Shown here: positions 1 to 64,000 of the stretch, piece after piece
How positions within the stretch are numbered: the stretch's first letter is position 1
Layout of the letters: each line of letters begins with the position of its first letter
Assembly: GCA_013289795.1 (NCBI GenBank)
Contig: JABCZH010000002.1
Span: forward strand, 186,001 to 250,000
DNA length: 64,000 nucleotides
Reading direction: 5' to 3'
Source of the DNA: Acidobacteriota bacterium
Lineage (GTDB): Bacteria > Acidobacteriota > Terriglobia > Terriglobales > Acidobacteriaceae
Notes under the pieces: model-generated
The model's input: only the letters and a program-made list of their open reading frames with translations
What the model was told of the DNA's origin: nothing
Databases searched by the model: none
Translations under genes and position numbers: made by a program

Positions 1-1
1 C

Positions 2-874
2 CGGACTTTAGTTGATCCCCGTTTGGCGGATGCGGAGGTGATTCCTACTTCGACTGTGAGCTTGCCCGCACAAGAAGACATTCAGCCGACTCAGGACCTG
101 GTTGACGTGGCGCTCAGTCACCGCGCAGAACTGGCGGAGGCGCGCATTAATCTCGCGAGCACTGAACTCAGCAATAAGGCTGTCCGCAGCGCGCTGTTGC
201 CTTCGCTCGACCTGTTTGCCTATTACGGAGGTTCGGGTCTGGCGGGATCACAGAACCCGGCAAATCTGTGCTCCAATCTAACCGCAGTCCAACAGCAGTT
301 CGGTTGCGCCGGACCACCCAACAACCAACCTCCAGCGGCGTCCCCTGTGGGTTATGGCTCCTCTCTGAATGATCTGGTGAATTCAGCCGCTCCCGACAAG
401 GGGATGGGCCTGACCCTCAACGTCCCGTTACGCAATCGCGCCGCTCAGTCTCAGCAGATTCGTTCTGAATTGGAGTATCGTCAAGCGCAGATGCGTTTAC
501 AACAGATTGAGAACCAGATTCGTATCGAAGTGCGCAACGCGCAGTTCGCAGTGCAACAGAACCGGGCCAGTGTTGAGTCCGCCCAAGCCGCCGTTAGGTT
601 GGGTCACGAATCCCTGGACGCTGAACAGAGGAAGTTCAACCTGGGGGCCTCTACCAGCACTCTGGTGCTGCAGAACGAGTCTGCCCTGGCGACGGCGGAA
701 TCTACCTTGGTATCAGCGATGGCGGCGTATGAGAAATCGAGGCTGGAATTGGACCGGGCAACGGGTCTGCTACTGGATCATGCGGGAATCATCCTGGCCG
801 ATGCCGAGCACGGACAGGTCACACATATGCCCAGCGTGCCGTACGTCGCCCCGCGGGCTCCTGCCCAGCCCTAA
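2..874 (+). CDS. TolC-family outer membrane efflux protein, 3' part
   Basis: The frame is open to the window edge, so this is the C-terminal ~290 residues of a longer protein; the upstream part lies outside the window. It aligns by eye almost end to end with the C-terminal half of the next gene (same AEVIPTS, LSHRAEL, LDLFAYYGGSG, PDKGMGLTLNVPLRNRAAQ and LDRATGLLLDHAGI blocks). That pattern of long amphipathic helices around a conserved PLRNR segment is typical of TolC/OEP outer membrane channels of tripartite efflux or type I secretion systems. It ends just before a strong terminator, so it is transcribed apart from its downstream paralogue. The transported substrate cannot be told; no pump or adaptor gene is visible here. 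Confidence 0.88.
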   Translation, partial: RTLVDPRLADAEVIPTSTVSLPAQEDIQPTQDLVDVALSHRAELAEARINLASTELSNKAVRSALLPSLDLFAYYGGSGLAGSQNPANLCSNLTAVQQQFGCAGPPNNQPPAASPVGYGSSLNDLVNSAAPDKGMGLTLNVPLRNRAAQSQQIRSELEYRQAQMRLQQIENQIRIEVRNAQFAVQQNRASVESAQAAVRLGHESLDAEQRKFNLGASTSTLVLQNESALATAESTLVSAMAAYEKSRLELDRATGLLLDHAGIILADAEHGQVTHMPSVPYVAPRAPAQP

Positions 875-905
875 ATCAAGCTGATCTATTTTCGGTAGAA
901 AATCC

Positions 906-937
906 GGCAGCTCTCGTCCCACGAGAGCTGCCTTTTT
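906..937 (+). terminator. Rho-independent terminator after the first TolC gene
   Basis: A perfect 12-bp stem (GGCAGCTCTCGT and its complement) closes a CCC loop and is followed by TTTTT. It starts 31 bp after the stop of the first TolC-like gene and separates it from the paralogue downstream. Confidence 0.92.
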
Positions 938-1136
938 CTTTTCCAGGTGCACCTTAAAGTTGCAATAACTCCCGCCAGAACTCGATCCCAATTTATAAAT
1001 CTTTACAATTCCCAGCCGATTGCGCCATGGCGAAGCGTTAGTCTAAAGCCAGCTTGAAAGTTCGGATGGTTCTCGGATAGCTTGCATCAAAAACAAGCTC
1101 ACGGCTTCAAGCAGCAGGTATCAAAGGAGAGAGACA

Positions 1137-3254
1137 ATGTTTCTTGCCCGTTTGGATTTTGCCGCACGGCGCGTTGCCGACATCATTCTCGTAGGAACCC
1201 TCATATTCAGCAGTCAGGCGCAACAGGCTCCTGTTGCCCCGCAGACTGTCGCTCCAGCGAGTGCGCAAAACTTGCCCCAGGCGCCCCGACCCATAACTGC
1301 ACAAGCGCCGGCTCCACAAAACGTCGTACGGGACTACAGCAAGCCCCGTTCGCAGTTTCCCAACGTGCTTGCGCCTTACGAACCGGGCGTGGTGCCGCCG
1401 ACGAACTTGAGTAACACCCCGCGCATTGACCAGCTGCTGCGCGACGGCAAGATCATGCTGTCGATTAACGATGCGATTGCGCTCACCCTGGAGAACAATC
1501 TCGACATCGTGCTGGCACGCTACAACCTGAACATCGCCGACACCGATATTCTGCGGGCCAAAGGCGGAGCTAATATTCTGGGCGTGAACACCGGCATCGT
1601 GCAAAATACGCCGGGCGGCGGGACCGGCGGCCTGAGCGGTCAAGTGGGCTCGGGCACAGGCGGCACCAGCGTGGCTGCAGGCGGGGTGGGCACGGGTACG
1701 AACGGTTTGGTGAGTTCAACCTTGGGGATCGGCTCGCCCATCACGAGTTTCGACCCTGCCCTCACCGGCACGCTTCAGATGGACCGGGGCTTCGCGGAAT
1801 CAACCAGCGTTTTCACTCCCGTTCCAGTGGTGAATACAAACACCGGCACTGCCAACTTCTCTTATCTCCAAGGGTTTCACTGGGGAACCAATCTTTCCGT
1901 GGGATTCAACAACTCGCATGTCACCACCAGCAATCCCACCAGCTCCTACACTCCGAGCCTGGCGTCCAGTTTCCAGGTCAAAGTCTCCCAGGAACTGTTG
2001 CAGGGCTTCGGTTTCCTTCCCAACACACGCTTCATACGGATTGCCAAGAATAATCGCGGAATTTCCGATGTTGCCTTCCGCCTGCAAATCATTACTACTG
2101 TCGATCAGGTTGAGAACCTGTACTGGAACTTGGTTTACGCCTACGAAAACGTAAGGGTGCAGCAGGAAGCACTGGCCTTTGCGCAAAGAACGCTGGAAGA
2201 CAACAAGAAGCAAGTGCAGTTTGGAACTTTGCCGCCGATTCAGGTGGTCAGTGCGCAGAGCACTGTTTCTACCGATCAACAGAACCTGATTCTTGCCCAG
2301 ACCAATCTGGAGTTGCAGGAACTGCTCATGAAGAACGCTCTCAGCCGCGACCTCGAGGATCCGGTTCTGGCCGGCGCAGAAGTGATCCCAACATCCATCA
2401 TGCAGCTGCCTCCGCAAGAACCGCTGGTGCCGACGCAGGATTTAATCAACGACGCTTTGGGGCATCGTGCCGAATTGAGCGAATCGCGAGTCGATTTGAG
2501 CAGCCGTGAGATCAATAACAAAGCCGTGCGCAACGCGATGTTACCTTCGCTGAGCCTGTACGCCTATTACGGCGGATCGGGAATTGGCGGCAATGTGAGT
2601 CCGGCGGCTCTCCCCCCAGAGTGCCTAAATCCCAAGTCTACTTTCGGTAAATGCTTCAGCCCTGGCACAGCGGCGCCGCCGTTTAGCAATGGAGGTCCAG
2701 TCGGCTATGGCGGCACCCTGGATCAACTTGTAACCTCAGTAGCTCCTGACAAGGGACTTGGACTGACCCTCAATATTCCGCTGCGTAACCGCGTCGCCCA
2801 AGCCGACCAGGTGCGGGCGCAGTTGGAATACCGGCAGGCCCAGGTACGTTTACAGCAACTAGAAAACCAGGTTCGCATTGAGGTCCGCAATGCCCAGTTC
2901 GATACCCGGCAAAACCGTGCAAGCGTGGACGCGGCTCAGGCTGCGGTTGATTTTCAGCGGCAGACCCTCGACGCCGATCAGAAGAAGCTGGCCGTCGGTG
3001 TGGGCACTTCAACGGCCGTGCTTCAAGACGAGTCTTCACTTACTGCCGCAGAGTCAAACTTGGTCTCCGCTATGGCGGCGTATGAAAAATCGAAGGTAGA
3101 GATGGATCGGGCCACTGGCCTCCTGCTCGATCACGCGGGAATCATGGTGGCCGATGCCGAGCGAGGACAGGTCACCCAGATGCCTAACGTTCCTTATGTG
3201 GCTGCGCGGGAAAATCCGCAGTCGGTGATGCCTCCCACTCAGCAACCGCAGTAG
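1137..3254 (+). CDS. TolC-family outer membrane efflux protein
   Basis: 705 residues. The start is set by a strong Shine-Dalgarno sequence (AAAGGAGAG, 6 bp before ATG) and an N-terminal hydrophobic stretch ending in SSQAQQ that looks like a signal peptide. Two OEP repeats follow, with long helical segments at about residues 330-400 and 550-660. Most TolC-like proteins have 420-500 residues. The surplus here is a Pro/Ala-rich N-terminal linker (about 35-85) and a glycine-rich, low-complexity insert at about 145-205 (GGGTGG, GSGTGGTS), plus a shorter proline/glycine-rich insert near 490-530. It should form an outer membrane and periplasmic exit duct for an efflux pump or type I secretion. It is the downstream member of a tandem paralogous pair and has its own ~200-bp leader region. 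Confidence 0.9.
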   Translation: MFLARLDFAARRVADIILVGTLIFSSQAQQAPVAPQTVAPASAQNLPQAPRPITAQAPAPQNVVRDYSKPRSQFPNVLAPYEPGVVPPTNLSNTPRIDQLLRDGKIMLSINDAIALTLENNLDIVLARYNLNIADTDILRAKGGANILGVNTGIVQNTPGGGTGGLSGQVGSGTGGTSVAAGGVGTGTNGLVSSTLGIGSPITSFDPALTGTLQMDRGFAESTSVFTPVPVVNTNTGTANFSYLQGFHWGTNLSVGFNNSHVTTSNPTSSYTPSLASSFQVKVSQELLQGFGFLPNTRFIRIAKNNRGISDVAFRLQIITTVDQVENLYWNLVYAYENVRVQQEALAFAQRTLEDNKKQVQFGTLPPIQVVSAQSTVSTDQQNLILAQTNLELQELLMKNALSRDLEDPVLAGAEVIPTSIMQLPPQEPLVPTQDLINDALGHRAELSESRVDLSSREINNKAVRNAMLPSLSLYAYYGGSGIGGNVSPAALPPECLNPKSTFGKCFSPGTAAPPFSNGGPVGYGGTLDQLVTSVAPDKGLGLTLNIPLRNRVAQADQVRAQLEYRQAQVRLQQLENQVRIEVRNAQFDTRQNRASVDAAQAAVDFQRQTLDADQKKLAVGVGTSTAVLQDESSLTAAESNLVSAMAAYEKSKVEMDRATGLLLDHAGIMVADAERGQVTQMPNVPYVAARENPQSVMPPTQQPQ

Positions 3255-3392
3255 AGGAAGACGAGCAGCGCAGCTCTTGGGTCGCGATTGAATCTGGGGA
3301 TGTGAGAACTGGACTCTCATCCACTTTGCCGTTTAGCGTGTGAGAGAATACACGTCCGGCGGTCGATTCACTTTCTATACGCGCCTCGGCTT

Positions 3393-4187
3393 ATGGGTTT
3401 GTCGGTTGCCATCGTCGCACTGAATGAGGAAGCCAATATAGCTCGCACCTTGGAGAGTGTGCGCTGGGCTGACGAGATCGTCCTGGTGGACTCGGGATCG
3501 ATTGATCGCACTCGTGAGATCGCCCAGCAATACGGGGCCAAAGTCGTGGTCGAGCCCTGGCGGGGCCACGTCGGTCAGAAAAATTATGCGTTGGAGCTTT
3601 GTACCCAAACCTGGGTACTTGCGCTTGACGCCGACGAGCAAGTCAGTCCCGACCTGGCGAAGGAAATCCGCAGTGCACTTGCCGACCCCAGAGCACTCAA
3701 TGGCTATTGGATGCCGCGCCAGAACCTCTTTCTGGGACGCTGGATTCGGTATGGAGGCTTCTACCCGGATCCGAAGCTGCGGCTTTTCCGGCGAGGAGAT
3801 GGGTATTCGACGGGTCACGATCCCCACGATCGTTACGAGTTAAAGAGCGGCCGCGCAGTCGGCCGGTTCAAGAATCCTTTGATACATTACGCGTATCCTA
3901 CGCTGTCTTATTACCTCGAACACATGAACAGCTATTCTTCGCTGGGCGCCAAGCTGGCACTGGCGAAGGGTCACAGCGGTTTCAGCCTGCTCAACATCAT
4001 CGTGCGGCCGATGCTTACTTTTGTGTACAACTATTTCATTCGGCTGGGCTTTCTTGACGGACGCGAGGGCCTTCTCTTGCACCTTTATCACTCGGTGTAT
4101 GTCTCCTGGAAGTACGCGAAGGCTTGGGAATTGGCGCGCAGACCGGGAGCAGACGCAGCCAGCAACACCTCGACCAAAGGTTTGTAG
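3393..4187 (+). CDS. Family 2 glycosyltransferase (WaaE/KdtX-like)
   Basis: 264 residues. The N-terminus [13 protein letters not shown] is the usual GT2 nucleotide-sugar fold start, followed by the DSGS motif (about residue 38) and the metal-binding ALDADEQ motif (about 77). Internal NYALE and the late PFIHYAYPT-like segment ([19 protein letters not shown]) match the WaaE/KdtX group, which adds a sugar to lipopolysaccharide core or a related glycan at the cytoplasmic face. The C-terminal part (about 195-240) is hydrophobic and may lie on the membrane. No clear Shine-Dalgarno precedes the ATG. The acceptor is not known; no other glycan genes are adjacent. Confidence 0.85.
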
Positions 4188-4263
4188 AGACGCTGCTCCC
4201 TGCGCATCGGTGCCTTGCTCTGCGCCCAAACTCCTCTTATCATCTAGGTTGGGTGAGTTTTCC

Positions 4264-6054
4264 ATGCCGAACAAGAAACCAGGGGTCGCGGAGAGTCCGA
4301 TTAGTGAGGTATTTGAGGGACGGCATCCCTCCGCCAGCGAGAAGGATTGGGCGGAAAAAACGCTGGCTCCGACGCTCGAGAAGACGCCCGAGCGTCCGAT
4401 TGGCGCCCCGACGGGCACGAATTTGGATGACAGCGGGAACGCGCGTTTCACTACCATTTCCGGCGTTCCCATCCGCCGCCTTTACACCCAGGCCGACCTG
4501 CCCGAAGACTGGAACTACGATCAGCAGCTTGGTCATCCCGGACAACCCCCGTTTACGCGGGGCATCCACGCCACTGGCTATCGCGGCAAGCTCTTCACCA
4601 TGCGCCAGTTTTCCGGCTTCGCTTCGCCGGAGGAGACCAACCAGCGATACAAGTATCTGCTCGAACATGGCGGCGGTGGGTTGTCGGTCGCGTTCGATCT
4701 GCCAACACTGATGGGCTACGACTCGGACCACGCGGCCAGCGAAGGCGAAGTCGGAAAGTGCGGCGTGGCGATTGATTCGCTGGAGGACATGGAGATTCTG
4801 TTCGACGGAATCGATCTTGAAAAGACCACGGTCTCCATGACCATCAACTCGCCTGCCTCTGTGCTGTGGGCGATGTACCTGGTTGTGGCTGAGAAGCAGG
4901 GAGCCGATTGGAAGAAGATTTCGGGCACCATCCAGAATGACATTCTGAAGGAATACATCGCGCAAAAAGAATATATTTACCCGCCAGCTCCCTCCATGCG
5001 GCTGGTGGTAGATACGTTTGAGTTCGGCTCCCGGTTTACGCCCCGTTTCAACACAATTTCCATCAGTGGTTACCACATTCGCGAAGCTGGCTCTACTGCC
5101 CTGCAAGAGTTGGCATTCACCCTCTACGACGGAGTCGAGTACGTGGAATGGGCGCTGCGACGTGGACTGGATGTGGATGACTTCGGTCCTCGCTTGAGCT
5201 TCTTTTTTAATGCACACAACGATTTCTTCGAAGAGATCGCCAAGTACCGGGCGGCGCGCAAGATCTGGTACGAGGTGATGAAGGACCGGTTCAAAGCCAA
5301 GAACCAGCGCTCATGGCTCTTGCGATTTCATTCGCAGACTGCGGGAGTTTCGTTGACCGCTCAGCAACCCATGAACAACATTGCGCGTGCTGCGCTACAG
5401 GCCCTGGCTGCTGTCTTAGGTGGCACCCAGTCGCTGCACGTGGATGGTTATGACGAAGCATTGGCTCTCCCCACTGAGGAAGCAGCACGCATAGCTCTGC
5501 GCACCCAACAAATCGTCGCCTACGAATCGGGAGTTGTGAACACCGTCGATCCGCTGGGTGGGTCATATTTCCTCGAGGCCCTGACACTCGAGATGGAAAA
5601 GGGCGCGATGGACTATTTCGGCAAACTGGACGGGATGGGCGGGATGGTGAAGGCGATCGAACGTGGATACCCGCAGAAGGAAGTTGCCGAGGCAGCGTAC
5701 CAGAATCAGCGGGCGGTCGAGGCCAGGGAAAAAGTCATCGTGGGTGCAAACGAGTTCGTCATCGAAGAAGAATCGCCCAATATCCTTTATATCGACGAAA
5801 GCGTGGCCCAGAGACAATCCGCCAAACTCAAAGCACTGCGCGAGCGGCGGTCGAACGGAGACGTACGCCGCTGTTTGGATGAATTGAAGCGAGTCGCGGC
5901 TCAAGAGCCAAACGCCGGGTCGAAGGACACCATCTCGCCTGCCAACACGATGCCCTATATCGTGGCGGCGGTACGAGCCTACGCAACCGTGGGTGAGATC
6001 TGCGACGCTCTGCGCGAAGTGTACGGCACCTATACGGAAGCCAGTATTACGTAG
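4264..6054 (+). CDS. Cobalamin-dependent acyl-CoA mutase large subunit, isobutyryl-CoA mutase-like
   Basis: 596 residues from the ATG at 4264, which follows GGTGAG; a longer in-frame reading to 4021 would overlap the glycosyltransferase gene. The protein is a complete TIM-barrel mutase large chain ([71 protein letters not shown]) without a fused B12 domain. The substrate-specifying residues are Phe116 (in RQFSGF) and Gln234 (in [12 protein letters not shown]). In the family, methylmalonyl-CoA mutase has Tyr89 and Arg207 at these places, while isobutyryl-CoA mutase has Phe80 and Gln198; the 118-residue spacing matches. Ala143 argues against 2-hydroxyisobutyryl-CoA mutase, which has Asp there. 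I therefore read it as acting on an uncharged branched or straight acyl-CoA. The B12 subunit at 7465 is its likely partner; no MeaB-type GTPase is visible. Confidence 0.88.
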
Positions 6055-6119
6055 GCAGCCACCGCAAACGCCAGGCAGTTGGGCCGATCCGCCATTCCCA
6101 AGATGGTCCTGCTCTTTTG

Positions 6120-6146
6120 TTTGAGGTTGCAATTTGTGACCTCAAA
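6120..6146. promoter_or_regulatory. 27-bp imperfect palindrome upstream of the ORF6N gene
   Basis: Arms of 13 bp (TTTGAGGTTGCAA and TTGTGACCTCAAA, 11 of 13 paired) flank a single central base. It lies 30 bp before the ATG of the ORF6N gene and is a near copy of a perfect palindrome inside that gene. No T-run follows, so I favour an operator or protein-binding site over a terminator. Confidence 0.6.
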
Positions 6147-6176
6147 CAGCACCCTTCGACCTAAACTGTATGCATC

Positions 6177-6719
6177 ATGTTGAAACGTCGAAATGCCCTT
6201 GCCATCTCCGTAGCACCTCGTATCGTCGTGCTGCGCGGCCAGAAAGTTATCCTCGACACCGATTTGGCCGTGTTGTATGGCGTTCCGGTCAAAAGGTTGA
6301 ACCAACAAGTACGCCGGAACCTGGAGCGCTTCCCGCAGGACTTTATGTTTCAGGTGCCCGTGACCGATCACGATTCTTTGAGGTTGCAAATTGCAACCTC
6401 AAAAGCCGGGCGCGGTGGCAGGCGCTACCTGCCATATGCCTTTACCGAACACGGCGCTATCATGGCAGCGACCGTGCTGAAATCGAAGCGGGCGATTGAA
6501 ATGAGTGTTTTTGTGGTTCGAGCGTTTGTACGGCTGCGTGAGGTTTTAGCTTCAAACCGACAAGTCGCCGTCAAGATTGAAGAGTTGGAAGAACGGCTCG
6601 GAACTCACGATGCGGCGCTACAGGCGATCGTGCAGGCAATTAAGGAATTGATGGCCCCACAGAAGAAATTGCGTGGAAAGATCGGGTTCCGATCTCCATC
6701 GTTGAAAAGAACAGCGTAG
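6177..6719 (+). CDS. ORF6N-domain DNA-binding protein
   Basis: 180 residues. Residues ~10-110 carry the ORF6N domain seen in phage and bacterial regulators related to KilA-N: VVLRGQKVILDTDLAVLYGV, KRLNQQVRRNLERFPQDFMFQ, then GRRYLPYAFTEHGAIMAATVL and AIEMSVFVVRAFVRLRE. A coiled coil (about 118-155, VKIEELEERLGTHDAALQAIVQAI) and a basic tail follow. Members are thought to bind DNA, but a cellular role is not established. The gene stands alone between the mutase subunit genes and interrupts what would otherwise be a mutase operon. Its coding sequence contains a perfect 27-bp palindrome with a near copy before its start, suggesting self-binding. No phage genes are nearby. Confidence 0.85.
   Translation: MLKRRNALAISVAPRIVVLRGQKVILDTDLAVLYGVPVKRLNQQVRRNLERFPQDFMFQVPVTDHDSLRLQIATSKAGRGGRRYLPYAFTEHGAIMAATVLKSKRAIEMSVFVVRAFVRLREVLASNRQVAVKIEELEERLGTHDAALQAIVQAIKELMAPQKKLRGKIGFRSPSLKRTA
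6377..6403. repeat. Perfect 27-bp palindrome inside the ORF6N gene
   Basis: Arms of 13 bp (TTTGAGGTTGCAA and TTGCAACCTCAAA) flank one central A. It encodes the LRLQIATSK segment of the ORF6N protein, just ahead of the conserved GRRYLPYAFTEHG block. The site at 6120 differs at two positions in the right arm. Confidence 0.9.
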
Positions 6720-6797
6720 ATTTTGAGAAGCCATCGGCAGGCCGCCCTGGGTGCCAAGTTCTGCTATCCTCTCTGACTGTGTTGAGTCGAATGTCTC

Positions 6798-7397
6798 ATG
6801 CGCGCGGCCGTTAATCACTTAAAGAAATCTGATCCCATTCTGCGCGCTATTATCGCGCGCGTCGGACCCTGCCGGATCGAGTACGGACCACCGGAGTTTC
6901 ATAGTCTGGCCGAGGCCATTGTCTATCAGCAATTGAATGGAAAAGCAGCGGTCACGATTTTCAAACGGTTTGCCGCGGTGGCCGGCGACCCAGTCACACC
7001 CCAAGGAGTCCTGAAACTAACCGAGCCGCAGATGCGATCTGTGGGCCTTTCCAAGCAAAAATCATCCTATCTCCGCGACATGGCAGAACGGGCGGCTCGC
7101 GGCGAACTCGCCTTTAGTAGGTTGCACGAGCTGTCGGATGAAGAAGTGATCAAGCATCTGACTCAGGTCAAGGGCGTTGGCGAGTGGACTGCTCAGATGT
7201 TCCTGATGTTCACACTGAGGCGTCCAAATGTGCTGCCAACTGGCGACTTCGGCGTCCAGACGGCCATTAAGAAGCACTACAAGAAACGCAAATTGCCCAA
7301 ACCCTCTGCGATGGAGAGGCTTGCCAGGCCATGGGAACCATACCGCAGCTTCGCGTGTTGGTACTTGTGGCGGAGCCTGGATATCAAAGAGAAATAG
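6798..7397 (+). CDS. DNA-3-methyladenine glycosylase II family protein (AlkA-like)
   Basis: 199 residues. This is an HhH-GPD base-excision glycosylase: [15 protein letters not shown] opens the helical domain, [20 protein letters not shown] is the helix-hairpin-helix that grips the DNA backbone, and the Asp in [14 protein letters not shown] is the expected catalytic residue. The C-terminal [17 protein letters not shown] motif is typical of the AlkA/MAG group that removes 3-methyladenine and other alkylated bases. It lacks the N-terminal AlkA beta domain and no iron-sulfur cysteine set follows, so it is a short MAG-type enzyme. It lies between the two mutase subunit genes but has no evident link to them. 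Confidence 0.88.
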
Positions 7398-7464
7398 TTC
7401 GGCAGGACTCGCCGAGCACGGGTCTTTCGTGATCCCTCGGCCCCGGCTGTGGTTAAATGAAGAG

Positions 7465-7881
7465 ATGGTTGAGCAGAAAATCCGCGTTATCGTCGCGAAG
7501 CCGGGTCTGGACGGTCATGACCGGGGTGCCAAAGTGATCGCACGTGCCCTGCGCGACGCCGGCATGGAAGTCATCTATACGGGACTACGCCAAACGCCGG
7601 AGATGATCGTTAGTGCCGCCTTGCAGGAGGATGCAAACGTGATTGGCCTCTCCATCCTATCGGGCGCGCACAACGCCATCGTGCCCCGGGTGATGGATCT
7701 CCTCAAGCAGAACAGGATGGACGATGTAGTAGTGGTGGTCGGTGGGATCATCCCGGACCAGGACATCGCCAAGCTCAAGAGAATTGGGGTGGCGGCCATT
7801 TTTCAACCCGGGACCGCCATGGATGAAATCGTTCAATTCATCCGCGCTAATGTTAAACCACACGGCGTGCCAGCCGGTTGA
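7465..7881 (+). CDS. Cobalamin-binding small subunit of acyl-CoA mutase
   Basis: 138 residues from the ATG at 7465, which matches the usual family start; the open frame runs further upstream but into unrelated sequence. The fold is the B12-binding Rossmann domain: DGHDRG gives the cobalt-ligand histidine (His18), SILSGAH forms the nucleotide-tail site and VVVGGIIP the GG motif. It matches in size both the stand-alone IcmB-type subunit and the C-terminal domain of methylmalonyl-CoA mutase. It should pair with the large subunit encoded at 4264, which has no B12 domain, to form the active adenosylcobalamin enzyme. Two unrelated genes separate the pair, which is unusual. Confidence 0.92.
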
Positions 7882-7960
7882 AGGCCAGTGCGGGCTTGGC
7901 GTTTCGTGGTGGAGAAAACTCCTCGAGCCCTTGTGATCTTCCATCTCAGCTACTGATCCA

Positions 7961-8575
7961 ATGCCGCCTTCCGAACATGGAGCGCTTTTCTCGTTACGCC
8001 GCACCGGCGGAGTCCGCATACTACGAATGCAGTCCGGGGACGGTATGAACCGGCTGACGCGTGCCCGAGTCGCGGCCCTGACGGATGCCATCGACGGAAT
8101 GGCCACGGACCCGATGCCTCTGATCATCACCGGTAATGAGAAGTTCTTCTCTGTAGGAGCTGATTTGCGCGAGATTGCCGCGCTCACCTCACCCGCTGCC
8201 TACGAATTCTCCCGCTTGGGGCAACGACTTATGAAGGCAGTTGAGGATTTCCCCGTACCGGTTTGCGCAGCGATCTGTGGTTATTGCATGGGTGGTGGCC
8301 TCGACCTGGCCCTGGCGTGCCACTACCGGATCGTTTCGCCGAGTGCTATTTTCGGGCACCGAGGTGCCGCGCTCGGTCTGATTACAGGCTGGGGCGGAAC
8401 CCAAAGACTGTCACGTCTGATCGGAAAGGCGCCAGCTCTCCACATGTTCGTGGCCGCCGAAAAGATTGACGCACAATCGGCCTCGCAGTCCGGGCTGGTC
8501 AATCGGGTGGCTAAGGATCCATTGCGAGCAGCGCTACAGTTTGGTCGAGACCACGGCACACTCACTGAATCGTGA
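7961..8575 (+). CDS. Enoyl-CoA hydratase/isomerase (crotonase) family protein, atypical active site
   Basis: 204 residues, shorter than the usual ~260 because the C-terminal trimerisation helices are largely missing. The crotonase core is clear: SVGADLREI (first oxyanion loop), CAAICGYCMGGGLDLALACHYRI (second), then GAALGLITGWGGTQRLSRLIG. The two catalytic glutamates of rat enoyl-CoA hydratase (Glu144 and Glu164) correspond by eye to Asp115 and Gly135. Simple hydration is therefore doubtful, and another crotonase reaction (isomerase, hydrolase, decarboxylase) or a non-catalytic role is possible. It follows the B12 subunit gene by 79 bp in the same direction, so it may act on an acyl-CoA of the same pathway. 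Confidence 0.82.
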   Translation: MPPSEHGALFSLRRTGGVRILRMQSGDGMNRLTRARVAALTDAIDGMATDPMPLIITGNEKFFSVGADLREIAALTSPAAYEFSRLGQRLMKAVEDFPVPVCAAICGYCMGGGLDLALACHYRIVSPSAIFGHRGAALGLITGWGGTQRLSRLIGKAPALHMFVAAEKIDAQSASQSGLVNRVAKDPLRAALQFGRDHGTLTES

Positions 8576-8616
8576 TCTTCGGTTGCATGTAAGGAAAGAC
8601 TTAGGTTGTACCTAGT

Positions 8617-8645
8617 TTGACCATCTCTCGCTAACATGTTATAAA
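8617..8645 (+). promoter_or_regulatory. Sigma-70-type promoter of hppA
   Basis: TTGACC (8617-8622), a 17-bp spacer and TATAAA (8640-8645), with TG one base before the -10 box (extended -10). Transcription should begin near 8652, giving a leader of about 225 nt before the hppA start. Confidence 0.75.
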
Positions 8646-8680
8646 TACAAGTCTTGCAGCCAAGTCAGCTTCGGGGGACA

Positions 8681-8754
8681 TCGGTTCCCTGCCCGCAGGC
8701 TTTTGCCGCAGACGCCTGTGCTGATATGGTTATTTGGGCACAGGGAACATCCGA
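8681..8754 (+). ncRNA. Structured 5' leader of hppA (candidate)
   Basis: The leader can fold into a long stem: TTCCCTG (8685-8691) pairs with CAGGGAA (8741-8747), and after a 3-nt bulge TCGG (8681-8684) pairs with CCGA (8751-8754). Inside it CAGGC (8696-8700) pairs with GCCTG (8714-8718). The rest of the 225-nt leader is not coding. I recognise no known riboswitch family, so this is a candidate regulatory RNA only. Confidence 0.45.
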
Positions 8755-8878
8755 CGCGGCCAAGCTCAGCATTCCTTTTTGAGTCTTGCGGTGGAAGCGT
8801 GTTCGGAACACCGGCCGTATGCCGGACAAGCTGCTGAAACCGTCAGTCATCCTTAATACTAATTAGTGGAGGAATTCT

Positions 8879-11359
8879 ATGCGCATCGGGCTCGCTCAAG
8901 CTGCGTCCCAGGTATGCCGTCTTGCCCGGACATTGGGCAAGACTTTGGCGTCCGTCGTAGCGGTTGTGACTCTGGCGTCGGTTGCGTTCGCTCAGCCTTC
9001 CGGAGAAGTTGGGGGCGAGGCCAATCTGAAGCTTCCTGATCTCTCATCTGTCAGTTTCCTGAACAATGCCATCGACGGACATAGGTTGCTGCTGATCGGC
9101 ATTCTGTTCTGCGTATTTGGCCTGGGCTTCGGTCTGGTCATCTACACCCGGCTCAAGAACCTGCCGGTACATCGCGCCATGCGCGAAATCTCCGAGCTGA
9201 TTTATGAGACCTGCAAGACCTATTTGATTACCCAAGGCAAGTTTCTCTTGCTGTTGTGGATCTTTATCGCGGTCATCATCTTGCTCTACTTCGGCGTGCT
9301 GCTGAAGCTTGAAGCGATGCGGGTGGCGATCATTCTTCTATTCAGCATTGTGGGAATCGCGGGCAGCTACGGTGTGGCCTGGTTCGGGATTCGGGTGAAC
9401 ACATTTGCAAACTCGCGAACGGCGTTTGCAGGACTGGCGGGCAAACCTTATCCGATTTATAACATTCCGCTGCAAGCCGGCATGAGCATCGGCATGATGC
9501 TGATCAGCGTCGAGTTGCTGATCATGTTGTTCATTCTGCTGTTTGTGCCGGGAGATTATGCCGGCCCGTGCTTTATCGGCTTCGCCATCGGTGAGTCGCT
9601 GGGCGCGGCGGCGCTGCGAATCGCAGGCGGCATCTTTACCAAAATCGCCGACATCGGGTCGGATTTGATGAAGATTGTCTTCAAGATCAAGGAAGACGAC
9701 GCACGCAACCCGGGTGTAATTGCGGATTGCACGGGCGATAACGCCGGGGATTCGGTTGGACCGAGCGCCGACGGTTTTGAAACTTACGGCGTCACCGGCG
9801 TGGCGTTGATTACGTTCATCTTGCTGGCAGTAAAGGATCCGAAAATCCAGGTGCAACTGCTGGTGTGGATCTTCGTGATGCGTATCGCCATGCTGGTATC
9901 AAGCGCGGCCGCGTACTTCATCAACGGCGCGATCGCCAAGGCCAAGTACGGCAGCGCCAAAGAGATGAATTTCGAGCACCCCTTGACGTCACTGGTGTGG
10001 ATCACTTCGGTGGTTTCGATTGCAATCACCTACCTTATCTCCTCGATGATCGTGCCGGAACTCAGCGGCGATAGCACGCTATGGTGGAAACTGGCATCGA
10101 TCATTTCGTGCGGCACACTGGCCGGAGCAGTGATCCCGGAACTGGTGAAGGTATTCACCTCGACGGAGTCGCGGCATGTGAACGAAGTAGTGACTTCGGC
10201 GAAGGAAGGCGGGGCATCGCTCGGGATCCTCTCGGGCTTCGTGGCTGGCAACTTCTCTGCTTACTACCTCGGGCTGGCCATGGTGGCCCTGATGTCCATT
10301 TCTTACTACTTCAGCCTGCAAGGGCTCGGAGCTTTGATGGCCGCGCCGGCGGTTTTCGCTTTCGGGCTCGTGGCCTTTGGCTTCCTAGGTATGGGCCCGG
10401 TGACCATCGCCGTGGACTCATACGGCCCGGTCACCGACAACGCTCAATCGGTATATGAGCTTTCGCTCATCGAGCAGGTGCCTAATGTGAAGGCGGAAAT
10501 CAAGAAAGACTTCAACATCGATGTGAACTTCGAGCGCGCCAAGGACTTATTGGAAGAAAACGACGGCGCTGGAAACACCTTCAAAGCAACAGCCAAGCCG
10601 GTACTGATCGGCACCGCTGTGGTGGGAGCAACAACGATGATTTTCTCCATCATCATGGCGCTGACCAACGGGCTGACTGAAAATGTAAACAAACTATCAC
10701 TACTGCACGCGCCGTTCTTCCTCGGCCTGATTACCGGCGGGGCCATGATTTATTGGTTTACCGGCGCGTCCACACAAGCTGTGACGACTGGGGCTTACCG
10801 CGCTGTGGAGTTCATCAAGGCCAACATCAAGCTGGAGGGTGTGGAAAAGGCCTCCGTCGCTGACAGCAAGAAGGTGGTCGAGATCTGCACCAAATATGCA
10901 CAGAAAGGGATGCTGAATATCTTTCTCGCGGTGTTCTTCGGCACCCTGTGCTTTGCCTTCGTGGAACCGTTCTTCTTCATTGGTTATCTGATCTCGATCG
11001 CGATATTTGGCCTGTACCAGGCAATCTTCATGGCCAACGCCGGTGCGGCATGGGACAATGCCAAGAAGATCGTCGAGGTCGTACTCAAGCAGAAAGGTAC
11101 GCCGCTGCACGATGCCACAGTTATTGGCGATACGGTTGGTGATCCCTTCAAAGACACATCGTCGGTGGCTTTGAATCCGGTCATCAAGTTCACTACGCTC
11201 TTCGGCCTTCTAGCGGTGGAGTTGGCGGTCAAGCTGACGATTGATGCGGGCGACGCGCTGACGCATGGATTAGCTCTGGCCTTCTTCGCTGTGTCGTTTT
11301 TCTTCGTGTACCGTTCCTTCTACGGGATGCGGATTGGCACGGAGAAGGCTAGTCACTGA
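8879..11359 (+). CDS. hppA: Membrane-bound ion-translocating pyrophosphatase
   Basis: 826 residues. The ATG follows GGAGG at a good distance. The enzyme couples hydrolysis of pyrophosphate in the cytoplasm to pumping of H+ or Na+. About 16 membrane helices are expected. The substrate and Mg2+ sites are visible as EDDARNPGVIADCTGDNAGDSVG, VDSYGPVTDNAQ and, near the end, DNAKKIVE and GDTVGDPFKDT. GNTFKA carries Lys where potassium-dependent enzymes have Ala (GNTTAA), pointing to a potassium-independent type. The first ~45 residues form a signal-peptide-like extension (ending VAFAQPSG) not present in shorter homologues. There is an insert of about 30 residues after DNAQSVYEL (VPNVKAEIKKDFNIDVNFERAKDLLEEN). 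Which ion is pumped cannot be read safely. It is transcribed alone, from the promoter at 8617 to the terminator at 11393. Confidence 0.96.
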   Translation: MRIGLAQAASQVCRLARTLGKTLASVVAVVTLASVAFAQPSGEVGGEANLKLPDLSSVSFLNNAIDGHRLLLIGILFCVFGLGFGLVIYTRLKNLPVHRAMREISELIYETCKTYLITQGKFLLLLWIFIAVIILLYFGVLLKLEAMRVAIILLFSIVGIAGSYGVAWFGIRVNTFANSRTAFAGLAGKPYPIYNIPLQAGMSIGMMLISVELLIMLFILLFVPGDYAGPCFIGFAIGESLGAAALRIAGGIFTKIADIGSDLMKIVFKIKEDDARNPGVIADCTGDNAGDSVGPSADGFETYGVTGVALITFILLAVKDPKIQVQLLVWIFVMRIAMLVSSAAAYFINGAIAKAKYGSAKEMNFEHPLTSLVWITSVVSIAITYLISSMIVPELSGDSTLWWKLASIISCGTLAGAVIPELVKVFTSTESRHVNEVVTSAKEGGASLGILSGFVAGNFSAYYLGLAMVALMSISYYFSLQGLGALMAAPAVFAFGLVAFGFLGMGPVTIAVDSYGPVTDNAQSVYELSLIEQVPNVKAEIKKDFNIDVNFERAKDLLEENDGAGNTFKATAKPVLIGTAVVGATTMIFSIIMALTNGLTENVNKLSLLHAPFFLGLITGGAMIYWFTGASTQAVTTGAYRAVEFIKANIKLEGVEKASVADSKKVVEICTKYAQKGMLNIFLAVFFGTLCFAFVEPFFFIGYLISIAIFGLYQAIFMANAGAAWDNAKKIVEVVLKQKGTPLHDATVIGDTVGDPFKDTSSVALNPVIKFTTLFGLLAVELAVKLTIDAGDALTHGLALAFFAVSFFFVYRSFYGMRIGTEKASH

Positions 11360-11392
11360 ACAGCACACCACGTTCTGGGCTTTTCGGCAAAG

Positions 11393-11419
11393 CGCCATCC
11401 GCCTCGCGGGTGGCGTTTT
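11393..11419 (+). terminator. Rho-independent terminator of hppA
   Basis: A 10-bp stem (CGCCATCCGC with GCGGGTGGCG, one G-T pair) closes a CTC loop and is followed by TTTT. It starts 33 bp after the hppA stop. Confidence 0.82.
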
Positions 11420-11449
11420 CACTGGTCGCGCAACCGTGCGTGAGCTGAT

Positions 11450-11893
11450 TCAGCATAAGCTTTCGACCCAAGTGCAGACCGCCTCCCGCTCCTCCTGAGT
11501 GAGACGGGCGTTGCGGTGGATCAGCAGATATTTGCCGTCGGGCATGTCGCCATTGACCACCTGATCGCAGATGGCCTCCATTTTTTCTTCCCGCTTCTTT
11601 GGCGAGTACGTGTCCCACTCCGAGAAATTCAACTTCCTTCGCCCTTTGTGAACGTCGTGAGCCACGATCCATGAAAACGGCGCCACGTAGCTATACCAAG
11701 GCCAAGCAGTTTGGTTGGAGTGACAATTCTTGCAGGAATCATCAAGTACGGTGCGCACATCGGCGGGTGCCGTGGCATACACACGATCCGGAACTGGAGT
11801 CGGAGGATTGTCTCTCGTTGCTGGAACAAACTGTATGCACACGAGCAACCGTACCGCCGCCAAGCTCGCTGTTTTCGGCGTTAACCTAGCCAC
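11450..11893 (-). CDS. Haem-binding domain protein (CxxCH), periplasmic
   Basis: 147 residues with a GTG start and a hydrophobic N-terminus that could export it. SCKNCHSNQTAWPWYSYVAPFSW (haem ligation by Cys54, Cys57 and His58), VHKGRRKLNFSEW and LIHRNARLTQEEREAVCTWVE are the hallmarks of the Haem_bd family of small c-type proteins. It is the third gene of a minus-strand operon (outer membrane protein, cytochrome c, this gene) and starts 11 bp after the cytochrome gene ends. A role in periplasmic electron transfer or haem-based sensing is likely but not shown. Confidence 0.85.
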   Translation of the reverse strand: MARLTPKTASLAAVRLLVCIQFVPATRDNPPTPVPDRVYATAPADVRTVLDDSCKNCHSNQTAWPWYSYVAPFSWIVAHDVHKGRRKLNFSEWDTYSPKKREEKMEAICDQVVNGDMPDGKYLLIHRNARLTQEEREAVCTWVESLC

Positions 11894-11904
11894 GGTTTTG
11901 CTCG

Positions 11905-12288
11905 CTATTCATGCAACGACTTCAGATAAGTAACCAGTTGCCACAGTTGCGGGTCGGGGAGCTTGGCCCACGAAGGCATACCCCTTTTCATGCTTCCGTT
12001 GACCAGCAGCCAGTGCAAATCGCCGACGGTCGCTTGCTGCTGGATCCGTTCGGTCCTCAACGAAGGGCGCTTCTTCACACCCTGAGCATTTTGGCCGTGG
12101 CATTTGGTGCAGTGTTCTTCAAAAACCTTGCGACCGGCGGCAATCGCGTCCGGCTGCCCTTCGTAAGGATTGGTTTTTTGGTGATCGCTGGCCGGAACCT
12201 TGGCCAGCCACGCGCCATCGGCGGTGCCAAACAGCAAAACTGCAGAAAACATCAGCAGAATCAGCAGAGACGGCCGTTTGCGGAACAT
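11905..12288 (-). CDS. Class I c-type cytochrome
   Basis: 127 residues: a signal peptide (MFRKRPSLLILLMFSAVLLFGTADGAWLA), then one haem site CTKCH (Cys60, Cys63, His64) and a likely Met axial ligand in MKRGMPSWAKL. IAAGRKVFEEHCTKCHG and LWQLVTYLKSL are typical of mono-haem cytochrome c domains that carry electrons in the periplasm. The ATG overlaps the TAA of the upstream gene by one base (TAATG) and a GGGGAGG Shine-Dalgarno lies inside that gene, so the two are translationally coupled. Confidence 0.9.
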   Translation of the reverse strand: MFRKRPSLLILLMFSAVLLFGTADGAWLAKVPASDHQKTNPYEGQPDAIAAGRKVFEEHCTKCHGQNAQGVKKRPSLRTERIQQQATVGDLHWLLVNGSMKRGMPSWAKLPDPQLWQLVTYLKSLHE

Positions 12289-13145
12289 TAGTCACCTCCC
12301 CGACGAAAGATCTCGAGAAACTGTTCAATCTCATATGAGACTCCAAAGCGGTAGAGGCGCGGGATGCTGGAATCGTTAAGCCCGAACTGCGGGGAAAAGG
12401 AGAGTGTTAGGTTGCCGGGAGCGCTCCAGTTGACGGTTGGACCGACGTAGTGCGATGTCCGATTCAGTCCGAAGGTGTAGCGATCGCCCAACCCGCCATA
12501 CATCTCAATGCCGGCATGAAATCGCTCGGCACAGAACGCGCATTTATGCGCACTCGCAGCTAGTTTGAGAGGCCGGCTGACCGCCCAGGCGTACCCGAAT
12601 TCCCAGGGATCGTTCGACAAGTTCTTTTCCGCGATGATGTTCTCGCTGATGTTCCAGCCGCGATAGTTGCTGCCCAGAATCAGTTTGGTTTCGATCTCGC
12701 GTGCTTTGCCCTGGCGGGCAAGCCAATTTGGATGGGCGAAATCCGCCACGCCATCGTGTCCGACCACTTCTCTCAACGTCTTGTCGGCGCTGATGTTCTC
12801 GAACTCGACATAGATGACGGGATTGATCCAGTGCTCGCGCAGCAAGGGACGAAAACGGTTTTCCCAGCGATAGCCAGTTAAGATCGTGCTGTCATTAACC
12901 GTGGATTGGCCATCCATGTAGAACTCGGTGGTCCACCAGGTCTTCACGCCGTACTCGAACTCGAGGTTTGAACCCAGGAACCGGTTCGCTCCGGGAGGGT
13001 TCCCAACCGCGCTGAAGATCTCGATCTCGAGGTTTCCGGGCTCTTCCATCTCATGGGAGTAGGTAACGAAGTAAGGACGCTCCTGCGCAGCCGCGGACAA
13101 GAATGTCCCGACGAGCATTACCAGTACGAGGGCTGTAAGTCTCAT
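12288..13145 (-). CDS. Outer membrane beta-barrel protein of unknown function
   Basis: 285 residues with a clean signal peptide (cleavage after SAAAQ). The mature part is rich in alternating aromatic/polar strands (FVTYSHEMEEPGNLEIEIFS, LEFEYGVKTWWTTEFYMDG, YRWENRFRP) and ends near YRFGVSYEIEQFLEIF, consistent with an outer membrane barrel. Midway is an unusual CAFC pair (HKCAFCAERFH) that could bind metal or form a disulfide. I do not recognise the family. It heads an operon with a cytochrome c and a haem-binding protein, so it may be an outer membrane part of an electron-transfer or metal-uptake unit. The promoter region carries three palindromes shared with the Fur-family gene next door. 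Confidence 0.75.
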   Translation of the reverse strand: MRLTALVLVMLVGTFLSAAAQERPYFVTYSHEMEEPGNLEIEIFSAVGNPPGANRFLGSNLEFEYGVKTWWTTEFYMDGQSTVNDSTILTGYRWENRFRPLLREHWINPVIYVEFENISADKTLREVVGHDGVADFAHPNWLARQGKAREIETKLILGSNYRGWNISENIIAEKNLSNDPWEFGYAWAVSRPLKLAASAHKCAFCAERFHAGIEMYGGLGDRYTFGLNRTSHYVGPTVNWSAPGNLTLSFSPQFGLNDSSIPRLYRFGVSYEIEQFLEIFRRGGD

Positions 13146-13150
13146 ATCAG

Positions 13151-13167
13151 TTGCAACTTAGTTGCAT
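13151..13167. promoter_or_regulatory. TTGCAA-N5-TTGCAT operator before the outer membrane protein gene
   Basis: Two TTGCAA-like half-sites 11 bp apart form a perfect TGCAAC-TTA-GTTGCA palindrome. It sits 5 bp upstream of the ATG at 13145, over the expected ribosome-binding region. The layout resembles the tTGCaa-N5-ttGCAA box described for the Fur-family nickel regulator Nur, and a Fur-family gene is adjacent. Confidence 0.6.
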
Positions 13168-13222
13168 GTAAAGTGATAGATTCGATGATAGCGATCTGTG
13201 CGCGAACGGTCAAGGCGTTCAC

Positions 13223-13237
13223 ACACATTTAATGTGT
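13223..13237. promoter_or_regulatory. Palindrome ACACAT-TTA-ATGTGT
   Basis: A perfect 6-3-6 palindrome 77 bp upstream of the outer membrane protein start and 38 bp past the Fur-family stop. It may be a second regulator site or part of a promoter; it differs in sequence from the TTGCAA sites but has the same 15-bp architecture. Confidence 0.4.
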
Positions 13238-13245
13238 CAGGATTG

Positions 13246-13262
13246 TTGCAACCAGATGCAAT
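13246..13262. promoter_or_regulatory. Second TTGCAA-type palindrome
   Basis: TTGCA-N6-TGCAA, 13 bp beyond the stop codon of the Fur-family gene and about 100 bp upstream of the outer membrane protein gene. It resembles the site at 13151 but with spacing one base shorter. Confidence 0.45.
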
Positions 13263-13275
13263 AGTAGCTGGAGAT

Positions 13276-13746
13276 TTATTGCTTGCTCGCCGAACGGCAC
13301 TGCGCGCAGTAGCCGCCGATTTCGAGGCGGGTCACGACGATGTGGAACTGGCAATCGCGCTGAATCTGGCCCTTCAGCCGGTCGAAAAGGTCGCTCTCGA
13401 ATTCCGTGATCTTGCCGCAGCGCAGGCAGGCCATGTGAATGTGATCGCGCTGGGGCCGCCGCTCATAGAAGTGCTTCTCGCCCTGCATATGCATGAGGTC
13501 GAGTTCGTCCACCAGGCCATGCCGCTTGAGCAGTTTCAGCGTACGATACACCGTGACCCGATCCACCTGGGGATCGAGCTTGCGTGCCCGGCGCAAGATC
13601 TGGCTGGCGTCGAGGTGCTGTTTCGCAGTCTCAACGACGCTGAGGATAGTACGGCGCTGGTGGGTCATGCGCAGGCCGCGCGACATGAGTTCGGCTTGCA
13701 GTCTTCCAGGAGCTTCGGTTTGGGGTAGAGGCATGGCGGGTGCCAT
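13276..13746 (-). CDS. Fur-family metalloregulator
   Basis: 156 residues. The winged-helix DNA-binding domain covers RGLRMTHQRRTILSVVETAKQHLDASQILRRARKLDPQVDRVTVYRTLKLLKRHGLV; the dimerisation and metal domain has HFYERRPQRDHIHMACLRCGKITEFES and ends with GGYCAQCRS. The two CxxC pairs are the structural zinc site and HIHMACLRC carries regulatory-metal ligands. Which metal or signal it senses (Fe, Zn, Mn, Ni or peroxide) cannot be fixed from sequence. The TTGCAA-type sites before it and before the co-directional operon downstream suggest it controls itself and that operon. Confidence 0.93.
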   Translation of the reverse strand: MAPAMPLPQTEAPGRLQAELMSRGLRMTHQRRTILSVVETAKQHLDASQILRRARKLDPQVDRVTVYRTLKLLKRHGLVDELDLMHMQGEKHFYERRPQRDHIHMACLRCGKITEFESDLFDRLKGQIQRDCQFHIVVTRLEIGGYCAQCRSASKQ

Positions 13747-13755
13747 CCTTTCCTG

Positions 13756-13772
13756 TTGATATCGAGTTGCAA
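13756..13772. promoter_or_regulatory. TTGATA-N5-TTGCAA site upstream of the Fur-family gene
   Basis: Half-sites 11 bp apart, the same spacing as the site at 13151, lie 10 bp upstream of the regulator's ATG. One half-site is degenerate (TTGATA). It fits self-control of the Fur-family gene. Confidence 0.45.
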
Positions 13773-13847
13773 TTATAGCCCCATTCCAAGTCGCCCGGGC
13801 ACCAGTCTGCGGACCCAGTCAGCTGATGCCAGCCTTGGTGGAAGCGA

Positions 13848-14201
13848 TCAGTTCCCTTTCATCTTTTCCTTCACGCTGTGTGCCAGTTTTTCGATCTCCT
13901 CGGCTTTCTTGATGACTTCGAGAGAAAGGGTGTTCTCACTGGATTTGTCCACATACTGTTTAAGCTCCGAGGACAGTCGCAACAGATGTTCGGTGTCGCG
14001 GCGGAGCTGCGCTTGCCGCTCTTGATTGGCCTTCTTGGCCATTTCTTTTTCTTGCTCCGCCCGACGCGCCGGGTCCTCAGGAATGGCCAAGGGATCACGA
14101 GGCTGTGAGCTCTGGGCAGGAGTTCTTGCGGACGCCCACGACGGCAGGGCGAGCGTGAAGAACAGAAGTGACAAAGACACGATCACTAACTTGAATCGCA
14201 C
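13848..14201 (-). CDS. Small secreted coiled-coil protein
   Basis: 117 residues from a GTG at 14201, chosen because GAGGT lies 4 bp upstream and a signal peptide follows directly (VRFKLVIVSLSLLFFTLALPSWASA); the frame stays open upstream. The mature part is a highly charged helix (ARRAEQEKEMAKKANQERQAQLRRDTEHLLRLSSELKQYVDKS) likely to be a periplasmic coiled coil, ending KEKMKGN. I do not recognise a family. It is divergent from the MscS gene, whose start is 92 bp away. Confidence 0.75.
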   Translation of the reverse strand: MRFKLVIVSLSLLFFTLALPSWASARTPAQSSQPRDPLAIPEDPARRAEQEKEMAKKANQERQAQLRRDTEHLLRLSSELKQYVDKSSENTLSLEVIKKAEEIEKLAHSVKEKMKGN

Positions 14202-14292
14202 AGTTACCTCACCAGACTGGAGTGAATACATCTTATACGGAGCGAGCGAGTGACCGCGACTTGCTATAATCACGCGCGAGAACCACAATCGC

Positions 14293-15180
14293 ATGCTGAT
14301 CCCTGCGGACGGAAACTTACCAGATCTGGTGCGCGGCTGGGGCGCAGACGCGCGGGCCTTTCTGCGTCATGATGGCCCCAAGATGCTTCTGGTAACGCTG
14401 GTCTCGTGCCTGCTGATCTGGATTCTGCGTAGCCTTGCCGGGAAGGTGACCGCGCTGCAAACTCACAGACTGCCTTCCGGATTTCGGACACGGCAAGTGC
14501 GCACCCTGGCCAGCGTGATTACCAGTGTGGGCGTGTTCGTGATTCTGTTTGTAGCCGCGCTCGAACTGCTGCCTTTGTTTGGGTTCGACCTAGGCCCGTT
14601 GTTGGCGAGTGCCGGAGTGGCGGGTATAGCCATCGGCTTCGGCGCCCAGACCCTGGTCAAGGATTTCATCAACGGGTTCTACATTCTGCTGGACAATCAG
14701 TACGACATTGGCGACAAAGTCAGCATCGCCGGCGTAAAAGGCATTGTGGAGGACATGAGCTTGCGACGGACGACGCTGCGCGATGATGACGGCACGGTCC
14801 ATGTCGTACCTAACAGCCAGATCACCATCGTTTCCAACCTGACCCGCGATTGGTCGCAGGTGGCCATGCGGGTGGTGGTGGCCTATAGCGAACCCAGTGA
14901 CCGGATCATCAATTTGCTGCAACAAATCGGCGACGAGATTCGTCAGGACCCGGCATTTGAAAATCAGATTGTCAGCGAGGTGCAGATACCAGGCATTGAT
15001 CGTGTGGGCAATGGCGAGGCGGAGTACTTGATGTTGCTGAAGACGAAACCTAGCCAGCAATTCAGTGTGGGGCGCGAATTGCGACGGCGGATCAAAGAGA
15101 GTTTTGAGAAGAATAAGATTCAAGCGGCTGCGCCGGGCCGGGTATATGTACTGGACCAGGGCGGGACGAAGGCGTCGTAG
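14293..15180 (+). CDS. MscS-family mechanosensitive ion channel
   Basis: 295 residues. Three membrane helices are visible (about 30-50, 73-95, 97-125); the last is the pore helix, LLASAGVAGIAIGFGAQTLVKDFINGFYILLDNQY, whose Gly/Ala packing and following QTLVKDFINGF are the MscS signature. The beta domain follows (YDIGDKVSIAGVKGIVEDMSLRRTTLRDDDGTVHVVPNSQI), then the alpha/beta cage. Such channels open under membrane tension to release solutes in osmotic downshock. It is a minimal three-helix member, like E. coli MscS. No co-transcribed partner is evident. Confidence 0.94.
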   Translation: MLIPADGNLPDLVRGWGADARAFLRHDGPKMLLVTLVSCLLIWILRSLAGKVTALQTHRLPSGFRTRQVRTLASVITSVGVFVILFVAALELLPLFGFDLGPLLASAGVAGIAIGFGAQTLVKDFINGFYILLDNQYDIGDKVSIAGVKGIVEDMSLRRTTLRDDDGTVHVVPNSQITIVSNLTRDWSQVAMRVVVAYSEPSDRIINLLQQIGDEIRQDPAFENQIVSEVQIPGIDRVGNGEAEYLMLLKTKPSQQFSVGRELRRRIKESFEKNKIQAAAPGRVYVLDQGGTKAS

Positions 15181-15205
15181 TCTCCTGCACGAGAGCCGGG
15201 CGCAA

Positions 15206-15541
15206 TCAGCGCCCGGTCATCACCGTCAGAACGGCCATGGCATAGATCACCAGATATCCTACGTCGAGCTGGCCGTGAAGGATGTGGACGATGGCTGCCA
15301 CGCCGAATGTCACGAGTAGCAGGCGCCCTCCAGCCACCACGACCGGTGGAATCAGAAAGAGAATCGCGCCCAGCAGTTCGACCGACCCAATGGCCACGCG
15401 AAACCACTGCGGCAAGTGGGTCTTCTCGAAAGAGTGCGCCGCTCCCGAATAGAAAAGCAACCGGGAACCTTCGTAGATTAGAACCAAGCCTAGCGACCAT
15501 TGCAGGCCGGTGGTCGCGAGTTTGCTGGTGTCTTGCTTCAT
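15206..15541 (-). CDS. DoxX-like small membrane protein
   Basis: 111 residues from the ATG at 15541, which follows GGAGG by 4 bp; the longer open frame upstream is basic and unrelated. Four hydrophobic helices (GLQWSLGLVLIYEGSRLLFYSG, VAIGSVELLGAILFLIPPV, GRLLLVTFGVAAIVHILHG, VGYLVIYAMAVLTVM) fit the DoxX/DoxD-like fold of small membrane proteins. Function is unknown. The upstream gene, a putative small repressor, ends 13 bp away on the same strand, so the two form an operon under the palindromic operator at 15863. Confidence 0.75.
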   Translation of the reverse strand: MKQDTSKLATTGLQWSLGLVLIYEGSRLLFYSGAAHSFEKTHLPQWFRVAIGSVELLGAILFLIPPVVVAGGRLLLVTFGVAAIVHILHGQLDVGYLVIYAMAVLTVMTGR

Positions 15542-15554
15542 GTGGCCTCCATTC

Positions 15555-15857
15555 TTATTCTTTCTTCTGTCTTTGGACTGCTTTGGAGTGCTTCCGTGGC
15601 GCGGAGGCCTCTTGCAGGCGATGGCTGGCGCTCGCATTCAGTTCCAGGCCGTAAAACTTCTTGAGGTCGGCGATGCGCTGGAGGGATTCGGGGCTGAACG
15701 GCGCCTTGCCGTCGAAGGCGTGAAGCACGATGCCCTCCAGCAGGTCCCCCAGTGTCATATCTTTGTACTCCGCAAACGCCTTAAGAACTTTCAACAGGCG
15801 TTTCTCCATGCGGACTCCGGTTTGGACACGCTCGACGGTGAAGGTGGGGTCGGCCAT
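15555..15857 (-). CDS. Small ribbon-helix-helix-like protein, probable autorepressor
   Basis: 100 residues from the ATG at 15857 (an upstream ATG at 15893 would place the operator inside the gene). FTVERVQTGVRMEKRLLKVLKAFAEYKDMTLGDLLEGIVLHAF looks like a short strand followed by two helices, as in MetJ/Arc-type ribbon-helix-helix repressors, and a basic tail follows (HRLQEASAPRKHSKAVQRQKKE). No enzyme motif is seen. A 30-bp multiple palindrome lies 5 bp before its start, and a DoxX-like gene follows in the same operon. A DNA-binding role is inferred from fold pattern and operator. Confidence 0.68.
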   Translation of the reverse strand: MADPTFTVERVQTGVRMEKRLLKVLKAFAEYKDMTLGDLLEGIVLHAFDGKAPFSPESLQRIADLKKFYGLELNASASHRLQEASAPRKHSKAVQRQKKE

Positions 15858-15862
15858 GAGAA

Positions 15863-15892
15863 TGAATGTACCATGGTACCTAGGTACATTCA
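15863..15892. promoter_or_regulatory. 30-bp nested palindromic operator
   Basis: Perfect 10-bp outer arms (TGAATGTACC and GGTACATTCA) enclose two further overlapping palindromes, GTACCATGGTAC and GTACCTAGGTAC. GTAC cores thus repeat three times. It lies directly upstream of the putative ribbon-helix-helix gene, where a family repressor would bind as several dimers. Confidence 0.75.
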
Positions 15893-15970
15893 ATCACTAA
15901 AGCTAATCACAGAGGACGCGGAGAAGAGGCGCTGAGATCGCAGAGACAAACTCGGTGAGTTACGAAAGGC

Positions 15971-16001
15971 AAGAGAAAAGGGCAGGCCAGAACGCCTGCC
16001 C
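15971..16001 (-). terminator. Rho-independent terminator of the rho gene
   Basis: On the minus strand an 8-bp stem GGGCAGGC/GCCTGCCC with a 6-nt loop is followed by TTTTCTCTT. It lies 17 bp after the rho stop codon. Confidence 0.82.
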
Positions 16002-16017
16002 CGATGCGAATGGGTCT

Positions 16018-17268
16018 CTACAGCGAACTCATATTCGCCAGGAACTCGCCATTTGACTTGGTCTTGCTGAGTTTATCGATCAGCAATTCCATGGCTTCTA
16101 CCGGCGAAAGCGGATTCAGGACCTTACGCAAGACCCAGATGCGGGTCAGGTCTTCTTTCGGAATCAGCAATTCTTCTTTTCGCGTGCCCGAGCGCTGAAT
16201 ATCGATGGCCGGGAACACGCGCTTGTCCACCAGTTTGCGTTCCAGGATGATTTCCGAGTTGCCCGTGCCTTTGAATTCTTCGAAGATCACGTCGTCCATA
16301 CGGGAACCGGTGTCGATCAGGGCCGTTGCAATAATGGTTAGCGATCCGCCTTCCTCAATGTTTCGCGCCGATCCGAAGAAGCGCTTCGGACGTTGCAAGG
16401 CGTTCGAATCCACGCCGCCAGAGAGGACCTTTCCGCTGGGCGGAACGATGGTGTTGTAGGCGCGCGCCAAACGGGTGATGGAATCGAGCAGAATCACCAC
16501 GTCACGTTTGTGCTCGATCAAGCGCTTGGCCTTCTCGATTACCATTTCCGCCACTTGCACGTGGCGGGCAGCGGGTTCGTCGAAGGTCGAAGAGATGACT
16601 TCACCCTTGACCGAACGCTGCATGTCTGTGACTTCTTCCGGGCGCTCGTCGATCAACAGCACCATCAACACGACTTCGGGATGGTTCGTAGTAATGGAGT
16701 TGGCGACGTTCTGCAGCAGCATGGTCTTGCCGGCGCGTGGCGGCGAAACGATCAGACCGCGTTGTCCTTTGCCGAGGGGCGTGAGCAGGTCCATTACCCG
16801 GGCGCTGACGTTCTCGCGGACGGTTTCGAGCTTCAACCGCTGCTGCGGATACAACGGCGTCAGGTTGTCGAACAGGATCTTGTTGCGGGCTTCGTCGGGC
16901 GACTCGAAGTTGACCGCTTCGATCTTCACCAGCGCGAAATACTTTTCGCCCTCGTGCGGCGGACGTACCTGGCCGCTGATGGTATCGCCGGTCTTGAGGT
17001 CAAACTTGCGAATCTGCGAGGGCGAGACGTAAATGTCATCGGGGCCGGGCAGATAGTTGTAATCAGGCGAGCGGAGAAAGCCGTAGCCGTCGGGCAGGAT
17101 TTCGAGCACGCCCTCGGCAAAGATGTGGCCCTCTTTTTCGCTTTGCGCCTGCAGGATCTTAAAAATCAAGTCCTGTTTGCGCAAGCCGCTGGCCCCGGGC
17201 AGGTCCAAAGATCGGGCGATCTTGGTCAGCTCAGTTATGTTTTTTTCTTTCAATTCTGCGATGGTCAT
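16018..17268 (-). CDS. rho: Transcription termination factor Rho
   Basis: 416 residues, full length. The N-terminal Rho_N helical domain ([22 protein letters not shown]), the RNA-binding cold-shock-like domain ([40 protein letters not shown]) and the RecA-like ATPase motor with Walker A ([12 protein letters not shown]) and Walker B ([16 protein letters not shown]) are all present. The hexamer loads on unstructured RNA and stops transcription. The start has AGGTGA 8 bp upstream. It follows rpoZ on the same strand by 87 bp and ends at a strong intrinsic terminator. Confidence 0.98.
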
Positions 17269-17340
17269 TATCTAGTTCACCTGCGAAGGGAATTTTCAAT
17301 AAGGAGGGTCACTCAGGAAAGACTTAACCGTGCGAGGGGA

Positions 17341-17367
17341 AAAGCCGGGCTGGTTTTACGCAGCCCG
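17341..17367 (-). terminator. Possible weak terminator at the end of rpoZ
   Basis: On the minus strand GGGCTG/CAGCCC forms a 6-bp stem whose loop holds the rpoZ stop codon, followed by GGCTTTT. It may attenuate read-through into rho; the T-run is short and offset by three bases. Confidence 0.35.
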
Positions 17368-17571
17368 CCGTTGCGCCTCGGCGAAGTTTTCCGGCTCCGA
17401 CAGAACCGTCTGCCGCTCCGAGCTTGCGATCCGGTCCAACACCTCGTTCATGGTTTCCTGGATTCTGGTGTTGGGCTTGTGAAACTTCCGGGTAGCTTTG
17501 GAGGCAAGCTGACAAAGCATATACCGGTTCCGTAATGTCTGTAAAGCATCAAAAACACGATCAGAACGCAT
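17356..17571 (-). CDS. rpoZ: RNA polymerase omega subunit
   Basis: 71 residues from the ATG at 17571. RSDRVFDALQTLRNRYMLCQLASKATRKFHKPNTRIQETMNEVLDRI matches the small omega subunit, which helps fold and assemble the beta' subunit of RNA polymerase. The usual MxR and the A-KATRK-like segment of omega are present in modified form, so the assignment rests on size and this pattern. The open frame upstream to 17661 looks unrelated. It is placed just ahead of rho, sharing a general transcription theme. Confidence 0.72.
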   Translation of the reverse strand: MRSDRVFDALQTLRNRYMLCQLASKATRKFHKPNTRIQETMNEVLDRIASSERQTVLSEPENFAEAQRRAA

Positions 17572-17869
17572 GATTAATTGTCCTTCCTGGTCCGAGCCGA
17601 CCGGTCGAGCGCCCATCCACGTGCTGCCGAACCTGTGGGCCAGAGCACGCAAACTACACATTTCAGATGGGTTGTACGGGAAAGCTCTGGTTACTCGTAT
17701 AGATGCTCCGCCTGACCCGAAAGTTTCTCACTTTTTGGGAAAAGCCGCGATTGTCAGCGGAGGTTCGTCGGGCAAAACCGCTACTTAAGCCTTCGGAACG
17801 CTATACCGTACGTGAAATAGAACGTGGAGTCAAGCTGTTTCTTGCGAAGTGATTGTCGCTCAACGAACT
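17572..17869. other. Intergenic region upstream of rpoZ
   Basis: About 300 bp between the rpoZ start and the end of the YifB gene. I see no convincing gene, RNA or hairpin. A TATACG hexamer on the minus strand (near 17697) could be a -10 box, but no good -35 box accompanies it. Confidence 0.5.
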
Positions 17870-19420
17870 TCACGCCCAGAAAGTCCTATCCAGCGTGCGG
17901 TACTGAATCGCCTCGGCAATATGCTTGGGTTCAAGGCCGCCAACGCCCTCAAGGTCGGCGATGGTGCGGGCTACTTTCAGGATGCGGTCGTGGGCGCGGG
18001 CGGTTAGGCTTTGCTGCAACATGGCACGCTCCAGCAGGCGCTCGCAGTCGGCAGAAAGTTCGCAGAAGGTGCGGATGTGGCGGGGCGCCATCTGAGCGTT
18101 GCAGTAGAGCTTGTCGCGGGGAGTGACGGCGAACCTTCGCAGCTGGGCTTCCCGTGCCCGCACCACGCGCTCGCGGACCGCAGCTGAGTTTTCCGGTTCA
18201 GACTTCGAGCGGATTTCTTTGTAGTTCACCGCGGGCACGTCGATATGGATGTCGATGCGGTCAAGCAGCGGCCCGGAGATCTTCGACATGTAGCGCTGAA
18301 TGATGGGCTGGGTGCAGCGGCAGTCGCGGGTACGGTCGTTAAAGTAGCCACAGGGACAAGGATTCATGGCCGCCACCAGCATGAAACGTGCAGGAAAAGT
18401 CAGAGACATGGCCGCCCGCGCGATGCACACGTTGCCGTCCTCGAGCGGCTGCCGCATGACTTCGAGGACGTTGCGGGGAAACTCCGGCAGTTCGTCGAGA
18501 AACAACACGCCGTTGTGCGACAGAGAAACCTCGCCAGGACGGGGCACAGCGCCGCCGCCTATCAGTCCGGCGTCGGAAATTGTGTGGTGGGGCGAGCGGA
18601 AGGGGCGAACTCCCACCAGGCCAGCCCCGGCGTCAAGGACGCCGGCCACGCTGTGAATCTTGGTCGTCTCCAACGCTTCTTCAAACGTAAACGGAGGCAG
18701 GATGGTGGGCATGCGTTTGGCGAGCATGGTTTTACCAGACCCTGGCGGCCCAATCATTAACAGGTTGTGGCCACCGGCGCAGGCCACTTCCAGCGCCCGC
18801 TTGGCGGTTTGCTGACCGCGCACGTCTTTGAAATCGACGGTGTAATGGGCAGCTTCGCTGAGCAGGGTTTGGCCATCCACTCTGAGTGGGACGATGCCAT
18901 TTCCGGTGTTCACAAAGCGAATCACGTCGAGCAACGACTTCACGGGGTAGACCTCGACTCCGCTGACCATGGCGGCCTCACGGGCATTGAGCTCGGGGAC
19001 CACGAGACGCGGAATCTTGCGTCCGCGAGCTTCAATTGCAATCGGCAGTGCGCCGCGCACACCGCGGACTCCGCCGTCGAGCGACAACTCGCCCACGAAT
19101 AAGCAGTCCGGCACCTCCTTCTTGTTCAGCCCGCCATAAGCACCCACAATGCCCAGGGCCATAGGCAGGTCGAAGCCTGAGCCTTCCTTTTTGATGTCGG
19201 CGGGGGCGAGATTGACCGTGATGTGAGTCGACGGAATGTCGTAGCCGCAGTTGCGAAGGGCCGAGCGCACTCGGTCACGGCTCTCGCGCACTGCGGCATC
19301 GGGCAGACCGACAGTGTGGAACTGGTCCTCCATAGTCTTGATACCGGAGATGTCGACTTCAACCTCAATGATGTTGGCGTCTATGCCGTACACCGCGGCG
19401 CTCATGGTCTTGTAGAGCAT
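17870..19420 (-). CDS. YifB/ComM-family Mg-chelatase-like AAA+ ATPase
   Basis: 516 residues with the standard N-terminus [25 protein letters not shown]. The N-terminal Lon-protease-like fold domain ([43 protein letters not shown]) is followed by the ATPase with Walker A ([17 protein letters not shown]), Walker B ([11 protein letters not shown]), the PCPCGYFND cysteine segment and the C-terminal helicase-lid domain ([18 protein letters not shown]). ComM is a hexameric branch-migration helicase that helps integrate DNA taken up by transformation. No other competence gene is in the window. Confidence 0.93.
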
Positions 19421-19514
19421 AGTGTTATGTTGAGGAATTTCCGGTTGTTGTCAGGCTTTGTTCGCAGCGCTGAATTGAACTTAGCCCCTTCCGGCAACAA
19501 CCGCTGGTGACAGC

Positions 19515-19542
19515 GGTCACGGTCAATTGGTGACCAGTGACC
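19515..19542. promoter_or_regulatory. GGTCAC-type inverted repeat in the yifB/kinase intergenic region
   Basis: GGTCAC at 19515 and GTGACC at 19537 form the ends of a 28-bp imperfect palindrome with further GGTCA/TGACC copies inside and another GGTGAC at 19506. It lies between the divergent yifB and histidine kinase genes and may be an operator. Confidence 0.35.
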
Positions 19543-19666
19543 AAGGGTTAGGTGTGAACCAAACTTTCCAATAGCCCCCGGTTGTTTGCGTCTGTTGCGT
19601 GCACTACGATTCAGCTACGGCCCAGCTGCCAGATGCGGCTCACCGTAGTAAGAGCAATCGCAACTT

Positions 19667-21805
19667 ATGGCAGAGGAAGAAAAACCACCGGGACAAGTCC
19701 GCACTCCCAGCCATCTGGAAAAGGAAGAGAACTGGCTATGGCGTACGGCGCTGCTGTTTCTGGTGCTAATGGCCACCGCACTGGCGGCCGAGTCCTGGGA
19801 ACGCCTGCAGAATCTCCCCTACCACCTGGGACTGCTTTCCATTGGCGTGCTGTGCGTTGCCATCGCATTCGCAGGTTTTGCCTATGGACGGCGCAAACGG
19901 GTAACTGAACTCAAAGCTCTGGTGCGGGATTTGCAGGAGCACGCCAGCACACCCAGCGAGCAGCAACTCGATCAACTGGGGCAGCTGATTGCGCGCTCGC
20001 AACGCAGTTTCAAAGAACTCATCGACTCCATCGACGATGTGGCATTTGCCGTATCGCTGGATGGCACACTACGCACCGTCAATCGCCGCATGGCGGAGCT
20101 GTTGGGCATTCCTTATACCGAAGTCGTGGGCCACAAGTTGGACGAGTTTCTGGACGAGCCCAAACACGAACATGTGGAGCACGGTCTGGCTGGTTTTCTG
20201 GAGAAACACCGCTGGTCGGGGACGGTGCCGGTGCGCCTGAAATCGAGCCGGCGGACACTCTATTTTGACTGCGTAGTCAACGCCATTGTGAAGGGTGACG
20301 AGGTGGTGGGGTTGAGCACGCTGGCCCGCGATGTGACCGGGGAACACGAGAAAGAACGCCGCTTCACCGAGCTGTTCGAAACTTTGCAGGAAGGCGTTTA
20401 CTTCAGCACACCGGAAGGCAAGCTTCTCGACGGCAATGCGGCCCTGGTGCGGGTGCTGGGATATGAGAGCAAGGAGGAGTTGGTTGCCCTCGAGCCCAAG
20501 GCGCTCAACTCCGACGCCAATCAGAGCCCGGTGCTCGGACGAACCGCAGACGATCAGGGCGGGGTACGCGCGAGAGAAATTACGCTGCGCCGCAAGGGCG
20601 GCAGCATAGGCACATTTCTTGATACTTCGCGAGCAGTCTGGGACACTGCGGGCAAGATCGTCCGCTACCAGGGCACGCTGGTGGACGTTACCGAGCGGCG
20701 CGAAATGGAAAAATCGCTTCGCCGCCAGGAGGAATTTCAACGCGATTTGCTCGAGAGTTTTCCGGACCTGATTTTGGTCGTCGATCTCGACGAGCGCTAC
20801 AGTTTTGTAAGCACGCGTGTCCGAGATCTGTTGGGCTATGCGCCCGAAGACTTGTTGAAGAAAAAGATCGAAGCGGGACAGGATTACTCGGCCGAACTAC
20901 TTGCGCTGGTCCGCAAATTGATAGCGGGCCAACAGCAATTCGGAACCTGCGAATGTGGAGCGCGCCATCGCGATGGAAGTTGGCGGACCATGCGTGCCTC
21001 GGCCAGCCCGCTGTTCGACGCGGAAAGCAAAGTGAGCGGCGTGATCGTTTCGGTACGTGACATCACGATGGAGAAGAAACTGGAGCAGCAGATCATTCAG
21101 AGCGAACGTCTGGCGGCCATGGGCCAGATGATCGGAGGATTTGCGCATGAGCTGAACAATCCGCTGACCGGCATTTTGGGGATGAGCGAACTGTTGCAGG
21201 ATTCGCAGACCGCGGATGCACCTCGCAAGCAGTTGGAGATGTTGCAGCAGCAGGCGCGGCGCGCGGTAGAGATTGTGCAGAACCTGATGTATTTCTCGCG
21301 GCCACCGACACCCGGCAAGGCGGCGATCGACCTGAACGAACTGGTGCAGCGGACGCTTCATCTGCACGCTTATTCGTTGCGCAAGAGCAACATCACCGTG
21401 GATTTTCTGGCAGAGAGTTCCATCCCTTCCGTTACAGGGGACGCACACCAACTCATGCAGGTGTTCCTGAACTTGATCTTGAACTCCGAGCAAGCGATGC
21501 GCGAAGTGCGCGACCGGGGCACATTGCGTATCCGGCTGGAGAAGCACGACAAGTCGGTCGCGGTGACCTTTCAGGATGATGGGCCGGGGATTCCGGCCGA
21601 CATCCTGCCCAACATTTTTGATCCTTTCTACACCACCAAGCGCCCCGGACGCGGCACGGGCCTGGGCTTGAGCATCTGCAAAGCAATCCTGCGAGAGCAC
21701 AACGGGAATGTTGAAGCGGCATCAGGCCCGGGCGGCGGAGCGGTGTTCACCGTGACGTTGCCCCTGGTAGAAAACGAAGTCGTGCCCACGGCAACAGGCT
21801 CTTAG
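19667..21805 (+). CDS. Membrane-anchored multi-PAS sensor histidine kinase
   Basis: 712 residues. Two membrane helices near the N-terminus (about 25-45 and 50-68) are followed by three PAS domains (about 110-225, 230-345, 350-470), a HisKA dimerisation domain with the phosphorylated His494 in GGFAHELNNPLTGILGMSELL, and a HATPase_c domain (LMQVFLNLILNSEQAM, DDGPGIP, GRGTGLGLSICKAIL). It should autophosphorylate on a cytoplasmic signal and pass phosphate to a response regulator, but none is adjacent (orphan kinase). The loop between the membrane helices is too short to be a large sensor, so sensing is probably through the PAS domains. Confidence 0.94.
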   Translation: MAEEEKPPGQVRTPSHLEKEENWLWRTALLFLVLMATALAAESWERLQNLPYHLGLLSIGVLCVAIAFAGFAYGRRKRVTELKALVRDLQEHASTPSEQQLDQLGQLIARSQRSFKELIDSIDDVAFAVSLDGTLRTVNRRMAELLGIPYTEVVGHKLDEFLDEPKHEHVEHGLAGFLEKHRWSGTVPVRLKSSRRTLYFDCVVNAIVKGDEVVGLSTLARDVTGEHEKERRFTELFETLQEGVYFSTPEGKLLDGNAALVRVLGYESKEELVALEPKALNSDANQSPVLGRTADDQGGVRAREITLRRKGGSIGTFLDTSRAVWDTAGKIVRYQGTLVDVTERREMEKSLRRQEEFQRDLLESFPDLILVVDLDERYSFVSTRVRDLLGYAPEDLLKKKIEAGQDYSAELLALVRKLIAGQQQFGTCECGARHRDGSWRTMRASASPLFDAESKVSGVIVSVRDITMEKKLEQQIIQSERLAAMGQMIGGFAHELNNPLTGILGMSELLQDSQTADAPRKQLEMLQQQARRAVEIVQNLMYFSRPPTPGKAAIDLNELVQRTLHLHAYSLRKSNITVDFLAESSIPSVTGDAHQLMQVFLNLILNSEQAMREVRDRGTLRIRLEKHDKSVAVTFQDDGPGIPADILPNIFDPFYTTKRPGRGTGLGLSICKAILREHNGNVEAASGPGGGAVFTVTLPLVENEVVPTATGS

Positions 21806-21895
21806 CTGGGCGCTCCACAAACATATACCCACGCGCTGCGCCACGCGTTGTGTCCCCTCCACTCCCCTCTCAATGTGTCATCAACGTTGCGGCCC

Positions 21896-24211
21896 CTAGA
21901 AGTTGGTAGTGAGACGCATGGATGCGCTGCGTGATGGACCGATTGCATTGCCGGAGAAAAGACCACCGAAATCGAGCACGTCCAGCACATTGGCGAGGTT
22001 CTGCCCGTCGATCTGAAACCGCACGTTCACGCGGTCCGACTTGTAAATATCAGCACCGGCTGAGGCGTTAACCTGAAAAGCAGGATCAATACGGCCGCTG
22101 GTAAAGTTGATCCGACCCAACACCTGCTGACCATATTGGGCCAGAACGGTGGCCGGGACGCCATCGAATTTGAAGGGCAGTCCGGTGTCGTATTGCACTC
22201 CGCCTGCAATCCAGAAACGTGGTGCGATCTGGTAACGAAGGCGTCCGCGAACCGTGTTGCGCTGATCCTGCGTGTCCGGGAAATGGCCGGTGAGCTGGGT
22301 TGCTGCGGTCGTCGCATCGGCACCCAAAAAGAGTCCGCCCGTTACCGGTAACCATGCATTGCCGACGGCGTAGGAATAACTCACAAAACCCGAAAAACCA
22401 CGCCAGTCGGGAACACCTAGTTTTGCCTCGGCGCCATAGATGATGGATTTCCGGAATGCTATGGGGAAACTGATGGTAGTGTTGGCGATCTGGTCGTCAT
22501 CCGCAAACATGTCTACGAGGCGCCTGAAGTAGTTGGCATCCAGCTTGATGTTTCCAACAAACACCTTGCTTAAGCCCGCCTCATAGTAGTTTCCTTGCGA
22601 GGGCTCCACCGCTAGCCGGAGGAAGTTGGTGGGGTTCAGGGATTGAATTGCGGCTGAATTCGAAAGCAGAATGTTCTCAAAAGACGGAGTCTGAAAAACC
22701 CGGTCATACGAAAAGTGCACAAGCATATCGGCGGAAGGGAAATAATGCGAAACCGAAAAGCGCGGATCCACCGCTTGCCGATTCAACAAGAGCTGATAGT
22801 GGTCCCACCGCAGCCCGGCACTGATGGTCCAGTTCTTGAGACGGATCCGGTCTTGGACAAATGCGGATTGCTCGAGATCTGGCCGGTTAGCCAGGAAGGA
22901 AAAGGTAAGAGGAGTGCCGTTATCAAATTGACTTGGATTGGTGATGAAGTTGTTGAACTTCTCGTTCAGAAAAGTGTTGTCTGATTCCACTCCGAACTTC
23001 CATTCCTGCCGGCCCCGATCAATGGTTGCCGTCCCCTTGAAATATGCTTCGCGAAACCAGTTGTGCTGAAACACTTCAATGGGAGTCGAGTTCTGGTTGG
23101 AGTTGAAGTCATTCGCGTTGTCACGAACCATGGCGCGAATATCGGCCACCGCATGCGACGAAAATGTGTGCTGGTAGGAGGCGATTCCCATCGTCTCGAA
23201 ATTGTCTGCGGTTTGGCGCTGGCCCGCCGCTTGCTGTACTTGTTCGTTCGGAATGTCGTAGCGTGAGATCTCATGGCGAACGATAAGTCGCAAGCGATCT
23301 TTCGCGGTCAAGTCGCGCTCATAGTTGACCGTAAAATCACCGAGCGTACCTGTGTTCGAATAGTTTTGCGGCACCACCGGATTCAAATAGTGGTCGGTCA
23401 TGCTGCCACCTGCACCTGCGCCGAAGGTATTCTTGCCCCAGGAGTACTGCCCCTCGGCGGCAGCTCCGGCCGAATCAAAGCTGCCTCCCGAGAGCACCAC
23501 TTGGCCGTGGAAACCGGGCTGTGCATCCTGTAGCGTGTTCACCTCGACCACCCCTCCCATTTTTCGGCCATATTCCGCTGGGATGCCCGCGGTATAGACG
23601 CTCAGCGATTGCACGTCGTCGGCGTCAATCGCGGGACCGAAGCTGGGCGAGCGATTGTCGGTGAGGGGGATGCCGTCGACCACAAACTGGGTCTGATATT
23701 CCGAGCCGCGCGGATGCAGCACGGCATTGCCTTCATATAACCAGCCCGGCTGTGAATTGACCAAGTCCTGCAAGGAACGGCCGGGAACGGAGCTGAGCCG
23801 GTTCTGGATGATGTCGGTGCCGATCTGACTCACCGAGCCCGCTTGATCGGGGTCGATCAAGGTATTGGTGGCACTGACGTTTACGGATTCGTTCACCGCA
23901 GGTAGCTTGAGCTGGATTTTGTACTCGGTGGGAAGCGAGGAATGAATCTCCACAGTTTCTGCCACAGCCGCAAAGCCGGGTTGTTTGATTTCGAGATGGT
24001 AAATGCCATAAGGCAATCGCTGTAGGTCCAGATAACCCTGATCGCTGGTCGCCAGAGTATTGCGATACTGACTCGCCGCACTGACAATCTGAACGGCGGT
24101 TTTCACGCCCAGACCGTCCGGATCGGTGACTCTAAGGCGCAATTCGCCACTGTTACTCTGGCAAAAGAGCGGCAGAGCACCGAAGAAAAGAAGTGCTGCG
24201 AATCTTTCCAT
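21896..24211 (-). CDS. TonB-dependent outer membrane receptor with carboxypeptidase-regulatory-like N-terminus
   Basis: 771 residues with a signal peptide (FAALLFFGALPLFCQ). Residues ~20-105 form an Ig-like carboxypeptidase-regulatory domain (GELRLRVTDPDGLGVKTAVQIVS, IYHLEIKQPGFAA). The plug follows (about 115-225, with LQDLVNSQPGWLYEGNAVLHPRGSEYQTQFVVDGIPLTDNRSPSF), then a large barrel with strands such as FVSYSYAVGNAWLPVTGG. The barrel ends SMRLTTNF, as expected for an outer membrane insertion signal. Such Oar-like receptors import large or scarce nutrients, often peptides or glycans. The ligand is unknown, and no SusD or ExbB/TonB gene is nearby. Confidence 0.9.
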   Translation of the reverse strand: MERFAALLFFGALPLFCQSNSGELRLRVTDPDGLGVKTAVQIVSAASQYRNTLATSDQGYLDLQRLPYGIYHLEIKQPGFAAVAETVEIHSSLPTEYKIQLKLPAVNESVNVSATNTLIDPDQAGSVSQIGTDIIQNRLSSVPGRSLQDLVNSQPGWLYEGNAVLHPRGSEYQTQFVVDGIPLTDNRSPSFGPAIDADDVQSLSVYTAGIPAEYGRKMGGVVEVNTLQDAQPGFHGQVVLSGGSFDSAGAAAEGQYSWGKNTFGAGAGGSMTDHYLNPVVPQNYSNTGTLGDFTVNYERDLTAKDRLRLIVRHEISRYDIPNEQVQQAAGQRQTADNFETMGIASYQHTFSSHAVADIRAMVRDNANDFNSNQNSTPIEVFQHNWFREAYFKGTATIDRGRQEWKFGVESDNTFLNEKFNNFITNPSQFDNGTPLTFSFLANRPDLEQSAFVQDRIRLKNWTISAGLRWDHYQLLLNRQAVDPRFSVSHYFPSADMLVHFSYDRVFQTPSFENILLSNSAAIQSLNPTNFLRLAVEPSQGNYYEAGLSKVFVGNIKLDANYFRRLVDMFADDDQIANTTISFPIAFRKSIIYGAEAKLGVPDWRGFSGFVSYSYAVGNAWLPVTGGLFLGADATTAATQLTGHFPDTQDQRNTVRGRLRYQIAPRFWIAGGVQYDTGLPFKFDGVPATVLAQYGQQVLGRINFTSGRIDPAFQVNASAGADIYKSDRVNVRFQIDGQNLANVLDVLDFGGLFSGNAIGPSRSASMRLTTNF

Positions 24212-24368
24212 GAACAGTCGGCCTTGGTTCGGCGGTTGTCCTCAGGCACAGGTTAACAGACCGTCTCCCACCAAACCGTCAGCATCCTCTCGAGTGTAAA
24301 CGCGGGTTCAGGGTAAACACAGCTGAGGCGGGACGCTGCAACAATTCGGAAGCAATCGACTCCGCAGG

Positions 24369-24374
24369 TATAAT
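24369..24374 (+). promoter_or_regulatory. Possible -10 box for a near-leaderless kinase transcript
   Basis: TATAAT ends 11 bp before the kinase ATG at 24386, so transcription from it would begin only about 5 nt before the start codon. No Shine-Dalgarno is present and the -35 region is weak (TTCGGA at 18-bp spacing). The call is tentative. Confidence 0.35.
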
Positions 24375-24385
24375 CGCCACTGTCC

Positions 24386-27334
24386 ATGGCGCTAGTCCCA
24401 GGTACAAAACTCGGGCCGTACGAAATTGTTGCGCTGCTCGGCGCCGGTGGTATGGGGGAGGTGTATCGCGCGCGCGACATGAGGCTGCAGCGCACGGTGG
24501 CGATCAAGATCCTGCCTGCTCATTTATCTTCCAACCCGGAGTTGCATGCGCGCTTCGAGCAGGAAGCGAAGGCCATTTCCGGGCTGCAACATCCCAACAT
24601 CTGCGTGGTCCATGACGTCGGTTCACAAGATGGCATCGACTTCATGGTCATGGAGCATGTTGCCGGGAAAACCCTGGACAAGTTGATTCCTTCCGGTGGA
24701 CTGGAAACGGACTTCGCGACCAGGTACGCCGCACAAATCGCAGATGCCCTGGCGCACGCGCATGCCGCCGGTATCGTGCACCGCGACCTGAAACCTGCAA
24801 ACATCATGGTGGATGAGACCGGGCTGGTCAAAGTACTGGACTTCGGGCTGGCCAAACTTGCCGAGCCAGAGTCTGGGATGAGTCAGGCGATGACGATGGC
24901 GACGACACCCGGAATGATCGTGGGCACGGTCGCGTACATGTCCCCGGAGCAGGCGGAAGGCAAAGCGATTGACGCACATAGCGATGTCTTCTCCTTCGGT
25001 TCGGTGCTCTACGAGATGCTAACTGGCCGGAGAGCTTTCGAGGGGCAATCGAGTGCTGCGCTGCTTTCGGCGATCACGCGGGACGATCCGAAGCCGTTGA
25101 CTGAAATCAAACGTGATATCCCGGCGGAGGTTCGCCGGATCGTTTCTCGCTGCCTCGCGAAGGGCCCTGCGTCGCGATACGCTTCCGGCGCCGAACTCGC
25201 ACACGAACTGAGGCAATGTCGCGACCTGCTATTTCCTCAGTCCGGTGCCGTGCTAAGTCCTGCTCGGCTTGCGAGAGAGGTGCAGCGCCCCCGAGTACTG
25301 GTTCCACTTCTGCTGACCGTCATCATGCTTGGTTTGGCGGTGACTTGGCTGGTCAGGCGCTCTCGCGATGCCCGCTGGGCACGCGACGTGGCTTTGCCTC
25401 AGATCTCACAACTGGCGGATCAAGGGAAATTTGGTGAGGCCTACTCGGTCGCCGTAGAGGCTGAGAAGTCGATCCCGGGTGATCTCGCGCTGGCGAAGCT
25501 GTGGCCGGTGATTTCCCATCAACTCTCGCTGGAGACGACACCGCCCGGCGCGGATGTCTACCGCAAAGACTACGTCGATACCGGCGCAGCCTGGGAATCG
25601 GTAGGAAAGACTCCGCTAAAGAATGTCCGACAGCCGCGCGGGATGTTCGTGTGGAAGCTTGAGAAACCTGGGTTCGGCACGGTTTTGCGGACGACGGTAG
25701 CCCTGTTTCCCCGGAATGCCACCGGAGAGCCGGGGGAGGGGAGCGTGGCTCTTGACGAGATAGGAAAAATTCCACCGGGGATGGTAAGGGTCTCGCCGGG
25801 CAAATACTCCAAAACGCTATACATTCCCGGCTACGAAGGAATGCCTGAGTTGGCGTTGAAGGATTATTGGGTCGACCAGTACGAAGTGACCAACCACCAG
25901 TTTAAGGCGTTTGTGGATCAGGGGGGATATCAAAAGCACGAGTATTGGAAAATCGATTTCCGGCGGGACGGAAAACCTCTCTCGTGGGACGATGCGATGG
26001 CGCTGTTTCGCGATAGCGCCGGGCGGCCGGGGCCCAAGGACTGGATACAAGGTGAATACGCGAAAGGGCAGGACGACTTCCCTGTGACCGGTATCAGCTG
26101 GTATGAAGCGGCAGCCTATGCGGAGTTTGCCGGCAAGAGTCTGCCGACCATCTATCACTGGAACCGGGCTGCGGGACCCTTTTCCGCGTCTTTCATTGTG
26201 CCCGCAAGCAACTTCGGCGGCTCGGGGGTTTTGCCGGTCGGGAGCAAGCCAGGCATGAGTCCGTGGGGCAACTACGACATGGCGGGCAATGTGAAGGAGT
26301 GGATCTGGACGGAGGCACAGTCAGAGAAGCGTTATGTCCTCGGCGGAGCCTGGGACGAACCCACTTATATGTTCATTGATCCCGACGCGCAGTCTCCGTT
26401 TCTTCGCGCATCGAATGTAGGGTTCCGTTGTGTCAAATACATCGAACCGGAATCGATTCCCAAGATCGCTACCGATCCAATGCCTACGCCGCGGCGTGAT
26501 TTATCCAAAGAAAAGCCCGCCTCCGACCTGTTATACCAGGCCTATCTGGGCCAGTACTCCTATGACAAGACGGCGCTGAACGCTTCGGTAGAACCTTTTG
26601 GCCAGGACGAAGAAGATTGGAAAGCGGAGAGAATCACTTATACGGCCGGGTATGGAAATGAACGCGCGGTAGCCTATCTGTTTCTGCCGAAGAAAGCGAA
26701 GCCGCCATTCCAGACAGTCGTCTTCTTTCCGGGATCGAACGCACTCCAGCTACGGAAGTTCACGCTTTACACCACCGCAGCTCTGGATGCCATTTTGCGG
26801 AGCGGGCGCGCTGTACTGTACCCCGTCTACAAGAGCACGTATGAACGAGGCGATGGAATGGAATCTGATGTGCCGGACATGACCAGCACATGGCGGGACC
26901 ACGTGATCATGTGGGTCAAAGATGTCTCGCGGGCCATCGACTACGCTGAGACGCGCCCTGAACTGGATCACACCAAATTGGCGTACTACGGCTATAGCTG
27001 GGGCGCGGCCGAGGGAGGCTTGGTACCGGCGATAGAACCAAGGATCAAGGTTTGCGTCCTGGCGCTGGGCGGGCTCGAGTTCCAGCGCTCGCTGCCCGAA
27101 GTCGAGCCCATTAACTTTGTGTCTCGGGTGAAGCAGCCGGTTCTGATGCTGAATGGACGCTATGATTTCTTTTTTCCCGTGGAATCGAACCAGGAACCGT
27201 TCTACCAGTTGCTCGGATCAAGGAAAGACCAGAAGAAACACATACTCTACGACAGCGGCCACAACATTCCCCGCAATGAACTCATCAAGGAAACACTCAA
27301 CTGGCTGGATCAGTACTTGGGGCCGGTGAATTAG
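24386..27334 (+). CDS. Ser/Thr kinase - PEGA - FGE-sulfatase-like - alpha/beta hydrolase fusion
   Basis: 982 residues with four parts. (1) A Hanks-type kinase, residues 12-275: GAGGMGEVYRA, Lys41, catalytic HRDLKPAN (132-139), DFGLAK (152-157), MSPEQAEG. (2) A membrane helix at about 304-325, then a PEGA-like stretch (LETTPPGADVYRKDY, KLEKPGFGTVLR). (3) A formylglycine-generating-enzyme-like domain at about 460-690 (DYWVDQYEVTNHQFKAFV, GISWYEAAAYAEFAGKSLPT, YDMAGNVKEWIWTE, LGGAWDEP, NVGFRCVKY). I do not see the FGE catalytic cysteine pair, so oxidation of a sulfatase cysteine is unlikely. (4) A dienelactone-hydrolase-like alpha/beta hydrolase with nucleophile Ser871 (GYSWGAAEGG), an Asp after RYDFFFP and a C-terminal His (DSGHNIPRN). 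Topology puts the kinase in the cytoplasm and the rest outside. The gene is single and divergent from the TonB receptor. Confidence 0.93.
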   Translation: MALVPGTKLGPYEIVALLGAGGMGEVYRARDMRLQRTVAIKILPAHLSSNPELHARFEQEAKAISGLQHPNICVVHDVGSQDGIDFMVMEHVAGKTLDKLIPSGGLETDFATRYAAQIADALAHAHAAGIVHRDLKPANIMVDETGLVKVLDFGLAKLAEPESGMSQAMTMATTPGMIVGTVAYMSPEQAEGKAIDAHSDVFSFGSVLYEMLTGRRAFEGQSSAALLSAITRDDPKPLTEIKRDIPAEVRRIVSRCLAKGPASRYASGAELAHELRQCRDLLFPQSGAVLSPARLAREVQRPRVLVPLLLTVIMLGLAVTWLVRRSRDARWARDVALPQISQLADQGKFGEAYSVAVEAEKSIPGDLALAKLWPVISHQLSLETTPPGADVYRKDYVDTGAAWESVGKTPLKNVRQPRGMFVWKLEKPGFGTVLRTTVALFPRNATGEPGEGSVALDEIGKIPPGMVRVSPGKYSKTLYIPGYEGMPELALKDYWVDQYEVTNHQFKAFVDQGGYQKHEYWKIDFRRDGKPLSWDDAMALFRDSAGRPGPKDWIQGEYAKGQDDFPVTGISWYEAAAYAEFAGKSLPTIYHWNRAAGPFSASFIVPASNFGGSGVLPVGSKPGMSPWGNYDMAGNVKEWIWTEAQSEKRYVLGGAWDEPTYMFIDPDAQSPFLRASNVGFRCVKYIEPESIPKIATDPMPTPRRDLSKEKPASDLLYQAYLGQYSYDKTALNASVEPFGQDEEDWKAERITYTAGYGNERAVAYLFLPKKAKPPFQTVVFFPGSNALQLRKFTLYTTAALDAILRSGRAVLYPVYKSTYERGDGMESDVPDMTSTWRDHVIMWVKDVSRAIDYAETRPELDHTKLAYYGYSWGAAEGGLVPAIEPRIKVCVLALGGLEFQRSLPEVEPINFVSRVKQPVLMLNGRYDFFFPVESNQEPFYQLLGSRKDQKKHILYDSGHNIPRNELIKETLNWLDQYLGPVN

Positions 27335-27351
27335 ATTCTTGTCTCGCGCTT

Positions 27352-28545
27352 CTACCGCTCTACCGCCATTGCCACAGCGTTGCCTCCACCGAGGCAAAGA
27401 GCCGCGATCCCGCGATGCACATCGCGGCGAATCATTTCGTAAATCAATGTGACCAGGACGCGCGCGCCGCTAGCGCCGATGGGATGGCCGATGGCGACCG
27501 CGCCGCCGTTCACATTCACCTTGTTAGGATCGAGACCGAGCTCGCGCATCACACCAAGAGCCTGCACCGAGAAAGCTTCGTTTAATTCGTAGAGATCGAC
27601 GTCTTCGTTCTTCCAACCAGTCTTCTCCCATATCGTGCGCACAGCGCCAACCGGAGCCATCATCACCCAACGGGGTTCGACGCCGCTGGTGGCTTGGGCC
27701 ACGATGCGGACCATGGGTTTCGCGCCCAATTCTTTGGCGCGGGTCGCACTGGTGACTACAACGGCGGCCGCGCCATCGTTCACTCCGGGCGCATTGCCCG
27801 CGGTGACGGTGCCGTCTTTCTTGAAGGCGGGCTTGAGGGAACGCAGGATTTCGATAGTGGTGTCTTCCCGCGGGGATTCATCCTTGTCAAAGATCACCGG
27901 GGCTTCGCCTTTCTTCTTCGCGGGCAGCTCCACGGGAACGATCTGCGATTTGAAGCGGCACTCCTTAATTGCGGATACTGCTTTGCGGTGCGAGTTCACA
28001 GCGAACTGATCCTGCTCTTCACGAGTGATGCCGTACTTCTCGGCGACGTTCTCGCCGGTGACGCCCATGTGGTAGTTGTTATAAATATCCCAGAGGCCAT
28101 CGTTGACCATGGAATCGATGACCTGCGCGTTGCCGAGGCGATATCCCTTGCGCGCCTGCGGCAAAAGATAAGGCGCGTTGGTCATGGACTCCATTCCGCC
28201 CGCAACCACGATGGAACCGTTTCCGGTTTGAATGGCTTGCGCTGCGAGCGCGACGGCTTTGAGTCCGGAGCCACAAACCTTGTTTATAGTCATGGCACCC
28301 ACTTCAGGCGCGAGACCTCCGAAGATGGCGGCCTGGCGGGCGGGATTCTGTCCGAGCCCCGCGGAAATCACGTTGCCCATGATGCATTCGTCCACTTGCT
28401 TGGGATCAAGGTTGGCGCGTTTGACTGCCTCACGCACTGCGATCGCACCAATTTGAGGAGCGGGCAGATCGGAGAGGCTTCCTTGAAATTTTCCCACCGG
28501 GGTGCGACAACCGGAAATGATAACAACATCGTCGAAAGCGGCCAT
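27352..28545 (-). CDS. Acetyl-CoA acetyltransferase (thiolase)
   Basis: 397 residues, full length. [19 protein letters not shown] starts the fold; [16 protein letters not shown] carries the acyl-accepting Cys (about residue 90), and [21 protein letters not shown] and [12 protein letters not shown] hold the catalytic His and second Cys. The enzyme condenses two acetyl-CoA or cleaves acetoacetyl-CoA, serving in fatty or branched acyl breakdown or polymer synthesis. AGGAG lies 7 bp before the ATG. It is convergent with the kinase fusion gene; no other beta-oxidation gene adjoins. Confidence 0.95.
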
Positions 28546-28707
28546 ATGAGTGCTCCTGCGAGTATTTGTGCCTGTCAGATTATAGATGCGTGACGTGAGA
28601 AAAAGTTGAATTTATCGGGAGGCGAGCGCGAGCCTCGACAAACATCCTTGCCATGAAATGGTGCGCGAAGAAAGCGGCGTCGCGCGATGTCGGTGTCGCT
28701 GTTCGCG

Positions 28708-28762
28708 AAGAAAATTTCTTTCTATCGACACTCGCAGCGACTCTCACGCGCGAAATTTTCTT
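28708..28762. repeat. Inverted repeat in the 28.5-28.9 kb intergenic region
   Basis: AAGAAAATTTC (28708-28718) and its complement GAAATTTTCTT (28752-28762) are exact 11-bp arms 33 bp apart. They lie in the ~370-bp non-coding stretch between the thiolase start and the micro-gene, about 60 bp upstream of that gene's promoter. Nothing else is recognised in the stretch from 28546 to 28800. Confidence 0.55.
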
Positions 28763-28809
28763 TCGGATCGCAGTCGGGTGACTTTGGTGTAGTGGTCGAA
28801 TGCGGAAAT

Positions 28810-28853
28810 GATGTCATTTTTTTCTTGACATCACTTTTCAATGACTCTAGATT
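28810..28853 (+). promoter_or_regulatory. Promoter and operator-like repeat of the micro-gene
   Basis: TTGACA (28825-28830), a 17-bp spacer and TAGATT (28848-28853) form a strong sigma-70 promoter. A perfect inverted repeat GATGTCA-N9-TGACATC (28810-28832) covers the -35 box and could be an operator. Transcription should begin near 28860. Confidence 0.72.
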
Positions 28854-28915
28854 TCAATCAGTCGCAGCAAACGATCGTTGCGAATCCATGAACAATGGAA
28901 AGGGAGAATAGTTAA

Positions 28916-28963
28916 ATGGCAACCAAGAAGAAAGCAAAGAAGGCTGGCAAGAAGAAACACTAA
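28916..28963 (+). CDS. 15-residue lysine-rich micro-protein
   Basis: The open frame MATKKKAKKAGKKKH is 15 codons, nine of them lysine. AGGGAGA lies 9 bp before the ATG; a consensus promoter stands about 55 nt upstream of the leader's end and a strong terminator follows 24 bp after the stop, so a transcript of about 155 nt holds just this frame. The composition resembles the lysine/alanine-rich tails of histone-H1-like and other nucleic-acid-binding proteins, so RNA or DNA binding is a guess. I know no named family. The same transcript could also work as a small RNA. Confidence 0.6.
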   Translation: MATKKKAKKAGKKKH

Positions 28964-28987
28964 GCCTTCACTCAAGGCAAAAAGCAA

Positions 28988-29018
28988 AGGGGACGCGGAA
29001 AGCGTCCCCTAAGTTTTT
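28988..29018 (+). terminator. Rho-independent terminator of the micro-gene
   Basis: A perfect 9-bp stem AGGGGACGC/GCGTCCCCT with a GGAAA loop is followed by AAGTTTTT. It starts 24 bp after the 15-codon frame. Confidence 0.9.
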
Positions 29019-29065
29019 GCGGGAGAAATATTGTCCCCACGGTTGAAACCCCAGTCGTTCGATTT

Positions 29066-32059
29066 CTACGAGCTTCCTGACAGCCGCTTCTCGGTTGCAG
29101 GACACAACACCCGATAGGCGCAAAAACGGCAGCTGAAGCTGGGTTTGGCGTCAAACTTCCCTTCTGCAATGTTTTGTGCCACGTCTTCCACCCTGGCCTT
29201 GGCCGCCTGAAGCTGAGTTTCATTGCGGTGGGTAAGGACGGAAGTGTTCTCACTCAGATTGTAGAAAGCCAGATGATCGGCGCGGTATCCCCACTTCGTC
29301 TGGGCAGCGAGGGCGTAGATCGAAAGCTGCAGGCTCTCGTCCGCGTCCTCCTGCGACAGCGGCTTGCCGGTCTTGTAGTCGGTGATGACGACGCGTCCGT
29401 CGGGTAGCTTGTCGACGCGATCGATCCGCCCGGCGATCGTAGTTGCACCGACTTTCACCTCGAAGAATTCCTCGGTGTGCAACACTTCCGGCATTTCACC
29501 CCGGCGGCCAACGGCCAGGAATTCCTTGAGCTGCTCGATCCCCTGCTGTAGATAGAGATCGTGTTGATAGGCGTCTTGAATCCTAGCGTCAGCCAGGTCG
29601 GTGCCGAACAGGTCGAGCAGCGACTCTTCCGTCATGGGACGGCCCTGCCGGACAGAATCGTAGTAAGCCCGCAGCACACGGTGCATAGTTCCACCGTATT
29701 GCATGGCGGCGGGGACCTCTCCAGGAATCCGCCACTCGCGATCGAGCTTGAACTGGAGCGGACAGGTTTCGTAGGTCTGCACTGCACTGGCGCTGAGGCG
29801 GGCGCTCAGATCAGAGACCGGCGACAGGGCGACCCAGGCGGCCACACCCACCGGTGGCGGACTCGCCTGCGCGAAGATGTCGGGCTGGAAACCACGGGGC
29901 TGGCGCTGGCGCAAATAGCGACGTAGTCCGGGGTCCTTGAGAAGGGGCCGCAGGTAGCCGGCGGGCGTGGGATCCGTTTTGCCCGTTCCTCCTTTGGCAT
30001 AAATCGTAAGCGAGTCGCGGGCACGAGTCATGGCCACGTAAAACAGGCGTCGCTCTTCTTGCTCATGAAGGGTTTTGTCGTCTTCTGGTACCAGCGACTC
30101 GGGATCGCGGAGTTCGCGGGGAAATTCCACCAGCGACTCCTTGTATGACGCGGGGAACGAGGGAGAATTGGCGCGGAGAATGGCAACGTGGTCGAACTCG
30201 AGCCCTTTGGCAGTGTGGGCGGTCATGAGGCGGACGGCGTCAACTTCGGGCGATGACATGGGAACGGCGCCACCCGCTTCGCGGAAGTAATCGAGATACT
30301 CGAGCAGTTCGGAAATCTGGCCGGTGGTGGTGATGGGCTTCTCTTCCCACCGGCGAACAAAGTCGAGGATGGCAGCCAGAGCGGGCGAAGTGCGATCGAA
30401 CCTGAAGCTGCGTACGATGATCTCGACCGCGGCGCGCCCCTTGGCATTGGTCCTGGTGATTTCATCCCGTACTTGCTGGATCGAGTCGAGCACGGCTGTG
30501 CCCCCCGGAATTTTCTCTAAGACGTCGCCGACACCGCCGGTCTCCTGGTTTCGCGGCAACGCACGAATTCCTGCGCGCAGTTTTTCGGGGTCGATGGTGA
30601 ACTGAGGCAATGCGGCTACGCGGAACAAACTGGCATCGTCTCTCACGGAAACGACTGCACCCAAGCTGGCGAACAGATCGCGGGCCTGAGGAGTGTCCAT
30701 CACATCCATGTTCTCGATGGAGAAAGGGATTCTCTGCTCAACCAGTTCAGCCGCCAGATCGTCGCGATGAAGATGCTGGCGATAGAGAACCGCGAGGTCT
30801 TTCCAGTCACAACGGGATTCGCGGCGACGCTGGCGGAGCAACGTGGCGACGTCCGAACACTCGAGGTCGCGGTCTTTGGGTCCCAGGATCACGGCTTCGA
30901 CGGGAAGGCTGGGCACAGTCTTGCCAGCGTGGGCAGCGTCTTCCTCACGAGCTGAGGTCAGCGGCGCGCGCTGAAAGCGAGCACCACCCGGACTGCTGGA
31001 AACGAAGTCAGGGTTCTTCGCGATGAGAGCGTGGGCGGTCTTCAAGATGGGCGTGGTGGAGCGGCGGTTCTTTTCCAGAGCGACGATCCTGGCTGCGGGG
31101 AAGTTGTGCTGAAAAAGAGAAAACGCCGCGCTGGAAGCGCCGCGAAAACGGTAGATGGCCTGGTCGGGATCGCCGACGGCGAAAACGTTCTGGTCGTCGC
31201 CCGCCAGGTTCTGCAGGATTTTGACTTGGGCAAAGTTGGCGTCCTGAAATTCGTCCACCAGAATGAAGCGAGCATGTTCCTTTTCACGCGCGAGCAGCGC
31301 TGGGTCGTCGCACAGCAAATCGTGAGCGCGTGTGATCATGTGGCCAAAGGTGCCGAGATTCTGTTCGCGAAGCATGACCTCGACCTGGGTGAACACACGG
31401 GAAATCTCGCGGCAGCGGCCCAGGACTTCCTCGTCGGTGAGGGCTCCTGCCTCTTTGGATTTCGCCACGCGCGGGATAGGCAATTCTCCGCGCTCCACCT
31501 GCTGAACATACTGCACATACCTTTCCGGGCCCACCAGTTCGTCCTGACAGCGGCGCATGAAGTCGAGAAGGTCGTGCAGGAACTTGCCGACATTGGCTGG
31601 GATCACGAAATGCTTCAGGTTTAGGTCGCGGAGCCTTTTTCGCAGGAAAATCCATTGATCGTAGTCATCGAGCACGCCAAACTGCCTGCCGTTGCGAATC
31701 AGCAGGTTGTTGCAGTAGGCATGAAAGGTGGCCACTTGCGAGTCTTTGGCCTTACTGCCGAGCTCGGCTTGCAGCCGTTCGCGCATTTCCGCAGCGGCAT
31801 TGTCGGTGTAAGTGAGGGCAAGGATTTCCTCAGGCCGGGCGTGTCCTCCCTGGACTAGTTGCGCGATGCGTCGGATCAAGACGGTAGTTTTGCCGGTGCC
31901 AGCGCCGGCAATGACCAGCAAAGGGCCGTGCGGATGATTGATGGCCTCGCGCTGGCGGTCGTCAGGCTCGAAGGTGGGTGCGGGGATGCGTTTTGACAGC
32001 GCCACTGGGCAGGAGGATATCAGAGTTCGCCGACAGGATGTTCGTGGGTTTCGCGGCAT
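29066..32059 (-). CDS. UvrD/PcrA-like helicase fused to an AddB-type PD-(D/E)XK nuclease
   Basis: 997 residues from an ATG; a GTG at 32005 would remove 18 residues and is also possible, as neither start has a good Shine-Dalgarno. The superfamily 1 helicase shows Q-motif DDRQREAINHP, Walker A VIAGAGTGKTTVLIRRI, ALTYTDNAAAEMRERL, FILVDEFQDANFAQVKIL, VGDPDQAIYRFRGAS and LMTAHTAKGLEFDHVAI. The last ~230 residues are a RecB-type nuclease (YETCPLQFKLD, RIDRVDKLPDGRVVITDYKTGKPLS) with CRFCAYRVLC. The Cys in YETC plus these three give the four-cysteine iron-sulfur set of AddB/AdnAB-type nucleases. It probably resects DNA ends in double-strand break repair. No AddA/AdnA partner is adjacent. Confidence 0.92.
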   Translation of the reverse strand: MPRNPRTSCRRTLISSCPVALSKRIPAPTFEPDDRQREAINHPHGPLLVIAGAGTGKTTVLIRRIAQLVQGGHARPEEILALTYTDNAAAEMRERLQAELGSKAKDSQVATFHAYCNNLLIRNGRQFGVLDDYDQWIFLRKRLRDLNLKHFVIPANVGKFLHDLLDFMRRCQDELVGPERYVQYVQQVERGELPIPRVAKSKEAGALTDEEVLGRCREISRVFTQVEVMLREQNLGTFGHMITRAHDLLCDDPALLAREKEHARFILVDEFQDANFAQVKILQNLAGDDQNVFAVGDPDQAIYRFRGASSAAFSLFQHNFPAARIVALEKNRRSTTPILKTAHALIAKNPDFVSSSPGGARFQRAPLTSAREEDAAHAGKTVPSLPVEAVILGPKDRDLECSDVATLLRQRRRESRCDWKDLAVLYRQHLHRDDLAAELVEQRIPFSIENMDVMDTPQARDLFASLGAVVSVRDDASLFRVAALPQFTIDPEKLRAGIRALPRNQETGGVGDVLEKIPGGTAVLDSIQQVRDEITRTNAKGRAAVEIIVRSFRFDRTSPALAAILDFVRRWEEKPITTTGQISELLEYLDYFREAGGAVPMSSPEVDAVRLMTAHTAKGLEFDHVAILRANSPSFPASYKESLVEFPRELRDPESLVPEDDKTLHEQEERRLFYVAMTRARDSLTIYAKGGTGKTDPTPAGYLRPLLKDPGLRRYLRQRQPRGFQPDIFAQASPPPVGVAAWVALSPVSDLSARLSASAVQTYETCPLQFKLDREWRIPGEVPAAMQYGGTMHRVLRAYYDSVRQGRPMTEESLLDLFGTDLADARIQDAYQHDLYLQQGIEQLKEFLAVGRRGEMPEVLHTEEFFEVKVGATTIAGRIDRVDKLPDGRVVITDYKTGKPLSQEDADESLQLSIYALAAQTKWGYRADHLAFYNLSENTSVLTHRNETQLQAAKARVEDVAQNIAEGKFDAKPSFSCRFCAYRVLCPATEKRLSGSS

Positions 32060-32097
32060 TCAACCACGGAGGGCCCAGAGGGAAGGCTCGATGTTTC

Positions 32098-32808
32098 TTA
32101 CCGCCGAAGCTCGGAGAGCACAACTGCCAAGGCTGCGATGGCTGCGGTCTCGGCGCGAAGGATGGTATCGCCAAGAGACGCCGACAACCATCCAGCGTCG
32201 CGGAACTGGTCTAACTCTGGCTCCGTCCACCCGCCCTCGGGGCCGAGAGCGAGGACAATGTCGGACGCTGCTGACTGAAGAGCGTCTATCAGCATGAGGC
32301 CTTTTTCTGACTCCGAGAGCAGAATGCGGACGCTCCCCTGCAACGCAAGTGCGTCCTTGAGCTTGATCGGTTGAAATACCTCGGGAGGCGAGACCCGGCG
32401 GGACTGCTCGGCTGCCTGGCGGACGATTCGCTGCCAGCGTTCAACGCGCTTGGCTGCGACGGCGGCCAAATGAGACTCGGTGCGGCTGGCGATTACCGGA
32501 ACAATGCGTGCCACGCCAAGCTCGGTGCACTTTTCGATTGCCCACTCGATGCGGTCGAACTTGAAGACGGAGAGTGCCAGGGTGACGTGCGGAGGACTGG
32601 GGACCGGAATGACTTCACCCAACTCTAATTCCACACGATCCGTCTGGATGCGGGTGATGCGCCCACGACGAACTTCGTCGCCGGCAGCGATGTCGAATTC
32701 CTGGCCAACCTGTGCGCGGAGCACCCGGGACAAGTGCTCGGCATGGGATCCGACGAGGCTCGCGTGATTCCCAGAAACTTCGTCGGCGATCCAGCGGCGT
32801 CGGGTCAT
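32098..32808 (-). CDS. rsmE: 16S rRNA (uracil1498-N3)-methyltransferase
   Basis: 236 residues. The N-terminal PUA-like RNA-binding domain (RRRWIADEVSGNHASLVGSHAEHLSRVLRAQVGQEFDI) and the SPOUT knotted methyltransferase domain (VARIVPVIASRTESHL, WQRIVRQAAEQSRRVSPPEV, VLALGPEGGWTEPELDQFRDAGW, SLGDTILRAETAAIAAL) are both clear. The enzyme uses S-adenosylmethionine to methylate U1498 of 16S rRNA in the assembled small subunit. It sits between the chaperone operon and the helicase gene on the same strand; a CACAGAG repeat separates it from dnaJ. Confidence 0.95.
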   Translation of the reverse strand: MTRRRWIADEVSGNHASLVGSHAEHLSRVLRAQVGQEFDIAAGDEVRRGRITRIQTDRVELELGEVIPVPSPPHVTLALSVFKFDRIEWAIEKCTELGVARIVPVIASRTESHLAAVAAKRVERWQRIVRQAAEQSRRVSPPEVFQPIKLKDALALQGSVRILLSESEKGLMLIDALQSAASDIVLALGPEGGWTEPELDQFRDAGWLSASLGDTILRAETAAIAALAVVLSELRR

Positions 32809-32819
32809 GTTCTAAGGCC

Positions 32820-32848
32820 TAACCACAGAGGGCACAGAGTACATAGCG
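32820..32848. repeat. CACAGAG-type degenerate intergenic repeat
   Basis: ACCACAGAGGGCACAGAGTA fills most of the short gap between dnaJ and rsmE. Related copies are near 15905, 32055 and 41999. Confidence 0.5.
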
Positions 32849-32874
32849 GAAAGCCGCTACACAAGCTGGGTGTT

Positions 32875-34002
32875 CTACCCGAAGATGTCTTTTACTTTAC
32901 CCATCAAGGTGCGGCGTTGCGGCTTGTTCTCGACGTGGGTCGTGCCTTCCAGTTCCTGCATCAATTCGCGCTGGCGCTTGTTCAATTTGCCGGGTGTCTG
33001 GACGCGAATCTCGACGAACAGGTCGCCTTTGCCATGGCCATTCAAGACCGGCACGCCCTTGCCGCGGATGCGCATCGTCGTACCCGATTGCACTCCCTCG
33101 GGAACTTTCAGGGTATGCTCGCCTTCGAGCGTGGGGACGCGAATTTCGGTTCCGAGCGCGGCCTGGCTGAACGATACCGGGATCACGCAGTGCAAGTTAG
33201 TGCCTTCACGCTCAAAGAACGGATGCTCCTTGACGTGCAGGATCACATAGAGATCGCCCGCGGGACCGCCAAAAGCTCCGGCTTCGCCCAGGCTCGTAAA
33301 TCGGATGCGGGTGCCATCTTCCACCCCTGCGGGAATTTTGGCCTCGACGGTTCTGTGGCGTAGCACGCGGCCTTGTCCCTTGCACTTGGTGCACGGGTCG
33401 GTGATGACGCTGCCCGCACCCTGACATGTAGGGCAGGTTCGGGCCATGCTGAAGAATCCCTGCTGGTAGCGCACCTGCCCGCGGCCCGCGCAGGAGCGGC
33501 AGGTGACGGGCGCTTTACCCTGAGCTGCGCCAGAACCACGGCAGTCCTCGCAGGTCTCATGGCGGCGGATGGAGACTTGCGTCTCCTTGCCGAAGGCCGC
33601 TTCCTCGAACTCCAGTGTGATGTCCTCGCGCAGATCGGAGCCGCGTTGGGCCCGTGTGCGCCCGCGCGTTCCTCCACCGAAAAGATCACCGAAGCCGAAG
33701 AAGTCACCGAAGATCTCGCTGAAGTCGTTAAAGACGGTGGGGTCGATTCCCGCCGATCCACCAACTCCACTTACACCGGCGTGGCCGAAACGGTCGTAGG
33801 CGCTGCGTTTGTCGGTATCCGCCAGAATGCCGTAAGCTTCGCTGCACTCTTTGAACTTTTCTTCGGCGTCGGGATTGTTGGGATTGCGGTCAGGGTGGAA
33901 TTGCAACGCCAGTTTGCGGTAGGCGCTCTTGATTTCCTGATCGTTGGCGCCGCGGGCAACCCCGAGGACCTCGTAGTAGTCGCGTTTTACGTTGCTAGCC
34001 AG
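32875..34002 (-). CDS. dnaJ: Chaperone DnaJ, apparently with a CTG start
   Basis: 375 residues if translation begins at CTG 34002, the usual family length. The J domain (NVKRDYYEVLGVARGANDQEI, then HPD) is encoded completely, followed by a Gly/Phe-rich part (FGFGDLFGGGTRGRT), four zinc-finger repeats (CEDCRGSG, CRSCAGRG, CPTCQGAG, CTKCKGQG) and the substrate-binding C-terminus. No ATG, GTG or TTG lies upstream of the J domain before an in-frame stop inside grpE; the first TTG (33906) would cut off half the J domain. CTG gives the expected ASNVKRDYYEVLG start. An ATT at 34041 that overlaps the grpE stop is the other candidate. DnaJ feeds unfolded proteins to DnaK and stimulates its ATPase. Third gene of the CIRCE-controlled operon; dnaK is not in the window. 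Confidence 0.93.
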   Translation of the reverse strand: MASNVKRDYYEVLGVARGANDQEIKSAYRKLALQFHPDRNPNNPDAEEKFKECSEAYGILADTDKRSAYDRFGHAGVSGVGGSAGIDPTVFNDFSEIFGDFFGFGDLFGGGTRGRTRAQRGSDLREDITLEFEEAAFGKETQVSIRRHETCEDCRGSGAAQGKAPVTCRSCAGRGQVRYQQGFFSMARTCPTCQGAGSVITDPCTKCKGQGRVLRHRTVEAKIPAGVEDGTRIRFTSLGEAGAFGGPAGDLYVILHVKEHPFFEREGTNLHCVIPVSFSQAALGTEIRVPTLEGEHTLKVPEGVQSGTTMRIRGKGVPVLNGHGKGDLFVEIRVQTPGKLNKRQRELMQELEGTTHVENKPQRRTLMGKVKDIFG

Positions 34003-34036
34003 AATAGGATTTTCGCTTTCGTAGAAAGTATAAATA

Positions 34037-34609
34037 TCAATGTTTGGGGTTGCGCGCCACTCGGACCATGGCCGGCCGCAGCAGCCGATCCTTCAACCTG
34101 TAGCCGGGTTGCAATTCATCGATAATCTGATGGTCTGGCGCCTTGGTAGTGTCCACCATTTCGATGGCTTCATGCCAACGAGGATCGAACGGTTCGCCTT
34201 TCGCGGGGATGGCGCGCATGCCAAGCTTCCCTAACCCGTCCTGCAATTGCTTGTAGATGAGTTCCACTCCACTGCGAAGGTCGGATTTGTCTCCGGCACT
34301 GGCTTGCAATGCACGCTCGAAACTGTCGAGGACGGGCAGCAGGGTCTTGAGTGCGTCCGCCAGGGCGAATTCGCGGAACTCCTGTTGATCCCGCGCCGCG
34401 CGTTTGCGTGCGTTCTCAAAATCAGCCTGCATGCGGGCAAGGCGGTCGAGCAAGGTGTCTCGCTCCGCTTTCAGCTTCTGCAGTTCGCCGCCTTCGGCGG
34501 ACGCGGAAACTGCTCCCTGGGGTGAGTCTTCCGACCCGTCCGCCGGCGGGAGTTCATGCTCAGCATCCAGCTGCGGCTCCACTTCGGTTTTTCCGTTGCC
34601 TCTAGCCAT
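34037..34609 (-). CDS. grpE: Nucleotide exchange factor GrpE
   Basis: 190 residues: an acidic disordered N-terminus (EVEPQLDAEHELPPADGSEDS), a long coiled coil (LQKLKAERDTLLDRLARMQADFENARKRAARDQQEFREFA) and the C-terminal beta head with GLGKLGMRAIPAKGEPFDPRWHEAIEMVDTTKAPDHQIIDELQPGYRLKDRLLRPAMVRVARN, which is the GrpE signature. The dimer drives ADP release from DnaK. It starts 6 bp after hrcA, so the two are coupled, and it is followed by dnaJ. Confidence 0.97.
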   Translation of the reverse strand: MARGNGKTEVEPQLDAEHELPPADGSEDSPQGAVSASAEGGELQKLKAERDTLLDRLARMQADFENARKRAARDQQEFREFALADALKTLLPVLDSFERALQASAGDKSDLRSGVELIYKQLQDGLGKLGMRAIPAKGEPFDPRWHEAIEMVDTTKAPDHQIIDELQPGYRLKDRLLRPAMVRVARNPKH

Positions 34610-34615
34610 AAATGC

Positions 34616-35656
34616 TTACTCGTATTCGTTCAAGACCTTGTCAAACAGCCGCGCGATGTAGGAAACCGCGGTCATGGTGTGTTGATAGTCAATGCGGGTA
34701 GGGCCGATCACCGCCAGCGAGCCCATGACTTCACCGCCGACGCGCGCGGGAGCTCCGATCAGCACAAAGTTACGCATGGAAGGCAGGGTCTGGTCGAGGC
34801 CAATTACCACCCGAACGGCTTCCTGCTTGGCATCGAGGTATGCGCCCAGCAGCTCCACGATGCGTTGCTTCTCCTCAAGCGTACGCAACATGTCCTGTAA
34901 GCGCTGACGGTCATCGTCTCCGGTGAGCAGGTTGGCCGCGCCTTCCACATACACCATTTGTGGCCCGTCATCCGCAACCAGGGCGCCCTGACGATAGAGC
35001 TGCTCGACGGACGACATCAGCCGGTCATATTCACTGCGCTCGGTTTCCAGCCGGTGATCCAGCTCCGCGCGCATCGCATCAATGGTCCAGCCGCGAAAAT
35101 TGTCATTGATGTAGCGTGCGGCAACATCCAAATCTGCTTGCGGAAGATCCAGGCGCAGCACCCGGTCGCGAACTACTCCGGAGCGGGTTACCACCACCGC
35201 CAAAACTTTCTGATCTCCCAACCGCGAAAAATACACGTGGTCCAAAGCATTCTTTGGGCCGCCGATGGCGACCGCGACTCCAACATTTTTCGAGATCAGC
35301 GAAAGCACATGCGAAGTGCGCTCCATGAACTCCTGCACATCGGTGATGCCATGGAGTGAACCTTCAATAATGCTCTGATCTTCATTGCTCAGCCGCGCTT
35401 CGCCGGTGAGCTGCTCAACGTAGTAACGATAGCCCTCGGGGCTGGGCACGCGGCCGGCGGAAGTATGCGGCTGCTCCAGAAATCCCACTTCCGCCAGATC
35501 GGACATAACGTTGCGGATGGTGGCGGGACTGAGGCCTTCGCGATTGGAACGAGCTAGAGTCCGTGATCCCACCGGCTCGCCGGTGGCAATAAAGGTCTCT
35601 ACAATGGCGGTTAGAATTTCGCGCTCCCGGCCGCCGATTGGATTTCCTGAAGGCAT
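34616..35656 (-). CDS. hrcA: Heat-inducible transcription repressor HrcA
   Basis: 346 residues. The N-terminal winged helix (REREILTAIVETFIATGEPVGSRTLARSNREGLSPATIRNVMSDLAEVGFLEQPHTSAGRVPSPEGYRYYV) is almost invariant in HrcA; a GAF-like domain and dimerisation part follow, ending SLAVIGPTRIDYQHTMTAVSYIARLFDKVL. HrcA binds the CIRCE operator with help from GroEL and represses chaperone genes until heat stress. A CIRCE element and promoter lie 110-170 bp upstream, so the operon hrcA-grpE-dnaJ is self-controlled. Confidence 0.97.
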   Translation of the reverse strand: MPSGNPIGGREREILTAIVETFIATGEPVGSRTLARSNREGLSPATIRNVMSDLAEVGFLEQPHTSAGRVPSPEGYRYYVEQLTGEARLSNEDQSIIEGSLHGITDVQEFMERTSHVLSLISKNVGVAVAIGGPKNALDHVYFSRLGDQKVLAVVVTRSGVVRDRVLRLDLPQADLDVAARYINDNFRGWTIDAMRAELDHRLETERSEYDRLMSSVEQLYRQGALVADDGPQMVYVEGAANLLTGDDDRQRLQDMLRTLEEKQRIVELLGAYLDAKQEAVRVVIGLDQTLPSMRNFVLIGAPARVGGEVMGSLAVIGPTRIDYQHTMTAVSYIARLFDKVLNEYE

Positions 35657-35766
35657 ATCTTCTTTGTATCACATTGAGTCGCTGAGACTCAGGGAGCCCC
35701 GCGACATTATACTAAGTTGTTTAGATGCAATAGTTAAGCTGGAGGATGCAATCCGGGACTGTCTCG

Positions 35767-35796
35767 ATTCTAGGAAGCCTCCCCCTACCCTGTCAA
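35767..35796 (-). promoter_or_regulatory. Promoter of hrcA-grpE-dnaJ
   Basis: On the minus strand TTGACA (35791-35796), an 18-bp spacer and TAGAAT (35767-35772). It lies three bases downstream of the CIRCE element. A second TATAAT about 55 bp closer to hrcA, with a weak -35, might be an alternative promoter. Confidence 0.72.
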
Positions 35797-35799
35797 GAC

Positions 35800-35826
35800 T
35801 TAGCACTCTTGATGCCAGAATGCCAA
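35800..35826. promoter_or_regulatory. CIRCE operator
   Basis: TTAGCACTC, 9-bp spacer, GAATGCCAA. The left arm is the exact CIRCE consensus, and the right arm matches GAGTGCTAA at seven of nine positions. It adjoins the -35 box of the hrcA operon and is also 46 bp upstream of the divergent FAD oxidoreductase start, which it might influence. Confidence 0.85.
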
Positions 35827-35871
35827 TTCGCGCGACGACAAGGTCCAGTCTGATACCTTTGGCAAACCACC

Positions 35872-37014
35872 ATGCGAGCCAGGTTTCATGTGGTTGTAGT
35901 CGGCGCAGGCGCGTTCGGAGGATGGACCGCACTGTATCTGTTGCGGCGCGGCGCGCGGGTTACGCTGATCGACGCCTGGGGGCCGGGCAATGCGCGTTCG
36001 TCGTCCGGAGGAGACACGCGTATCATGCGCCGCACCTACGGGCCTGATCAGCCGTACACCAAGATGGCATCTGATGCCATGCGATTGTGGAAGGAGCATG
36101 ACAAGCGTTGGAACCGCCGGCTGTTTCATCAGACCGGCGTGTTGTGGATGGCGACGGCGGATGACGACCAGTATGAGCGTGCATCTTTACCTTCGCTCCA
36201 CGAGGTCTGTGTGAGGGTCGAAGAGATCTCCGCGCCAGAAATGACACGGCGATGGCCGCAGATTAATTTTGAGGATGTGCGCTGGGGGATCTATGAACCT
36301 GACGCCGGCTTTCTCTGTGCCAAGACTGCGTGTCAGGAAGTGGTGAAAGGCTTCGTTGCTGAGGGTGGAGAGTATAGGCAAGAGGCAGTGCTCGGCAGGC
36401 CTGAGGCCGAGTATCAAAAGGGATTGATGCTTTCGGACGGTTCGAAGCTGGTCGCTGACCAATATGTTTTTGCTTGCGGGCCGTGGCTGGGGAAGCTGTT
36501 TCCGGGAACTATTGGCGACCTCATCCGGCCCACCAAGCAGGACGTGTTCTTCTTTGGAACGCCGGCCGGAGATGATCGCTTCTCGGATGCCCAGCTGCCG
36601 GTGTGGGCCGATCATCGGGACCGCTTCATCTATGGCATTCCAGCGGGCGAAGGGCGGGGCTTCAAGATCGCGGACGACACACGCGGGCCGGCTTTCGATC
36701 CCACTTCAGGCGAGCGCACGGCGAGCACGGAAACCATGGAAATGCTTCGTGACTATCTGAGTTTTCGCTTTCCCGCGATGAAAGGCTCAACCTTGGTTGA
36801 GACACAGGTCTGCCAGTACGAGAACACGCCAGACGATGACTTCATCATCGACCGGCATCCGCAGACGAGGAACGTTTGGATCGTTGGCGGTGGCTCGGGT
36901 CATGGCTTCAAGCACGGGCCGGCGATTGGCGAAATGGTGGCAGGATTGGTGATGGAAGGAAAAGACGCGGATGCGATGTTTCGGCTAGGAAGATTCGGAA
37001 AAGAGAAGAGCTAA
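35872..37014 (+). CDS. FAD-dependent oxidoreductase of the D-amino acid/sarcosine oxidase family
   Basis: 380 residues. FHVVVVGAGAFGGWTALYLLRRGARVTLIDAWGPGNARSSSGGDTRIMR gives the FAD dinucleotide-binding motif and the conserved SSGGDTR segment of monomeric sarcosine and N-methyl-amino acid oxidases. VDQYVFACGPWLG and the C-terminal VWIVGGGSGHGFKHGPAIGEMVA complete the DAO fold. It probably oxidises an N-alkyl or amino acid with O2 as acceptor. The cysteine that would hold FAD covalently in sarcosine oxidase (about residue 315) is not obvious. It is divergent from hrcA and its last four bases overlap the convergent STAS gene. Confidence 0.9.
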   Translation: MRARFHVVVVGAGAFGGWTALYLLRRGARVTLIDAWGPGNARSSSGGDTRIMRRTYGPDQPYTKMASDAMRLWKEHDKRWNRRLFHQTGVLWMATADDDQYERASLPSLHEVCVRVEEISAPEMTRRWPQINFEDVRWGIYEPDAGFLCAKTACQEVVKGFVAEGGEYRQEAVLGRPEAEYQKGLMLSDGSKLVADQYVFACGPWLGKLFPGTIGDLIRPTKQDVFFFGTPAGDDRFSDAQLPVWADHRDRFIYGIPAGEGRGFKIADDTRGPAFDPTSGERTASTETMEMLRDYLSFRFPAMKGSTLVETQVCQYENTPDDDFIIDRHPQTRNVWIVGGGSGHGFKHGPAIGEMVAGLVMEGKDADAMFRLGRFGKEKS

Positions 37015-37364
37015 GCGCGCTTCCGAAAGGCTTGCAGCGCCACCTGCTCGTCGTTGTGGATTTCGAAGATGCTGTTTACCCGGGTGATCTGAAGTAGGTC
37101 CTGCACCCTCGGCTGGAGGTGGACAAGTTTCATCTCGCCTCCCCTCTGCCTGACGACGCTATAACAGCGTACCAGTTCGCCCATTCCGTCACTGTCTATG
37201 AAATCCACGCCCGCTAGGTTGAGCAGGAAATCTCTGTGGCCATTGCCGGTGAAGATGTGGATCAGGTCACGCAATCGGGTGCGACTATCAGTCAACGTGA
37301 GTCTCCCGACCGCGTCCACGACAATGATGTGATCAAGTTCTCGGGTAGTGATTTCAAAAGCCAT
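37011..37364 (-). CDS. STAS-domain anti-sigma factor antagonist-like protein
   Basis: 117 residues, a single STAS domain (ELDHIIVVDAVGRLTLTDSRTRLRDLI, RDFLLNLAGVDFIDSDGMGELVRCYSVVRQRGGEMKLVHL). SpoIIAA/RsbV-type proteins bind or free an anti-sigma kinase according to phosphorylation of the second Ser in a DSSG motif. Here the motif is DSDG, with Asp59 at that position by eye. This would be a permanent phospho-mimic, or the phospho-switch may use Ser58 or be lost. No partner kinase (RsbW/SpoIIAB-like) is nearby. It ends overlapping the FAD oxidoreductase gene by 4 bp. Confidence 0.9.
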   Translation of the reverse strand: MAFEITTRELDHIIVVDAVGRLTLTDSRTRLRDLIHIFTGNGHRDFLLNLAGVDFIDSDGMGELVRCYSVVRQRGGEMKLVHLQPRVQDLLQITRVNSIFEIHNDEQVALQAFRKRA

Positions 37365-37372
37365 GCTGTCTC

Positions 37373-40069
37373 CTACTTGTTGATCCAGCCGACGTTGAAG
37401 TTATCGCGGAGGAAGCGCAGCGCCTCTGCATGCTCGGCGGACGCCGCTGCGTCCGGCGTGGCGTTCAGGTAGATCACGTATTTCTCGGCGGCGCCTTCCG
37501 GATCGTTGTCGCGCGCGTGCTTGCGGGCGTTTTCGAGAATCTTGCCAGGCAGGTTCGCCACTTTTTGATGGATGGCTTTGATTAACGCGTTCCGGGCCTG
37601 GGTATCGACATCGGTCATAAAGGCGAGTTCATCGGGGGTCGCGGTTTGTGACCGCACACCCTCGCTGTCTTCCGGCTTCACATTCTCTAAAAGAACATAG
37701 ACCTTGTGGCTGTCCTGCGTCAGAGGGGTGGTGGGCTCGATCAGATTGCCGCCGAGATCGATACGAAAGGCCAGTTGGATGATGCCCTCCAGATCCACGC
37801 TGGTCTTGGTGTAGTTGTAAGGTTCGATGACGGCTTCGGTACGAAATTGTTCGATTGCGTCCATCTGGGTGCGGGCATCATCGGCTTGTTTCTGTGCGGC
37901 CGTCAGTGCCTCTTTGGTGGCTTCAATTTCTTTCTTCTTTTTCCGTCCGACGGCTTCGTCATACTCGCGCTGGGCGTTGCGCACGCCTTCTATGGTGGCT
38001 TCGTAGGCGTGGCTGGCCTTCAGCCAGGCCTCGTTTCTTACCTCACGAGTTGATGCGCGGTACTTCGACTGCAACGTTTCCGAGGTCGGAGTCTTGACCG
38101 GGCGGTGCTCGTTGATTTCGCCGGTCAAAACGAACAAGGGCTGTAACGTGTTCGGGTCGGCAGCAGTGGCATTTTCGCTGGTCTGACGGACGACTCTCAC
38201 GGAAAGTCCGGAACTCTCAAGATCGGTGGCAATGGCATCGGTCAGCTGGTCGGCGAATCCAACACTGTCGCGACGGGAAGTCTGGTCGCGAAAGACGACG
38301 CCAATCGAAAGCTTCCCGCGCATCTGGTAAGCCGCCCTGTAGCGCGTCATCTGGTCCTTCACCGCGTCCAGATTCGGCTTGAAGCGCTGCGCTTCCTCGA
38401 GATAACACCAGCCCAGGCCGACTCCTGAGGCGAGAGGTTTTTCCAGATAATGCTTTGCCCGCTCGATATAGTAGACGCTGATCTTGTCGGATAGAAGATC
38501 GAGCTTCAGCCGGATGGACTGGTCGTCGCTCAACGTGCCGGCGCTGGTAAGCAGGTCGTAGGCCTGGCGGGCGGCGTCCTCGTCGGCGCGGCCTTTCATG
38601 GGTATGTGCACTTCCTGGAGGGTTTGAGCGCGCTGGACGGCGGCGGTCACATAATCGGCTTTGACCGCCTCGATTTGATCGGTCACCAGGGCCCGTTGCT
38701 GATCGCTCAAACCGGCCAGCACTTGGTAGGCGTCGATATATTGCTTCTGTTCCGTGTAGGCTTTGCTTTGCTCGATGGCTCTAGCGGCGGCATCGTGATT
38801 TCGCGTATTGACCAGCTGGACTTCGGCGTCTTTCAAGGCAGCTTTCGCCTCCAGGTTGTCGGGGCGAGTCTCGACCGCTTTGCGGAACTCCGGCACCGCC
38901 TTTTCCCAGTCCGGTTGGGCTGCGAACTCCTTGGCACGAGTGGAATGGTAGGTGTAAACCGCCGCCACGACCGCTTCCACGCGCGGCACCTCCGAAGCGA
39001 ATGGACGATAGACGCCGAGCGCCAGCAGAGCATCGTCGTACCGTTTGGCAGTGAGCAGACCCTCGGCAGTCTGTAGGATTGATTCCAAACGTGACGCCTC
39101 TTTTATGAGGTCGCTTTGCAGCTCAAGCGCCGGAAGGTAGTTGGCGTCAACGTCGAGAATCTGGTCGTCTTCCTTCCTGGCCGCAACCAAGTGGTTGTAG
39201 CCGGCGGTTTGATCCAGCAGCGTTTTGCGGTATGCCAACAACTCGGCGCGGTCGGCCGCGGTCAGTAGGTCCAGTTCGGCACGAATCTGTCCCAGGAGCT
39301 TTACCGCCGCAGAGTAGTCAGGTACGGTATGGACGGCCTGCTCGGCTTGTTGATGGGCCTGCTTCAGCGATGACCAACCGGGAGCGCCGGCCTTGCGGTA
39401 TTGGTCAAATGCCGCCTCGCCTGCCTGTTCGAACAAATCGGCCAGGCTCTTGCGGGCGTCGGTCGCATGCGAAGAGGAAGCGTAACGGGTGAGGAACTCC
39501 TGCCATACCACGATCGACTTCGCCCGCCGCGCGCGCAGATACTCGGCCAGTTCGGTGTCCAAGGCACCGACGAAAAAAACTTGCACACCAGGCTTCAACG
39601 CCGGAACTTCGCTGGGTTGCCCCGCGGAAGCCGCTACCACGTTTCCCTGTAGAACCGACTGGTCAGCCAATTCTGCCGGTGTGTATTGCTTCTTGTTCTC
39701 AAAGTGGAGGTTGCTGGGCAGGATGCAGATGGGTTTTTCACTCCAGGTCATCATCAGCACCCCCTCGGAGGTTCTTTCGAGCGAGGTCACTGCTTTCATC
39801 TGGATCTTGGACGTCTTGCCATAGGCGGATTTGTCCATTTTGGTGGCGGGGTCGCAAGGCCGGACCTCAGTCTTGCCGTTGAGCATCACGCCAGTCATTT
39901 GGACGTAGGCTGCGCCGTTAGGGGCGTCGTAGAGAACGATGGCAGTCAGGGGCACATCCTTGGCGAGGGCCAGCGTGGCCAGAAAGCCGACTAAACATGA
40001 AGCGACTACGGTTCTAACGGGCCGGGTCACAGAGCGGCGCTGAGACCCCGCCAAAACCGATGGAGGCAT
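37373..40069 (-). CDS. Large secreted TPR/coiled-coil protein of unknown function
   Basis: 898 residues. A signal peptide or membrane anchor at about 18-36 ([19 protein letters not shown]) precedes a ~110-residue beta-rich domain ([33 protein letters not shown]). A long helical part from about 165 to 620 has TPR-like units ([50 protein letters not shown]). Next come a Rossmann-like or LpoB-like segment with [29 protein letters not shown] and [12 protein letters not shown], a coiled coil ([39 protein letters not shown]) and a final helical repeat. No enzyme motif is seen. It is divergent from a membrane Ser/Thr kinase and 8 bp downstream lies the STAS gene, so it may belong to a signalling unit. 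I do not recognise a named family. Confidence 0.78.
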
Positions 40070-40312
40070 TCCCTGTTCTCCGTTGTAAGTGCGGACTCCA
40101 ATGACTTTAGCTTGGCTAGGATACTCAAGGTGGGAACTAAGTCAAGCTCTTGCACTCTCCGAAATTGTACGCCAGGCCCCATTCGGCCAGGAGCCGCATT
40201 CCTCTTGTCAGAAATCGGGTTATGGGCTAGATTCGTATTCGCCGAGTCTGCCGCTTCGTCACCCCAGACCGGCGTAGTCGAATCGCAAAGTTCGCAAAGG
40301 AAAACGAGCTCG

Positions 40313-41737
40313 ATGGGTGCCCCGCAATTCAGCGTGCGGCCTCTCGGGATGATAGGCCAGACCGTCTCGCACTACCAGGTGATTGAGAAACTTGGTGGGG
40401 GTGGGATGGGTGTGGTTTACAAGGCTGAGGACACTTTTCTCAACCGCTTTGTCGCCCTGAAATTCCTCCCCGAAGACGAAGCCCCGCAAGGCCCGGTTCT
40501 GGAGCGCTTCCGCCGCGAGGCGAAAGCCGCTTCTTCACTGAACCACCCTAAAATCTGCACCATCTACGAAATCGGCAGCCATGAAGGAAAACCCTTCATC
40601 GCCATGGAGTATCTCGATGGGCAAACTCTGAAGCACTGCATCATGGGCAGGGAGATGGCGCTCGATACTCTGGTGGACTATGCGACCCAGATTGCCGACG
40701 CCCTGGATGCCGCGCATGCAGCCGGTGTCGTGCATCGCGACATTAAGCCGGCAAACATTTTCGTGACCAAGACCGACCAGGTCAAGGTTCTGGACTTTGG
40801 TATTGCCAAGGTGAACCCCAAGCTGGCAATCGCCTCCGACAGCACTACAGAATCGGTGGCGCTGACGCGGCCCGGCGGCGCGATTGGCACTGTCTCCTAT
40901 ATGTCACCCGAGCAGACACTCGGCAAGGACGTCGATCATCGCACCGATTTGTTTTCTTTCGGCGTGGTGCTGTACGAAATGGCCACCGGCCTGCTGCCTT
41001 TCCGTGGAACTACTTCGGGAGCGCTCTTTGACTCCATTCTTCACCAGATGCCCGCTGCCCCAGTGCGCCTGAACCCGGACGTGCCGCCGGAACTGGACCG
41101 CATAATCAGCAAGGCACTGGAAAAAGACCGCAAGCTCCGCTACCAAAGCGCCGCCGAAATGCGCACTGACCTGCAGCGTCTGAAGCGTGACACCGATGCT
41201 GGCTCCCAGGCAGGCAAGGTACGCCGGGGTAGAGTTGCGAAGGTTCTATCGATTCCGACCGCCCCGTCGAACAAGATCGGTCATGCCGGGATCGCGGTGA
41301 CGGTTGCGGCGGTTGTACTGTTCTTTGGAATCCGGAGCTACCGGGCAAGATTCGGTTCAGGAGGAGAGAACAAGCAACCGGCGGTGATGCAACCCACCAT
41401 ACCGTCGACTGTGTCTCCTGCAGCCCTCCCTGCGCCGGCTGCGGTTTCTGTGGTTCCGGCCACAAACTCGGTGCCTGGCGCTGTACCTCCATCCAACTCC
41501 AAACCAGTGCGGCCAGCTTCCTTAAGAGCAGGCGGATCCAGCGGCTGTGTGAGCGCAGGTGGTTTTAGCTGCAGCGAGATTCCCGGTCTGCTGAGCAGAG
41601 CCGAGGCCGCCGCCGGTCGTGGAGATTATTCGGCCGCTCGCTACGACTATGGGATTGTTCTTCATATGGATGCACGCAATGAGTCGGCCCACGCGGGGCT
41701 TCACAAAATAGAGCAAGCCGAAAAGATGCCCCACTGA
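40313..41737 (+). CDS. Membrane Ser/Thr protein kinase
   Basis: 474 residues from the ATG at 40313; the open frame reaches back to 40112 but that stretch is not kinase-like, and the ATG at 40349 is also possible. The kinase domain spans about 18-285: [22 protein letters not shown] (Lys), [62 protein letters not shown] membrane helix ([18 protein letters not shown]) and a Pro/Ser/Ala-rich linker follow. A short extracytoplasmic TPR-like tail with a Cys pair ([53 protein letters not shown]) ends the protein. It is divergent from the large repeat protein and may sense or modify it. Confidence 0.92.
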
Positions 41738-41756
41738 GCAGGCAAGCCTGCGCGCT

Positions 41757-41937
41757 TTAAGAAGCAGCCCAAGGGTTGATCAGCGGAACCGAGATATCAT
41801 CAAAGTGAGCCGTGTTGCGGGTCGCAAGGGGGCATGTCGTGCGATCACGATGCCGGCAATCATCGTGTAGCCCAGATCACGAGGGCGGCCCGCTTTTTGC
41901 CGGGATACCATCAAATCGCCCACCTGCTCAGCGGCAG
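41757..41937 (-). pseudogene. Remnant of a VapC-type PIN-domain toxin gene
   Basis: On the minus strand one frame reads AAEQVGDLMVSRQKAGRPRD followed by MIAGIVIARHA, and the next frame continues LATRNTAHFDDISVPLINPW and a stop. Together these match the C-terminal half of VapC/FitB toxins (aGrP..D.miA.iA..hga.LaTRN..hF.....l.nPW). The frame changes at a run of five C, and the N-terminal half and any antitoxin are missing. This is a decayed toxin-antitoxin locus. Confidence 0.78.
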
Positions 41938-41996
41938 AATGATATCACGATATCACTATCAGAAAACCGTCAAGTGCGGGGGTAGACCACCCCCAA

Positions 41997-42027
41997 ACCA
42001 CAGAGGACACAGGGGTTCACAGAGAAA
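41997..42027. repeat. CACAGAG-type degenerate intergenic repeat
   Basis: CCACAGAGGACACAGGGGTT followed by CACAGAGAAA lies just after the Mrp gene stop (minus strand). Similar short copies occur near 15905, 32055 and 32823. Between 41738 and 42030 the only other content is the VapC remnant. Confidence 0.55.
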
Positions 42028-42030
42028 ATC

Positions 42031-42879
42031 CTACTGAATCTGAATCACACTTTCGGGGGCGACGGCCTTGATCTCGCTCACACGAGTGACAACCTTGCGG
42101 GCGAAATCATACAGCGACTTGGCGTGAGGCGAGCTTTCGCCGTCGAGGACGGAAGGTTTACCGCTGTCTCCCGCTTTGCGAAGTTCGGGGTCGAGCTGGA
42201 TGTTTCCGAGAAAGGCTACGTCGAACTGTTTGGCGGTCTTCTCCGCTCCACCACGGGAGAAAATGTCGATCTCATGCTGGCAATGGGGGCAGACGAAGTA
42301 GCTCATGTTCTCCACCATGCCCACAATGTCGACCTTCATCTGGTGAAACATTTCGATGGCCTTGCGCGCATCCTGCAAGGAAACATCTGACGGAGTCGAG
42401 ACTACGATCGCGCCGGTGAGCGGCACGGTCTGAATGAGCGAGAGTGCTACGTCGCCAGTTCCTGGCGGAAGATCGACCACCAGATAATCCAGCTGTCCCC
42501 ATACGACCGACCCCAGAAATTGCTTGATGATGGAATGCAGCATAGGGCCGCGCCAGATCAGCGGCTTGTCTCCGGGATTCAGGAACCCGACGGAGATCAC
42601 TTTGAGGCCGTGAGCATCCAGCGGCTCAATACGATTATCTGGCAACACTTTCGGTTGCGCGTTAATGCCGAGCATGAGCGGCACGTTGGGACCGTAAACG
42701 TCGGCGTCGAGCAGTCCGACTCTGTGGCCCAGTTTCGCCAGTGCAAGCGCCAGATTGACGGCCAGCGTAGTCTTACCGACTCCACCCTTGCCGGAACCGA
42801 CCGCAATAATGGTTTCTACGCCGGGTAGCGGCTGCGGCCCTTGGGGCGCTTGTCCGGGATGCGGCATGTGTGCGTTCAA
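42031..42879 (-). CDS. Mrp/ApbC-family iron-sulfur cluster carrier P-loop ATPase
   Basis: 282 residues. Deviant Walker A VGSGKGGVGKTTLAVNLALALAKLG, then LLDADVYGPNVPLMLG, the Mrp signature LDYLVVDLPPGTGDVALSLIQ, and the CxxC cluster ligand pair in VENMSYFVCPHCQHEIDIFSRGGAEKTAKQ. The dimer is expected to bind a 4Fe-4S cluster through the two CxxC pairs and pass it to target enzymes. The N-terminal MIP18-like domain of many bacterial Mrp proteins is absent; a short Pro/Gln linker replaces it. Many likely clients (CofG, CofH, CoxS-type proteins) are in this window, but general function is more likely. Confidence 0.93.
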   Translation of the reverse strand: MNAHMPHPGQAPQGPQPLPGVETIIAVGSGKGGVGKTTLAVNLALALAKLGHRVGLLDADVYGPNVPLMLGINAQPKVLPDNRIEPLDAHGLKVISVGFLNPGDKPLIWRGPMLHSIIKQFLGSVVWGQLDYLVVDLPPGTGDVALSLIQTVPLTGAIVVSTPSDVSLQDARKAIEMFHQMKVDIVGMVENMSYFVCPHCQHEIDIFSRGGAEKTAKQFDVAFLGNIQLDPELRKAGDSGKPSVLDGESSPHAKSLYDFARKVVTRVSEIKAVAPESVIQIQ

Positions 42880-42941
42880 AAATCACCTCTGGAAAGCTTG
42901 TCAGCCTCGATTATACAAGCGCGAGCTGAGCAGTCAGTAGT

Positions 42942-43023
42942 CAGCACTCAGCATTCAGCCAAAACAACCTTCGGATCTTACGGATGACTCTTTCAGCGGG
43001 GTTTGACTGAATGCTGAGTGCTG
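42942..43023. repeat. 17-bp inverted repeat between mrp and the SDR gene
   Basis: CAGCACTCAGCATTCAG at 42942-42958 and its exact complement at 43007-43023, 48 bp apart. Both arms are built of short GTCAGT/CACTCA/GCATTCAG-like units. The pair looks like a dispersed intergenic repeat or a miniature element remnant rather than a terminator, as no T-run follows. Confidence 0.6.
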
Positions 43024-43034
43024 AATGCTCGCCG

Positions 43035-43793
43035 CTACATCGCCAAATATCCGCCGTCCACCGGAAACACCGAGCCTGTCACCCAAGAGGATTCATCACT
43101 GGCGAGGTAGACTGCAAGACCCGTGATGTCCTCAGGCTTGCCCAAGCGGCCGATAGGATGCACCGCGACCCGTTCGCGCCGCACTGCCTGCGGATCCGGG
43201 ACCGTGCTCAGGACAGCGGCGGTGAGATCGGTCTCGACGAATGACGGACAGATGGCGTTCACGCGAATGTTCTCATGTCCATGATCGATGGCCATGCACT
43301 TGGTGAGCAGAACCACGGCACCCTTGGACGGTGCATACGACGCACGGTTGCGGGCGCCGTTAATTCCGAGCACCGAGGCGATGTTGATAATCGATCCGCC
43401 CCCCTCCTTCCTCAGGTGCGGCAGAACAGCGCGGGAAAGCAACCACAAGCCGCGGACGTTAATGTTGAAGGTCTGGTCCCACTGCTCTTCGGTGATTTGT
43501 TCGACGTTTCCGACGTGCAGCACACCTGCGTTGTTGAGCAGGACGTTGATGGCACCGAGTTCGGCAACCGTACGGGCAATCAGTTTTTCGATGTCAGCCT
43601 TGTTGGACACGTCGGCGGCGATGGGAATGGCTGAGTTGCCGATTTCTTTCGCGAGAACCTGAAGTTTATCGCTGCGTCGCCCGGCCAGCGCCAGGCGCGC
43701 CCCCTCGCGGGCCATCGCGAGAGCGCAGGCGCGCCCGATGCCCGTGCCGGCGCCGGTAACGATGGCAACTTTTCCTTGCAGACGTGAACTCAT
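43035..43793 (-). CDS. Short-chain dehydrogenase/reductase
   Basis: 252 residues. VAIVTGAGTGIGRACALAMAREG is the TGxxxGIG cofactor site, ADVSN the following acidic motif, LNNAGVLH the NNAG motif, IINIASV with NRASYAPSKGAV gives Ser and YxxxK of the catalytic set, and PSFVETDLT the closing loop. It is a classical SDR of the FabG/glucose dehydrogenase type. ALAGR after the second strand suggests NADP(H) preference. The substrate is unknown. Start regions of this gene and the divergent VTT membrane protein are within 20 bp. Confidence 0.93.
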   Translation of the reverse strand: MSSRLQGKVAIVTGAGTGIGRACALAMAREGARLALAGRRSDKLQVLAKEIGNSAIPIAADVSNKADIEKLIARTVAELGAINVLLNNAGVLHVGNVEQITEEQWDQTFNINVRGLWLLSRAVLPHLRKEGGGSIINIASVLGINGARNRASYAPSKGAVVLLTKCMAIDHGHENIRVNAICPSFVETDLTAAVLSTVPDPQAVRRERVAVHPIGRLGKPEDITGLAVYLASDESSWVTGSVFPVDGGYLAM

Positions 43794-43813
43794 GGCAACA
43801 TCAGTTTAGACGA

Positions 43814-44530
43814 ATGCCTGCGCACCTGTGCTACTTTCAGAACTACACCAACTTGCCAGTGGAGTCCAAGCTGGCCGGCAGAGGCACTATTTCATTTCTT
43901 CTCGACATTGCCGCCCGCCCGGTCCCGCGTCCAAAGCCGCGTCCGGTTGATTACGCCGCCGTCCTTCGCCATTTGGGAGGACTCGGGCTGTTCGCGGTTG
44001 CGGTAGTGGACGCCTCGCCGCTTCCGACCTTTGGAGGTCCCGACATCCTGACCGCGATCCTGTCCGCCCGCCACGCCGAGCCTTGGTACTACTATGCGGC
44101 GGTCGCCACCCTGGGCTCAGTTGTGGGGGCTTACCTCACCTATCGCGCGGCGCACCTGGCCGGAGCCGATTATTTGAAGAAGAAGTTCGGCAAACGCCGG
44201 GTCTCAAAGTCTTTGGCCTGTTTCGAAGAATGGGGCACGGCAGGCCTGGCAGTGTCCTGTGCTGTACCCTTTCCATTTCCCACCAGCGCCTTCTTTGCCG
44301 CGGCGGGAGTTCTGAAATACTCGGTGCGCAAGTTCCTGGTTGTGGTGACGGCCTGCAGAGGAGCACGTTACGCGATGATTGCCCTGATTGCCTTCCACTA
44401 TGGACGGCACTTCATTCGCGTGCTCCGCCATCCGGGACAGTACTACGGCTGGTTTCTGGCCATCATGGTTGTGATGGCAGGCCTGGTCGCAAGCGCGGTG
44501 TTCATGCGCAGGCGGCTGGCGGTCGGCTAG
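43814..44530 (+). CDS. VTT-domain (DedA/YqaA-like) membrane protein
   Basis: 238 residues from the ATG at 43814; an upstream GTG at 43784 would overlap the start of the divergent SDR gene. The body has hydrophobic helices and the VTT signature: GLFAVAVVDASPLPTFGGPDILTAILSARH, AAVATLGSVVGAYLTYRAAHLAG, LAVSCAVPFPFPTSAFFAAAGVLKYSVRKFLVVVTACRGARYAMIALIAFHYG. Such proteins are linked to lipid scrambling or flipping across the membrane (DedA, UptA, PetA). The first ~50 residues are polar and Pro-rich and the true start may be further in. Confidence 0.82.
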   Translation: MPAHLCYFQNYTNLPVESKLAGRGTISFLLDIAARPVPRPKPRPVDYAAVLRHLGGLGLFAVAVVDASPLPTFGGPDILTAILSARHAEPWYYYAAVATLGSVVGAYLTYRAAHLAGADYLKKKFGKRRVSKSLACFEEWGTAGLAVSCAVPFPFPTSAFFAAAGVLKYSVRKFLVVVTACRGARYAMIALIAFHYGRHFIRVLRHPGQYYGWFLAIMVVMAGLVASAVFMRRRLAVG

Positions 44531-44538
44531 GCACTCCC

Positions 44539-45042
44539 TCAGCGTGACTTTCGGCGCTCGAAGTGTGCGCGGCGAATCTCGCGGCGCTTGCCCGCTTCAT
44601 CAAAACGGCGGCGCTGCTCGTCGGTTTCTGGGATGACGGCCGGAACCGTAATGTGCCGGCCGCCGGCATCGACCGCGACGAAAGTAAGATAAGCAGAGCT
44701 TACGTGCTCACACTGATCTTGCAGATAGTTTTCCACCCACACTTTGACTCCGACTTCCATCGAGGTGTTAAACACGCGGTTGACGGAGGAACGGAGGATG
44801 ACCAGATCACCGACGTGTACGGGAACCAGAAAATCCATATGATCGATGCCCGCCGTCAGTGCGTAGTTTCGCGAGTGGCGATGCGCGGCCATGGCGCCCG
44901 CCAGGTCGATCCAGTGCATGAGGCGTCCGCCGAGCAGCGCGCCCAGCGGGTTGGTGTCGTTGGGCAGAACGATCTCTGCCATTTCGGACTGGGAATCGCG
45001 AACCGAACGGGGCAACACGTTCAGACCATCAATGTGAGTCAT
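44539..45042 (-). CDS. Hotdog-fold acyl-CoA thioesterase
   Basis: 167 residues. EIVLPNDTNPLGALLGGRLMHWIDLAGAMAAHRHSR holds the catalytic Asn/Asp region of the BFIT/YciA-type hotdog thioesterases, and HMDFLVPVHVGDLVILRSSVNRVFNTSMEVGVKVWVEN and SSAYLTFVAVD complete the fold. It hydrolyses acyl-CoA to free acid and CoA, probably with medium to long chains. The C-terminal ~30 residues are highly basic (RRRFDEAGKRREIRRAHFERRKSR). The start overlaps the upstream unknown gene by 4 bp, so the two are translationally coupled. Confidence 0.92.
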   Translation of the reverse strand: MTHIDGLNVLPRSVRDSQSEMAEIVLPNDTNPLGALLGGRLMHWIDLAGAMAAHRHSRNYALTAGIDHMDFLVPVHVGDLVILRSSVNRVFNTSMEVGVKVWVENYLQDQCEHVSSAYLTFVAVDAGGRHITVPAVIPETDEQRRRFDEAGKRREIRRAHFERRKSR

Positions 45043-45488
45043 GAATTGGGCCTCAAAGTTGGATCCGCCGGGGCGGAATGAATTCTACGCAACAAATAAG
45101 ATTCGAGATAACACTCCGCCATTCTCTGAATGCGGGCATCAGGATGGGAAGTGATCCATCGCTCAAGTGGGACGTCAAATTCCAGCATCCCGTGCCCCGC
45201 CGGGCGATGCCCGGACTCGCAGACGAACCCGAGCAGCAGCCGTGTGCCGCGATCGTGAGCCACGGAAAAGCGGACAGCGTCGCAGGAACGGTCTTGCGGC
45301 AGCCACGAACAGCCCGACGCATACCCAAGATTGCAATACTGGTGGAGATCTTGGTCGGATGGCTCGGCGCCTTCGTGCCCCGGCGCGGAACAGTGCCCCT
45401 GCCAGCCGCCACCTAAGGGCAAGCGCGCAGGATGCAGCCAGCCAGCATCGTCGAGCTTGCGGGTCGGCACAAAAAATGGGCAGGCCAC
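45039..45488 (-). CDS. Cysteine-rich protein of unknown function
   Basis: 149 residues from a GTG with AGGAAA 9 bp upstream. Six cysteines fall in the first 90 residues (Cys3, 33, 52, 60, 69, 90), with CNLGYASGC the most striking spacing. WLHPARLPLGGGWQGHC, PSDQDLHQYCNLGYASGC and DAVRFSVAHD read like conserved family blocks; an iron-sulfur or zinc site is possible. The C-terminal third is helical (DARIQRMAECYLESYLL). It overlaps the thioesterase start by 4 bp, which supports that the frame is translated. I cannot name the family. Confidence 0.68.
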   Translation of the reverse strand: MACPFFVPTRKLDDAGWLHPARLPLGGGWQGHCSAPGHEGAEPSDQDLHQYCNLGYASGCSWLPQDRSCDAVRFSVAHDRGTRLLLGFVCESGHRPAGHGMLEFDVPLERWITSHPDARIQRMAECYLESYLLRRIHSAPADPTLRPNS

Positions 45489-45609
45489 GAAATATTTTCC
45501 TCAGGAAAGGGCAATTGTATCAGGGGGGAAATGCGCCGCCAGTGATGATTGAACTTCCGAGGGCACGAAGGAAGAGTGGGTTTTTCGATTTGGGAGAGAG
45601 GAACTTGGG

Positions 45610-46674
45610 TCACCTTCGAAAATGTGGCAGCACTGCCTCGCCAAACAACTTCGCCTGACCAGTGCGGTCGTCGCCCCAGATTTCCAGCATGATATGTGTG
45701 CAGCCGGCGGCGCGGTATTGCTCGATGCGCTCGATGCATTCTTCGGGGGTTCCGGCAATCGCGCAAACCTTCTTCAGGATATCGTCGGTCACGGCTTTGG
45801 CGGCGGCTTTGCGGCCGCCTTTTTCCATGGCGTCGGCGACGGGGCGTAGTTCCTCGAAGGTGAGGTTGGCACAACGCAACAGTTCGTCAGCCGAGCCTTT
45901 GATGTTCTGCACCTTGTTGGCCAGATACATGGCAGCCTGCTCGCGTGCGCCTTCCTTGCCTTTGGCAGAATCGCGGCCGATGCTGCCCACGATTACTGAT
46001 CCCAGCGCGAGTTGCGATGCATCCTTCCCGGCTTTGCGCGCGCCCTCTTCCATGTTCTTCCGCGAATAACGGATGAACTCAGGCGTAGTAATGCTGGCGG
46101 TCAAGAGACCGTGGCTGATGGAACCGGCCATTTTCTGCATCACCGGGCCGGTGCCAGCGACATAGATGGGGGGCGTGTCGCGCGGAGTGTGCGCGTCGGA
46201 TTTCAGCGGGGGAACGCTGGCGGCAAAAACCTTGCCCTGGTATTCGAAAGCGTTGCCGGAAAGCACGCCGCGGATGACTTCGATGCTCTCCCGCATCACC
46301 GTGGCGGGACCAACTTTCTCACCTTCGCCTTCGCCAATCTCTTTCATGAAGATCTTGGACGCACCAAGGCCAAGCAGAAAGCGCTCACCGGCGAGATCCT
46401 GCATGACCCGGGCTTCCATTGCGATCTGCACCGGGTGGCGAGTGTAAGGCGAAATAATTCCCCAGCCCAGCCGAATGCGGCGAGTCTGGGCGGCGATCAC
46501 GGCTAGAACGGCGGTCGAGGAGCGCGCTTCAAAGGAATGCTTGCGCCACCAGGGATAGGCCTCGGCGATCCAGAAGGCGTCAAAGCCCGCGTCTTCGCAG
46601 GCCTTCGCCATGGCGATGGTTTCGCGGACCGGCTCCATGCTGAGTTGCAGAACTCCGATGTTGAATGGGATCAT
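45610..46674 (-). CDS. LLM-class (luciferase-like) F420/flavin-dependent oxidoreductase
   Basis: 354 residues. The luciferase-like monooxygenase fold is clear: MIPFNIGVLQLSMEPVRETIAMAKACEDAGFDAFWIAEAYPWWRKHS, RIRLGWGIISPYTRHPVQIAMEARVMQDLAGERFLLGLGAS, PPIYVAGTGPVMQKMAGSISHGLLT, and a C-terminal GTPEECIERIEQYRAAGCTHIMLEIW. This subfamily resembles F420-dependent methylene-tetrahydromethanopterin reductase and often uses F420. The organism makes F420 (operon at 57.8-63.3 kb), which supports that cofactor, though FMN is possible. It is the last gene of the cluster starting at 56676. Confidence 0.9.
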   Translation of the reverse strand: MIPFNIGVLQLSMEPVRETIAMAKACEDAGFDAFWIAEAYPWWRKHSFEARSSTAVLAVIAAQTRRIRLGWGIISPYTRHPVQIAMEARVMQDLAGERFLLGLGASKIFMKEIGEGEGEKVGPATVMRESIEVIRGVLSGNAFEYQGKVFAASVPPLKSDAHTPRDTPPIYVAGTGPVMQKMAGSISHGLLTASITTPEFIRYSRKNMEEGARKAGKDASQLALGSVIVGSIGRDSAKGKEGAREQAAMYLANKVQNIKGSADELLRCANLTFEELRPVADAMEKGGRKAAAKAVTDDILKKVCAIAGTPEECIERIEQYRAAGCTHIMLEIWGDDRTGQAKLFGEAVLPHFRR

Positions 46675-46709
46675 GAAATCGCTCTTGGCTCTTGGCTTCT
46701 AGCTTCTGG

Positions 46710-47633
46710 CTAATCCGGATCCTTCCACGAGTGTTCGAGGCCCTTGATCAGCGCCCACATTGTCCGGTTGAGTGGAGTGGGCACGCCCATTTTCTCACCC
46801 CACTTCACTATTGCGCCGTTCATAAAATCTACTTCGGTCGGACGCTTGGCGAGAACGTCCTGCAGCATGCTCGCCCGGTGCTTTCCGGGAGCGTTCGCGC
46901 CCTTCTGCACCAAGGCGCGGGGATCGCCGTGTAACTCGATCCCCAATTTCTTCGCCACGGTCTCACCTTCGGCGATCAGATCGTTAAACAGCTGTCCGGT
47001 GGGAGTGAATCTAGTGGCAGCGCCGTGGTGGAGCAGCGTGAGTGCGCCGACGGGATTGGTGGAGGCATTGAAGATCAATTTGGTCCACTGCGCTCCGCGT
47101 GCGTCTTTCAAAGCGATGGTATTCATTCCTGCCCGGGTGATGAGGCCGGCCAACTCTTCCACTTTGGCCATCGGAGTGTTCGTCGGCTCAAACGGCCCGA
47201 TCCAGGTGTCGCCTGCGATGTCGTAGCCGATGTGTCCGGGGGCGATGGGATGTCCGGCGGGAAACGTGGTGCCGCGTATCACACGCTTCACGTGCTCGGC
47301 GATGATTTCTTCATTGCCGACTCCGTTTTGCACCGAGCAGACTGCGCTGTTTTCATCGAAAACATGAGCGACTTGTGCGATCGCGGCCCCGGTGTGGATC
47401 GCCTTGGTAGCTACGATACCGTAATCGCAGCGGGGCAGGGTTTTAGGATCGCTGGTGGCATTCAGCCGGGCAGTGAAATCGGCGGCACCGGAAAGACGCA
47501 ATCCCTTGGCGCGAATGGCGTCGGTGTGTTCTTTCCAGACGTCGTATGCCCAGACTTCGGCTTCTCCCGCCTTGGCCAGATGGGCCGCAAACAGACTGCC
47601 GACCGCTCCGCAACCGATAACGCAGATTTTCAT
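46710..47633 (-). CDS. Ketopantoate reductase (PanE/ApbA)-family protein, copy 1
   Basis: 307 residues from the ATG at 47633, which directly starts MKICVIGCGAVGSLFAAHLAKAG (NADPH-binding GxGxxG). The catalytic Lys is in AQWTKLIFNASTNPVGAL and the conserved Glu in PTEVDFMNGAIVKWGEKMGVPTPLN. The fold reduces 2-oxo to 2-hydroxy acids (2-dehydropantoate in pantothenate synthesis). With two copies in one catabolic-looking cluster and no other pantothenate gene, the substrate is probably another 2-oxo or 2-hydroxy acid. It starts 2 bp after the M24 gene ends. Confidence 0.9.
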   Translation of the reverse strand: MKICVIGCGAVGSLFAAHLAKAGEAEVWAYDVWKEHTDAIRAKGLRLSGAADFTARLNATSDPKTLPRCDYGIVATKAIHTGAAIAQVAHVFDENSAVCSVQNGVGNEEIIAEHVKRVIRGTTFPAGHPIAPGHIGYDIAGDTWIGPFEPTNTPMAKVEELAGLITRAGMNTIALKDARGAQWTKLIFNASTNPVGALTLLHHGAATRFTPTGQLFNDLIAEGETVAKKLGIELHGDPRALVQKGANAPGKHRASMLQDVLAKRPTEVDFMNGAIVKWGEKMGVPTPLNRTMWALIKGLEHSWKDPD

Positions 47634-47635
47634 GT

Positions 47636-48772
47636 TCAGTTTCCGGGTCTCGTTTCTTCGCCGGTAAAGAATTTCCAGGGTACGTCCGCCAGACACTCGC
47701 CTTCAATCTTGCCGATGCGATAAGTGTCTTGAGTATAGAGGCAGACTTTGCCGTCTTGATCGACCACCTGGGGGTGCAGAGAGAAAATCATGTTCTCTTG
47801 CAGCGGCACATCGCTCTTGGCTCCGATGGCCGGATACTCGAGCATGGTTGCGCCGATGCTGTGACCGGAGAGGTGGCCGAGCGCGAATCCGTGCTTGGCG
47901 AAAGCGTCGGCCACAGCGCGATGCACTGAGCTGGCCAGCTCACCGGCGCGCATCAGCTTGCGGGCCGATTCAAGGGCGTGAGGATAAGCTTCCGCCATCG
48001 CCTGGGTTCGCGCGCTCAATTTGCCGCGAATCAGCGGACGCGAGAACTCGACCCAGTAACCGCCGGTGCCAGTGATTTCGAGCGAGTAGAGCAGTAAGTC
48101 GTCGATGGCGACCACGCGGTGTCCCGGTACCTTGAATGACGCTTCGGCCTCTCCGTGAGAACCGGAAAGCAGAATGTTCATCATGCGGGGGCCGGCGCCG
48201 CGAGCGAAGAATCTTCCGACGGCAGGTGCCATGATCTCGGCTTCGGTCTTGCCGGGCTCGTAAGCCGCGACCAGCGCCCAGAAACCGTCGACGATAATGT
48301 CCATGGCATCGCGTATTTCGGCGAGTTCTTCTTCGCTCTTGACGGCTCGTGCCATGTCGAATTGATAGTCGAAGGCCACCAACTCAGCGGGGCCATTCAT
48401 CAACTCACGATAGTCGCGGACCGCCATCACGAAACTCATGCCATAAACGCCGATTCGCTTCCAGCCCTTTTCGCTGGCACGATCGCGAATCCACTGACCG
48501 GGAACATCCGGCCACACGTGATCCTTCACCCAGGGCTTTTGCTTATCGCCAATCCAGCGGGCTTCGCGGGGAAACACCAGCGTAGGTTCGCCCGAGAGCG
48601 GCAACACCACGTACACGTAGCGGTGCACGATTTCGAATCCCGAGCAGTAAAGAACCGCGCCCTCAAAACCAGCGTACTGATTGCCGCATACGATAAGAGC
48701 GTCAAGATTCTCACGCTCCATGGCAGCGCGGAGATTCTGGTAGCGGCGTTCGATTTCCTGCTGGCTTGGCAA
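47636..48772 (-). CDS. M24-fold (creatinase/prolidase-like) protein with a degenerate metal site
   Basis: 378 residues. An N-terminal creatinase-like domain (IERRYQNLRAAMERENLDALIVCG) precedes the pita-bread domain (MARAVKSEEELAEIRDAMDIIVDGFWAL, GHLSGHSIGATMLEYP). In active M24 metallopeptidases the metals are held by Asp, Asp, His, Glu, Glu. By eye these are Ser (LLYSLEITG), Glu (GYWVEFSR), His (SGHSIG), His (NMIFSLHPQ) and Gln (CLYTQDTYRI). It is therefore unlikely to be a two-metal peptidase. Creatinase itself uses this fold without metal to hydrolyse a C-N bond, which is a plausible model. It is part of a tight operon (20 bp after M20, 2 bp before the ketopantoate-reductase-like gene). 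Confidence 0.88.
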   Translation of the reverse strand: MPSQQEIERRYQNLRAAMERENLDALIVCGNQYAGFEGAVLYCSGFEIVHRYVYVVLPLSGEPTLVFPREARWIGDKQKPWVKDHVWPDVPGQWIRDRASEKGWKRIGVYGMSFVMAVRDYRELMNGPAELVAFDYQFDMARAVKSEEELAEIRDAMDIIVDGFWALVAAYEPGKTEAEIMAPAVGRFFARGAGPRMMNILLSGSHGEAEASFKVPGHRVVAIDDLLLYSLEITGTGGYWVEFSRPLIRGKLSARTQAMAEAYPHALESARKLMRAGELASSVHRAVADAFAKHGFALGHLSGHSIGATMLEYPAIGAKSDVPLQENMIFSLHPQVVDQDGKVCLYTQDTYRIGKIEGECLADVPWKFFTGEETRPGN

Positions 48773-48792
48773 TGAGTCCTCGGACTAGCTTG

Positions 48793-50055
48793 TTAGGATT
48801 GCACGCCGCAGAGTTCGGCGGCAACTAGCGCATAGATCTTGGTGATGTCCACCAGCGTCTTGATCTGAACCTTTTCTCCGTCTTTGTCGCGCGGTCCGCT
48901 GGAAGGGCCATAGTTCACGGTTTCAATTCCGTAACGGCTGAGCACGCTGGCATCGGAGCACCAGGTGACCACTTCACGATCGGGGCGCCTGCCCATGATG
49001 TGCTCGTGGTTGGCATCGATGGCCTTGATCATTTCGTGCTCTTCGCTGACGCACGCGCCGGGAACGGAAACGTAGGTCTCGAATTCCAGGCCCCAGTCGG
49101 GATGTTTCTTCTCCAGCTCGAAGAACATCTGCTGGACATTTCTCCGGGCGTCGTTCATAGGGATAGTCGGCGGCACGCGAACATCGAGGAACAAGTCCGT
49201 CTTCTCCGGAGTGCGGCTGGCCCGCCAGGCATGGCCACCATGGATTCCACCCAGATTCACCAGCGCCTTCTTGCCACCGTGCGTGGCATTTTTCTCCCAG
49301 TTGGCAATCCATTTCAGAATGGTTTCCATCAACTCGTGCATGCGGCGGATGGAATTCATCTCTTCACGGCCTTCGCAGAAGGCGGTGTGAACGTAAATCC
49401 CGGTGCAGGAAATGCGTACCCACATGGAGCCGAAGTGCTCAAGCACCACATGCATGTCGGTGGGCTCACCGAGAATGCACATGTCCGGCAGGACACCGTG
49501 ATTCACCAGATAGTGCGTGCCGAACCCGTAGCCGCGGTACTCTTTGCCTTTGAAATCGCCCCACTGGGTCTTTTCAATTTCGCCAGCGACGGCAGCAATG
49601 ATGACATCGCCTTTCAGTTTCACTCCGGCGCGTTGCAGGGCTCTCACCGCATGGGTATAGCAGACCAGCGCGCCCTTCATGTTGTAAATGCCGAGGCCGT
49701 AGATGGAACCGTTCTTGACCACGGCGCTCGGTTTGTAACCGATTCCGGTCAGAAAATCTTCGCGGCCGGTGTTCGAGGTATCCATGTGGCCGTTGAACAT
49801 CAGGTTCTTTCCGGCACCTGCACCGTTCCATCGTCCGACGACGTTAGCCCGACCTTCTTCAACTTCCTGCCACGTGACATTCAACCCCAATTGGCGGAGA
49901 GCGGATTGCATGTATTCCGCCATGTGCAGCTCTTCTCCGGTGGGGCTGGGAATGTTGATCACGTCGCTGGCCATGGCGACGATCTCTTCTTCTCGCACTT
50001 CAGCTGTGATTCGCGAGATCAGACTGGGGTCGAGTCTTGAAGTTAGTTTAGACAC
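48793..50055 (-). CDS. M20/ArgE-fold hydrolase-like protein with altered metal ligands
   Basis: 420 residues, the length of ArgE/DapE-type deacylases. MASDVINIPSPTGEELHMAEYMQSAL, LMFNGHMDTSNTGRED, YGLGIYNMKGALVCYTHAVRALQ, AAVAGEIEKTQWG, CILGEPTDMHVVLEHFGSMWVRISCTGIYVHTAF and the C-terminal WCSDASVLSRYGIETVNYGPSS follow family order. The His of GHMD and the base Glu (GEIE) are kept. The bridging Asp is Asn (YNMKG for xDMKG), the second Glu of the EE pair is Ile, and the late metal His (usually xxAHxxxE) is not visible. A standard two-zinc deacylase is thus doubtful. It lies between two M24-fold genes in the same operon. Confidence 0.88.
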   Translation of the reverse strand: MSKLTSRLDPSLISRITAEVREEEIVAMASDVINIPSPTGEELHMAEYMQSALRQLGLNVTWQEVEEGRANVVGRWNGAGAGKNLMFNGHMDTSNTGREDFLTGIGYKPSAVVKNGSIYGLGIYNMKGALVCYTHAVRALQRAGVKLKGDVIIAAVAGEIEKTQWGDFKGKEYRGYGFGTHYLVNHGVLPDMCILGEPTDMHVVLEHFGSMWVRISCTGIYVHTAFCEGREEMNSIRRMHELMETILKWIANWEKNATHGGKKALVNLGGIHGGHAWRASRTPEKTDLFLDVRVPPTIPMNDARRNVQQMFFELEKKHPDWGLEFETYVSVPGACVSEEHEMIKAIDANHEHIMGRRPDREVVTWCSDASVLSRYGIETVNYGPSSGPRDKDGEKVQIKTLVDITKIYALVAAELCGVQS

Positions 50056-50061
50056 GGTTTC

Positions 50062-51243
50062 TCAGCGTGCCTGCCGGAAATCATCCGGATAGCTGCACAG
50101 CTTTTCATTTCCCTGCTCAGTGATTAAAAAATTATCTTCCAGACGGAGACCGCCACCGCCCTCCCAATAAATGCCAGGTTCGATGGCCAACACCATGTTC
50201 TTTTTTATGGTACCGCCTCCGGCTTGATGCGCATATGGCGGCTCGTGGGCACGTGCACCGACGCCGTGGCAAATGGGATGAGACGGCTGGCTGGGGTATC
50301 CCCCTTCGGCGATGCGGGCGCGCACCAGGCGGTCGAGATCGGGGAAGCTAGCGCCGTCACGCGCAAAGCTTACCGCCTCGTTGAAAACGCTTAACAGCAA
50401 ATCCAGCAGCTTCTGATAGGGGGGTGTCAGCTCGCCTGGACAGGCGTTCTTGGTGAGATCTGTCCAGTAGCCATCGACGCAGACCCAAATCTCAAACAGG
50501 GTCGGTTCATTTTTCTGAATGGGGCGTTCGCCGGTCGCGGTAAACGTGGCAATTCCCTTCCCCGACCACACCAGCGTAAACGCGCGCGCCATCTCGACTT
50601 TGCCTTTGTAGCCAACGCCCAGTCCATGTACGAAGCTTTCGTACATTCCGCCCACTTCACTCTCCTTCATGCCGGGACGCATATGTTCGCGAGTATGTTC
50701 CATAGCGAGCGCGGCCAGTTCGTTGGCCAACCGCATGCGCTCGATCTCTTGTGCGGTTTTGATGGCGCGCGCTTCGTTGAGCAGCGGAGTCGCGTCAACT
50801 ACCCGGCCAGCGACTTCACCGAAGGCGTCGAAGAACAATTGCGTCGGCGTCGTAGGCTCGCCCACCATGCGATCGGCGGATTGAGTTCCCATGTTAAGTT
50901 CGATAGCGACTTTGTCGGTGAGGCTACGCTTCTTCAGCACGTCCAAGGCAATATCCAACGCACGATACTGCGGCGGGCGGGGATCGCTGGGGTGGTAGCC
51001 CTTGAACAGACGGATGTCCTTCGTCCATGAGTTACGTTGGGCATCGGCGAGCTGCGGCTCAAGAGCGATTAGTGTGGGCTCGCCTTCGCGTGGAAAGACA
51101 GCGATGTCGTAGCCCTTCATGCACCAGTAATTGGTGAGGTATACGACATTGTCGGGAGCGCGCACCACGAGAGCGGAGAGGTCCTGATCCTTCATCAAGG
51201 AGCGAACACGCGTCAACTTGGGTGAATCAAGGGGCCAGGACAT
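50062..51243 (-). CDS. M24-family metallohydrolase (Xaa-Pro peptidase-like)
   Basis: 393 residues. The N-terminal domain (MKDQDLSALVVRAPDNVVYLTNYWCMKGYDIAVFPREGEPTLIALE) and the catalytic domain (EARAIKTAQEIERMRLANELAALAMEHTREHMRPGMKESEV) are complete. Of the five M24 metal ligands four are present by eye (Asp in YWTDLT, His in CHGVGARAHE, Glu in LAIEPGIY, Glu in LRLEDNFLIT), and the first Asp is replaced by Glu (LFEIWV). It is the one of the three hydrolase-fold proteins most likely to be a real metalloenzyme. It may cleave an X-Pro bond or a similar amide or C-N bond. It is 6 bp upstream of the M20 gene. Confidence 0.9.
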   Translation of the reverse strand: MSWPLDSPKLTRVRSLMKDQDLSALVVRAPDNVVYLTNYWCMKGYDIAVFPREGEPTLIALEPQLADAQRNSWTKDIRLFKGYHPSDPRPPQYRALDIALDVLKKRSLTDKVAIELNMGTQSADRMVGEPTTPTQLFFDAFGEVAGRVVDATPLLNEARAIKTAQEIERMRLANELAALAMEHTREHMRPGMKESEVGGMYESFVHGLGVGYKGKVEMARAFTLVWSGKGIATFTATGERPIQKNEPTLFEIWVCVDGYWTDLTKNACPGELTPPYQKLLDLLLSVFNEAVSFARDGASFPDLDRLVRARIAEGGYPSQPSHPICHGVGARAHEPPYAHQAGGGTIKKNMVLAIEPGIYWEGGGGLRLEDNFLITEQGNEKLCSYPDDFRQAR

Positions 51244-51245
51244 GA

Positions 51246-52214
51246 TCAGTGTTGGATATCCTTGCTGTGCGCGGCAACCGCACGGTTCTCATCTTTGAAG
51301 CTCCACGACGCCTCTTTCCCTTTAATCAACCGGTACACAGCGGTGTGCAGGGGCGCTGCAAAACCACATCGCTGCGCTTCGCGCGCGATGGCGCCGCTAA
51401 GAAAGTCCACTTCTGTCGGCAACTGATGGCGCACGTCGTACAGCATCGACGGAGGATGATTGGTCATGGCGCCGATTTTGTTCATCTCCCAGGGATCCTC
51501 GTGCAGCTTTACGCCCGCGGCTGCGGCCACACTCTTGCCTTCGTCGATCAACTCATGCAACAGGTGACCAAGGCTGGAGAGCTGTGATTCATCTGCGAAG
51601 TGGGGCGAGTGCGGAAGCCCCGTGAGGGCGGAAGCTCCGTTGACCGAGGAATTAAAGATAAGTTTCGACCATTGGGCTGGGCGAGCATCGCGTAGGGCCT
51701 CCCCTTTCAGTCCAGCCGCTTTGATCAAGTCGGCAGTTTCTTGCACAACTGTGAACGGTGTGTTGCGCGGTTCAAATGGACCGATCCAGGTGGCGGTGTC
51801 GAGTTCCAACTGCACGTGGGTGTCGCTGTGCTTGGTGCCACTCATAAAAGTTGTGCCGCGAATCACCTGGCCGCGAGTGTGCTCGGCGATGATCTCCTCG
51901 CTGCCCAGCCCGTTCTGCGCCGACAGTACGGCGCCGCGATCGAAACGAGAGTTAACCAGCGCCATCGAATCGGCGACCTGCGTTGCCTTCGTCGCAACGA
52001 TGGCGAGGTCGCAATCGGGAAGCTGGTCAGGTTTCGTCGTGGCCTTTAGCGATGCATGAAATTCATGCCTTCCAGAGACCCGCAAACCATCGCGATTCAG
52101 CGCCTGGGCGTGGTCCTCGCGCCGGACGAACGCCCAAACCTCCGCCACGCGTGCCAGATGTACGGCGTAAAGACTGCCGATCGCCCCACAGCCGACAATG
52201 CAAACTCGCTTCAT
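51246..52214 (-). CDS. Ketopantoate reductase (PanE/ApbA)-family protein, copy 2
   Basis: 322 residues. MKRVCIVGCGAIGSLYAVHLARVAEVWAFVRREDH is the NADPH site; ARPAQWSKLIFNSSVNGASALTG carries the catalytic Lys and LPTEVDFLSGAIAREAQRCGFAAPLH the conserved Glu. It is a paralogue of the gene at 46710 (shared ATKAT, NGLGSEEIIAEHT/V, RGTTF, TWIGPFEPRNTP blocks). The two copies stand on either side of the M24-M20-M24 genes, so one pathway may use two similar reductions or oxidations. It is 2 bp upstream of the M24 gene and 55 bp after the molybdenum subunit gene. Confidence 0.92.
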   Translation of the reverse strand: MKRVCIVGCGAIGSLYAVHLARVAEVWAFVRREDHAQALNRDGLRVSGRHEFHASLKATTKPDQLPDCDLAIVATKATQVADSMALVNSRFDRGAVLSAQNGLGSEEIIAEHTRGQVIRGTTFMSGTKHSDTHVQLELDTATWIGPFEPRNTPFTVVQETADLIKAAGLKGEALRDARPAQWSKLIFNSSVNGASALTGLPHSPHFADESQLSSLGHLLHELIDEGKSVAAAAGVKLHEDPWEMNKIGAMTNHPPSMLYDVRHQLPTEVDFLSGAIAREAQRCGFAAPLHTAVYRLIKGKEASWSFKDENRAVAAHSKDIQH

Positions 52215-52269
52215 GCGCCTCAGAACTCATTCGCAAACCTGCGGGCGAGGACGCCCGTACTACACATTC

Positions 52270-54732
52270 CTAACGCTTCTCCACCTTCACCAGCTTCTCC
52301 ATCTGACTGATCTCTTTGCCGACCAGCGCCCTGAAGAGGCTGTCGGCATTGTTGAAGGAATCGTCGATGAACACACCTTCGTCAAATAGCGCATCCTGGA
52401 GTGCCGCGGAAATCGTATGCACCGGCGCGGCGCCGCCTTCGCCCATGCCCTTCGCGCCGCTATAGCTGTGGGGTGAAGGCGTGGAAATATGGCCGTACTT
52501 TACGTGGGGCATATTCATCGCGGTGATCGGAGTGTAGTCGCTGAAAGTGCTGGTAAGCATGTTGCCCACAGCGTCATAGACGCAATTCTCCATGAGCGCG
52601 GCGCCGATTCCGTGAGCGGTTGCGCCATAGACTTGGCCTTCCACGATGGGCGGATTGATGACGGTGCCGCAGTCATCTATCGCAGCGTAATCAAGAATCC
52701 GGGGAATGAAAGTGTCGCGTTCGACTTCGATCACCGCGATATGCAACTGGGACGCGTAGGTCATGGTGAGGTTGCCGTATTTTTTCTGCTTGTCGGGAAC
52801 CTTGAAGGGCGCGCGCCAGATGTAGCGGCAGTTGAGCGTGAGTTCGTACAGTTCCTCGGGCAACGACGCGCTGTTTGCGTTTACGATGTTGGCGAGACCC
52901 CAGTAATTGATCGACTTGCCGCTGCTCTTGGCGATCAACTCGGGCCCTTGCGCGCCGGTGCCGAACTCAACGTCAGCCTCCTTGGTCTCCAACACGAATG
53001 CACCCAGGCGCTTCATCTCAGCCTTCAACTTCTGGGCTGCGCCGTGGACGGCGGAAAGCCCCGACACAGCAAACTGGCTGGCATATGTGCCGGAAAATCC
53101 GGTGTGCACGTTGCGCTCGGTGTCGAAGCCAGTACGCACCGTCACCATGTCAGGATGAATATTCAGCACATCGGCGACCACCTGCGCGGCGGTGGTTTCG
53201 TGTCCCTGGCCTTGCGGGCAGGAACCGACCGCGACCACAACTTCGCCGTAGATATCGAGCTTGCAGTTCGCGCCCTGGGAATTGCCTGAATACGGCAGAC
53301 CGGGATTGACGATCTGCGACTGCCCGAAATTGTTGGTTCCGGAATCGAGCGTGGTACCGATGCCGATGCCGATCAGACGGCCTTCTTTGCGAGCTGTGGC
53401 CTGCTTTTTCTTCCAGTCGTCCCAGCCGATTTTCTGCTTGGCGAGTTGCAGCATCCTGGGATAGTTTCCCGAGTCGTAGATGCAGCCGTTGGGCGTGGTG
53501 TACGGAAATTCTTCCGGGCGAACGTAGTTGCGCAGGCGCATCTCGTCGGGAGCAATCCCCAGTTTATGGGCACAGACGTCCACAATGCGCTCCAGGAACC
53601 ACAAATGCTGCATGCGCGAATAGCCGCGGTTGGGGCCGACCGGACATTTATTGGTGACTGCCTGGGAGAAATCGATGCGGGCGTTCTTGAAGCGATACAC
53701 ACCGGGAAACACCTGCGACCAGATGACGCAGCCCAGCGGCTCGTAGCGCGGATATGCGCCACAATCGTCAATATGGCGAGAGGTGATGGCAGTGATTACA
53801 CCATTCTTGTCGAGCGCGACGCGGGTCTCGCGGAAGATACGCTCGTTGCCGTGGGCGCTCGAAGTGAGATGCTCCGAGCGGGTCTCTACCCATTTCACGG
53901 GCCGGCCCCCGGCTTTCTTCGAGGCCAGGGCGCAGACGGCCATTTGGGGATAGCTGGTAATCTTAATGCCGAAGCTGCCGCCGATGTCGGAGGTCTCGAC
54001 CCGGATGCGGTCAATGTGGACTTGCAGATGGGCGGCCAGAAACTGGATGGCAAACGATGGAAAGGAATTATTGCACTGGTAGTAGATGCGTTCGTCTTTC
54101 GGGTCCCAGCGGGCGATGACCACATTGTTCTCCAGCGGCGTGCTGGAGAAACGATGGAAGTGCATGCGGTCGATAGTCACGACGTGAGCCGCTTCCTTGA
54201 AAGCTTTGGCGACATCTCCGTATTCGAAAACTCCGTTCCAGACGAGATTGGTTCCGGCTTCGTCGTGGAGCAGGCTTTGGTTTTCCAAGGCTTCCTCGGC
54301 GTCGATGACGGGATCGAGGGCCTCGTACTCGACCTGCACGAGTTCGGCAGCGTCATCGGCGAGCGCTGCTGACTCGGCGACTACCGCGGCCACGGGCTCT
54401 CCCTGATAGCGGACTTTGGCCGCAGCCAGCGGGTAATCTTTGATTCGGGCGAAGGGATCAGGACCGATTTCGATGAAAGGCTGAGTCTGGGAAACGATCT
54501 CGGCACCAGTAAGCGCGCAGGCTACCCCGGACAGTTTCTCGGCGGTCGAAGTATCGACGCCGACGATTTTCGCGTGGGCGTAGGGTGAACGGACGAAGCG
54601 CAGGTAGAGCATCTCGCGCAGCTTGATGTCGTCGGAGAAACGGCCGCGGCCACGCAGCAGGCGGTTTTCTTCCTTGCGAGGAAGTGCCTGGCCCACCCAG
54701 TTCTTCGCGTCTTTGCCGTTTGAACTGCTCAA
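52270..54732 (-). CDS. Molybdopterin-binding (large) subunit, xanthine dehydrogenase family
   Basis: 820 residues from a TTG at 54732, chosen because GGAG lies 8 bp upstream and the resulting start agrees with homologues; the frame is open to 54825 through a repeat. WVGQALPRKEENRLLRGRGRFSDDI opens the domain, VRYQGEPVAAVVAESAALADDAAELVQVEYEAL, GSFGIKITSYPQMAVCAL, GPNRGYSRMQHLWFLERIVD, GQGHETTAAQVVADVL and GEGGAAPVHTISAAL (catalytic Glu) follow. CO dehydrogenases have AYRCSFR or AYRGAGR at the active-site loop; here it reads PNRGYSR. I therefore do not call it CO dehydrogenase. It should hydroxylate an aldehyde or N-heterocycle using water, together with the FAD and 2Fe-2S subunits upstream. 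Confidence 0.92.
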   Translation of the reverse strand: MSSSNGKDAKNWVGQALPRKEENRLLRGRGRFSDDIKLREMLYLRFVRSPYAHAKIVGVDTSTAEKLSGVACALTGAEIVSQTQPFIEIGPDPFARIKDYPLAAAKVRYQGEPVAAVVAESAALADDAAELVQVEYEALDPVIDAEEALENQSLLHDEAGTNLVWNGVFEYGDVAKAFKEAAHVVTIDRMHFHRFSSTPLENNVVIARWDPKDERIYYQCNNSFPSFAIQFLAAHLQVHIDRIRVETSDIGGSFGIKITSYPQMAVCALASKKAGGRPVKWVETRSEHLTSSAHGNERIFRETRVALDKNGVITAITSRHIDDCGAYPRYEPLGCVIWSQVFPGVYRFKNARIDFSQAVTNKCPVGPNRGYSRMQHLWFLERIVDVCAHKLGIAPDEMRLRNYVRPEEFPYTTPNGCIYDSGNYPRMLQLAKQKIGWDDWKKKQATARKEGRLIGIGIGTTLDSGTNNFGQSQIVNPGLPYSGNSQGANCKLDIYGEVVVAVGSCPQGQGHETTAAQVVADVLNIHPDMVTVRTGFDTERNVHTGFSGTYASQFAVSGLSAVHGAAQKLKAEMKRLGAFVLETKEADVEFGTGAQGPELIAKSSGKSINYWGLANIVNANSASLPEELYELTLNCRYIWRAPFKVPDKQKKYGNLTMTYASQLHIAVIEVERDTFIPRILDYAAIDDCGTVINPPIVEGQVYGATAHGIGAALMENCVYDAVGNMLTSTFSDYTPITAMNMPHVKYGHISTPSPHSYSGAKGMGEGGAAPVHTISAALQDALFDEGVFIDDSFNNADSLFRALVGKEISQMEKLVKVEKR

Positions 54733-54764
54733 GTCTTGATCTCCAACCTTTTGCGGCTGTGCTT

Positions 54765-54835
54765 GGCGAACTTTGCGGTTAAGAGTCACAAATCTTAGAC
54801 CGCAAAGTACGCAAAGATCTCGCAAAGGGCGCTAA
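54765..54835. repeat. GCAAAG-type degenerate repeat inside the molybdenum hydroxylase operon
   Basis: ACTTTGCGG (54772-54780 region) on one side and CCGCAAAGTACGCAAAG (from 54794) with TCGCAAAG on the other form a short inverted, internally repeated stretch between coxG and coxL homologues. The same units occur near 40275. It pushes the large subunit start 112 bp from the coxG stop in an otherwise tight operon. Confidence 0.5.
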
Positions 54836-54844
54836 GAACATCGT

Positions 54845-55285
54845 TCAGCTCAGCGCTGCCTGCAATCCGCCGATCAGCTTCTGGACGTTTTTCTTGCCCA
54901 ACGGCTCCAGCAGACCTCCCGCGACTGAAGCCAGACGTCCGAAAATCTGGGCTTCGCCCTGCCATGCAACTTTCGTGCCCCCGTTCACAGCTGACAAATC
55001 AAAGCGGGCCGTGAACGATACGTTGCCTCCGGCGACGCTGCCCTGGCCTTTGTACTGGGCACGACGAGGGCGATCGGCCTGTGCTAATTCCATTTTCACG
55101 TCGGCGGTGCCTTTGATATAGGAAATCCCGACGTTCACTCTTACGGCGAAGTGCGTCGCATCCTGCACTGAAATGCTTTGAAAGTCAGGCAACAGCGGCG
55201 CAAACTTATTCGGGTCAGTGAGGAAATCGTAAACGTCTTCCGGCTTCCGCTTGACCTCGAATTCGCCGTCCAGCTTGATTGCCAT
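54845..55285 (-). CDS. CoxG-like SRPBCC-domain protein
   Basis: 146 residues. MAIKLDGEFEVKRKPEDVYDFLTDPNKFAPLLPDFQSISVQDATHFAVRVNVGISYIKGTADVKMEL and ARFDLSAVNGGTKVAWQGEAQIFGRLASVAGGLLEPLGKKNVQKLIGGL match CoxG (carbon monoxide dehydrogenase subunit G), a lipid-transfer-like fold whose C-terminus can recruit the enzyme to the membrane. CoxG also accompanies other molybdenum hydroxylases, as here. The longer membrane-anchor tail of Oligotropha CoxG is absent. It starts 4 bp after the 2Fe-2S subunit gene ends. Confidence 0.9.
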   Translation of the reverse strand: MAIKLDGEFEVKRKPEDVYDFLTDPNKFAPLLPDFQSISVQDATHFAVRVNVGISYIKGTADVKMELAQADRPRRAQYKGQGSVAGGNVSFTARFDLSAVNGGTKVAWQGEAQIFGRLASVAGGLLEPLGKKNVQKLIGGLQAALS

Positions 55286-55289
55286 TGCC

Positions 55290-55790
55290 TCAGGCTCCCT
55301 TCATGTTTTGCGCTGCGAGTTGCATGGCCTTCAAGACATTCTGGTACCCGGTGCAGCGGCAGGTATTGCCGGCAATGGCCTTACGCATGTCTTTCTCGTC
55401 GGGTTGCTTGTTCTCTGACAGTAACTGCAGCGTCGACAACATCAGGCCAGGCGTGCAATATCCGCATTGCAGGCCGTAAGCGTCGCCAAAGGCTTTTTGA
55501 ATGGGATGCAGCTGGCCGTCTTTTTCCAGACCCTCGACGGTGGTGATTTCGGCGCCGTCGGCCTGCACAGCAAACATAGTGCATGACTTCACAGCTGCTC
55601 CGTTCAGGAGCACGGTGCAGGCTCCGCAATACGTTGTGTCACAGCCAACGTGAGTGCCGGTGAGATCGAGTTGCTCACGCACCATTTCCACCAACAGCAT
55701 GCGTGGTTCGACGTCGAGCGCATGGAGCTTACCGTTGACGGTGACTTTCATCGGGACGTTCATCGGAACTCGGGCAATCGCTTCAGGCAT
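55290..55790 (-). CDS. 2Fe-2S (small) subunit, xanthine dehydrogenase family
   Basis: 166 residues; an internal ATG at 55769 or 55757 gives a shorter start nearer the usual size. The plant-type ferredoxin domain has GCDTTYCGACTVLLNG plus an earlier-loop Cys, and the four-helix second domain has QCGYCTPGLMLST and NTCRCTGYQNVLKAM; together these give the eight cysteines of two 2Fe-2S clusters. It passes electrons from the molybdenum subunit to FAD. It overlaps the FAD subunit gene by 8 bp. Confidence 0.95.
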   Translation of the reverse strand: MPEAIARVPMNVPMKVTVNGKLHALDVEPRMLLVEMVREQLDLTGTHVGCDTTYCGACTVLLNGAAVKSCTMFAVQADGAEITTVEGLEKDGQLHPIQKAFGDAYGLQCGYCTPGLMLSTLQLLSENKQPDEKDMRKAIAGNTCRCTGYQNVLKAMQLAAQNMKGA

Positions 55791-56676
55791 AAAGATGGCT
55801 TACCTCGACGTGCTCTCCCCGCGCGCGGCGGACGGCGATAGTGATCGCTCGCCTGACCAGAGCGCCAACCAGAGTGCGTTTGTAATCGGCAGAACCGCGC
55901 ATGTCAGATTGCGGGTCGGCGGCGGCGCGGGCAGCTTCTGCGACTGCGGAAAGCGTCCTCTCGGAAATGGGCCGGCCTCGGAGAGCAGCTTCCGCGTCCT
56001 TGGCTTTGATGGCGGTCAATCCCACGCACCCGAGGGCGATGGCAGCGTCCTTGCAAACATTTCCATCCATGGTGAGTTGCACCGCGGCGCTGGCCGTGGG
56101 ATACACCGGAGCCGCACGCTTGAATGCAAGGTATGCCCCGCCGCTTCCCTTCGCCGGAATGTCGACCACAACTTCGCTGACCAGTTCGTCGTGGGCCAGC
56201 GCGGTGGTGTAGGCGTCTTGAATGAAGTCTTTCAAATGAACAGTGCGTTCGCCATTCTTCCCAAGGCATCGAACCTGCGTGGCAAGAGTGCTGAGAACTA
56301 CTGCCCAGTCGCCGCTGGGGTCGGCCTCAGCCAGCGATCCGCCGATGGTGCCGCGATTGCGCACCTGCACGTCGGCAATGCCAGCAGCGCAGTCGTACAG
56401 GATGGGGATTCGGGCAGGAATGTCGGAATTCTCGATTTCCGCATGACGAGTCAGCGGCCCGAAACGGAGCGCGCTGTTGGCGTTGTGAATGTAAGAGGTG
56501 CCTGCAATAAAGTTCAGGTCGATCAGATGTGCCGGGTTCGCGAAGCGCAGCTTCATCAGTGGGATGAGGCTTTGGCCACCGGCCAGCAGCTTGGCATCGT
56601 CTCCAAGCTGGCTGAGCATGACGGCTGCTTCCTTCAATGATCCAGCACGGTGATAGTGAAACGCTCGCGGATACAT
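55783..56676 (-). CDS. FAD-binding (medium) subunit, xanthine dehydrogenase family
   Basis: 297 residues. FHYHRAGSLKEAAVMLSQLGDDAKLLAGGQSLIPLMKLRFANPAHLIDLN carries the AGGQS FAD motif, and VRNRGTIGGSLAEADPSGDWAVVL the second FAD motif TIGGSLA; the C-terminal CoxM/CutM-like domain follows. It takes electrons from the 2Fe-2S subunit and hands them to a soluble acceptor. It is the first gene of the ten-gene minus-strand cluster, so the promoter should lie in 56677-56818, shared with the divergent carotenoid gene. Confidence 0.95.
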   Translation of the reverse strand: MYPRAFHYHRAGSLKEAAVMLSQLGDDAKLLAGGQSLIPLMKLRFANPAHLIDLNFIAGTSYIHNANSALRFGPLTRHAEIENSDIPARIPILYDCAAGIADVQVRNRGTIGGSLAEADPSGDWAVVLSTLATQVRCLGKNGERTVHLKDFIQDAYTTALAHDELVSEVVVDIPAKGSGGAYLAFKRAAPVYPTASAAVQLTMDGNVCKDAAIALGCVGLTAIKAKDAEAALRGRPISERTLSAVAEAARAAADPQSDMRGSADYKRTLVGALVRRAITIAVRRARGEHVEVSHLYA

Positions 56677-56818
56677 TCGAGGGACCGGAATCCACCCAGG
56701 TTTCGCGGAACGAAACCAACGTGGCCCACAAGCTTAGCAAAGGATTCGTCCCGCGACCACCCAAGCAGGACAAAAGGCGTCTGCCGCGACGATTCCCCTT
56801 CACGATGAAGCTTGCCTT

Positions 56819-57769
56819 TTGGTTAAGGAACCATCAAGATTTCTACTTCGTCAGGAAAACGACTTGCAGGCTACGGCAAATCGCGCATGTGCCGGTCAGA
56901 TCGCCGAGACCAGGTCGAGTAGAAGCTCGGGGATAAACCGCACGTTCTGGCTGCTCATTGCCCTGTATGTCGCTGCGAGGTTCTTGCAGGTCTTCCCAGG
57001 CAGAGTTCCGACGTCCGTAGTAGTGGCGCTGCATGTGTTTCCTCCAGCGATCTTCGCTCTGCTTCACGGCGCCAGGCACTATGGCTGGCGTGGCATCGTA
57101 GTGTTTGAGACCCTCATTGTGCTGATCGGTAACGCCTTTGAAAATGTGGGTGTTCGCACCGATTTTCCCTTCGGGAATTACTACTTTACAGATCTGATGG
57201 GACCCAAGGTTCTTGCTGTTCCCATCATGCTTGGACTGGCCTATGTGGGGATGGCCTATCTTTCATGGTCCCTGGCGTTGCTGATTTTGGGAGATGTCGA
57301 GAAGCCATTGGCCGGCAGACAGGTCGTCATTCGGCCCCTAGTCGCCGCGCTCATCATGGTCGCTTGGGACTTCTCCATGGATCCGGTCTGGGCGACGATT
57401 TTGCGGGCGTGGGTGTGGACGAGAGGTGGAGCGTACTTCGGGGTTCCTTTCAGCAATTTCATGGGCTGGTACTTGAGCGTCTACGTTATCTTCCAGTCGT
57501 TCGCACTTTATCTGAACCGATGGCCCAGACCTCGCGCTGCGTTGCCCCTTGGCTACTGGCGTGAGCCTCTCCTGTTCTACATGGTCTCAGCGGCTGGAAA
57601 CCTGCTGCTGGTAATTCCTCGGCCCGGGCCCTCGGTGGTTTCCGACCCCACCGGCACGCTGTGGAAAGTGAGCGACATCACCGGCACCTGCGCTTTGGTC
57701 ACGATTTTCACCATGGGTGTTTTTGCGCTCCTGGCATGGATAAGGCTGGCTGACGGTAAGAGTGATTGA
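56819..57769 (+). CDS. CruF-type carotenoid biosynthesis membrane protein
   Basis: Up to 316 residues from a TTG; the polar first ~40 residues are doubtful and the real start may be nearer INRTFWLLIALYVAARF. At least seven hydrophobic helices and the family blocks VFETLIVLIGNAFENVGVRTDFPFGNYYFTDLMGPKVLAVPIMLGLAYVGMAYLSW, DFSMDPVWATILRAWVW and GGAYFGVPFSNFMGWYLSVYV match the CruF/bacterioruberin hydratase family (1',2'-hydratase of psi-end carotenoids). It stands alone: no crtB, crtI or cruG is near, so its substrate must come from elsewhere. It runs in the same direction as the F420 operon, 74 bp before cofG. Confidence 0.85.
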   Translation: MVKEPSRFLLRQENDLQATANRACAGQIAETRSSRSSGINRTFWLLIALYVAARFLQVFPGRVPTSVVVALHVFPPAIFALLHGARHYGWRGIVVFETLIVLIGNAFENVGVRTDFPFGNYYFTDLMGPKVLAVPIMLGLAYVGMAYLSWSLALLILGDVEKPLAGRQVVIRPLVAALIMVAWDFSMDPVWATILRAWVWTRGGAYFGVPFSNFMGWYLSVYVIFQSFALYLNRWPRPRAALPLGYWREPLLFYMVSAAGNLLLVIPRPGPSVVSDPTGTLWKVSDITGTCALVTIFTMGVFALLAWIRLADGKSD

Positions 57770-57843
57770 TCCATCGAACGTGAACTCAAGTCTGCCGCTG
57801 CACCACGCCGGATGGTAATCCATTAGAATCAACCGAGGTCAAC

Positions 57844-59025
57844 TTGGCGACTGGAATCACAACTGGAGTCGAAGCTGCGGTGAAGCACGACGACCTTGCG
57901 CAGCCTCTGTCCCGCGAGGCCGCGTGCCGGCTGATTCGCTGCCCAGACGAGCATCTTCCCGAGCTTCTGTCGGCAGCAGTCGAAGCCAAAGAGCGATTCA
58001 AGCCGCGAGTCATTACCTACTCACGCAAAGTCTTTCTTCCCCTGACCAATCTGTGCCGCGACTATTGTGGCTATTGCATTTTCCGGCGCGACCCCGGCCA
58101 ACCCGGCGCCCACACCATGACGTCAGAGGAAGTGTTGGAAGTGGCGCGCGCCGGCGAGAAGATGGGATGTACAGAAGCTCTGTTCAGCCTGGGGGACAAG
58201 CCAGAACTCATGTTCCCGGAGATGCGCGAGACACTTCGGCGACTCGGATACAACTCGACGTTGCAATATCTTGAGGCAATGTGCGAACTGGTGCTGCGGC
58301 AGACTACATTGTTGCCTCATCCCAATCCTGGGTTGTTGAGCGCGGAATGGATAGCCCGCATGGCGGCGGTTTCTCCCAGCATGGGTTTGATGCTTGAGAC
58401 CACGAATGCCAGGTTGCTGGCAGCCGGAGCCGCGCATGACAACGCTCCCGACAAGTTGCCTTCGAAGCGGCTGCGTACTATCGAAGAAGCCGGCAAACAA
58501 AGAGTTCCATTCACCACCGGCCTGCTGATTGGGATTGGTGAAACCGCCGAAGATCGAGTGGACTCGTTGCTCGCGATTCGTGAGTTGCACGAGCGCTACG
58601 GCCACATTCAGGAGGTGATCATCCAGAATTTCCGCGTGAAACCTGAAATCCCCATGCACGATTGGCCGGAGCCGACGCAGGGGGACGTGCTGAGGACCAT
58701 TGCGGTTGCACGCCTGCTGATGCCGGAAGTCAATCTTCAAGCTCCGCCCAATCTTTCCGCTCCCAGTTACGAGGACTTGCTCGATGCCGGCATCAACGAC
58801 TGGGGAGGAGTTTCGCCGCTGACCCCGGATTTCATCAATCCGGAAAGACCCTGGCCACATCTGGACGAACTGCAACGGCGCACGGAATCCAAGGGATTCA
58901 TTCTGCGCCAGCGGCTTCCGGTCTATCCGGAATTTTTGCCCGCGGTGGCGTCGCGCCCCGGCTTGCTGGCAGACAGAGTGCGTGCGGCCTCCGATCCCCA
59001 CTGTTACGCGAGGAGAGCGGCATGA
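57844..59025 (+). CDS. cofG: FO synthase subunit 1 (7,8-didemethyl-8-hydroxy-5-deazariboflavin synthase)
   Basis: 393 residues from a TTG with GAGG 5 bp upstream. The radical SAM cluster ligands are Cys71, Cys75 and Cys78 (CRDYCGYC), followed by the CofG pattern GCTEALFSLGDKPE, NPGLLSAEW, SMGLMLETTNARL, PFTTGLLIGIGE and NDWGGVSPLTPDFINPERPWP. It joins with CofH to make the deazaflavin FO from a ribityl-uracil and tyrosine. In Actinobacteria the two are fused as FbiC; here they are separate. The stop overlaps the cofD start (ATGA). Confidence 0.97.
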   Translation: MATGITTGVEAAVKHDDLAQPLSREAACRLIRCPDEHLPELLSAAVEAKERFKPRVITYSRKVFLPLTNLCRDYCGYCIFRRDPGQPGAHTMTSEEVLEVARAGEKMGCTEALFSLGDKPELMFPEMRETLRRLGYNSTLQYLEAMCELVLRQTTLLPHPNPGLLSAEWIARMAAVSPSMGLMLETTNARLLAAGAAHDNAPDKLPSKRLRTIEEAGKQRVPFTTGLLIGIGETAEDRVDSLLAIRELHERYGHIQEVIIQNFRVKPEIPMHDWPEPTQGDVLRTIAVARLLMPEVNLQAPPNLSAPSYEDLLDAGINDWGGVSPLTPDFINPERPWPHLDELQRRTESKGFILRQRLPVYPEFLPAVASRPGLLADRVRAASDPHCYARRAA

Positions 59026-59978
59026 TCGTTGTGCTCACGGGCGGCACGGGAGGCGCGAAGTTCGTGGAGGGCCTGCGGCAAGTGGCCCCGGTCGAGGACC
59101 TCACCTTTGTGGTAAATACCGGAGATGACCTGCAATGGTGGGGTCTGTACGTATCTCCGGACCTGGACTCGATCACCTACGCGGTGTCAGGTCTGCTCAG
59201 CCGCGAACGGGGTTGGGGAGTGAAGGGTGACACATTTTTCTGTCTACAGGCGATGGGCGAATTGGCCGAGCCGATCTGGTTCCACGTTGGCGACCGCGAC
59301 CTCGCAATTCACCTGCTGCGCTCCAAGACGCTGGGCGAAGGAAAGACTCTGACTGAAGCAACCACGGAAATTTGCGCCAAGCTGGGCGTGCAAGGGCGCA
59401 TCCTGCCTATGAGCAATTCGCGAGTGGAGACCAGGGTTGACACGCCGCTCGGCGAGTTGAGCTTTCAGGAATATTTTGTGCAGCGCTGGTATCAGGACCC
59501 GGTGAGGGCGGTGCGATTTGCAGGAGCCACCGAAGCCGAACCCGCGCCTGGTGTGGTGGAAGCGATCATGTCCGCCAACGCTGTGATTCTCGCGCCAAGT
59601 AATCCGAGCACCAGTATCGGTCCAATCCTCTCCGTGTCCGGCATCCGGGATGCGCTCCGGAAGACCCAAGCGACAGTGGCTGCCATTAGTCCGATTGTGG
59701 GAGACGCAGCGGTTTCTGGTCCAGCAGGAATTCTGATGGCGGCGCAAGGGTTTCCGGTTTCGATTGCTGGGGTGGCGCAGGCCTACGAGGATTTTCTCGA
59801 CATTCTGATTGCCGACCTGCGCGACACGGAAGCCGCCAAGCAGCTCACCCGCCCCGGGCTGCGAGTGCACTGTACCAACACCATCATGCGAAATTCCGAC
59901 GACAAGGCCAAGCTGGCAAGAACCGTCCTTGCCTTGGTGACCGCGGAAAGTACTGCAAAAGCAGGGGCGGATTCATGA
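59022..59978 (+). CDS. cofD: 2-phospho-L-lactate (or phosphoenolpyruvate) transferase
   Basis: 318 residues from the ATG at 59022, which overlaps the cofG stop; a long in-frame extension upstream is the shadow of cofG. MIVVLTGGTGGAKFVEGLRQV, VVNTGDDLQWWGLYVSPDLDSITYAV, GWGVKGDTF, FHVGDRDLAIHLLR and LAPSNPSTSIGPILSVSGIRDAL are CofD/FbiA signatures. It moves the phospho-lactyl or phospho-enolpyruvyl group from the CofC product onto FO to give F420-0 or its dehydro form. The donor cannot be read from the sequence. Confidence 0.96.
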   Translation: MIVVLTGGTGGAKFVEGLRQVAPVEDLTFVVNTGDDLQWWGLYVSPDLDSITYAVSGLLSRERGWGVKGDTFFCLQAMGELAEPIWFHVGDRDLAIHLLRSKTLGEGKTLTEATTEICAKLGVQGRILPMSNSRVETRVDTPLGELSFQEYFVQRWYQDPVRAVRFAGATEAEPAPGVVEAIMSANAVILAPSNPSTSIGPILSVSGIRDALRKTQATVAAISPIVGDAAVSGPAGILMAAQGFPVSIAGVAQAYEDFLDILIADLRDTEAAKQLTRPGLRVHCTNTIMRNSDDKAKLARTVLALVTAESTAKAGADS

Positions 59979-60607
59979 TTCTGGTTCCGGTGAAGAATCT
60001 GTCCGGCGCCAAACAACGGCTAGCCTCGCTGCTGGACCAGGCCACTCGCACTGATCTCGCGCAGACTATGTTACTCGACGTACTTGAGACATTGGCCTCA
60101 TGGGCGGACCGGCCGGAGGTTGCTCTGGTCACCAGCGATGCGTTTGCTTGTGATTTGGCGCGGCGCTTCGATTTTGAAGTGATTCACGACTCTGCCAACC
60201 GCAGCGAGACGGACGCGGTCGAAATGGCCACTAGAGTTTGCGAAGCGCGCGGAGCGAACTTCACGTTGGTGATCCCCGGTGATGTTCCCTTGATTCAAGT
60301 CCAGGAGTTGGAAAGCATTCTCCAAGCGGCGCCAGAAGAAGGATCGGTGTTGGCGCCAGCCGCAGATGGACGTGGCACGAATGCGGCGTTTCGGCGGCCA
60401 GCCGGACTCTTTCCGCTGCGATTTGGAAACGACAGCTTCAAACCACATCTGGCTGCAGCGCGAGCTACTGGGAAGCCGGTGGTGGTGCTTCCCCTTCCGG
60501 GCATCGCGCTGGACATTGACAGTCCGGCTGACCTGCGCCGCTTGGCGGATTTGCCCGGTGAAACCCACTCGCAACGCATGGTTCGGAGCTTCGACTTGGC
60601 CGATTAG
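59975..60607 (+). CDS. cofC: 2-phospho-L-lactate/phosphoenolpyruvate guanylyltransferase
   Basis: 210 residues. MILVPVKNLSGAKQRLASLLDQATRTDLAQTMLLDVLETL is the nucleotidyltransferase start with the K..AK.RL GTP site; TLVIPGDVPLIQVQEL provides metal-binding Asp, and DGRGTNAAFRRP, FGNDSFKPHLAAA and ALDIDSPADL follow. It links GMP to phospholactate, PEP or 3-phosphoglycerate for CofD. The substrate varies among bacteria and is unresolved here. The ATG overlaps the cofD stop by 4 bp. Confidence 0.94.
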   Translation: MILVPVKNLSGAKQRLASLLDQATRTDLAQTMLLDVLETLASWADRPEVALVTSDAFACDLARRFDFEVIHDSANRSETDAVEMATRVCEARGANFTLVIPGDVPLIQVQELESILQAAPEEGSVLAPAADGRGTNAAFRRPAGLFPLRFGNDSFKPHLAAARATGKPVVVLPLPGIALDIDSPADLRRLADLPGETHSQRMVRSFDLAD

Positions 60608-60627
60608 CCTCGGGCAGCGAACGAATA

Positions 60628-61398
60628 ATGACGCAATCATCTCCGCTTCGAGGGTTGCAGATTGTGCCGGTTCCTTTTTCCGAGGAGATTCGCCACGGCG
60701 ACCCGCTCCTCGAGAAGATTCTGGGAGCTCTGAAGAGCAGCAGGCTGTCGCCAAAGGTTGGGGACATCCTGATCATAAAGCATAAGATTGTGTCGAAGGC
60801 CGAAGGCCAGTTTGTTGAACTGGATAAGCTCAAGCCTCCCCCAAGGTCGCGCGCTTGGGCGCGGCGATACAAAGTTGATGCCAGAGTCCTCGAGCTGGCG
60901 CTGGCCGAGAGCCGGCGCGTGGTGCGGCGCAAGCGTGGCGTGCTGATCACGGAAACCCGCCATGGGTTGATTTGTGCAAATAGTGGCGTGGACGTTTCAA
61001 ACGTCGACGGTGGCTGTCACGCACTGTTGCTGCCCAAGGATCCTGACGCTTCGGCGGCACGCTTGCATCGTGGGCTCAGGAAACGCCTGGGCCTGTCGAT
61101 TCCCGTAATCATTACTGATTCTTTCGGGCGCCCGTGGCGCGAAGGGCTCACTGAGGTCGCAATCGGCGTGGCGGGTATGCAGGCGCTGCACGACTATCGT
61201 GGCGCTCGCGACCCCTCCGGCTATCCCTTGCGGGTTAGTATTGAGGCGGTGGCTGACGAACTGGCTTGCGCTGCGGGACTGGTTTGCGGCAAGCTGGCTC
61301 GCACACCGGCATGCATCGTGCGTGGATTCAAGTACCGGCGAGCACGGGGACTAGCACGCGACTTGATTCGCCCGGCAGCGACGGACTTGTTTCGTTGA
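60628..61398 (+). CDS. cofE: Coenzyme F420:L-glutamate ligase
   Basis: 256 residues. LRGLQIVPVPFSEEIRHGDPLLEKIL, GDILIIKHKIVSKAEGQFVELDKLKP, TETRHGLICANSGVDVSNVDGGCHALLLPKDPDASAARLHRGLRKRLGLSIPVIITDSFGRPWREGLTEVAIGVAGMQAL are the CofE blocks. It adds glutamates to F420-0 with GTP. The protein is the single-domain archaeal-type ligase and lacks the FMN-binding second domain of actinobacterial FbiB, so reduction of a dehydro-F420 intermediate would need another enzyme if PEP is the precursor. Confidence 0.96.
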   Translation: MTQSSPLRGLQIVPVPFSEEIRHGDPLLEKILGALKSSRLSPKVGDILIIKHKIVSKAEGQFVELDKLKPPPRSRAWARRYKVDARVLELALAESRRVVRRKRGVLITETRHGLICANSGVDVSNVDGGCHALLLPKDPDASAARLHRGLRKRLGLSIPVIITDSFGRPWREGLTEVAIGVAGMQALHDYRGARDPSGYPLRVSIEAVADELACAAGLVCGKLARTPACIVRGFKYRRARGLARDLIRPAATDLFR

Positions 61399-61416
61399 GC
61401 TTGCGAAGGAGAATTT

Positions 61417-62649
61417 GTGACTCGATTGTTGGCGCAGTCTGAACTCGAGAGTTTCCCGAACCTCGAATGGCCTGAGGTTGCTCCCCGCCTCGACGTCGGC
61501 GTGCGGGCTGCCATGGAGCAAGTGATGGAAACGCTGGATGGCGCCACGCTGACGCGAGCACAATGCCTGCTGCTGGCAGGCTCGGAGGGTGACGACCTGC
61601 TGGGCCTGCTGGTGGCCGCGAACCATTTGCGGCGTGAACTCTCCGGCAATCTGGTGACCTACGTCGTAAATCGCAACATCAACTTTACGAATGTGTGCTT
61701 TGTGGGCTGCAAGTTTTGCGCCTTCAGCCGCGGTCCTCGCGAGTCCGACACGTATTTTCTGACTCCGGAGCAGGTAGGGCAAAAGGCGCTCCAGGCGTGG
61801 GAAGTCGGCGCCACCGAGGTTTGTATTCAAGGCGGCCTACCCCACGGACTTCCGCCTTTCTACTATCGCGACATTCTGCGCGCGGTGAAGAAGGTGACGC
61901 CGGGCATGCACATCCATGCCTTTTCGCCGATGGAGATTGTCTATGGCGTCGAGCTCACAGGGATGGCGCTGGACGATTATCTCCGCATGTTGAAAGACAA
62001 TGGGCTCGACACGCTGCCCGGCACGGCGGCTGAGATTCTTGACGACGACGTGCGCTTTGTTCTCTCTCGCAACAAGCTCACGACCGAACAATGGAAGCAA
62101 GTGATTCGCACGGCGCATGGATGCGGCATTCGCAGCACCTCCACACTGATGTATGGACACGTGGAGACTACTGAGCATTGGGTGAATCAACTGCTCTTGT
62201 TACGCCAGATCCAGCAGGAAACCGGTGGCTTCACCGAGTTTGTGCCACTGGGTTTCGTGCATCGGAACACGCTCCTGTTTCATCAGGGTATTGCGCGCCC
62301 CGGGCCAACCTTGGCGGAGCATTTGAAGGTTCATGCGCTGGCGCGGGTGTTGTTGGCCGGTGCCATCAACAACATTCAAGTATCGTGGGTAAAGCTGAAT
62401 TGCGACCTGTCGCGACTCTGCCTGCAGGCCGGCGCGAACGACTACGGCGGAACGCTGATGGAAGAGAATATTTCCCGCGAAGCCGGGGCTACGGCCGGTC
62501 AATACACCAGTCCGGAAGACTTCCAGTCGTTGATTCTTGAAGCTGGGCGAATTCCCGCCGAGCGCAACACGACCTACAGCAAAATCAACATCAAGTTGCC
62601 GCTGGAAGATTTGGTGGCGGAGCAGTCCCTGGAACCGGAGTTTGCATGA
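61417..62649 (+). CDS. cofH: FO synthase subunit 2 (5-amino-6-ribitylaminouracil-tyrosine 4-hydroxyphenyl transferase)
   Basis: 410 residues from a GTG with AAGGAG 6 bp upstream. The radical SAM motif is Cys94, Cys98 and Cys101 (CFVGCKFC) after YVVNRNINFTN, then GATEVCIQGGLPHG, KVTPGMHIHAFSPMEIVYG, LPGTAAEILDDDVR, TSTLMYGHVE, PLGFVHRNTLLF and GANDYGGTLMEENISREAGA. It couples tyrosine-derived 4-hydroxybenzyl to the ribityl-uracil; CofG closes the ring. It starts 18 bp after cofE and overlaps npdG by 4 bp. Confidence 0.97.
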   Translation: MTRLLAQSELESFPNLEWPEVAPRLDVGVRAAMEQVMETLDGATLTRAQCLLLAGSEGDDLLGLLVAANHLRRELSGNLVTYVVNRNINFTNVCFVGCKFCAFSRGPRESDTYFLTPEQVGQKALQAWEVGATEVCIQGGLPHGLPPFYYRDILRAVKKVTPGMHIHAFSPMEIVYGVELTGMALDDYLRMLKDNGLDTLPGTAAEILDDDVRFVLSRNKLTTEQWKQVIRTAHGCGIRSTSTLMYGHVETTEHWVNQLLLLRQIQQETGGFTEFVPLGFVHRNTLLFHQGIARPGPTLAEHLKVHALARVLLAGAINNIQVSWVKLNCDLSRLCLQAGANDYGGTLMEENISREAGATAGQYTSPEDFQSLILEAGRIPAERNTTYSKINIKLPLEDLVAEQSLEPEFA

Positions 62650-63335
62650 GCCGTACGATTGCCGTTCTCGGAGGGACCGGAGCAGAAGGCTTCGGTCTGG
62701 CTTTGCGCTGGGCGCAAGCGGGCGAGACAGTGATCATCGGCTCACGCGACGCCAAGCGCGCACAAGCGGCCGCGGACCGAATCAAACAGCAAGCCGGCGC
62801 AACTGCGAACGTAGCCGGGGCGGAGAATACCGCCGCGTGCGGAGCCGCAGACCTGTTAGTGCTCACCGTTCCTTTTGAAGGCCACGCTGCTCTGCTCAAG
62901 CAGTTGAAACCTGCGCTTCGACCGGGAAGCATCGTGGTAGACGCAACCGTGCCTTTGGCTGCGAGCGTTGGCGGACGAGCCAGCCGCACTCTCGGTGTCT
63001 GGCAAGGATCGGCCGCGCAAGAGACTGCGGAACTGGTTCCGAGCAGTGTTTCTGTAGTTGCCGCATTTCAAAATGTGGGCGCCGAGATACTGAACTCCGG
63101 AGGGCCCGTCGAGTGTGACGTGATCGTATGTAGCGACGACGCGGAAGCCGGCAAGACCATCCGCGCGCTCGCCGCGCAGATCCCTGGAGTGCGCGCTATT
63201 GACGGCGGCAAACTGGAAAATGCACGCATTCTCGAACAAATCACGGCCTTGCTCATCGGATTGAACATCCGCCACAAAGGGCATTCCGGGATTCGCGTCA
63301 CCGGGCTCCCCCCTGCTGCCTACACCGGTCGCTAA
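62646..63335 (+). CDS. npdG: NADPH-dependent F420 reductase
   Basis: 229 residues. [41 protein letters not shown] is the GGTGxxG Rossmann motif of F420:NADP oxidoreductase, and [38 protein letters not shown] and the closing [16 protein letters not shown] fit Npd/FNO. It moves hydride between NADP(H) and F420. Its place at the end of the operon means the cofactor and its redox link are made together; the LLM oxidoreductase at 45610 is a possible user. Confidence 0.95.
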
Positions 63336-63391
63336 CTTCCTCTGCGCTGTCGGGGTGCTTGTGTTTACAATCCTCGCAGGCTCAATCGGCA

Positions 63392-64000
63392 ATGGACACT
63401 CCAACCGCGGACCACGTCGCCATCGAATTCCGCAACGTTTCCTACGGTCTGAACGGCGGCACTGAGGTGCTGCACAACCTGAACATGGACATTCGCCGCG
63501 GCGAAACTCTGGTGTTGCTGGGACGAAGTGGTTCGGGGAAAACCACTACTCTGAAGCTGATCAATCATCTCCTCGCTGCAACCGAGGGTGAAATTCGGGT
63601 GGATGGACGAGCGTTGCGTGAGTGGGATGTGATCCGCCTGCGACGGATGACCGGTTATGTTATTCAGGAAGCCGGCCTGTTTCCTCACTACACCGTTGAG
63701 CGCAACATCGGTTTGGTTCCAAAGATTGAAGGATGGCCGGCAGAACGCATTCGCAATCGGGTGCAGGAACTGCTGCAACTTGTGGGACTGGAGCCACGGA
63801 TAGGGTCGCGCTATCCCCGTGAACTCTCGGGCGGGCAGCGGCAAAGAGTCGGCGTAGCGCGGGCGCTGGCAGTCGATCCTCCTTTCTTGCTGATGGACGA
63901 ACCCTTCGGCGCGCTGGACCCTCTAACCCGCGTGGAATTGCAGCGTGAGTTTCTGGCCTTGCAGAAACGCCTTCAAAAGACAGTTGTCTTCGTAACTCAT
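63392..64000 (+). CDS. ABC transporter ATP-binding protein, osmoprotectant (OpuCA)-like, 5' part
   Basis: 203 residues are visible before the window ends; the frame is open at the edge. [55 protein letters not shown] has Walker [28 protein letters not shown] the Q-loop, [36 protein letters not shown] the signature and Walker B, and VFVTH the switch His. [11 protein letters not shown] and KLIN are typical of glycine-betaine/choline (OpuA/OpuC/ProV) ATPases. The permease and binding protein would lie downstream outside the window. Confidence 0.88.

Follow-up and report, generated by a model that had tools for sequence, protein, structure and literature searches.

A probable lysine-rich protein gene of 15 codons, conserved with its own promoter and terminator in soil Acidobacteria

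Histone H1-like proteins and tails, including Hc2 of Chlamydia (PF07382) and the C-terminal tails of AlgP and PhaF of Pseudomonas, represent the closest described kind of protein to the micro-gene product reported here. These proteins and tails are of low complexity, rich in Lys and Ala (and Pro), strongly basic and variable in length by repeat units, and they are presumed to bind polyanions through charge; binding to DNA is known for KPAA-repeat peptides, and AlgP, which carries a lysine-rich tail, is associated with polyphosphate granules (PMC9239181). The micro-peptide shares the composition, the basic character and the length variation, and a charge-based mode of binding is proposed for it; however, the H1-like systems are tails or proteins of more than 100 residues, with a separate N-terminal domain in AlgP, whereas the micro-peptide is entire at 12-30 residues. 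DUF6496 proteins (PF20106) of Acidobacteria have an N-terminus of the same MATKKAAKK type as the micro-peptide; the DUF6496 proteins L037, L200 and L201 are 85-126 aa long, and L037 and L201 are encoded downstream of a GGGAGAAT Shine-Dalgarno region. In these proteins, a conserved C-terminal domain follows the K/A stretch, whereas the micro-frame stops after 15 codons, without such a domain. DUF6496 proteins may conceivably be the source or the replacement of the micro-peptide; none was found in the genome under study, but the search controls were also silent.

Two further groups invite comparison. Dual-function small RNAs (e.g., SgrS/SgrT, SR1/SR1P, and VcdRP) likewise combine a short autonomous transcript, a structured leader, a tiny frame, and an intrinsic terminator, and the persistence of the micro-gene RNA without the frame in one sub-clade is a further point of resemblance. 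The micro-gene differs from them in that no target or Hfq dependence is known for its RNA and in that the peptide is conserved without the RNA in a second gene, here called paralogue B. The ribosomal proteins bTHX and bS22 are tiny and extremely basic, like the micro-peptide; by contrast with them, the micro-peptide contains no Arg and no aromatic or hydrophobic anchor residues, and no sequence match was found in solved structures.

Anatomy and leader structure of the unit

The micro-gene was studied in a 64-kb stretch of acidobacterial DNA, referred to as the window, and all coordinates of the unit are window positions (Table 1). The anatomy of the unit is shown; its transcription is inferred. 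The promoter matches 10 of 12 consensus positions, and its spacing is the same in 129 of 130 relatives; the -10 hexamer of the window is a weaker variant of what is mostly TATACA elsewhere. The Shine-Dalgarno region does not vary in either of two alignments (34 and 20 members). The micro-ORF is the only ATG frame in the window that spans 10-40 codons and consists of Lys to 50% or more, and no frame meeting the same criteria arose in 40 Markov-1 simulations of the window.

Table 1. Positions of the micro-gene unit and its neighbours in the window
Feature	Position	Strand	Basis
Complete transcription unit around the 15-codon frame	28825-29018	+	
Sigma-70-type promoter, TTGACA-N17-TAGATT	28825-28853	+	consensus scan; spacing in relatives
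-35 element, TTGACA (followed by 17-nt spacer)	28825-28830	+	
-10 element, TAGATT	28848-28853	+	
Leader hairpin 1, TCGCAGC-N8-GTTGCGA	arms 28862-28868/28877-28883	+	fold; covariation
Leader hairpin 2, TCCAT-N5-ATGGA	arms 28885-28889/28895-28899	+	fold; changes on both sides in relatives
Shine-Dalgarno region GGGAGAA, first part of highly conserved GGGAGAATAG	28902-28908	+	invariant in alignments
Micro-ORF MATKKKAKKAGKKKH plus stop (ATG 28916; TAA 28961-28963; 15 codons)	28916-28963	+	open and conserved in 130 loci; third-position bias
AAGGCAAA, copy of AGGCAA motif in the stop-to-terminator linker	28974-28981	+	motif count in linkers
Intrinsic terminator AGGGGACGC-N5-GCGTCCCCT plus T-run	28988-29018	+	terminator scan; stems in relatives
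Terminator stem arms, G+C-rich (T-run to 29018)	28988-28996/29002-29010	+	
Thiolase gene, conserved upstream neighbour	27352-28545	-	Pfam Thiolase_N/C
UvrD-type helicase gene with PD-(D/E)XK nuclease domain; next gene downstream, convergent	29066-32059	-	Pfam
RsmE-type RNA methyltransferase gene	32098-32808	-	Pfam PF04452

Both leader hairpins lie downstream of the -10 element and therefore act in the RNA. Covariation of hairpin 1 is shown in two families: in the family of the window (f1), its arms are 92.6% paired across 34 sequences, with 19 cells altered on both arms against 6.1 in shuffles, and in a second large family (f6) the corresponding figures are 10 and 3.6. Its loop length differs among relatives. 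The arms of hairpin 2 read TCGAT/ATCGA, TCCAC/GTGGA and similar in relatives, i.e., they change on both sides. The fold of the putative 158-nt transcript lies 4.7 sd below dinucleotide shuffles (z -4.7) and is predicted to leave the ribosome site largely open 3' of the leader hairpins, which may thus serve 5'-end protection and strong translation. No Rfam family reached its gathering score in the window; the best sub-threshold match was S15, on the opposite strand, at 13.8 bits against a cut-off of 39.5. Between the stop codon and the terminator, a conserved and unpaired AGGCAA motif occurs in 49 of 102 distinct linker sequences against 1.2 expected in shuffles, although these sequences are related and hence not independent.

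The letters of the terminator stem differ among relatives and its pairing is retained. A dispersed, REP-like terminator was considered and rejected, as the stem is present only once in the genome. The segment 28988-29010 also scores as a terminator on the minus strand, and a convergent helicase transcript, from the gene ending at 29066, could possibly share it.

An earlier note, made from sequence alone, had described a promoter with an operator-like inverted repeat, a Shine-Dalgarno region, an ATG-to-stop frame of 15 codons with nine Lys, and a terminator. Promoter, Shine-Dalgarno region, frame, and terminator were all present where it had placed them. The count of Lys did not hold, as the peptide contains 8. 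The inverted repeat is real; its role as a repressor operator, i.e., a DNA site, was rejected because the repeat is transcribed, its arms covary, and its loop varies in length, so that it is better described as an RNA hairpin. The second leader hairpin had been overlooked.

Conservation, locus and coding signature

Conservation of the unit is shown by several searches. When 251 bases of the unit served as a DNA query, 22 of 41 related genomes contained a match, and the frame was intact in all 20 loci read from this search, each from a different genus, even though intactness had not been a selection criterion. A pattern scan of named genomes yielded at least 117 loci, which represent the micro-gene in Acidobacteria subdivision 1 except for the DUF6496 gene L037 and two unrelated chance matches that were discarded (L023, in Motilimonas, and L131); carriers include Edaphobacter, Granulicella-named isolates, Terracidiphilus, and Sulfotelmatobacter. 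With a covariance model (R1), 71 of the 74 genomes sampled from the same family each gave one match to the unit, and the frame was intact in all 36 of the model-found loci that were tested. In a phylum sample, R1 found no unit outside the class, and a search of a plasmid collection gave no match to the unit. Across 130 loci the frame is open over 12-30 codons, and the peptides contain, besides the initial M, only K (52%), A, T, P, H, S, V, and G.

Homologues extend to other families of the class. In f6, a query from genome G072 matched 60 of the 61 genomes, each of which represents a different genus, some of the matches consisting of K/A codons only; 19 of the best 20 loci showed the same layout, with peptides of the type MK(N/S/T/Y)ATKKAA..., such as MKNATKKAAKKAPAKKAAAKKKK. 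R1 recovered f6 units at their true sites, and a model trained on f6 units only (R2) correctly located an f1 unit (genome G004); this reciprocal recovery supports homology between the units of the two families. One genome in each of two further families (f3 and f11) showed the same layout, with peptides MAKKPAKKAAKKKK and MKCATKKPAKKKAKKK. The micro-gene is thus kept in soil Acidobacteria of no fewer than four families, together with its promoter, the RNA hairpins, the ribosome site, and its terminator. At one f6 locus (L295; G308 C3:38600-39900), the promoter and hairpin region are apparently retained and the frame reads MKDTTKRLPSG..., which is not K/A-only; this may represent another loss of the frame.

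That the frame is coding is supported at the codon level. Differences at codon positions 1, 2, and 3 amount to 16, 14, and 44%, respectively, and codons with a single difference are synonymous in 2916 cases and non-synonymous in 339; the first four codons, which had been selected by the search pattern, were excluded. Frame length changes by whole codons among relatives. The codon-level signature of a small protein-coding gene is thus shown across distant relatives; transcription and translation are inferred, without support from expression data.

The chromosomal locus is shared by the 71 sampled family genomes that carry the unit, with the order thiolase, micro-gene, helicase (in part of the loci), rsmE, dnaJ. 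The thiolase gene lies upstream in antisense at 81 of 130 loci, many of the others being too short to show it. Further upstream in the window (24386-27334, plus strand), we observed a gene for a 982-aa protein with Ser/Thr protein kinase and sulfatase-modifying-factor (FGE) domains, the C-terminal region of which we take to be esterase-like. Downstream of the unit lies an antisense helicase gene (56 loci) or rsmE in co-directional (43) or antisense (21) orientation. Since the downstream gene varies in identity and orientation, and is convergent in the window, the unit is autonomous and not the leader of one gene; it has its own conserved promoter and terminator and is not tied to any one downstream gene, its transcription being inferred.

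These data bear directly on the possibility that the frame encodes a leader peptide or attenuator of a downstream gene such as rsmE, with ribosomes stalling at Lys codons before the terminator. In favor of this explanation, a Lys-rich frame is followed by a terminator, and rsmE is co-directional downstream in 43 compared loci. Against it, the next gene is an antisense helicase in the window and in 56 relatives, RsmE is not an enzyme of lysine biosynthesis, peptide length and number of Lys vary freely, and the predicted fold contains no antiterminator hairpin that would compete with the terminator. We consider an attenuator very unlikely and rejected it for rsmE, as frame and RNA are conserved in the window, where the downstream gene is antisense.

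Paralogue B and frame-less relatives

The genome that contains the window (G000) carries a second, unlinked gene outside the window (contig C13:43148-43174; loci L202 and L249), which we refer to as paralogue B, the window-type unit being A. Its peptide, MATKKKAAKKKKKH, is nearly identical to that of the window, whereas its promoter (TTGACATTC / CAATATCTTG), leader, Shine-Dalgarno region (GGAGGA), and terminator show no relation to the corresponding parts of the window unit. It is flanked by what we take, from the sequence, to be a flgJ-like flagellar gene and a hydantoinase-like gene. Relatives of paralogue B encode M(A/P)(T/A/P/M)KKKA(A)KKKKKH and occur in approximately half of the sampled genomes of the family, although the homology searches also caught some A copies. 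In 11 genomes, A and B peptides differed by 2.3 edits within a genome and by 3.4 across genomes (P 0.0004), a P value that is optimistic because the genomes are related. This peptide-level paralogue is shown, and as the A and B units have only the peptide in common, selection must act on the peptide.

A pure small RNA with an accidental frame is therefore very unlikely. The short frame, the strong RNA structure, and the loss of the frame in one sub-clade speak for it; the 130 loci at which the frame is open, its changes in length by whole codons, the third-position bias, and the conservation of the peptide alone in paralogue B speak against it.

The sub-clade in question comprises 13 Terriglobus and Granulicella loci (genera g36 and g38; L178-L186, L188, and L206-L208), which retain the promoter, hairpin 1, GGGAG, and the terminator and have no K-rich frame. 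A pattern search found no short MATKK-type frame elsewhere in these genomes. The peptide is thus not required in these genera, where the RNA may serve a purpose of its own. At the same time, rsmE lies directly downstream and co-directional in the frame-less loci, which leaves two readings, i.e., an RNA with its own function or a promoter retained for rsmE. The AGGCAA linker motif favors the former; synteny permits the latter.

It is accordingly possible that the transcript is both a small regulatory RNA and the mRNA of the peptide, comparable to SgrS/SgrT and VcdRP, and that Terriglobus and Granulicella have retained the RNA function only. Besides the frame-less loci in two genera, the conserved unpaired linker motif and the covarying leader hairpins support this explanation. 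Against it, the promoter in the frame-less genera may have been kept for rsmE expression, the motif is phylogenetically non-independent, and paralogue B has a wholly different RNA.

The earlier note had proposed a real, autonomous gene that automatic pipelines would miss, had suggested a search of related genomes for conservation of promoter, frame, and terminator, and had held that relatives keeping the RNA without the frame would refute the gene in favor of a small RNA. Autonomy is supported by the unit's own promoter and terminator and the variable downstream gene, and coding by third-position bias, in-frame length changes, and paralogue B; conservation was found in the 71 of 74 family genomes given above. 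RNA kept without the frame was met in Terriglobus/Granulicella only, which is compatible with a dual role of the RNA and gives no small-RNA verdict elsewhere. That pipelines miss the gene is plausible, although no annotated records were compared.

Proposed function and significance

We consider it likely that the unit is a genuine, autonomously transcribed 15-codon protein gene and that its product is a polycation, which would probably bind DNA, RNA, or polyphosphate; transcription, high expression, translation, and binding are all inferred. In the proposed mechanism, the sigma-70-type promoter would give rise to an mRNA of approximately 155-160 nt, closed by the intrinsic terminator, the two leader hairpins would protect its 5' end while the ribosome site stays unpaired, and the GGGAG Shine-Dalgarno sequence would direct translation of a peptide of 12-30 residues. 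This peptide would be a disordered polycation of KK/KKA units, resembling a histone-H1/Hc2/AlgP tail without the globular domain, and would most likely act by charge on polyanions (DNA, RNA/ribosome, or polyphosphate), a proposal that rests on composition only. A charge-based binder is favored because composition and length variation match H1-like tails, KPAA peptides bind DNA, and AlgP is found on polyphosphate granules. By inference, nucleic acid is favored over polyphosphate as the ligand, with a place in the ribosome as a rival.

According to this rival explanation, the product is a very small protein of the ribosome or associated with it, comparable to bTHX or bS22, and not a nucleoid or polyphosphate binder. 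The peptide is tiny and very basic, the leader architecture is that of a strongly expressed gene, and the unit adjoins rsmE, a 16S rRNA methyltransferase gene, in many relatives. However, solved structures, many ribosomes included, contained no sequence match (to a 30-aa variant as query, a K/A-only query being nearly untestable), rsmE was not seen beside the f6 element, and sequence and length vary more than would be expected for a fixed rRNA pocket. A ribosomal protein thus appears unlikely, and a charge-based polyanion binder remains our preferred reading.

A bolder reading, which is no more than possible, is that the unit is an ancient acidobacterial dual-function RNA, the peptide arm of which is a free-standing K/A polycation of 12-30 residues (in effect a bare histone tail with a role in the nucleoid, at the ribosome, or on polyphosphate) that was copied into a second unit and was lost in Terriglobus/Granulicella, where the RNA arm would still be used.

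A Pfam/NCBIfam scan of three peptides assigned no family, two having no match and the third scoring far below the HC2 cut-off; the best HC2 (PF07382) score was 19.2 bits against a cut-off of 40, for one 32-aa variant only, and the peptide of the window, at 15 aa, is not long enough for a score. In the literature searched, coverage of which was partial, we found no description of the micro-gene family. It thus appears to be a new, undescribed small-protein family, although the closest kind, H1-like tails, is already known. Lys/Ala proteins of 12-15 residues fall under the length limit of most gene callers and are too low in complexity for homology search, so that a class-wide gene family can stay unannotated; the covariance model provides a means of detecting it. 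Acidobacteria are dominant soil bacteria, the nucleoid and small-protein biology of which is almost unknown. The micro-peptide represents a natural minimal polycation for polyanion-binding tests, and the cultured genera Edaphobacter, which has the frame, and Terriglobus and Granulicella, which lack it, offer a way of separating peptide function from RNA function.
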